This document shows positions 1-32,153 of a stretch of 32,153 nucleotides of DNA, in pieces (within the stretch, counting starts at the first letter, position 1; every line of letters begins with the position of its first letter). Under the pieces are notes generated by a model. It saw only the letters and a list, made by a program, of their open reading frames with translations. It did no database searches and was not told where the DNA came from. Both the position numbers and the translations under genes were made by a program. This stretch comes from an uncultured Bacillota bacterium (GTDB lineage: Bacteria > Bacillota > Clostridia > Christensenellales > UBA1242), in contig CAMRTM010000001.1 of assembly GCA_947053645.1 (NCBI GenBank), positions 73,430-105,582 on the forward strand, given 5' to 3'.

Positions 1-261
1 AGCCTCGGCTTTCGTCACAACCTTTCTTGTAAATTTTTCGCCTTTATTGATTATTGCAGTCATTGCCTTTTCAATTTCTGCAAAGTCATCTGGCGTAAGG
101 TTCTTTTCAAGGTCAATATCATAATAAAAGCCATCGTCTATCGCAGGACCTATTGTAAGTTTTGTTTTAGGGTACTTTTGTACTATTGCTTTTGCCAAAA
201 TGTGCGCAAGAGAATGTCTTGCAGTTTCTAATTCTTTATCTACAAATTTTTCAAGTTTCAT
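1..261 (-). CDS. thrS: Threonyl-tRNA synthetase, N-terminal part (truncated by window edge)
   Basis: Minus-strand translation from ATG at 261: MKLEKFVDKELETARHSLAHILAKAIVQKYPKTKLTIGPAIDDGFYYDIDLEKNLTPDDF..., a ThrRS-type ARHSLAHILA / IGPAIDDGFYYD signature. SD GGAGG upstream, and preceded by a T-box leader. Confidence 0.9.
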   Translation of the reverse strand, partial: MKLEKFVDKELETARHSLAHILAKAIVQKYPKTKLTIGPAIDDGFYYDIDLEKNLTPDDFAEIEKAMTAIINKGEKFTRKVVTKAEA

Positions 262-279
262 GATTTACCTCCATAAAAA

Positions 280-474
280 AATCGTCCTAGAAAAAATCCT
301 AAGGACGATTGACTAAACCGCGGTTCCACCTTAATTGCAAAATTGCTTTTGCCTCTCATTATCTTGCATATCTTCATAAAAGTGGTTTCATTTTATTCTC
401 CACTTAGGTTTTTCACCAACCAACCCTTCTCTGTACGCTTTAAATAAAACTACTTGTCTTTCACTAATGCTTAC
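280..474 (-). promoter_or_regulatory. T-box riboswitch leader of thrS (T-box motif, terminator hairpin, probable ACC Thr specifier)
   Basis: Minus strand: AAGGTGGAACCGCGGTTT (T-box sequence, rc of ~315-333), terminator AATCGTCCTAGAAAAAATCCTAAGGACGATT+T-run (280-310), AGAGA and GGTGAAAA motifs in stem I, GAAACCACTT with a candidate ACC specifier. Confidence 0.92.
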
Positions 475-480
475 ACCAGT

Positions 481-509
481 ATACTATCACTTTGCAATTG
501 TTTTGTCAA
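481..509 (-). promoter_or_regulatory. SigA-type promoter of the thrS T-box leader
   Basis: Minus strand TTGACA (504-509), 17-nt spacer, TAGTAT (481-486). Confidence 0.7.
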
Positions 510-537
510 CTGATTATGCAAAGATTTTTAGAGAAAT

Positions 538-612
538 AGATTTCTCCGCTACGGGCTTACGCCCTTCGGTCGAAATGACAAAGTGAGAAAATGAACTTCG
601 GTCGAAATGACA
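538..612 (+). repeat. Dispersed repeat family 1: full copy (538-580) plus trailing 3' half-copy (594-612); a weaker half-copy near 625-635
   Basis: agatttctccgctacgggcttacgcccttcggtcgaaatgaca then cttcggtcgaaatgaca. Same consensus as the other copies in this window. Confidence 0.9.
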
Positions 613-638
613 ATAATATATCCCATCAGCATGACATT

Positions 639-714
639 GCTGCGAAGTGTGCGTTTTTTTTACTGCCTTTGCAGGCTTTAGCCGATACAGCATGAAAAAA
701 TGTGCACGAGCCGC
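639..714 (-). repeat. Dispersed element family 2, copy A (structured ~80-nt element downstream of ytxC-like gene)
   Basis: Aligns along its length with 20417-20495 (CGAAGT..GC.TTTTTT...GCCTTTGCAG...AAAAAATGT..ACGAG...TTTTTA). Potential helices are noted in findings. Confidence 0.7.
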
Positions 715-717
715 TTT

Positions 718-1485
718 TTAGTGTTTTTTAAGTTGGGTACACTGGCACTGCGTTGTTACTACTATACGCTGCTCATAAAGCCTTTCTAGAAGCGAGGTGG
801 TATTATTGACGCCTTGACAATATAAATTAATTTTTTGTGGCGACAAATCTATGATTGAAGAAATTAATCCTTCTTCATTGAAAGTCTTATTTTGGTATTG
901 TCCACGCTCGCCATCCTGCATTTCTAAGTATATTTTATACCCTTCTTCATCTTCAATAACATTTACCTCATCTTCACATATTTCTAGATTGTCTACAAGA
1001 AATTTAAGCAAATCATTAAATGCATCAGCACTTATTAAATAATCTCTATTCTCATTCGCAAGCGATACCAGTTCTGTCCATTTACTTTTAAGATTTTTAA
1101 GTTTGAACTCATAAAAAGATTCTAGGTATAAATCACTGTCAAAAGATAAACTTTTTTGAATTATATAATAATCTGTTTCTCTATCAAAGTTCAGTAGTGC
1201 TTTCTTAAACGCTAGCACCCCCATTTTATCGTGCTGTGGCAGAAATAAAAATTTATCTAAAAATGAGGATTTATAATAAGTACAAATTACCTGCGTGATA
1301 AACCTTGACAGGGCCTTTTCTAGTTGTTCGCGTTTGGTTTCATGCACTCCTATTAGTATACTACTGTACCCATTTTCACTATGGGAGGTTATCACTCCAC
1401 CTGTTTGTTTTACTAATGTTTGTAAACTGCCTAGAAGATGTTTCGCTAATTCTTCGTTATATAAATTTAAGGAAAACTCCCACAT
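718..1485 (-). CDS. ytxC: YtxC-like putative sporulation protein
   Basis: 255 aa. C-terminal half (FYEFKLKNLKSKWTELVSLANENRDYLISADAFNDLLKFLV...LISSIIDLSPQKINLYC) resembles YtxC. ytxC lies next to thrS in Bacillus, matching this context. SD AAGGAG upstream. Confidence 0.65.
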   Translation of the reverse strand: MWEFSLNLYNEELAKHLLGSLQTLVKQTGGVITSHSENGYSSILIGVHETKREQLEKALSRFITQVICTYYKSSFLDKFLFLPQHDKMGVLAFKKALLNFDRETDYYIIQKSLSFDSDLYLESFYEFKLKNLKSKWTELVSLANENRDYLISADAFNDLLKFLVDNLEICEDEVNVIEDEEGYKIYLEMQDGERGQYQNKTFNEEGLISSIIDLSPQKINLYCQGVNNTTSLLERLYEQRIVVTTQCQCTQLKKH

Positions 1486-1573
1486 AAAAATCTCCTTTCT
1501 AAGCCTATTCTATGCAGCGAATTAAAAAATACTCAAAAAAAACTATTCTTTTGTGTTATTTTTGCTAAATAAT

Positions 1574-1602
1574 TTGACAAATAATATAAAAATAACTAAT
1601 AA
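1574..1602 (+). promoter_or_regulatory. Candidate promoter of the lipoprotein gene
   Basis: TTGACA (1574-1579), 17-nt spacer, TAATAA (1597-1602); ATG at 1611. Confidence 0.5.
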
Positions 1603-1610
1603 TAAGTTAT

Positions 1611-2327
1611 ATGAAAAAGTATAAAATCTTTAACTTAATATTGCTTTTCTTAGTTACGATTACCCTTTTTACGGGTTGTGGCGAAACTAAGTATTTTTCA
1701 ATTTCTACTAAAAGTAGCAATTCAGAAATTGGCACTGGCAACGGTAGTATTAACACCACATGGGCGGAAGGCACTGAACTTAATCTAATTGCCACTTCCA
1801 AAGATTCCGACAAATACCCTTTCATTTGTTGGGTTAAGGATGCAACTAAAGTTTATTCCACTAATAGTAGTGAGAAACTTAAGGTAAGCGAGGCAACTGA
1901 AGGCGTTTATACTGCTATATTTAGTGAAGGCGAAAATAATTTCAATGCTATGATGTATGCCGCCCTTACAAATATCACATATAATACTTCAAATTTTTCT
2001 GACATAAATTATACCGTTAGATATGCCCCTGAAAAAAATGCCAGCATAGAAATTGTACATTGCGAAGGCAAGGCACAACAGGTAAGCATAAATTCTTTTA
2101 CCGACAATGTTTTCTGTCTGCTTGAAGATACTCAGCCTAAAGCATATATTTTTAGTCTTACACTTACAGTTATAAAAAATGATGGCACTGAGGAAATTAA
2201 AAATTTTAGAAATATCAAAGTAAACAATGATTTATTTGAAGGCAAAAGCGAGTTCACCTATGAAGATGATGTAAACGGATTATCACTTACCTTCTCTAAA
2301 CTTTCGAAAAGTTTGTTTGAACAATAA
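1611..2327 (+). CDS. Putative lipoprotein with one InlB/Flg_new-like bacterial repeat domain
   Basis: Signal peptide and lipobox (LILLFLVTITLFTGCGE); GNGSINTTWAEGTELNLIATSKDSDKYPFICWVKD...VYTAIF pattern. Confidence 0.75.
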   Translation: MKKYKIFNLILLFLVTITLFTGCGETKYFSISTKSSNSEIGTGNGSINTTWAEGTELNLIATSKDSDKYPFICWVKDATKVYSTNSSEKLKVSEATEGVYTAIFSEGENNFNAMMYAALTNITYNTSNFSDINYTVRYAPEKNASIEIVHCEGKAQQVSINSFTDNVFCLLEDTQPKAYIFSLTLTVIKNDGTEEIKNFRNIKVNNDLFEGKSEFTYEDDVNGLSLTFSKLSKSLFEQ

Positions 2328-2359
2328 AAAAATCCATGTCTGATGGCATGGATTTTTTT
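2326..2359. terminator. Bidirectional rho-independent terminator
   Basis: AAAAAAATCCATG-TCTGATGG-CATGGATTTTTTT between convergent genes. Confidence 0.9.
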
Positions 2360-2378
2360 CGCTGAAAACTATAAAAGA

Positions 2379-2510
2379 TTATCTACTACATGATTTTGTA
2401 GAATTCTTTGTGTGTGACATTTTTGATGACTCTGCTTTTGCCTCACTGCCTGCTTCTACTTTGTTCTTCGTAGTCTTTTTCTCTTTCTTGTCCTTGCGTT
2501 TACCGAACAT
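2379..2510 (-). CDS. Small Lys-rich protein (43 aa), absent from supplied ORF track
   Basis: GGAGGTGAAAACT-ATG; MFGKRKDKKEKKTTKNKVEAGSEAKAESSKMSHTKNSTKSCSR*; followed by the shared terminator at 2326-2359. Confidence 0.7.
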   Translation of the reverse strand: MFGKRKDKKEKKTTKNKVEAGSEAKAESSKMSHTKNSTKSCSR

Positions 2511-2599
2511 AGTTTTCACCTCCTATTTTCAAGGTATTTACCTTGTAATTATAGGATGGGCAAAATTATGAAAATTATACTACACTTTTCTATACTTAT

Positions 2600-2836
2600 A
2601 GATTTCTCCGCTCCGCCTGTAGCTTCCGTCGAAATGACAGTGCCTTAGGTACTTTTAATGAAATACAGATTGTTAGAAAGTGCGGCGGATCGCCTAGATC
2701 CCTCCGCTACGGTCGGGATGACAAAATGGGGGTAATCGGGATGACAAAATGGGTGTAGTCGGGATGACAGGAAGGCTTCCGTCGAAATGACATAAGGGTT
2801 TGTCGAAATGACATGATAGAATGGTCAGTATGACAA
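2600..2836 (+). repeat. Family 1 repeat array: full copies plus a run of degenerate 3' half-copies
   Basis: agatttctccgctccgcctgtagcttccgtcgaaatgaca; agatccctccgctacggtcgggatgaca; then tcgggatgaca, gtcgggatgaca, gtcgaaatgaca, gtcgaaatgaca, gtcagtatgaca. Confidence 0.9.
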
Positions 2837-2837
2837 T

Positions 2838-2860
2838 AAAAAAGGTGCTTTAAGCACCTA
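2838..2860 (-). terminator. Rho-independent terminator of the DUF1292 gene
   Basis: Minus strand AGGTGCTTAAAGCACCTTTTTT. Confidence 0.85.
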
Positions 2861-2862
2861 GT

Positions 2863-3309
2863 TTACTTTGTTGTTTTCTTTCCGGCAGTTTTTCCAGCAG
2901 TCTTAGTTGCAGTTTTTGCAGGTGCTTTCTTAGCCTCTGGTTTCTTTGCAGTTGTTTTCTTGGCTGGTTTCTTTGCAGATGCTTCTTCAAGAAGGTCATA
3001 GTATTTATCGAATACAGAAATTGCAACCTCTTCATTCTCCTCTACGCGAAGAACTGTATTGCCTTGTTTATCTTGTTCGCATACAAATACTACTGCTTCA
3101 TCATCAGCAATACCCTCTACTTTATCGATTGGTTTGAGTACCACATAGAGTTTTCTATCATTATCAATATCGTATGGTATAATTGCAACCTGTTCAAAAC
3201 TAATTTGTCTACCATTCTCGTCTTGTAACACAATTGGATCTCTATTTTCTTGATCAAGTAGTATGTCGAGTAAATCAACTGGTTGTTTTGCTTGTTCTTT
3301 CTTTTCCAT
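2863..3309 (-). CDS. DUF1292 family protein with Lys/Ala/Thr-rich histone H1-like C-terminal tail
   Basis: IVLQDENGRQISFEQVAIIPYDIDNDRKLYVVLKPID...; downstream of ruvX as usual for DUF1292; tail AKKPAKKTTAKKPEAKKAPAKTATKTAGKTAGKKTTK. Confidence 0.75.
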   Translation of the reverse strand: MEKKEQAKQPVDLLDILLDQENRDPIVLQDENGRQISFEQVAIIPYDIDNDRKLYVVLKPIDKVEGIADDEAVVFVCEQDKQGNTVLRVEENEEVAISVFDKYYDLLEEASAKKPAKKTTAKKPEAKKAPAKTATKTAGKTAGKKTTK

Positions 3310-3311
3310 TT

Positions 3312-3740
3312 TTATTCTCCCTTTTTATTATTCACAAATGTTTGCAAAATTATTTGTGCAGATAGTTTATCGATGATTTCCTTTCGCTTTTCCCTTCGTA
3401 CCTTACTTTGAATTAAGATTTCTTCAGCCTCAGCCGAGGTTAAGCGTTCATCTATATAGTGAACTTTAACACCTGAAAAATTGGCTAGTTTTTCACCGAA
3501 TTGTCTATGAAGCAATGCTCTTTCCCCTTCGCTCCCGTCCATATTTATCGGAAGTCCCAAGGCTACTTCATCTACATTATTGGTTTTTATGATTTGGGTA
3601 ATGTGGGCAATCGCATCTTCCTGTCCTCTATTTTTGTATACCTCATATGGGCTACAAATAATATTTAGAGGGTCGGTAAGTGCTATGCCTATTCGCACAT
3701 CTCCATAATCTATTCCCATTTTTCTATGTCTGTCTGCCAT
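3312..3740 (-). CDS. ruvX: Putative Holliday junction resolvase RuvX/YqgF
   Basis: MGIDYGDVRIGIALTD...GLPINMDGSEG...YIDERLTSAEAEEIL. Start chosen at ATG 3740 (MADRHRK) rather than 3767. Confidence 0.9.
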   Translation of the reverse strand: MADRHRKMGIDYGDVRIGIALTDPLNIICSPYEVYKNRGQEDAIAHITQIIKTNNVDEVALGLPINMDGSEGERALLHRQFGEKLANFSGVKVHYIDERLTSAEAEEILIQSKVRREKRKEIIDKLSAQIILQTFVNNKKGE

Positions 3741-3787
3741 TTCACTACCTTCATTATACCTTTTCACTTTTCGTTAGTCAAACAATT

Positions 3788-6283
3788 TTACTTACATTCA
3801 TATAAGTTTTTGCCAATCCCCACGCTTACGACTAAAGGTACTTTAAGTTTTACCACATTTTCCATTTCATTTTGAAGTATCTTCATAACCTCTTCTTCCT
3901 CACCTTTATAGGTGTCGATGATGAGTTCGTCATGTATCTGCAAGATTAATTGGCTCTTTTTGCCTAATAATGCTTTCTGAACATTTATCATTGCAAGTTT
4001 GATGATATCTGATGCTGTGCCTTGCATTGGCATATTCATTGCCACCCTTTGTCCAAAAGTGCGGGTTTGAAATTTTGAAGAAGAAAGTTCAGGTATTCGT
4101 CTCTTTCTTCCAAAGAGCGTTTTGATATAACCCAACTTTGTTGCATTTTCAACGCTTTCATCCATAAACTCTTTAACGCGAGGGTATCTTGTAAAGTATG
4201 AATCAATGTATGCCTTGGCTTTTGCCCTTGTACTTTTTATATTTTGACTTAAGCCATAGTCACTTATTCCATAGATAATACCAAAGTTTACCGCTTTTGC
4301 TTCTCTTCGCTGCTCTACCGTAGGGTTTTTCACTCCGAATATCTGACTTGCTGTAAGAGTGTGTATATCATCTCCCCTTTTATATGCTTCGATTAAATGC
4401 TCTTCCTCTGACAGGCTGGCAAGCAATCTGAGTTCGATTTGATTGTAATCGGCTGATATCAAACTTCCACCTTCAAACTTAGATTCAAAGATTTTTCGTA
4501 ATTCCCGCCCTTCTTCATCTCGCGTTGGTATAGTTTGAAGATTTGGCTCACTTGATGACAATCTGCCCGTGCTTGTGAGGGCTTGATTAAAGGTGGTGTG
4601 AATGATACTTCCACTTTCAGCACAAAGTTTCTTATAAACATCTATATAGGTGTTTTTAAGTTTTGAAAGTTTTCTATGTTTTAATATTAAGTCAACAATA
4701 GGAATATATCTTACCTCTTCTAGCACTCCCACCGCTGTGGACTGTTTTTTATTATTCCATGTTTCTATTCCTAATTTCCCAAAAAGTACAGACGCTACCT
4801 GTTTTGGTGAGTTTATGTTAAACTCCTCACCCGCTATCTCATATATCTCCTTTGAAAGATTTACAAGCCTTTGCGTATATTCTTTATCAAGTTCATCGAG
4901 TTTTTTCTCATTTATTTGAAAGCCATTCTCTTCCATTTGTACTAGAATCTCTACAAGTGGGAGTTCGATTTGATTATATACCTTATCAAGTTCTTCCTCT
5001 TTTAGAGTTTTTGTATAACTTTGATACAAACCATAATATTCATTGGTTTGTGAGGTTATTTCTCCATTCTTAAGCCCTGCACTTATAAGATAATGTGCAA
5101 GTGTCAGATCAAAATAATTTACAAGTTTTATTCCTAATTTCTTTAGATAATGCAAATCATCTTTTGCATCAAGAGTTAATTTCACAACATTTTCATTTTC
5201 AAAGATTGGTTTTAATGTCCTGCAGACATCTTCCAAAGTAAGTTCACTGCCAAACATTGTGTAATTATCATTTAGGTAATATTCCTTTTCGCTACCAAAA
5301 GCGAATGTCATTTTCTTTAAGTTAAAGGCGAAAGGATTTGAAAAAAATTCCTTTGTTTTGGAAATTAGATTTTTAAGAATTTCTTTTGTAAGTTCTTCGC
5401 GTTCCACCTTCTTTTGAATAGTAGGTTTTTCACTGAATAAAGTACTATTTTTTATTAACGAGGTAAAATCCCATGCTGAAAAAAATTCGCTTACTTTTTC
5501 GCTGAATGGAAATACAAGTTTGCAATCATCTAGGTTGAATGGAAAGTCACAGTCAGTTTTGATTGTCGCGAGTGTTTTGGACATATAGGCGTCATTTTTT
5601 CCATCTACAAGTTTTTCTTTTAGTTTGCCTGATATCTTACCGATATTCTCATATATGCCATCTATAGTTTGATACTCTTCAAGAAGCGAGTGTGCGGTCT
5701 TTTCTCCTACACCCTTTACCCCCGGAATATTATCGCTGGCATCTCCCATAAGACCTTTTAGTTCTATGACCTGACTTGGAGCAAGACCAAATTCCTCTTT
5801 TAGCGTTTCTAAGTCCATTTTTGCGACCTCAGTCACACCCTTCTTTGTAAGCCATACAAAAGTATTCTCATTTATCAGTTGGAGTAAATCTCTATCTCCA
5901 GACAGTATTATTTTTTGACAAACGCACCTCTTTGTCAGAGTGCCAATTATATCATCCGCTTCAATATTTTCATATTCAAAGGTTTTAATATTCATTGTAT
6001 TCAACATTTCCTTGATTACTGGAAATTGGCTTATCAGTTCTGGCGGAGTTGGTTTGCGTTGACCTTTATAATCAGCATAAATCTCATTGCGGAAGGTCTT
6101 TCTTGCATGGTCGAATGCGACCGCGATATGAGTTGGTTTTTGTTCGATTATCAATTTAATCAAAATGTTTGCAAAACCAAAAACAGCACCCGATGCCTTC
6201 CCCTCATGATTTGAGAGAAATGGAAGGGCATAGAATGCTCTATTTGCTATACTATTTCCATCTACTATTAGAAATTTATCCAT
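3788..6283 (-). CDS. polA: DNA polymerase I (5' nuclease, degenerate 3'-5' exo, polymerase)
   Basis: MDKFLIVDGNSIANRAFYA...; TSTGRLSSSEPNLQTIP; SADYNQIELRLLASLS; NMPMQGTASDIIK; QIHDELI. Track ORF starts at 6358 but MDKFL at 6283 fits the family. Confidence 0.95.
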   Translation of the reverse strand: MDKFLIVDGNSIANRAFYALPFLSNHEGKASGAVFGFANILIKLIIEQKPTHIAVAFDHARKTFRNEIYADYKGQRKPTPPELISQFPVIKEMLNTMNIKTFEYENIEADDIIGTLTKRCVCQKIILSGDRDLLQLINENTFVWLTKKGVTEVAKMDLETLKEEFGLAPSQVIELKGLMGDASDNIPGVKGVGEKTAHSLLEEYQTIDGIYENIGKISGKLKEKLVDGKNDAYMSKTLATIKTDCDFPFNLDDCKLVFPFSEKVSEFFSAWDFTSLIKNSTLFSEKPTIQKKVEREELTKEILKNLISKTKEFFSNPFAFNLKKMTFAFGSEKEYYLNDNYTMFGSELTLEDVCRTLKPIFENENVVKLTLDAKDDLHYLKKLGIKLVNYFDLTLAHYLISAGLKNGEITSQTNEYYGLYQSYTKTLKEEELDKVYNQIELPLVEILVQMEENGFQINEKKLDELDKEYTQRLVNLSKEIYEIAGEEFNINSPKQVASVLFGKLGIETWNNKKQSTAVGVLEEVRYIPIVDLILKHRKLSKLKNTYIDVYKKLCAESGSIIHTTFNQALTSTGRLSSSEPNLQTIPTRDEEGRELRKIFESKFEGGSLISADYNQIELRLLASLSEEEHLIEAYKRGDDIHTLTASQIFGVKNPTVEQRREAKAVNFGIIYGISDYGLSQNIKSTRAKAKAYIDSYFTRYPRVKEFMDESVENATKLGYIKTLFGRKRRIPELSSSKFQTRTFGQRVAMNMPMQGTASDIIKLAMINVQKALLGKKSQLILQIHDELIIDTYKGEEEEVMKILQNEMENVVKLKVPLVVSVGIGKNLYECK

Positions 6284-6609
6284 TGGGCTAATGCTTCCGC
6301 TCCTTCTTTTCCTCCGCCTATACCAAACAAGCCTTGGAAAAAGGATGGAATAGTACAAGTGAGGATATATATTATTATCACAAGTGTAAGCAGTACGAAG
6401 AAAACTACTTTCAGTGGACTGCCAAAGAAATTCACTAGCGCATACAAGAAAACTAATGCAAGCCCGCCATAATCAGCAATTCCTTTTAATATCGTCCCCC
6501 ATGTTTCCCATGCCATGACTGTAGCCTCACCAAGTATATTAAACATACAAAGTACCGCCACATAAACTATTACTAGTACCGAAAGAATGAAATAAAGTAT
6601 TGTTTTCAT
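6268..6609 (-). CDS. Small membrane protein, unknown function
   Basis: 113 aa, three hydrophobic segments, SD AGGAG, overlaps polA start by 16 nt. Confidence 0.65.
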   Translation of the reverse strand: MKTILYFILSVLVIVYVAVLCMFNILGEATVMAWETWGTILKGIADYGGLALVFLYALVNFFGSPLKVVFFVLLTLVIIIYILTCTIPSFFQGLFGIGGGKEGAEALAQWINF

Positions 6610-6672
6610 AATTCTCCTTTGTCTATCTTGATTTTAACATACTTTTTCAGATATTCAAAATGATTTTTATGC

Positions 6673-7692
6673 CTACTCTTCTTCCTTTTCCTTCTTTTTT
6701 GCACGCTTTAAGGCTTTTTCCTTGTTTTTAAGAGGTTTAATCTTTTTTGGTTTCTTCTCCTTCTTTTCCTTCTTAGTTTTGACTTTTTTAACCTTTTTAA
6801 TCTTGGATTTCTTAATTTTTCTTGTCTTTTTGATTTTTGTCGGTATTGTGCCATCGTCTGGTAATGCCTCTTTTAGACACTCTGGATTTGACATTATATC
6901 CTCGATTATTCTTAATGATTTACCCATATATAGACCATCTGCAATACGCTCATCAAGTGATATACCTAGGTTCATGATTTTTGCTATGGATAATTCTTTA
7001 TTGTTTACAACTACTGGCTCCATTTTTTCTTTACCCATTGAAATGAAAATACTGGTGGTTCCAAAGTTATACAAATGGTGATATACATATTTCAGTTTTA
7101 TTGATTTTAAATTTGTCACAAAACAACTTGTATGGAATGGACTTGCCTTTAAGAAAAGTTTTCCAAACATACCATGTCTATCAAAGAATCTAAACAATGC
7201 AAGCCCCCAACGGAATAGCCAGTCTGGAAGGGCTGTAAATTTTTTTGCAACATCGGTGGTAGCATGCTCGTCACTTGCCATGTTTTTTGCAATTTCTTCA
7301 TCTACTATCTTCTTAACTTCATAAATGCTTTCTCTTCCTGTGAATGGGAACTTTAAGGTCATAGACTCGCCTTCATCAGTACGCATTTCTTTTTTAACAT
7401 CTAAGGAGATGAATATTCCCTTTCTTTGATATGTGGAGCCTCTCATTATGAAACGATTGAGTTTTGGACGCATATACAGCACCCTAACTATAGTCGCAAA
7501 AACTACATCCATATATGTAAAATGTGTACCATTCCTTCTTTCATCCGCCAAGAATTTATCTATATTAGCACATGGTATTTTTACATTTATATAATTAACT
7601 GCGTCAATACGCTGAGGCATGAAAAATGGACCTGCCTTATCAATTACATTCATTCCCTTTACTTTTTTTCCGTCGTATCTATGTCCGAACAT
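6673..7692 (-). CDS. CAT/E2-like acyltransferase-fold protein with Lys-rich tail
   Basis: Resembles 2-oxoacid dehydrogenase E2/CAT-like proteins: FTYMDVVFATIVRVLYMRPKLNRFIMRG, ISLDERIADG. C-terminal ~60 aa poly-basic. Confidence 0.7.
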   Translation of the reverse strand: MFGHRYDGKKVKGMNVIDKAGPFFMPQRIDAVNYINVKIPCANIDKFLADERRNGTHFTYMDVVFATIVRVLYMRPKLNRFIMRGSTYQRKGIFISLDVKKEMRTDEGESMTLKFPFTGRESIYEVKKIVDEEIAKNMASDEHATTDVAKKFTALPDWLFRWGLALFRFFDRHGMFGKLFLKASPFHTSCFVTNLKSIKLKYVYHHLYNFGTTSIFISMGKEKMEPVVVNNKELSIAKIMNLGISLDERIADGLYMGKSLRIIEDIMSNPECLKEALPDDGTIPTKIKKTRKIKKSKIKKVKKVKTKKEKKEKKPKKIKPLKNKEKALKRAKKKEKEEE

Positions 7693-7693
7693 C

Positions 7694-8950
7694 TTATTTT
7701 CTCCCTTTTTTCCTAATTAAATTTTTTTCGCGTCCGTTTCCACTTGGCGTATAATACACCCTATCTTTTAACGAGTCTGGCATATATTGCTGCTGCACAT
7801 ATCCGCCATAATCGTGCGGATATTTATATCTTCCATGTCCGTCTTTATTTGTAGAAGGATGATTCTTTAAATGATTTGGCACACTATCAATATGATTCTC
7901 TGCATCATCAAGTGCCATATTCATTGCTTTACAAACTGAATTGGATTTCTCAGCCTCGCAAATGTATATAATTGCATGTGATAATGTGAGAAGACATTCA
8001 GGTTGTCCCAGTTTTTCACAACTAGTAAGTGCACTGATAGCAAGTAGTAGCGCGTTACTATCTGCCATTCCTACATCCTCACTTGCATGAGCAACAAGCC
8101 TTCTTGCTATTATTAGTGGGTCACACCCCGCCTTAATAAGACGCATTGCGTAGTATAAACCTGCCTCGGCATCACTCCCTCTTAGGCTCTTACAAAAAGC
8201 TGAAAGATTGTCATAATACTGATTTTCATCAAGCGAAATAGCCTTCTTATCCGTAGACTCTTTCGCAATCTCCAAATCTATATGTATCTTTTTGTCTTTT
8301 GAAGGCTTACTTGTCATGACTGCAAGTTCAAGAGAGTTTAAGGCACTTCTTCCGTCACCACCACTTGCATATGCAAGATAATCAAGAGCCTCTTCACTTA
8401 TCTCGACTGGCATATTGCCCAGCCCTTTTTCCTTGTCATCTAATGCCCTTTTCAGTGTTCTTTTAATATCTTTACTTGTGAGCGGTTTAAATTCAAACAC
8501 TCTACATCTTGAAACTATCGCACGCGTCATTGATGTATATGGATTTTCAGTGGTCGACCCTATAAAGAATATACTGCCGTCCTCAATCGCTTCAAGCACA
8601 CAGTCGCTTTGGGCCTTATTCCACCTATGACATTCATCAAGAAGCAAAAATGTGTCGGTGCCAAACATCTGTTTTTCACGCCTAGCACGCTCTATCATCG
8701 CTTTGGCGTCCGCCACACCATTTGATATTGCATTAAGTTTGACAAAATTTGCTTTTAAATTATTAGCAACTATATTTGCTAAGGTTGTTTTACCGGTTCC
8801 GGCTGGCCCAAAAAAGATACAACTGCCTAATGTGCCGTATTTAATTGCCCTATAAAGTAATGTGTTCTTTCCGACTATATGCTCTTGACCTACAAAGTCA
8901 TTTATGGAGGTTGGACGCATACGCTCGGCAAGTGGTATCCTCTTTTCCAT
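7694..8950 (-). CDS. rarA: Replication-associated recombination protein A (AAA+ ATPase)
   Basis: MEKRIPLAERMRPTSINDFVGQEHIVG; GPAGTGKTTLA; LLLDECHRWNKAQ; SCRVFEF. Confidence 0.92.
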   Translation of the reverse strand: MEKRIPLAERMRPTSINDFVGQEHIVGKNTLLYRAIKYGTLGSCIFFGPAGTGKTTLANIVANNLKANFVKLNAISNGVADAKAMIERARREKQMFGTDTFLLLDECHRWNKAQSDCVLEAIEDGSIFFIGSTTENPYTSMTRAIVSRCRVFEFKPLTSKDIKRTLKRALDDKEKGLGNMPVEISEEALDYLAYASGGDGRSALNSLELAVMTSKPSKDKKIHIDLEIAKESTDKKAISLDENQYYDNLSAFCKSLRGSDAEAGLYYAMRLIKAGCDPLIIARRLVAHASEDVGMADSNALLLAISALTSCEKLGQPECLLTLSHAIIYICEAEKSNSVCKAMNMALDDAENHIDSVPNHLKNHPSTNKDGHGRYKYPHDYGGYVQQQYMPDSLKDRVYYTPSGNGREKNLIRKKGRK

Positions 8951-8970
8951 TTCGGGGTTATTATATCATG

Positions 8971-10221
8971 CTAAGAGCCAAAAGACAAATAGATTTCATT
9001 ATTTTTTTGAAAAATTTCATTTGTGACATTTGTAAAGTTAAAATACTTAGTCTTTCCGCTTAGTATATATCGCTCCGCTCCTTCCACGATAAAAACCCGT
9101 CTATAGCCCGAATTTCCGTAGATTTGCACCTGTTTTAGCCCTTTAAATTCTTCATTAATTTGCCACCCATTTTCTATCTTTTTTACAATAGAATTTTTTA
9201 ATTTTATATATCTATTTTCATTTTCTTCATCTGAAGACATTTTTAGCCATGAAAGCCAGATTTTTTGGGGCAAAGAGCGATTAAACTCTTCATCAAAACT
9301 CTTATCGCGTGAAAGCACTTTTATATCAAAAATTTCACACATCTTTTTTTGTGAAATGTCAAAAAATTCATCAATATCATGAGGCGAAGAAAAGCAGTAT
9401 TTATTCTCTCCATAATTGAAATAAAAGCGTTTTTGTGCCTTACCATTTAAACTTACATTTATTTTCATATTAATACATGCATGTGTGGAAGATTCAAGCC
9501 CGCTGATGGTGGAAAAAGTAAATTTGGCATTCTTCGATTGGAAGTTGAAATATGCCACTTCCCCACTTATGAGGGAGGTTATTTTTATTGCATTATTCTC
9601 GCGTTTAAAGTGATAATATCCGCGGGGCAAAACTACATTGATTTCAAAAGTTATTATCTCTTTCTCTTCATGCAAGTTTGTGAAATTTAATATGAAATTT
9701 TTACCATTTAATAAAAACTCTTTTATCTCATAAACGACACCATTTGATGAGGCTTTTTTATGCAAATAGTAATTCTGATAGTTGAGGTTAACTATCTCAT
9801 CATTTATTTTAATATAGTCCTCCTCTATCTCTTTATTAAAATCACAGCCTGATTTATAATTTATATTAAGGGCATTTATACTGGAAAGTAGGCTATAGCC
9901 AAGTTCTTCCTCGCGAATATATATAAAATTTTTAAGCGAATTAAGTCTACTCTTTTTACAAGCGGGCTGACTAGTTGTAATCAAATTAAAACTCACCTCT
10001 TTTTGCGCCTGCAAAAAGGCATCCGCCATAACATTATCGAGAGGCTTTTCATACTTAAAAATTGGTAGAGTTGGATCTATGCCTATTATCTCGAGTATTT
10101 CAAAATCAACATTATCATCATAGACAATCGGTGCGTGAAAGCGTACCCTATTTATTATTAAATTTGCCATTTTTTCAACATATTCTTTCTTTGTCATACA
10201 AGAGTTATTGACTTCCTTCAC
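8971..10221 (-). CDS. Hypothetical protein, 416 aa, no family recognised
   Basis: Long ORF, coding-like composition, divergent from rnpB. Start codon uncertain (GTG at 10221 or ATG at 10197). Confidence 0.65.
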   Translation of the reverse strand: MKEVNNSCMTKKEYVEKMANLIINRVRFHAPIVYDDNVDFEILEIIGIDPTLPIFKYEKPLDNVMADAFLQAQKEVSFNLITTSQPACKKSRLNSLKNFIYIREEELGYSLLSSINALNINYKSGCDFNKEIEEDYIKINDEIVNLNYQNYYLHKKASSNGVVYEIKEFLLNGKNFILNFTNLHEEKEIITFEINVVLPRGYYHFKRENNAIKITSLISGEVAYFNFQSKNAKFTFSTISGLESSTHACINMKINVSLNGKAQKRFYFNYGENKYCFSSPHDIDEFFDISQKKMCEIFDIKVLSRDKSFDEEFNRSLPQKIWLSWLKMSSDEENENRYIKLKNSIVKKIENGWQINEEFKGLKQVQIYGNSGYRRVFIVEGAERYILSGKTKYFNFTNVTNEIFQKNNEIYLSFGS

Positions 10222-10241
10222 AAAGTTTAAACGACAAATTA

Positions 10242-10270
10242 TTGACTTTGCTTTGCTTTTATGCTATACT
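10242..10270 (+). promoter_or_regulatory. rnpB promoter
   Basis: TTGACT (10242-10247), 17-nt spacer, TATACT (10265-10270). Predicted TSS ~10277 matches the P1 helix start. Confidence 0.85.
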
Positions 10271-10276
10271 TTCTCT

Positions 10277-10607
10277 ATCAGTTATGCAGACAGTCGCATC
10301 GCATGATGAGGAAAGTCCGAGCTTCAAGAGAACTGGGTGCTGGTTAACGGCCAGTGAAGGCGACTTCAAGGATAGTGCAACAGAAATAAACCGCCCGCCA
10401 TGCGCGAGCAAGGATGGAAAGGCAGTGTAAGAGACTACCGCTTGGTTGGTGACAATCAAGGCTCTGTAAACCCCACCTGAAGCAAGGTAAAAAAGGCATT
10501 AGGGCTTGTTCTCTCCCGCCTTTTAACGCACCGCTTGATTTAATTGGCAACAATTAAACTAGATAGATGACTGTTTAATACAGAACTCGGCTTATAACAT
10601 AACTGAT
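10277..10607 (+). ncRNA. rnpB: RNase P RNA (bacterial type A)
   Basis: GAGGAAAGTCCGAGCTTC, AGTGCAACAGAAATAAACCGCC, GTAAGAGACTACCGC, ACAGAACTCGGCTTATAA; P1 ends ATCAGTTATG / CATAACTGAT pair. Confidence 0.97.
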
Positions 10608-10629
10608 GGGCGTTATGCCCTTTTTTTTA
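10607..10629 (+). terminator. rnpB rho-independent terminator
   Basis: GGGCGTTATGCCC followed by a T-run. Confidence 0.9.
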
Positions 10630-10636
10630 TTAGGAC

Positions 10637-10664
10637 AGATTTCTCCGCGTTGGTCGAAATGACA
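10637..10664 (+). repeat. Family 1 repeat, minimal 28-nt copy
   Basis: agatttctccgcgttggtcgaaatgaca. Confidence 0.9.
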
Positions 10665-10710
10665 AGAATATTTTATAAACAAAAAACAACCGCTATGGTT
10701 GCTTTCATTT

Positions 10711-11181
10711 TTAATCTTCATCTTCTGTATCAGCTGCTTCTGGCAGGTATTTTGCTTGTGCTGAACTTACATTGTAATCAAACAATTCTGCTGCAAATTT
10801 TCTTTGTTCAGGGTCGCTATATTTCGCAAGAAGTTTCTCTTTTTCTTTTTTATTAAGTTCCTCCACGCATGCTTTACATTCTTCAATTGTTTTATACGCG
10901 TAGTCTACAAAGAAAGTATTAGTATATTTTCCTTTATCCATTGCACTAGGACTTGGATATGTTATATTACCAAACAGTGGAGTCCTTTGCTTTAATGAAA
11001 CTTCATAACATCTTTTTGGAGTTTCACCACCATATCTCACTACATCACAAGCCAAAAATGCTGGGGCAACAGCATAGACAGTATACCATATGCTACCCAT
11101 CTCTCTATTCATTATCTCTCTTATATCATTTGGGACATATACTACTGGGTAATTTGTCAAAAATTCGATTTCGTCGTTCAT
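10711..11181 (-). CDS. Hypothetical protein, 156 aa
   Basis: AGGAGG SD upstream; no family recognised. Confidence 0.65.
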   Translation of the reverse strand: MNDEIEFLTNYPVVYVPNDIREIMNREMGSIWYTVYAVAPAFLACDVVRYGGETPKRCYEVSLKQRTPLFGNITYPSPSAMDKGKYTNTFFVDYAYKTIEECKACVEELNKKEKEKLLAKYSDPEQRKFAAELFDYNVSSAQAKYLPEAADTEDED

Positions 11182-11261
11182 TACTTTCCTCCTATTATGA
11201 GTTTAGTATAACATTGCCTTAATCCGTTGTCAATACAAAAAATGAACCTTCAGGTGCATTT

Positions 11262-12626
11262 TTAACCAACATTAAATAGGTTTTTGAGTTTGCCGGTTTT
11301 CTTATCAGCATAGAAGGCTTGGATGATTCCGTCCTGTGATATCTTGATTGAGTTGCCATATTTTGCCAAAGTGGTTGCGGCGGCAAGGCGTCCACCACCT
11401 TCACTACCCGCCTCTATTTTAAGAATTGCACCGACAGCAATTATCGTGCCGTCAAAGTCCACGATAGTCGCACCATCCATTGCAACAAGTTCTTGACGCA
11501 TTTTTCTATTAAGTTCATTAAAGGTTTTTCCATTGATTATCTTTCTTAGGCATTGGGATTTATAACATTTTTGTTCAGTTAGAAATGTTTCATAATCATG
11601 CGCATACATTGCTTCGACACTGGCTAGGTTTTGTAGATTGTAAAGTTTACTTGCATTTTCAATCTCCATTTCTTTCTTCATTTCATAATATCGAGGATCT
11701 AACAAATCGTGCGCATTTATATGCACAAGTGCATCCCTTGCCATATCTTTATTGACATAAACAAGTATTCCGCCGCTATATGCAAATGAACAGTCTAATG
11801 CGGTATAATAAATTGACTTTCGTATATCTTTAAGTGAATAGGTGCCACGATATGAAAGTAATTGAATTACCTCTTCATGTGAATACGCATTCCACATTCC
11901 TCTACGCTTAGAGAAGAGAAGTTGTCTATACTTAAATATGAGTATATCTCCATTCTCCGTTAAGATAACTCCTATACGCTTATCATTGCAATAGCGTGCA
12001 ATCATTTCATACTCATGTGGGGCTATCGTTGGCACGGCTTTGATGCGAGATAGTTGCACATAGCCAGACAAATATCCATCACGACCAAACTCCAAAAATG
12101 ACATTTTTCCGTCACTTAGGAGTGCAAAAAAATCTTTATTAAATATATCAGTGAAATGTAGTGCGTTCTCCTTTTCTGCATCCAGCGATTCATTAATTAT
12201 AAGTCCTATTGCAACTCGTTTCCCCTCATAGGTACGGCTTGCCCACTTATCAAGTTCATTAACCATTCCGATAAGTGTGTTTGTAATGTCAGCGTCACTT
12301 ATGCTTAAACAAATTGCTTTCTCTATTGCATGTGATTGCAGTGTTGTTACATAATTTTCATCAGTGAGGTTTAACTCTGAAATTACATTTATTTCATTAA
12401 TAATTGATTTTAACAAATTAAGTTCCGATGTTTTGAAAGGTTGTCCGCGCTTTAAGACAAGACGATATTCCTCCGCCTTGCTTGGTTTTATAAGAAGCGA
12501 GTTTTGTTTTCCATAAGCCACCTCACTATCACGCGTGCTAGACGCCTCTTCACCCCCTATATACGATCCGGTGAAAAGCGGTAAGATCGATTTTTCTACT
12601 ATCTTATAAAACTCTTCCTTTTTCAA
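11262..12626 (-). CDS. Protein with C-terminal divergent DAC/DisA_N-like domain (TTG start proposed)
   Basis: C-terminus MDGATIVDFDGTIIAVGAILKIEAGSEGGGRLAAATTLAKYGNSIKISQDGII resembles DAC motif DGA...RHRAA with RHR degenerated. Upstream promoter TTGCAA-17-TATACT and GAGGG SD place the start at TTG 12626, not 12674. Confidence 0.55.
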   Translation of the reverse strand: MKKEEFYKIVEKSILPLFTGSYIGGEEASSTRDSEVAYGKQNSLLIKPSKAEEYRLVLKRGQPFKTSELNLLKSIINEINVISELNLTDENYVTTLQSHAIEKAICLSISDADITNTLIGMVNELDKWASRTYEGKRVAIGLIINESLDAEKENALHFTDIFNKDFFALLSDGKMSFLEFGRDGYLSGYVQLSRIKAVPTIAPHEYEMIARYCNDKRIGVILTENGDILIFKYRQLLFSKRRGMWNAYSHEEVIQLLSYRGTYSLKDIRKSIYYTALDCSFAYSGGILVYVNKDMARDALVHINAHDLLDPRYYEMKKEMEIENASKLYNLQNLASVEAMYAHDYETFLTEQKCYKSQCLRKIINGKTFNELNRKMRQELVAMDGATIVDFDGTIIAVGAILKIEAGSEGGGRLAAATTLAKYGNSIKISQDGIIQAFYADKKTGKLKNLFNVG

Positions 12627-12692
12627 TGCTTTGCCCTCTTTTTTCAGTATATATACTTTTTTTACACTTTGCAAGTGAATTTTAATTATTTT

Positions 12693-13397
12693 TTAATATT
12701 TTTCTTCCTCATCTTTCATGGCTTTTCCGAGTTTTTTTAGCGCCGTTGTTTCTATTCGAGATATATATGAGCGTGAAAGGCCAAGTATTCCTGCAACTTC
12801 GCGTTGAGCAAGCGGTTTTTGATTATCAAGTCCAAAGCGATATTTTATTACCTGCCGTTCCACCTCGCTTAAGCATTTTTCCATTGCTACATATACCTTA
12901 TCCATCATAAAATTATTCTCGACGGTATCAATAATTTCATCGTCAAGCACTACTCCGACAACCCCTTCAAGTGTAGTTTCTTCATCGCCCTCTTTCCCCT
13001 TACACACTGCACTTAGCGATACCGTATCTTTATGTTTTTTATTGGAACGAAGCAGCATTAAAATCTCATTTTGTATACAACTTGAAGCATATGTGCTAAG
13101 TAAAGCACCCTTATTCGGGTCAAAAGAATCTACTGCTTTAATAAGTCCAATTGTTCCTACCGAGATTAGGTCATCAGCCTCCATGGTGTTATTAAACTTT
13201 TTTACTATATGTGCAACTAAACGAAGGTTATGATTTATCAGTATATCTCTCGCTCGCATATCGCCTTGTTTCATTTTTTCAAGGCATTCCCTTTCCTCAT
13301 CTTTTGTGAGTGGCTGTGGAAAGCCCTGTGTTGTATTGACAAAGGATGTGAAAAAATATAGTTTTGAACTAAATGTTGCCAAACTTTCAAATATCAT
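12693..13397 (-). CDS. sigK: Sporulation sigma factor SigK (uninterrupted, with N-terminal pro-like segment)
   Basis: FPQPLTKDEERECLEKMKQGDMRARDILINHNLRLVAHIVKKF...DLISVGTIGLIKAVDSF...ATYASSCIQNEILM; hydrophobic N-terminus as in pro-SigK. Confidence 0.88.
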   Translation of the reverse strand: MIFESLATFSSKLYFFTSFVNTTQGFPQPLTKDEERECLEKMKQGDMRARDILINHNLRLVAHIVKKFNNTMEADDLISVGTIGLIKAVDSFDPNKGALLSTYASSCIQNEILMLLRSNKKHKDTVSLSAVCKGKEGDEETTLEGVVGVVLDDEIIDTVENNFMMDKVYVAMEKCLSEVERQVIKYRFGLDNQKPLAQREVAGILGLSRSYISRIETTALKKLGKAMKDEEEKY

Positions 13398-13715
13398 ATA
13401 TATCTCCTTACCCGCAATTATCTTGCTTAGGAATTATATATGTCGGAATTTGTCAAATTTTGCTTGTACATATTAAATTACAACTTTTCAAGCGGTGAAA
13501 AGTGGTAAGAAAAGCCGCTGGGGACCTAAGCCTGCGCAAAGTCCCCCGTCCCCTAATGCTTGCTGACGAAGTCTTAATTTGTAAATTAAAAAATGTTGCC
13601 TATATAACGATTTACTTTGAAAAGGTAAACAAAGATGAATATTGATTGGGTTTTCTTTCGCTAAATCCGCTAGTCAAATTTTATTAAGACAACTAGTCAC
13701 TAGGAAATATAAAAA

Positions 13716-13785
13716 AGATTTCTCCGCTCCACTGCGTTTCGGTCGAAATGACAAAATAAAAATGACCATTTCGGTCGAAATGACA
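13716..13785 (+). repeat. Family 1 repeat: full copy (13716-13753) plus trailing half-copy (13770-13785)
   Basis: agatttctccgctccactgcgtttcggtcgaaatgaca ... tttcggtcgaaatgaca. Confidence 0.92.
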
Positions 13786-13801
13786 CCGCCTTAGGCGGTG
13801 T
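13784..13801. repeat. Hairpin fused to the family 1 half-copy
   Basis: caccgccttaggcggtg directly after ...cgaaatga. Confidence 0.7.
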
Positions 13802-13842
13802 TTTGTGGATGTGTTTTTTAAGATTTATCCGAGTGAAATTAA

Positions 13843-13880
13843 AGATTTCTCCGCTCCACTGCGTTTCGGTCGAAATGACA
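13843..13880 (+). repeat. Family 1 repeat, identical to 13716-13753
   Basis: agatttctccgctccactgcgtttcggtcgaaatgaca. Confidence 0.92.
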
Positions 13881-13906
13881 GTGGAGGCGGTCATTATCAT
13901 GATAAG

Positions 13907-13930
13907 AAAAAAAGGTGCTTAAAGCACCTT
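13907..13930 (-). terminator. Terminator after ftsY, overlapping its stop codon
   Basis: Minus strand AAGGTGCTTTAAGCACCTTTTTTT; stop codon at 13929-13931 lies within the stem base. Confidence 0.85.
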
Positions 13931-14825
13931 AAATTAATCCGTTTATAAATTCGGTTGGGTCGAATAGTTCTAAATCTTCCTTGCCTTCGCCTGTACCAAC
14001 AAAGACTACTGGTAGATGATATTCCTTCTCTATCGCCACAACTACACCACCCTTGGCTGTGCCATCAAGTTTTGTAAGCACTATTCCGTCTATCTTAACA
14101 AAATCATTAAAGGCGGATATCTGTGACAGTGCATTCTGCCCAGTTGTGGCATCTAGCACAATCAAATTATATCTATTTGCCTCTGGATAGTTTTTAGTGA
14201 TGATTTTTTCTATTTTTTTGAGTTCTTCCATAAGATTTGTCTTAGTGTGAAGTCTACCTGCTGTGTCGACAAGAAGTACATCTGTCCCCTTTGCTTTGGC
14301 ACTTGTGATACCGTCAAATACTACCGCTGCGGCGTCTGCACCCTCCGCTTGCTTAATTATCCTTGTTTTTGTACGCTCTGCCCATTGAGTGAGTTGATCG
14401 GCAGCGGCGGCACGAAATGTGTCACCAGCGACAAGGGTAACCTCCTTCTTTTGATTTTTAAAGTGCTGGGCAAGTTTTCCTATTGTAGTTGTCTTACCTA
14501 CGCCATTTACACCAATTATAGTGATTATTGCGGGATATTCAATTTCAATTTTTGGCAAGGAGGCAAACTCCTCTGTAAGTATTCTTTTAAGCGCGTTTTT
14601 AACATCTTCACTTGTACGGATTTTTTCTTTACGAGCCCTAACGCGAAGTTCGTCTACTATTTCCATACTTGTCCTTACGCCAATATCACAGGAAATAAGA
14701 AGGTCTGTAAGGTCATCATAGAAGTCATCGTCAAGTTCGCCATGGCTGAGCATGGCGTCAATTCTTCTTGCAAAAGCCTCTCGAGTTTTGCTGAGTGCTT
14801 GTCCTATTTTTTTAAAAAGTCCCAT
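13929..14825 (-). CDS. ftsY: Signal recognition particle receptor FtsY
   Basis: IIGVNGVGKTTTIGKLA, GDTFRAAAADQL, LLVDTAGRLHT, LTKLDGTAKGG. Confidence 0.96.
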   Translation of the reverse strand: MGLFKKIGQALSKTREAFARRIDAMLSHGELDDDFYDDLTDLLISCDIGVRTSMEIVDELRVRARKEKIRTSEDVKNALKRILTEEFASLPKIEIEYPAIITIIGVNGVGKTTTIGKLAQHFKNQKKEVTLVAGDTFRAAAADQLTQWAERTKTRIIKQAEGADAAAVVFDGITSAKAKGTDVLLVDTAGRLHTKTNLMEELKKIEKIITKNYPEANRYNLIVLDATTGQNALSQISAFNDFVKIDGIVLTKLDGTAKGGVVVAIEKEYHLPVVFVGTGEGKEDLELFDPTEFINGLI

Positions 14826-17800
14826 TTACCCCTCCTGTGCGTGTTTAATAGCGTCTGCGAGTTTAACTGAAACTATCTTAGATACACCCTTTTCCTCCAT
14901 AGTTACACCGAATAGGGCTTCGGCATATTCCATAGTTGGTTTCTTGTGGGTGATTAAGATGAATTGGGTTTCATTTGAGAGTTTCTTTAGGTATTTATCT
15001 ACGATTTCTACATTCGAGTCATCAAGTGCCGCTTCAACCTCGTCAAATAGACAGAATGGAAGTGGTTTGATTCGCAGTATAGCAAAGATTACAGCCATTG
15101 CTGTGAGTGATTTCTCTCCACCAGAGAGAAGTGTCATATTTTGAATCTTCTTTCCTGGAGGTTGTGCGAATATTTCTACCCCACTTTCAAGAGGCTGTGT
15201 TTCATCACTGAGTGCAAGTTTTGCTGTTCCGCCACCAAAGAGTTCTCGGAATGTAAGTTTGAAACTTTCATTTATTCTATCAAGTTCATTATTAAACTTT
15301 TCAATCATAATACTTGAAAGGTCTTTGATAATCTTATTCAAATCATCTTCCGCTTTATGAAGATCGTCACATTGTGAAGAAAGATCTTCATATCTTTCGA
15401 GAAGTACTTTGCAGTCCTCTATCGCATTGACATTGACATAGCCAAGTGCAGATATACTCTTTTTAAGTTTGTTTATCTCTGGCATTGCAATATTTATATC
15501 AAAATCTGGACGACGATGTTCAAGGCAGTCGGAGTATACGAGTGAGTACTCTTCATAAATACGCTCTTGCATTTGTTCAAGTTCAGTATCCACCTTTTGG
15601 AGATTCATCTCTTCTCTAAATTTCTTATCATTTAGAGTGGAGATTTCCTCCATAACCCTTGATTTCTCATTATCGAGTTCTTTGATTTTATCTGACAGCG
15701 TCACCTTGCCCTTTTCTACATCATCCCTCTTTGCTATGGCTGACTCTAGTTGCGCTTTTTGTGCCGAGGCTGGAGCAGAAGATAGACGCTGTTTAATCAT
15801 TGCCTCGGCGGAGTCAATAAATTCATTATTTTTCTCTATTTGCGAGTCGATGGCAATTAAATTAAGTTTTTGTTTCTCACTCTCTTCTTGAAGCCTTGCA
15901 AGTTCACTTGTAATAGAGTCTAGTTTTGCTTTATTTGATGCTATTTCCACCTTTACAGAAAGAATATTATCACTAATTTTATCACGCTGTGCACGAAGGG
16001 CTTCAAACTTTTCCTTTTTCTCTTTAACAAGTTCGTCAGCGTCCACCCTATTTCCACTAAGTGCACTCTCGATTTTTGCAGTGCGAGCAAGATCTTCTTC
16101 AATAAGAATAAGTTTATTCCTTACTGTTTCGGCTTCCATCTCGCTGACTCTTAAATTATCAGAAACTTCATTTAATGAAAGTGAATATCTATTTTCTTTC
16201 TCTTTTTCTTTTGCAAGTTCAATTTCATTATCACTACGCTGTTTTGTAAGACTATCGAGGTTTGCTTTCATTTCTACAGAACTTTGTTTATTTTCTTCCA
16301 CCTGTTTTGAAAGGCTTTCAAGTTTTTGATTTAGTCTGATTATTTCATCGCCAAGAGTTTCAATCTCTCTTGCCCTTCCCATGAGGTTTGCAGATTCTGT
16401 CTTTTTACTACCACCAGTGAGTGAGCCTTGTGGGTTTACAATATCACCTTCAAGAGTTACAATTCTAAACGCATAACCCATGCTTTTTGCAAGATTTACT
16501 GCGGTGAAAAGCGTATCTACAATCACAGTGCTTCCTAGAAGATTGCTTACAACATTATCTATTGTCTTATCAAAGGAAACTAGATCACTTGCCACGCCAA
16601 ATACTCCTGTCTTTCCTGCAACAAGTTTTCTATCAAGATCACGGCGTTTCATTGAAGTGATTGGAAGGAAGGTCGCTCTTCCAAACTGATTTTGCTTAAG
16701 AAAAGATATGAGTTCCTTCGCTCCATCCTCATCAAAAGTAACCACATTTTGTACAGCACCACCTAGAGCCACCTCTATCGCAGTTTCATATTTTTCTGGC
16801 ACCTTGATAAGAGAGGCTACAACGCCCACTATCTTCTTTTTTAAACCATTATTTCGTTCACTTTCCTTTAAAAGTTTCTTGATCGCATAAGAATAGCCCT
16901 CATATTCAGTTTGAAGGTCACTTAAGAGTTTTCGTCTATTTTCATACACCTTTATTTGTGTGATTATATCTGCTTTCTGATTTTCAAGTTCCTTTATTCC
17001 GCGTTCAGTGATAAAATATTGTGCAGAAAGTTTGTCACACTCTTGTTTTAACTTTTCAAGATTTATGCCCATGGAGTTGATTTTATTTATAACACCTGTA
17101 TATTCTTTCTCTATTTCTTCCTTCTTCAGTGTTAAACTTGAAATATCATTTTGAAGATTATTAAGGCTGGAAGTAAGAAGTTCCTTTTCAGTGGAAAGTT
17201 TGGTTGCACTGCTTTTTACATCAGATAGTGAGCCAAGAGTTTCGATAATCTTTTGCTGAGATGCACCCGCCTCATCCTCACTTTGAGTAAGTTCATTGGC
17301 GATGGTTAAATACTCATTTGAAAGTTCATTAAAAGATTTCTCCAGCATTTCAAGAACTTCTTTGCATTTCTCTTTTTCGCTAAGCCTCTGTGCTGTTTGT
17401 TCACTGCACACTTCTATTGCTGTTTCACAGTTTGATTTATCTAGATATAGCCTATCATTTTCTTTATGTGTATAATTTATTCTCTCTCTTGCAACCTTAG
17501 TTTCCCCTTCCTGCTTTTCAAGAGATACCGTCATATCCAAAATGTTTTGGTTTAAAGATGATAAAATTCTATCAAAGTTGGTTAAATCCATCATACTTTT
17601 GTTATAAGCATCATTTGCCTTATCAAGTTCCTCTTGACGAAGAGCAAGTTGCTCCTTAATAGCAGAAAGTTTGACATCAATCTTTTCCTTGATATCACTG
17701 GCATTTTCATATTGATATATGTAGGCATTGACCTCTAAATCTTTCAGAGTTCCTTTATATTCAAGATATTTCTTGGCATTCTCCGCTTGTTTTTTAAGTG

Positions 17801-18410
17801 GCCCCATCTGCCTTTCAATCTCTGACAAAATATCATTAACGCGTGTGAGATTGTCGCGTGTACGCTCTAGTTTTCGTTCCGCTTCGCGTTTATCATTCTT
17901 ATACTTAGAAATGCCGGCAGCATCTTCAAACATTGCCCTTCTATTCTCTGGCTTTGCATCAACAAGTTCAGTAACCTTACCTTGGCTGATAACAGAATAT
18001 CCATTCTTACCAAGACCGCTGTTATACAAAAGATTGGTAATATCACGAAGATGGCAGGTATTGCGATTGATTAAATACTCACTCTCCCCTGAACGGTAGA
18101 GTTTTCTTGTGATTGCAAGTTCATCATAATCAAAATTAAAAAAGCGTGTGGAGTTATCAAAAGTAAGAGTCACTTCGCAGTACGATAAACTTCTTCTCTT
18201 TTCTGTTCCATTAAAAATAACATCTTGCATGGAATCACCACGAAGAGATTTTGGACTTTGTTCACCTAGTACCCATCTTATCGCATCAGATACATTACTT
18301 TTGCCACATCCATTTGGCCCTACTATTGCTGTAAAATTATTGTCAAATTCAATAACCGTTCTATCGGCAAAGGATTTAAATCCCACCATTTCTATCTTCT
18401 TAAAAATCAT
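14826..18410 (-). CDS. smc: Chromosome segregation protein SMC
   Basis: GFKSFADRT, VGPNGCGKSNVSDAIRWVLGEQS, coiled coils, hinge GGSKK, LLSGGEKSLTAMA, FDEVEAALDD. Confidence 0.97.
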   Translation of the reverse strand: MIFKKIEMVGFKSFADRTVIEFDNNFTAIVGPNGCGKSNVSDAIRWVLGEQSPKSLRGDSMQDVIFNGTEKRRSLSYCEVTLTFDNSTRFFNFDYDELAITRKLYRSGESEYLINRNTCHLRDITNLLYNSGLGKNGYSVISQGKVTELVDAKPENRRAMFEDAAGISKYKNDKREAERKLERTRDNLTRVNDILSEIERQMGPLKKQAENAKKYLEYKGTLKDLEVNAYIYQYENASDIKEKIDVKLSAIKEQLALRQEELDKANDAYNKSMMDLTNFDRILSSLNQNILDMTVSLEKQEGETKVARERINYTHKENDRLYLDKSNCETAIEVCSEQTAQRLSEKEKCKEVLEMLEKSFNELSNEYLTIANELTQSEDEAGASQQKIIETLGSLSDVKSSATKLSTEKELLTSSLNNLQNDISSLTLKKEEIEKEYTGVINKINSMGINLEKLKQECDKLSAQYFITERGIKELENQKADIITQIKVYENRRKLLSDLQTEYEGYSYAIKKLLKESERNNGLKKKIVGVVASLIKVPEKYETAIEVALGGAVQNVVTFDEDGAKELISFLKQNQFGRATFLPITSMKRRDLDRKLVAGKTGVFGVASDLVSFDKTIDNVVSNLLGSTVIVDTLFTAVNLAKSMGYAFRIVTLEGDIVNPQGSLTGGSKKTESANLMGRAREIETLGDEIIRLNQKLESLSKQVEENKQSSVEMKANLDSLTKQRSDNEIELAKEKEKENRYSLSLNEVSDNLRVSEMEAETVRNKLILIEEDLARTAKIESALSGNRVDADELVKEKKEKFEALRAQRDKISDNILSVKVEIASNKAKLDSITSELARLQEESEKQKLNLIAIDSQIEKNNEFIDSAEAMIKQRLSSAPASAQKAQLESAIAKRDDVEKGKVTLSDKIKELDNEKSRVMEEISTLNDKKFREEMNLQKVDTELEQMQERIYEEYSLVYSDCLEHRRPDFDINIAMPEINKLKKSISALGYVNVNAIEDCKVLLERYEDLSSQCDDLHKAEDDLNKIIKDLSSIMIEKFNNELDRINESFKLTFRELFGGGTAKLALSDETQPLESGVEIFAQPPGKKIQNMTLLSGGEKSLTAMAVIFAILRIKPLPFCLFDEVEAALDDSNVEIVDKYLKKLSNETQFILITHKKPTMEYAEALFGVTMEEKGVSKIVSVKLADAIKHAQEG

Positions 18411-18461
18411 AAGTTCCTCTTTAACTACTAAAGTTTACCATTTTTTATCTATTTTACCAAA

Positions 18462-19091
18462 TCAATTCTTCTCATTTTTTATCAAAAATAACTTCTTTAT
18501 CGCTTTTTGGGCTGCCGCTTGCTCCGCTTCTAACTTGCTTTGCCCCTTTCCTGAACTGATCTTATCTTCATCCATATAAAAAGCAGAAGTAAACCCGTCC
18601 TTAACTGGCTCAGTCACATACTGCATTTTACACTTGAAACTTGCTTGCACGAGTTCTTGAAGTTGAGATTTATAATTGTCGTTTTTTATATTTCTAAATT
18701 CACTTAGGTTTAAATGCTTCTCGACATACTTTGTCACAGTAGCAAGGTCACTATCAAGGTAAATGGCAGCAATCAACGCCTCTACAACATCACATTTAAT
18801 TGCTTTAGATATCTCTCCTTGATAACTTTTGCCGAGTAGCACATACTTTTCCAGTCCTAAGCAGTCAAAGACTTTACACAAATTATTCTCTGCCACGAAA
18901 TGTGATCGAATGACAGTAAGTTTACCCTCGTCGTCTTGGCAATGCTTGAATAGATACTCACCAACCACAAAATCAAGTATTCCATCGCCTAAAAATTCTA
19001 ATCTTTCATAGTTTTCAGCCGACCTTGAACTATGTGTCATCGCCCTTTTAAACAGACTTTCATCTTTGAATTTATAATCCAATTTATTCAC
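18462..19091 (-). CDS. rnc: Ribonuclease III
   Basis: ERLEFLGDGILDFVVGEYLF; C-terminal dsRBD GKGQSKLEAEQAAAQKAI. Confidence 0.95.
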   Translation of the reverse strand: MNKLDYKFKDESLFKRAMTHSSRSAENYERLEFLGDGILDFVVGEYLFKHCQDDEGKLTVIRSHFVAENNLCKVFDCLGLEKYVLLGKSYQGEISKAIKCDVVEALIAAIYLDSDLATVTKYVEKHLNLSEFRNIKNDNYKSQLQELVQASFKCKMQYVTEPVKDGFTSAFYMDEDKISSGKGQSKLEAEQAAAQKAIKKLFLIKNEKN

Positions 19092-20094
19092 TTTTTACCT
19101 CTACAAGACTAGCAAGTGCCTTTTCAATTTTTTCATTCAATTTTTTCTCATGTAGTAACATCGTTTGTTCTAGAGAAGCAAGGATATTTAATCTCTTACA
19201 TCCACCATGATTTTTAACCACAAGTTTTTTACATCCAAGAAGTGGCGAACCGCCGTGTTTTTTCTGGACATCTACGCGATTTTTAATATCTCTAAAAGTT
19301 GGTTTCATGAAAAGGTAACCTATCTTACTCATAAAGTGGGATTTTATACTGCGTTTTAATATGCTTAATACTGCTGCTACCGCACCCTCTGTACCCTTTA
19401 AAAGTGCATTGGCTACAAAGCCGTCAGCAACCATAACATCAACATCTCCGCTCATAAAATCGCAGCCTTCGCGATTGCCTATAAAATTGATTGGTGCATT
19501 TTGAAGAAGAGGATAGGTTTCCTTTGTCAGTTCATTCCCCTTGCCTTCCTCCACGCCATTGCTGAGAAGTGCCACCCTTGGATTTTCTACGCCGTATCTT
19601 ATGGAATAATATGCCGAGCCCATAAGTGCAAAGTGAAGAAGATTTACGCTTTTACAATCGACATTGGCACCGCTGTCAATGATTATTACATCACTTTCCT
19701 TTTTTGTTGGAAGTATTGGTGCGAGTGCTGGACGGGAAATTCCTCTGATTCTACCTATTTTCATAACGGCACCCGTCAGTATTGCACCAGTGCTACCCGC
19801 CGAAACAATACCTATGATATCATCACGCTCTTTAAGTAAATCAAACGCCCTTACAAGTGAGGAATCCTTTTTATGCCTTATGGCATCTGTTGGATGGTCA
19901 GTATTAAGAATAACATCAGGTGCATGAGAAATTTCAATCCTCTCATTTCTGCCTGCCAAAACCTCTTTTATTTTTGTTTCATCACCACAAAGAATAACTT
20001 CCAAATCCTTATGTTTTTTTATTGCAAGTAACACCCCTTCAATTATCTCCACCGGTGCATTATCGCCACCAAAAGCATCTACAACTATCTTCAT
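19084..20094 (-). CDS. plsX: Phosphate acyltransferase PlsX
   Basis: MKIVVDAFGGDNAPVEIIEGV...; SAGSTGAILTGA; overlaps rnc start by 8 nt. Confidence 0.95.
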   Translation of the reverse strand: MKIVVDAFGGDNAPVEIIEGVLLAIKKHKDLEVILCGDETKIKEVLAGRNERIEISHAPDVILNTDHPTDAIRHKKDSSLVRAFDLLKERDDIIGIVSAGSTGAILTGAVMKIGRIRGISRPALAPILPTKKESDVIIIDSGANVDCKSVNLLHFALMGSAYYSIRYGVENPRVALLSNGVEEGKGNELTKETYPLLQNAPINFIGNREGCDFMSGDVDVMVADGFVANALLKGTEGAVAAVLSILKRSIKSHFMSKIGYLFMKPTFRDIKNRVDVQKKHGGSPLLGCKKLVVKNHGGCKRLNILASLEQTMLLHEKKLNEKIEKALASLVEVKSE

Positions 20095-20188
20095 AAACTA
20101 CTCCTAAATTTAAGATATTTATATCTTAGCAAATTATTTAGAAGTTTGTAAAGAAAATTGGGGCTAATATTAAAAAGTTGGACTGGCA

Positions 20189-20232
20189 CTAAATATTGTG
20201 GTAGTATGCATGCATACTACCACAATATTTAG
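20189..20232. repeat. Perfect 44-bp palindrome (22-nt arms, no loop)
   Basis: CTAAATATTGTGGTAGTATGCA|TGCATACTACCACAATATTTAG. Confidence 0.97.
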
Positions 20233-20279
20233 AAAAGACATTACCTTAGACATAATTTTTGGCAAGGGGGATTTTTTTA

Positions 20280-20329
20280 AATTTCTCCGCGTTGGTCGAA
20301 ATGACAATGGTGGAAACATGGGTATGACA
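20280..20329 (+). repeat. Family 1 repeat: minimal copy (20280-20306) plus degenerate half-copy
   Basis: aatttctccgcgttggtcgaaatgaca ... gggtatgaca. Confidence 0.85.
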
Positions 20330-20373
20330 AGATGGGATGAAGGCTTTTGTTTGTATGGCAATATGTTTTTATA

Positions 20374-20399
20374 AAAAAAAGTGGCTTAGCCACTTTTTG
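20374..20399 (-). terminator. Rho-independent terminator downstream of rpmF (also T-rich on + strand)
   Basis: AAAAAAGTGGCTTAGCCACTTTTT. Confidence 0.85.
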
Positions 20400-20416
20400 T
20401 TTTCTTTCATTTTTTT

Positions 20417-20495
20417 ACAACGAAGTTCGCATTTTTTCATCGCCTTTGCAGCACCTATAGTGCGAAACTGCGTGCAAAAAATGTAAACGAGTTGT
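20417..20495 (-). repeat. Dispersed element family 2, copy B (3' of rpmF)
   Basis: Aligns with 639-714. Minus-strand ACAAC...GUUGU and CAUUUUUU...AAAAAAUG can pair. Confidence 0.7.
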
Positions 20496-20498
20496 TTT

Positions 20499-20690
20499 TT
20501 ATTTCTTTTTCTTTTCAGTATCTACAACTGTCTCATTTTTATAGGTGCCACATTTTGGACATACCTTATGTGGAGCCTTTAATTCATGACATTTTGGGCA
20601 CTCTACAAGTGTAGGTGCGTTTGCTTTAAAATTAGCAGAATTTCTTGAATTTCTTCTTGCCTTAGATACTTTACCCTTTGGAACAGCCAT
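20499..20690 (-). CDS. rpmF: 50S ribosomal protein L32
   Basis: MAVPKGKVSKARRNSRNS...CPKCHELKAPHKVCPKCGTYKNE. Confidence 0.96.
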   Translation of the reverse strand: MAVPKGKVSKARRNSRNSANFKANAPTLVECPKCHELKAPHKVCPKCGTYKNETVVDTEKKKK

Positions 20691-20764
20691 TTTTCTCCTC
20701 CTTTAACTATCTTACTTTGCTTAGTATATTTATTTCATACTCTTTTGTCAAGTGTTTTTGCATT

Positions 20765-21964
20765 TTATTTTGTGTTTTTAACTACGCGTTTGGTTTCACG
20801 GGCAATTAAAAGTTCCTCATTTGTTGGAATCATATATACTTTAACCTTTGATTTCTTCTTTGTGAGAAGATTAACCTCCCCGCATTTGAAGTTTTTATTT
20901 GCCTTTTCATCAAAGTCTACACCTAAAAATTCCATATCTTTCATAACGAGTTCGCGTAATTCTGCATCATTTTCTCCAGCACCTGCGGTGAATACTACTA
21001 CATCTACTCCGCCCATTGCTGCTGCATAAGAACCGATATACTTTTTAAGTCTATACACCATTACATTGATTGCAAGTTGTGCGCGTTTATCTCCTTTATT
21101 TGCCGCTTCAAATACATATCTTTGGTCACTAGATACTCCGCTTATTCCGAGTATACCAGACTTTTTATTAAGTGCAGTAAGCATTTCAGTAATGCTCATA
21201 CCAGTTTTATCCATGACATATTCAAGTACTGCTGGGTCGAGATCGCCAGAGCGACTGCCCATTACAAGTCCTTCAAGTGGAGTAAGTCCCATTGAGGTAT
21301 CCACGCACTTTCCGTTCTTTATCGCACATACACTGGCACCATTTCCAATATGGCAGTTTATAATTCTTAAATTCTTCTTGCCTGTGATGCGAGCAACTTC
21401 GCTTGCGATAAACTCATGGCTCATACCATGGAAGCCATACTTTCTTACACCATACTTTTCCTTCCATTCATATGGAACAGCATAAGTTGAAGCATAATCT
21501 GGCATGGAGGCATGGAAACCAGTATCGAAAAGTGCCACATTTGGTTTGCCTTTCATAACCTTTTGACAAGCCTTAATCCCCTCGATATTTGCTGGCATAT
21601 GTAATGGCCCGAGTGGAATAAGTTTTTCCAAATCTTTAAGCACCTTTGGTGTAACAAGTGTTGCCTCACTATATATAGTGCCACCATGAAGTACGCGATG
21701 TCCTATTGCATCGATTTCATCTAGGGACTTAATTGCACCGATTTTTTCATCTTGAAGTGTTTTTAATACAAGTTTTAAGCCCTCTGCATGGTCCTTTAAA
21801 TCCTTTTTGATTTCATAGGCTTGTCCACCTATCTTATGTGTAAGTTGTGAATCAGGGATTCCTATCTTCTCGACTAAACCTTTTGCTACAACCTCTTCCT
21901 TTTTCATATCAATAAGTTGGTACTTTATTGAACTACTTCCTGCGTTTATTACTAATACTTTCAT
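20765..21964 (-). CDS. ackA: Acetate kinase
   Basis: MKVLVINAGSSSIKYQLID; HRVLHGG; FDTGFHASMP; GNGASVCAI. Confidence 0.97.
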   Translation of the reverse strand: MKVLVINAGSSSIKYQLIDMKKEEVVAKGLVEKIGIPDSQLTHKIGGQAYEIKKDLKDHAEGLKLVLKTLQDEKIGAIKSLDEIDAIGHRVLHGGTIYSEATLVTPKVLKDLEKLIPLGPLHMPANIEGIKACQKVMKGKPNVALFDTGFHASMPDYASTYAVPYEWKEKYGVRKYGFHGMSHEFIASEVARITGKKNLRIINCHIGNGASVCAIKNGKCVDTSMGLTPLEGLVMGSRSGDLDPAVLEYVMDKTGMSITEMLTALNKKSGILGISGVSSDQRYVFEAANKGDKRAQLAINVMVYRLKKYIGSYAAAMGGVDVVVFTAGAGENDAELRELVMKDMEFLGVDFDEKANKNFKCGEVNLLTKKKSKVKVYMIPTNEELLIARETKRVVKNTK

Positions 21965-22944
21965 TTTTCCTCCTTTTTACATTGAAGCACTGTAATTGCT
22001 GTTAATGTTATGATATCATCTACGCTACATCCTCTAGACAAGTCGTTTACTGGTTTATTTAAACCTTGTATGATTGGCCCGATTGCGTTTAAGCCACCTA
22101 TATATTGCATTGCCTTATACACAATATTTCCAACATCTAAATTTGGCACTATTAAAATGTTTGCATCGCCTTCAAGCGGACTATCTGGACATTTTATTGT
22201 CGCCACACTTGGAACTAACGCGGCATCGAACTGTAATTCTCCATCGCATTTAATGCCGCTCTTTTTAAACTTAGCGTATGCTGTACGCATTTTCTCTACG
22301 CTTTCCCCTTCGCTACTTCCTTTTGTAGAATAGGACAAAAATGCAACTTTATGATTGCCTAACCCAAGCATCTCATAAGTTTTTACACTATTAAGTGCAA
22401 TATCTACAAGTTCTTCAGAGGTGGGATTTGGAATGATACCACAATCAGATATAAGCATTGCTTTACCATTCAAAAATTTATTTTTACCATATACGAGAAG
22501 GCTTGAAGATATCTTCTTTCCCCTCTTTTCTGTCTTTATAATTTGAAGTGCTGGACGGATTGTATCTGCTGTTGTAGCCTCTGCCCCAGCAACCATTCCA
22601 TCTGCATATCCCTCTTCTACGAGCATGGTGGCAAAATAATAAGGATCTAGGATTTGATTTTGTGCCTCTTCAAAAGTCATACCCTTTTCTTTTCGCTTTT
22701 GATATAAGGTTTTTGCAAGTTGTTCAGTAAACGGAAAGGTTTTTGGATTTATTATATCAAAATTAATCAGTGCCTTATCACGCAAGATAAGAGCACTTTC
22801 ATCTCCTATAAGGAGCGGTTTTGCTATCTTCTTACCTTTTATATATTTTATCGCTTCGATTGTCCTATCGCTAAAGCCCGCTTCTGGAAAAACTATTGTT
22901 TTATTTAATTCTCGGGCTTTTTTATATAATCTCTTAATTTTCAA
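21961..22944 (-). CDS. pta: Phosphate acetyltransferase
   Basis: VFPEAGFSDRTIEAI; DGMVAGAEATTADTIRPALQII; SYSTKGSSEGESVEK; overlaps ackA by 4 nt. Confidence 0.96.
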   Translation of the reverse strand: MKIKRLYKKARELNKTIVFPEAGFSDRTIEAIKYIKGKKIAKPLLIGDESALILRDKALINFDIINPKTFPFTEQLAKTLYQKRKEKGMTFEEAQNQILDPYYFATMLVEEGYADGMVAGAEATTADTIRPALQIIKTEKRGKKISSSLLVYGKNKFLNGKAMLISDCGIIPNPTSEELVDIALNSVKTYEMLGLGNHKVAFLSYSTKGSSEGESVEKMRTAYAKFKKSGIKCDGELQFDAALVPSVATIKCPDSPLEGDANILIVPNLDVGNIVYKAMQYIGGLNAIGPIIQGLNKPVNDLSRGCSVDDIITLTAITVLQCKKEEK

Positions 22945-23052
22945 TTTTATTCCCCTTCTTAATTAGGCTTCTTTTACATATTGTATGTTAGGTAATTACA
23001 AATTTAAGTATATATAAAAGTAAAATTACTGTCAAATAATATGGAGTCTAAT

Positions 23053-23964
23053 TTGAAAAAATATAGTCTTTTTCTCACAATTTTTATTATTTACATCATT
23101 ATTTCAATGGTAATTTTTCCCTCTCTTTATATTAGTCAGACATTGGCTGGACTTAATGCATGGGCATTGAATGTTCTGCCTAGTGTTCTGCCTTTCATCT
23201 TTTTTACTAAGGTTTTATCTAGTCTAGGAGGTATTGAAAAAATAACCTCGCACTTTCCGATGCAAAGGCTTTACCGCACTCCTAGTATTTCTGGCTATGT
23301 CTTTCTCATGAGTATTATTTCTGGCTATCCTGTGGGAGCAAAAATGACTGCTGACCTATATCAATCCGGCAAGGTTACCCGTGAAGAGGCGTTTAGAATG
23401 ACATCTTTCTGCTCCACCTCTGGCCCCATGTTTATAATTGGTGCTGTAGGAGTGGGAATGCTGCTTTCGCCTCGTGCGGGCTACATCATTTTATTATCTC
23501 ATATTATTGCTGCTTTTTTAAACGGATTTCTTTATCGCAAAATTAAAGCAAAAGAACTTCCTCACGAAAAGATAGTGGTGGACAAGAATACTAATGACCT
23601 TGGCAGTATGGTACTTGACAGTGCTTTAAGCATAATCTCAGTGGGTGCGATTATTGCAATATTTTTTGTTATAATCACCTCACTTTCTCCTCTTTTATCA
23701 TTCCTGCCTAAATCTATCGCATCAATCTTTGCTGGACTTATCGAAATAACACGAGGATGCAAAGACATTTCCCTTTGCCTTTCACCCGACTTTGCAATTT
23801 GTGCTTGTAGTTTTATTATCAGTTTTGGCGGTATTTCCACAATGCTTCAATCTTTGACTATGTTAAGCAAAATAAAAATGCCAGTCTGGCTGTTTACTCT
23901 TCAAAAGTTTTCACACGCCGTACTAGCACTTTTAATTTCTATTTTATTAGTCATGATTTTCTAG
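23053..23964 (+). CDS. ylbJ: Sporulation integral membrane protein YlbJ-like (TTG start proposed)
   Basis: LNVLPSVLPFIFFTKVLSSLGG...IISGYPVGAKMTADLYQSGKVTREEAFRMTSFCSTSGPMFIIGAVG. GGAG SD 6 nt before TTG at 23053; track start 23041 overlaps the SD. Confidence 0.85.
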   Translation: MKKYSLFLTIFIIYIIISMVIFPSLYISQTLAGLNAWALNVLPSVLPFIFFTKVLSSLGGIEKITSHFPMQRLYRTPSISGYVFLMSIISGYPVGAKMTADLYQSGKVTREEAFRMTSFCSTSGPMFIIGAVGVGMLLSPRAGYIILLSHIIAAFLNGFLYRKIKAKELPHEKIVVDKNTNDLGSMVLDSALSIISVGAIIAIFFVIITSLSPLLSFLPKSIASIFAGLIEITRGCKDISLCLSPDFAICACSFIISFGGISTMLQSLTMLSKIKMPVWLFTLQKFSHAVLALLISILLVMIF

Positions 23965-24786
23965 GGTATTTATAAATCTTTCAATGTTCTCTTCAAGTTC
24001 ACGAACAAGATATTTAATGCTTTTTACACCCTTACTTGCATATTTAAGACCATAGGTAAGTCCTCTTAACATATCAAGATCTTGATCCGCTGATGCCATA
24101 ACTAAAGCATAGCATATCATTAACAGTTCTTCAGTATGAGTATCTTTTCTCATACTTTCAAGTTCATCTAACATCTGTCCACATATTCTTTGACAAACTA
24201 TACAAAGTTTTTCAAGCCCTGTCACACTGTCCACCCTATTCAAATTCCTTACGGTAGGGAACTTCAATATTTTATTCGCCATTTCTTCATCCATATAAAA
24301 AGGCTGTTTCTCTTGTGTTTCTTCCTTATCTGTCCTTTCTGTTTGTTCTGCTTTTGGTGTCAGGTCAATTTTTGGGTAGCCAAATGCTTCTGCTATGAGA
24401 TTTCTAAATGGAATTATCATCTGGCTTATAAAGCGTTTATATGGATTATCGCCTTCATCAGAGAAAAACCTCTTCACAAACTCCATAAAATTAATTTTGC
24501 CGACATTGATATCTGCAAGTGTACAAAATACAAGTGCGATTATCTTATACTCTTCGTCTGGCATTATACACAAGAATTTTCCGCCAGAGCCTTGCACAAA
24601 AGCCTTTCCCATCTCTCGGTCACGATTAAAATGCTCCATACACTCGGCAACAAGTGCGTATACCTGTGGTGTTTCAGCAAGTAGACCAAGTACTTTTTGA
24701 ATTTTGTTTTCCGCAACTAAAAACTTTCCTGTGATAAGTTCATCACATGCAGATAAAAATCTCATTGAATTTTCATTATTTGTCAT
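23947..24786 (-). CDS. Hypothetical protein, 279 aa
   Basis: Good SD (GAAGGGG), coding-like; overlaps convergent ylbJ 3' end by 18 nt. Confidence 0.65.
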   Translation of the reverse strand: MTNNENSMRFLSACDELITGKFLVAENKIQKVLGLLAETPQVYALVAECMEHFNRDREMGKAFVQGSGGKFLCIMPDEEYKIIALVFCTLADINVGKINFMEFVKRFFSDEGDNPYKRFISQMIIPFRNLIAEAFGYPKIDLTPKAEQTERTDKEETQEKQPFYMDEEMANKILKFPTVRNLNRVDSVTGLEKLCIVCQRICGQMLDELESMRKDTHTEELLMICYALVMASADQDLDMLRGLTYGLKYASKGVKSIKYLVRELEENIERFINTLENHD

Positions 24787-24855
24787 TTCTACCCCTTCTT
24801 TTTATAGTTTAGCACAACAATTTAATTTAACAAAACATTTTTTTAAGAAAAAAAT

Positions 24856-24884
24856 TTGCAACTTTTTGTAATTCATGCTAGAAT
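24856..24884 (+). promoter_or_regulatory. Candidate promoter of the DUF4364 gene
   Basis: TTGCAA (24856-24861), 17-nt spacer, TAGAAT (24879-24884); ATG at 24891. Confidence 0.6.
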
Positions 24885-24890
24885 AGCGTA

Positions 24891-25448
24891 ATGGAAAAAA
24901 TACTTTCAGAAAAAGAACAACTGATACTTGACAAACTTGTAATGCTTTTTGTACTCGATAAGATGGAAATTCCCCTTACCGAGGATTCTATCTTAGACAT
25001 TTGTTCAGTAAAAAACGAATGGATTAAAAACTACATGGACTGCAAAGCCATTATTCACGACCTTACAGAATCTAAACTATTATACAAACTGGGAAATTTG
25101 GAGCAAGGCAAGGAACTTTTCTCCCTTACCTATGAAGGAAGAGAGTGCCTATCCTATCTTTACAGGCGTATTCCTTTCTCTCTTCGTGAAAACATCTCAC
25201 AATACCTTCAAATTAACAAACTTAATGTAAAGTCCTCACAAGAATACACCGCAACCTACAATAAAAATGATGACGGCTCCTACAATGTTATTCTTAGAAT
25301 ATATGAGCCTCTTATAACCGTACCTATGTTTGAACTTAAAATCAAAGCCCCTTCTCGCCAATCTGCAAACGAGGCAATACACAAATGGAAAACAAGTGCA
25401 CCCACGATTTATGAAAGTATTTATGAGAAATTAATTAATATAGACTAA
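24891..25448 (+). CDS. DUF4364 family protein
   Basis: 185 aa; LSEKEQLILDKLVMLFVLDKMEIPLTEDSILDICSVKNEWIKNYMDCKAIIHDLTESKLL pattern of DUF4364. Confidence 0.75.
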   Translation: MEKILSEKEQLILDKLVMLFVLDKMEIPLTEDSILDICSVKNEWIKNYMDCKAIIHDLTESKLLYKLGNLEQGKELFSLTYEGRECLSYLYRRIPFSLRENISQYLQINKLNVKSSQEYTATYNKNDDGSYNVILRIYEPLITVPMFELKIKAPSRQSANEAIHKWKTSAPTIYESIYEKLINID

Positions 25449-25469
25449 GTTGGGAGAAAAAATGGAATA

Positions 25470-25496
25470 AAAAACACACTGATTGATGTGTTTTTT
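25470..25496 (+). terminator. Rho-independent terminator after the DUF4364 gene
   Basis: AAAACACACTGATTGATGTGTTTTTT. Confidence 0.85.
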
Positions 25497-25525
25497 AGAT
25501 TTCTCCGCACCGGTCTAATTGACAG
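25497..25525 (+). repeat. Family 1 repeat, minimal copy
   Basis: agatttctccgcaccggtctaattgacag, between two terminator hairpins. Confidence 0.85.
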
Positions 25526-25545
25526 TGCCTTAGGCACTTTTTTAT
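25524..25545. terminator. Hairpin with T-run fused to the family 1 repeat
   Basis: AGTGCCTTAGGCACTTTTTTATT. Confidence 0.75.
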
Positions 25546-26552
25546 TGATTAGTTCTCAGTTTTTCTATCTCTCCCCGCGCGAGAGCGTCACAGCGGTTAT
25601 TTAGTTCATTATCAGCATGACCTTTCACTTTATGCCAAACAACGCTATGTCTTTCAGTTTGCACTAACAGCCGTTTCCATAGGTCAATATTTTGTACTTC
25701 TTTATTTCCGCTTGTACGCCAGTTATTCTTTTGCCACGAACCTATCCAGTCCTGCAAAAAGGCATTGACCACATAGGCAGAATCGCTATAAACATCTACC
25801 TCGCAGGGCTCTTTTATCTTCTCTAAACTTACTATTACCGCCATAAGTTCCATTCGATTATTAGTAGTTTCTTTTTCTCCGCCTGAAATCTCCTTTTCTT
25901 GATTTCCATAGCGAAGTATCCCCGCCCAGCCTCCAAGCCCCGGGTTGCCTGAGCATGCTCCGTCCGTATACAAAATTATCTTTTTACCTGTGCCAGATCC
26001 TTCGACTACGCTATCGCTTCGCTCAGGATGACAGATGGATTCGCAAGATCCTTCGACTACGCTTTTGCTTCGCTCAGGATGACAGTTGAGAGGCTGCGAA
26101 GACTTGGATTTCTCCACTACGCCTTCGGCTTCAGTCGAAATGACAGAACGAGAGTTTGTCGATATGACAGAAACTTTTATTTTTTCCGCCAAGGTTTTTA
26201 AATCATTTCCTATCTTTGGATATGTTTTATATATATCTTTTCCATCATCCTTTCGGCGTGGAAAGATGTGCATATGAAAATGTGGTATCATTTCATTAAC
26301 ATTCATTAGATTAACGCTATCATAACCACATTTCTCTGTGTAATGCCTAGATACTAATTGTACGGTGTTCATAACATGAGCAAGGTCGGCTTTAGGACAA
26401 TCTATCACATTATGGCAATGTTTCTTTGGAATAACAAGAGTATGTCCCTCTATATCATCCGCAATATCTAAGAAGGCAAGAGTATCTTCATCCTCATAGA
26501 TTTTATAACTTGGAATTTCCCCTTTAACAATTTTACAGAAAATACAATCCAT
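25542..26552 (-). CDS. HIT-family hydrolase / RNase HI fusion protein with repeat-encoded linker
   Basis: N-terminus MDCIFCKIVKGEIPSYKIYEDEDTLAFLD...HFHMHIFPRR (HIT HxHxH); C-terminus KIILYTDGACSGNPGLGGWAGILRYG...ETTNNRMELMAVI...KVKGHADNELNNRCD (RNase HI). One continuous frame. Confidence 0.9.
   Translation of the reverse strand: MDCIFCKIVKGEIPSYKIYEDEDTLAFLDIADDIEGHTLVIPKKHCHNVIDCPKADLAHVMNTVQLVSRHYTEKCGYDSVNLMNVNEMIPHFHMHIFPRRKDDGKDIYKTYPKIGNDLKTLAEKIKVSVISTNSRSVISTEAEGVVEKSKSSQPLNCHPERSKSVVEGSCESICHPERSDSVVEGSGTGKKIILYTDGACSGNPGLGGWAGILRYGNQEKEISGGEKETTNNRMELMAVIVSLEKIKEPCEVDVYSDSAYVVNAFLQDWIGSWQKNNWRTSGNKEVQNIDLWKRLLVQTERHSVVWHKVKGHADNELNNRCDALARGEIEKLRTNQ
25995..26170 (+). repeat. Family 1 repeats inside a CDS: three full copies plus one half-copy
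   Basis: agatccttcgactacgctatcgcttcgctcaggatgacag (25995-26034); agatccttcgactacgcttttgcttcgctcaggatgacag (26046-26085); ggatttctccactacgccttcggcttcagtcgaaatgacag (26106-26146); gtttgtcgatatgacag (26154-26170). Confidence 0.95.
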
Positions 26553-26642
26553 TTTTTACCTCTCTTACATTATAGCAAACATTTTCATTTTCGCAAACAC
26601 ATTTCACCTCTTACATGAATAAAGATTAATGAGGTGAATAAT

Positions 26643-27266
26643 TTGAAAAGTAAACCTAGATTATTAGATAAAAAAACTACGCATATTGTAAACTGCGTTT
26701 TTGGCAAGGATGTAGTAATTGCAGGAAATGTTACCCTTGCAAATTGCGAAATCGGTGACGGTGTACATATCTTCCCTATGTGTGAAATAAGTGGCAGTGT
26801 TATCGGTGACGGCAGTTATATTAGAGCGAGTTTCATTGAAAATTCCACTATCGGAAAAAACAATCAAATTGGACCTTTTGCAAGAATACGACCTAATTCC
26901 ACTACCCACGACAATGTAAAAATTGGAAACTTTGTCGAGGTTAAAAACAGCGAACTTCATAGTGGTGTGAAAGCAAATCATCTTGCATACATTGGCGACA
27001 GCGAGATTGGCCAGAACACAAATATTGGTTGTGGGGCTATCTTTGTCAACTACAATGGTCGTATTAAGCAAAGGTGCAAGGTGGGCAAAAACTGCTTTAT
27101 TGGAAGCAATGTTAATGTTATCGCGCCTATCGAAATTAGTGATGGTAGTTATATCTGTGCAGGAACAACGATAACTGACAACACTGAAATTGATGATTTT
27201 GTGATTGGCCGTGTAATACCTACTATAAAGGCCGGCAGAGCGAAAGAGTACAGGAAGGAGGATTAA
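26643..27266 (+). CDS. Stand-alone GlmU C-terminal-like left-handed beta-helix acetyltransferase (TTG start likely)
   Basis: NNQIGPFARIRPNSTTHDNVKIGNFVEVKNSELHSGVKANHLAYIGDSEIGQNTNIGCGAIFVNYNG matches the GlmU acetyltransferase core; no N-terminal uridyltransferase. GAGGTG SD precedes TTG 26643. Confidence 0.85.
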   Translation: MKSKPRLLDKKTTHIVNCVFGKDVVIAGNVTLANCEIGDGVHIFPMCEISGSVIGDGSYIRASFIENSTIGKNNQIGPFARIRPNSTTHDNVKIGNFVEVKNSELHSGVKANHLAYIGDSEIGQNTNIGCGAIFVNYNGRIKQRCKVGKNCFIGSNVNVIAPIEISDGSYICAGTTITDNTEIDDFVIGRVIPTIKAGRAKEYRKED

Positions 27267-28577
27267 ATGTCGATATATTTTGGAACAGATGGGATTCGTG
27301 GAATTGCCTGTCGCGACCTTTCCACTGATATCGCCCAGAAACTTGGAAACAGTTTAGGACAGAAAAAACATTGTGCAAAAATTGTTATAGGAAGAGATAC
27401 GCGGGTATCGGGAAGTCTACTGACCTCTGCATTTTCTGTAGGGGCTATGCTGGCAGGTGCAAATGTAATTGATGTTGGTGTTGTGACCACCCCTTGTGTA
27501 GCACTTCTTACCCAAAAGTTAAATGCTGATTATGGGGTTATGGTTTCGGCGTCACATAATCCGCCTGAGTATAACGGACTTAAAGTTTTTACAAGCGATG
27601 GCAGGAAACTTAATGAAAGAGAGGAAGCCGAACTTGAAGAATTTTTCTCTACTCCCCTTATTTGCCTAAAACTTGGAGTTTTAGAATATGACAAGGCGGC
27701 GGTCAAAAAATATGAAGAGCATCTTAAAAGTGTGACTAAACTTGACTTTTCGGGAATCAAGGTGGCACTCGACTGCTCTAATGGTGCCTCCTACAAAATT
27801 GCCAAAAAGGTATTTAAAGAGTTAGGTGCCACGGTATTTGTCACAGGTTGTAGTGGCAACGGAAACAAAATTAATGAAGGTTGCGGTAGTCTACATATTG
27901 AAAATTTACAAAGCCTTGTTAAAACTTCTGGTGCCGATATTGGGTTTGCCTTTGACGGCGACGCTGACAGAATTATTGCGGTAGACCGAAACCTTAGCGT
28001 ATTTGACGGCGACAAACTTATTTACATACTTGCAAAATATTTGAAAGCCAAGGGCGAACTTAAAAATAACACTGTTGTTGGTACAAGTCACACAAACAGC
28101 GGCATATGTAGAGCCCTTGAAAAAAATAAGATTAACATGATTAGAACGGACATTGGTGACAAGTATGTCATAGAAGCCATGGAAAACATGAATCTAAGTC
28201 TAGGCGGAGAACAATCAGGTCATATAATATTATCTACTTATACAACTACTGGCGACGGAGTTTTAACAGCAATTAAACTTACAGAAATTGTAAAAGAATG
28301 CAAGAAGTCTTTAAGCGAATTATTTGATGCCAAGTTATACCCACAAGAAAATCGCACCTATATAACAAATGACCGACTTCGAATTATCAACAACGAAAGC
28401 CTATCACAAGAAATTAAATCTATGCAAAACAAACTCCCTCTTTCCGCACGAATACTTGTCAGAGCGAGCGGCACAGAACCTAAAATTCGCATTATGGTGG
28501 AAACTACAAGTGATGAAGATGCTGTGAAATATGCCGATGAACTGCTCTCTTTTATGAAAAAAATAGATAATCATTAA
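27267..28577 (+). CDS. glmM: Phosphoglucosamine mutase
   Basis: YFGTDGIRGIA; VSASHNPPEYNG; FDGDADRII; GGEQSGHIIL; RASGTEPKIRIM. Confidence 0.96.
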   Translation: MSIYFGTDGIRGIACRDLSTDIAQKLGNSLGQKKHCAKIVIGRDTRVSGSLLTSAFSVGAMLAGANVIDVGVVTTPCVALLTQKLNADYGVMVSASHNPPEYNGLKVFTSDGRKLNEREEAELEEFFSTPLICLKLGVLEYDKAAVKKYEEHLKSVTKLDFSGIKVALDCSNGASYKIAKKVFKELGATVFVTGCSGNGNKINEGCGSLHIENLQSLVKTSGADIGFAFDGDADRIIAVDRNLSVFDGDKLIYILAKYLKAKGELKNNTVVGTSHTNSGICRALEKNKINMIRTDIGDKYVIEAMENMNLSLGGEQSGHIILSTYTTTGDGVLTAIKLTEIVKECKKSLSELFDAKLYPQENRTYITNDRLRIINNESLSQEIKSMQNKLPLSARILVRASGTEPKIRIMVETTSDEDAVKYADELLSFMKKIDNH

Positions 28578-28644
28578 ATTTTTTTATTATTTTACTTGGT
28601 ATTTTTTACTTTTTATTGTATCATTTCTTTAGGAGGAATGTGAA

Positions 28645-28875
28645 ATGGCAAAGAGAAAATCAAGTAAAGATTATTTTGGTCTTGGTAAAGTTGTAAGTAT
28701 TATTCTTGCAATATTTCCACCAATTGCATGGATTCTTGGCGTTATCACTAGACTTAGTGAAGGCAAGATTGTTGCAGCACTTGTTCGCTTCTTTTTCGGC
28801 TTCACAATCGTTTGGATTGTTGACTTAATCTTAATGATTGTTAAAGGCAGAATTTGGCGTTTACTCAACTGCTAA
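28645..28875 (+). CDS. Small membrane protein (76 aa)
   Basis: AGGAGG SD; two hydrophobic segments; followed by terminator. Confidence 0.7.
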   Translation: MAKRKSSKDYFGLGKVVSIILAIFPPIAWILGVITRLSEGKIVAALVRFFFGFTIVWIVDLILMIVKGRIWRLLNC

Positions 28876-28881
28876 GCAATT

Positions 28882-28911
28882 AAAAAATCCCCGAAATGGG
28901 GATTTTTTTAT
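28882..28911 (+). terminator. Rho-independent terminator
   Basis: AAAAAATCCCCGAAATGGGGATTTTTTTA. Confidence 0.92.
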
Positions 28912-28916
28912 GCAAT

Positions 28917-28994
28917 AGATTTCTCCGCTTTGCGACCATAGGTCGCGTCGGTCGAAATGACATAGTAGTAAAATTGGGCTCGGGTCGAAATGAC
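28917..28994 (+). repeat. Family 1 repeat: long-stem copy (28917-28962) plus half-copy (28982-28994), followed by GTGCCTTAGGCAC hairpin
   Basis: agatttctccgctttgcgaccataggtcgcgtcggtcgaaatgaca ... gggtcgaaatgac tgtgccttaggcacttttt. Confidence 0.9.
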
Positions 28995-29062
28995 TGTGCC
29001 TTAGGCACTTTTTACGCTTACGCTGAATTCTTCTCTGTATTCAAAATGACAAGGATCACAGA

Positions 29063-29539
29063 TTATTCTATTATTCCTTTGATATGCAATCCAAGCAGTT
29101 CAAGATAATAGTATTCATCAAGTGGTTTATCAAGTGCGTCATTGGAATGCGCGCAGACATATATTCTTCCATACTCTATTTTACTTATAATTACCGTATG
29201 ATTGAAATGAGTGGGATTCTGTCTAAGTTGGATTATATCGCCCTCCTCTAAGTTCTCTATAGGAGCGATTTCTCCTATTATGCCAACACCATTTTCACGC
29301 AAAAGAAAGCGTCTTAGATATTCGACACTAGTCCAGCTTGGCGAACGATTTAAAGCACTGATATAATACCAGCCATAATATTTATTGTAATTCATTACTC
29401 CACTGCCGGCATAGAGACACTGGGAAACAAAGTTTGTGCAATCCCCGCCTATTCCAGCAAAGTGATAATATCTGGGATTTGCACCAAGTGCCCATCGTCT
29501 TGCGTAGGCTACTGCACTTTCACGATTATATTCTTTCAT
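29063..29539 (-). CDS. Amidase_6-type putative amidase/peptidase domain protein, no signal peptide
   Basis: MKEYNRESAVAYARRWALGANPRYYHFAGIGGDCTNFVSQCLYAGSG; NHTVIISKI; HSNDA. Confidence 0.8.
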   Translation of the reverse strand: MKEYNRESAVAYARRWALGANPRYYHFAGIGGDCTNFVSQCLYAGSGVMNYNKYYGWYYISALNRSPSWTSVEYLRRFLLRENGVGIIGEIAPIENLEEGDIIQLRQNPTHFNHTVIISKIEYGRIYVCAHSNDALDKPLDEYYYLELLGLHIKGIIE

Positions 29540-29568
29540 ATAATTTATTTATTCATTAACCATACTTT

Positions 29569-29650
29569 AAGTGCGGCGGGTCGCCTAGATCCCTCGGCTG
29601 CGGGCTATATTTCGCTCGGGATGACAGTAGTAGATGTGGTCAGGAGGACA
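29569..29650 (+). repeat. Family 1 repeat, CCC/GGG subtype with extended 5' flank, plus half-copy
   Basis: aagtgcggcgggtcgcctagatccctcggctgcgggctatatttcgctcgggatgacag; ggtcaggaggaca. Confidence 0.88.
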
Positions 29651-29656
29651 ATAAAA

Positions 29657-29673
29657 AAGCGGTTAAACCGCTT
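29657..29673 (-). terminator. Terminator hairpin overlapping the GNAT gene stop codon
   Basis: AAGCGGTTAAACCGCTT with T-run on the minus strand. Confidence 0.8.
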
Positions 29674-30304
29674 CGTCTTCTTTGTTTACTAGATTCACTG
29701 CGTCATTTTTGACTTGTATGCCTTCTATATTTATAAATGGCAATTTTTCTTCTTCCTTAACGACTTTTACAACTATCTCCTTACTTACACCATCTTCGCC
29801 TAAAATGAAATCATCAACATGGCTATATTGTGGGTAAGCGGCAGGGTCTTTTGAATAATCCTTTACCCTAAGCACTTCAAAGCCGACAGATTTATAAAAT
29901 GTCCTTGCCCTTTTATCTAGTTCCTCTTCTGATACCTGGCGATTATAATCTCTATCAGTAGAAAGTTGGGTTGGATTATAATTTCCGCGAATTACATAGC
30001 CTACATAATCCTGTAAGGCATAGTTTAAAATATCATTTAAATTGGTGGCAACGCCTTTGCCTCGAAAATCTTGATAAGTGTAAACTGTGGCTAAATATAA
30101 TCTATTGTTTGGATTAACATAAACATTAATATAACCCGTTGCTTGACCAGTAAGTAAATAGGAATGTATTGAAAACATACTTTTTATTTTACGAAGGTAA
30201 GCAATATGAAGCCTATCTTTTTTATCTTTGAAAACAAAAATATCAGAAATAAAATTATCGTTTCTTCTAAAACTATTTGCAATTGAAAGTAATTGTTTCT
30301 TCAT
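29663..30304 (-). CDS. GNAT-family N-acetyltransferase
   Basis: YINVYVNPNNRLYLATVYTYQDFRGKGVATNLNDIL...RARTFYKSVGFEVLRV. Start set at ATG 30304; upstream codons overlap the -10 element. Confidence 0.8.
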   Translation of the reverse strand: MKKQLLSIANSFRRNDNFISDIFVFKDKKDRLHIAYLRKIKSMFSIHSYLLTGQATGYINVYVNPNNRLYLATVYTYQDFRGKGVATNLNDILNYALQDYVGYVIRGNYNPTQLSTDRDYNRQVSEEELDKRARTFYKSVGFEVLRVKDYSKDPAAYPQYSHVDDFILGEDGVSKEIVVKVVKEEEKLPFINIEGIQVKNDAVNLVNKEDEAV

Positions 30305-30368
30305 AACTTTAGTATACACCACGCTTATAATTAATTCAAGAGTTTATAAATATTTTCTTTTGAAATGA

Positions 30369-30397
30369 TTGATTTTTATTTGCGAATATTCTATAAT
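30369..30397 (+). promoter_or_regulatory. tRNA-Ser promoter
   Basis: TTGATT (30369-30374), 17-nt spacer, TATAAT (30392-30397). Confidence 0.75.
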
Positions 30398-30411
30398 AAA
30401 AATCGTCCTAA

Positions 30412-30500
30412 GCAGAGATGGCCGAGCGGTTTAAGGCGCACGCTTGGAAAGCGTGTGAGGTGATAAGCCTCCGCAGGTTCGAATCCTGTTCTCTGCGCCA
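30412..30500 (+). tRNA. tRNA-Ser, anticodon GGA, CCA encoded
   Basis: GCAGAGATGGCCGAGCGG...CACGCTTGGAAAGCGTG...long variable arm...GGTTCGAATCCTGTTCTCTGCGCCA. Confidence 0.97.
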
Positions 30501-30503
30501 TAT

Positions 30504-30531
30504 ATACTTGTGAAATTCACAAGTATTTTTT
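30504..30531 (+). terminator. tRNA-Ser terminator
   Basis: ATACTTGTGAAATTCACAAGTATTTTTT. Confidence 0.9.
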
Positions 30532-30542
30532 ATTAAGAATTA

Positions 30543-30564
30543 AATAAGCACCATGGTGCTTATT
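30543..30564. repeat. Perfect 22-bp palindrome upstream of XRE regulator
   Basis: AATAAGCACCATGGTGCTTATT. Confidence 0.9.
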
Positions 30565-30613
30565 GAAAGTAATTAGTTTTTATTCATGTTATCTTTAATC
30601 AAAGGAGGAAAAC

Positions 30614-30865
30614 ATGATAGAAAAATTTAGGTTAAAAGAACTACGCATAGAGAGAAAATTATCACAGAATTGTCTTGCAAAATACTTGAATGTGTCACAA
30701 TCTACTATTTTCAAGTGGGAAAATCAATACTTACTACCTAATATTGACCAAACTATTGCTATAATAAAATTTTTTAATGTTACAATAGATTATTTAGTTG
30801 GGTTTAGTGATGATAAACACAAAACAAGATTGGCAAAAAGACAAATAAAACACGCTAAGAAATAG
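30614..30865 (+). CDS. XRE-family HTH transcriptional regulator (83 aa)
   Basis: LKELRIERKLSQNCLAKYLNVSQSTIFKWENQYLLPNIDQTIAIIKFFNVTIDYLVG; AGGAGG SD. Confidence 0.92.
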   Translation: MIEKFRLKELRIERKLSQNCLAKYLNVSQSTIFKWENQYLLPNIDQTIAIIKFFNVTIDYLVGFSDDKHKTRLAKRQIKHAKK

Positions 30866-30876
30866 CGTGTTTTTTA
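30847..30876. terminator. Bidirectional terminator embedded in the overlapping 3' ends of XRE gene and mnmA
   Basis: AAAACACGCTAAGAAATAGCGTGTTTTTTAT; both stop codons lie inside the hairpin. Confidence 0.85.
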
Positions 30877-31943
30877 TATGCCCTATCTATTTCGCCACCG
30901 CCTAGGCAAAGCCCATTCTCGTCATATAGCACTACATACTGACCTTCCGTGATTGCACGCTGACTCTCGTAAAAATCTACCTTAATTTCGGTTTCAGAAA
31001 GAACTGTGACATGCACCTTTTGGTCGGGCTGGCGATATCTGAATTTGGCATTGCAATCAAACTCCTTCTCTTTTGGCTTCTCTGGAATCCAATTCATTTT
31101 AACTGCATAAAGGCCATCAGAAAATAGTTCGTCGTCCTCACCTTGTGATACATAGAGGACATTATTTTTTAAATCTTTTCTTATGACAAACCAGCGTTGT
31201 CCATTGCCGTCCGCTCTTCCACCAATATTTAATCCCCGTCTTTGACCGAGTGTGTAATACATAAGTCCGTCATGATGACCGACAACCTTTTCATTTAAAT
31301 CCCTAATCTCCCCCGACTTTGCTGGCAAGAAATCCTTTAAAAAGTTTTTGAAATTTCTCTCGCCAATAAAGCATATTCCAGTGGAGTCCTTTTTCTCAGC
31401 AGTGGAAAGGTCGAGTTCTTTGGCTATCCGCCTAACCTCTGGCTTTTCTATATCTTCAAGTGGGAAGAGAACATACTTTAACTGCTCTTGATTTAATTGA
31501 TTTAAAAAATATGACTGATCTTTATTTAAATCACTCGCTTTTGCAAGGTAGAATTTTCCATTTCTTTCTATCTTCTTCGCATAATGGCCGGTGGCTATCA
31601 TATCTGCACCGAGTTGTTTTGCTTTTTCTAAGAATGGCCCAAACTTGATTTCACGATTGCATAGTACATCGGGATTTGGTGTCCTTCCCGCTTTATACTG
31701 CTCTAAGAAATATGTGAATACTCTATCGTAATATTGCTTTGAATAGTTTACGCTATAATATGGAATGCCTATTTTATCACACACCCTTTTAACATCTTCA
31801 AAGTCTTCTTCTGCAGTGCAAGTGCCGTCACGCTCCTCCCAATTTACCATGAAAAGTCCAATAACCTCATGTCCCTGTTTCTTTAATAAATATGCGGCAA
31901 CAGAGGAATCAACACCGCCACTTATTCCAACTACTACCCTCAT
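30855..31943 (-). CDS. mnmA: tRNA-specific 2-thiouridylase MnmA
   Basis: VVGISGGVDSSVAAYLLKKQGHEVIGLFMVNWEE; NPDVLCNREIKFG; TGHYAK; GICFIGERNF. Confidence 0.96.
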   Translation of the reverse strand: MRVVVGISGGVDSSVAAYLLKKQGHEVIGLFMVNWEERDGTCTAEEDFEDVKRVCDKIGIPYYSVNYSKQYYDRVFTYFLEQYKAGRTPNPDVLCNREIKFGPFLEKAKQLGADMIATGHYAKKIERNGKFYLAKASDLNKDQSYFLNQLNQEQLKYVLFPLEDIEKPEVRRIAKELDLSTAEKKDSTGICFIGERNFKNFLKDFLPAKSGEIRDLNEKVVGHHDGLMYYTLGQRRGLNIGGRADGNGQRWFVIRKDLKNNVLYVSQGEDDELFSDGLYAVKMNWIPEKPKEKEFDCNAKFRYRQPDQKVHVTVLSETEIKVDFYESQRAITEGQYVVLYDENGLCLGGGEIDRAYKKHAIS

Positions 31944-32143
31944 TTGTCCTCTCCTTTTAGGTCGATTGCTACTGGCACTTTAAAGCGTTTTGTTGCCACC
32001 GCTATGATATCATATATCCACACGCAGAGTATCGCCCCACAAAACGGCATAACAATTTCAAAGAAATATCCATTCCACAAACTAATAAAATAACTATTAA
32101 ACACCGTGAAAATAATCAAAAGCAACATATTTATTGTGAACAT
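31940..32143 (-). CDS. Small membrane protein, possibly 5'-extended beyond window
   Basis: MFTINMLLLIIFTVFNSYFISLWNGYFFEIVMPFCGAILCVWIYDIIAVATKRF...; 4-nt overlap with mnmA start. Confidence 0.55.
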   Translation of the reverse strand: MFTINMLLLIIFTVFNSYFISLWNGYFFEIVMPFCGAILCVWIYDIIAVATKRFKVPVAIDLKGEDK

Positions 32144-32153
32144 TGCACCCTTT

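Follow-up and report, generated by a model that had tools for sequence, protein, structure and literature searches.

Dispersed repeats at the joint of a HIT–RNase HI fusion protein in an uncultured lineage of Clostridia

How do two neighboring enzyme genes become one, and what part do repeats play when they lie exactly at the joint? The question arises from a 32,153-nt stretch of DNA (the window; contig CAMRTM010000001.1 of assembly GCA_947053645.1) from an uncultured bacterium of the UBA1242 lineage, in which one reading frame encodes a HIT domain and an RNase HI, and the DNA between them consists largely of a short repeat. Did the repeat fuse two genes, or was it tolerated or expanded in a linker, the two readings offered in the initial annotation?

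Two enzymes in one frame

The following features define the locus:

25542–26552, minus strand: hit-rnhA fusion ORF, 336 aa (open reading frame and Pfam domains)
26172–26552, minus strand: HIT domain region, residues 1–127, histidine triad HFHMHIF intact (Pfam PF01230 and pLDDT)
25545–25988, minus strand: RNase HI domain, residues 189–336, catalytic D/E/D/H/D intact, own start codon absent near its beginning (Pfam, NCBIfam and alignment)

The ORF had been described as a single uninterrupted frame for a HIT domain followed by a complete RNase HI, and so it is: it runs for 336 codons without a stop and matches Pfam HIT (PF01230, residues 10–101, E = 1.9e-19) and RNase_H (residues 190–328, E = 1.8e-40). 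The C-terminal part scores as a ribonuclease HI equivalog in NCBIfam (206.7 bits, cut-off 160), and the product has what defines each family: a HIT domain with its histidine triad, and an RNase H domain with the catalytic D, E, D, H and D. In the AlphaFold2 model of the window protein, pLDDT is mostly 75–98 in the HIT region.

Across the three fused species considered below (the window species and its two closest relatives, G183 and G205), the triad and the RNase H catalytic residues are preserved and dN/dS for the two domains is 0.03–0.06, an approximate value since dS is saturated; these sequence comparisons indicate that purifying selection still acts on both. The triad is retained in most of the 86 loci from the same genus. 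In a few fused proteins (e.g., L102), its second or third histidine is replaced by C, S, E or D; there, the HIT domain may be losing its activity.

A linker made of repeats

Between the two domains lie a half copy and three full copies of the repeat, and a degenerate copy follows the gene:

25989–26171, minus strand: linker, residues 128–188, largely repeat-derived (pLDDT and repeat positions)
26158–26169, minus strand: repeat half copy TGTCATATCGAC, 24 nt upstream of copy 1 (pattern match)
26107–26145, minus strand: repeat copy 1, TTTCGAC type, read VISTEAEGVVEKS in phase 2 (homologous to the single copy in G205, L032)
26047–26084, minus strand: repeat copy 2, CCTGAGC type, read CHPERSKSVVEGS in phase 0 (pattern match)
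25996–26033, minus strand: repeat copy 3, CCTGAGC type, read CHPERSDSVVEGS in phase 0 (pattern match; repeat family D16)
25498–25541, no strand assigned: degenerate repeat copy and AGTGCCTTAGGCACT hairpin (hairpin 25524–25538), directly downstream of the fusion ORF, between convergent genes (window repeat and folding analyses)

The initial annotation had counted three full copies and a half-copy, read in more than one phase with none adding a stop, in a linker of about 45 residues. The mapped coordinates and the phases (2 and 0) agree with it, and the linker length is corrected to about 60 residues. Every copy is read in a phase without stops; in its two remaining phases, the linker has 3 and 4 of them. 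Copies 2 and 3, which both read as CHPERS.SVVEGS in phase 0, form an in-frame tandem pair with a spacing of 51 nt (17 codons) and 91% identity. In the AlphaFold2 model, residues 134–188 have pLDDT below 50 between confidently modeled flanking domains, and the linker is predicted to be disordered.

The repeat across the genome

The repeat unit spans 27–51 nt and has the form TGTCATYYYGAS...RRRATC. This pattern matches 59 times in the 874-kb window genome (G000) and its reversed control not once, so the repeats are not due to chance. Their surroundings were examined in 180 kb of contig C1 and in eleven additional stretches of G000. In the 180 kb of C1, the fusion ORF is the only clear gene with repeats well inside; the remaining overlaps are with short opposite-strand ORFs, with the very 5′ end of one ORF, or with a chance loose match. 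The repeat is otherwise intergenic, as the initial annotation noted for the window. G183 has 96 copies, G205 has 21 and G167 has 24, and a pattern search of congeners found none in G119 or in most of the genus.

What kind of element is this? The three linker copies fold no better than shuffled sequence (z-scores −0.39, 0.77 and −0.93), and RNA folding finds no stable stem-loop with terminal inverted repeats in them; with no folding signal and no Rfam family, the idea that the repeats are RNA structures was rejected. A RAYT/Y1 transposase was likewise rejected as their mobilizer: Y1_Tnp is found in none of five genomes by a search that was positive in five control genomes, an absence that is not absolute because the genomes are drafts. 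The repeat ends carry no GTAG or CGTC tag, the copies running TGTCAT...RRRATC, and neither the repeat strings nor the encoded peptides matched anything in the open-access literature.

The copies have regularities of their own. A 5′ half copy lies 23–45 nt upstream in 27 of the 53 G000 copies listed, and in several G000 repeats flank and half copy are clearly tandem-duplicated, as if by slippage. The G-rich strand (local GC skew) carries 50 of these 53 copies and all 28 copies in three G183 and G205 stretches (L138–L140), and the C1 repeats hold to it even between oppositely running genes. This polarity fits insertion or slippage tied to replication direction; G160, in which repeats on both strands are mixed within one contig, is a counter-example. 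The repeats often adjoin a GTGCCTAAGGCAC-type hairpin resembling a terminator (25524–25541 in the window and several intergenic copies).

Separate and fused genes in one genus

Comparing the locus in related genomes, the check proposed in the initial annotation, found both states. Among draft assemblies of 101 genomes of the genus and a family-wide sample, hit and rnhA adjoin in each of the 86 congeneric loci in which the pair was detected and classified, 44 of them fused and 42 separate; none of 25 rnhA loci from other genera has a hit gene within 1.5 kb. Separate junctions are tight: the genes overlap (e.g., in ATGA or TTGA) or are parted by a single in-frame stop with ATG after it, and the rnhA Shine-Dalgarno (SD) motif often lies within the last hit codons. 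The two neighbors are apparently coupled in translation in this genus. A start codon with an SD motif is found near the RNase HI domain in 37 of the 42 separate loci vs. 3 of the 44 fused ones (Fisher p = 3e-15); by this comparison, fusion coincides with the disappearance of the stop codon of hit and of both the start codon and the SD motif of rnhA.

Are repeats the usual bridge? In 41 other fused congeners the linker has no apparent repeat, and fused linkers elsewhere look unrelated to it (e.g., ELYFEDEK..DYSKYAEE). Repeat insertion as a general cause of fusion in the genus is not supported.

No report of a HIT–RNase HI fusion was found in the open-access literature searched. The family holds other RNase HI fusions: an ASCH–RNase HI ORF (L136), and RNase HI joined to an N-terminal region of ~140–160 residues without an identified domain (L132–L134). 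RNase HII (PF01351) has no match in G059 and G160, both near-complete congeners; the other five genomes searched have one.

The order of events in the window lineage

A tree built from the HIT and RNase HI domains, with the linker left out, requires at least six fusion/separation changes (5–7 among bootstraps; two are required by the strongly supported branches alone). One ancient fusion, with every fused locus in one clade, is rejected (p-AU 0.0012), and so is a union of the window clade and the large fused one (p-AU 0.0215). The nesting around the window is well supported, (L033 separate, (L034 separate, (L001, (L031, L032) fused))): G167 has separate genes, G119 is next and also separate, and the window species, G183 and G205 are fused, with all relevant branches starred. 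In G167 and G119, hit and rnhA lie in the same frame with one stop between them; these sister-species junctions read HIT-TAA-ATA-ATG and HIT-TAA-ATG. The comparison supports derivation of the fusion from separate adjacent genes in this lineage.

The fused species differ in their linkers. In G205 the linker is homologous to the window one (TNSRSVISTEAE) and bears a single repeat copy in the same position; the window species has two CCTGAGC-type copies besides copy 1; the G183 linker is loosely similar (an N.RSV.S stretch), with no clear repeat. The initial annotation had offered two readings, fusion of two genes by repeat insertion or expansion of repeats within a linker: for the window lineage these data support both in succession, fusion at a repeat-bearing junction and later expansion, and the 41 repeat-free fused congeners tell against insertion as the general cause.

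Repeat insertion at the coupled hit/rnhA junction, followed by expansion, is probably the best account for the window lineage. The steps are as follows: (i) comparison with the relatives shows that hit and rnhA started out separate, in the same frame, with one stop and one start codon between them; (ii) a short dispersed repeat (TGTCATTTCGAC...GGAGAAATC) would have entered the junction in a phase without stops, the repeat and its flanks taking the place of the stop codon of hit and of both the ribosome-binding motif and the start of rnhA; (iii) the comparison also shows that the two genes formed a single ORF by the time of the ancestor shared by the window species, G205 and G183; (iv) the window species would later have gained the second repeat type and duplicated it in frame (51 nt). 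In the product, a flexible linker that tolerates sequence change would tether a HIT hydrolase to an RNase HI. We infer the insertion event itself from three genomes. The repeat need not have caused the fusion, since congeners have fused without it.

Could the fusion have come first? The stop between the in-frame genes would have been lost by point mutation or a small indel, and repeats would then have inserted and expanded in a neutral linker. Most of the at least six changes on the tree have repeat-free linkers, a single stop codon parts the two frames in the sister species, and the G183 linker lacks a clear repeat; because other members of the genus fused the genes with no repeat involved, the one here may also have come into a pre-existing linker. 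This order of events is nevertheless rather unlikely: the tree does not make G000 and G205 sisters, yet their repeat-bearing linkers are homologous, which probably places the repeat already in the last ancestor of all members of the fused clade, and no repeat-free fused outgroup to G000, G205 and G183 is known.

Are two proteins still made? RNase HI would then start within the linker or by reinitiation, and the open frame would be incidental. One codon could serve:

26115–26117, minus strand: candidate internal start at GTG codon 146, within repeat copy 1 and preceded at 4 nt by AAGG (sequence reading)

The SD-like AAGG favors this codon, and coupled initiation appears to be the rule in relatives with separate genes, but the AAGG–GTG spacing is short, and although synonymous divergence is saturated, none of the three fused relatives has lost the open frame. 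The earlier view that no plausible SD and start exist for a separate rnhA stands in part: in G000, G183 and G205 the seven codons preceding the RNase HI domain include no ATG, GTG or TTG, and GTG 146 is a candidate farther upstream in the window species. With G205 and G183 offering no such nearby start, separate synthesis of RNase HI is very unlikely. An assembly or base-calling artefact is hardly credible: repeats are classic sites of collapse, but the fused frame recurs in the assemblies of three different species with differing linkers, the linker copies are not identical (copies 2 and 3 match at 91%), the two domains keep a common frame, and fusion is seen in 41 more congeners.

The favored reading is that the linker acts as a tolerant tether of one working protein, because dN/dS is low, the catalytic residues are kept, the linker pLDDT is below 50 and no start codon lies near the RNase HI domain. 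The repeats in it are most likely tolerated passengers, at a place where added residues cost little, and not a functional module.

Known repeat and fusion systems

Small repeats of Rickettsia and enterobacteria occur in frame inside ORFs (PMC2229807). The closest parallel, already drawn in the initial annotation, is with the Rickettsia palindromic elements (RPEs), as a review describes them (Ogata et al., 2000, as reviewed in PMC2229807): like the window repeat, they are short, dispersed, open-phase repeats found in frame inside conserved protein genes and tolerated by the protein. The window repeat, too, is both intergenic and in frame in a gene, with 59 genomic copies, three of them here. 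RPEs carry inverted repeats at their ends, and most reported cases lie within single genes; the 27–51-nt window unit, by contrast, occurs between genes except here, where it connects two enzyme genes that were once separate. The analogy thus holds for an in-frame dispersed repeat in an ORF and is weak on structure, because the copies fold no better than shuffles. Many intragenic REPs sit in replication and repair genes and may be harmless in flexible linkers (PMC3733652); RNase HI is such a gene and the window insert lies in a linker, but the window repeats lack the GTAG/CGTC end tag, and no Y1/RAYT transposase was found in five genomes. In-frame intragenic repeats are already known; the window case is a new variation.

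RNase HI is also joined to a second catalytic domain in the bifunctional RNase H/acid phosphatase family (PRK07238), in which RNase H sits at the N-terminus. Here it is C-terminal and the partner domain is unrelated; the match to PRK07238 is far below the cut-off (19.6 of 326 bits, profile positions 2–83 of 378).

Why join a HIT hydrolase to RNase HI?

Joined in one protein, the two enzymes would be made in equal amounts, which coupling may already have roughly ensured before fusion. A functional link can be sought in eukaryotes, where aprataxin, a HIT-fold hydrolase, acts downstream of RNase H2 on adenylated RNA-DNA junctions, according to one account of the pathway (PMC6996501; Tumbale et al., 2014 as cited there). 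The likeness is a HIT-fold hydrolase and an RNase H in one pathway; the differences are that these are separate eukaryotic proteins, that aprataxin is a HIT/zinc-finger protein and that RNase H2 is not RNase HI. The window protein was rejected as an aprataxin: Pfam gives only HIT-type and RNase_H domains, and the linker is predicted to be disordered. By analogy, the two domains might act in succession on one class of substrates, for instance RNA-DNA junctions that are adenylated or nucleotide-capped, and so parallel aprataxin/RNase H2 in bacteria, a doubtful proposition. If true, it would explain the gene coupling and the repeated fusion in the genus, here by way of a repeat-made linker.

In this small gut Clostridia genome, repeats at the junction of hit (encoding a HIT-family nucleotide hydrolase) and rnhA encode a floppy 60-residue linker. 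The locus offers a natural stepwise case of repeats lying precisely where two enzymes have recently been joined into one protein, and related species show the unfused state, a single copy and three copies. The pairing of HIT with RNase HI, which within one genus has switched at least six times between the fused and the separate state, points to a candidate functional link between the two enzymes.
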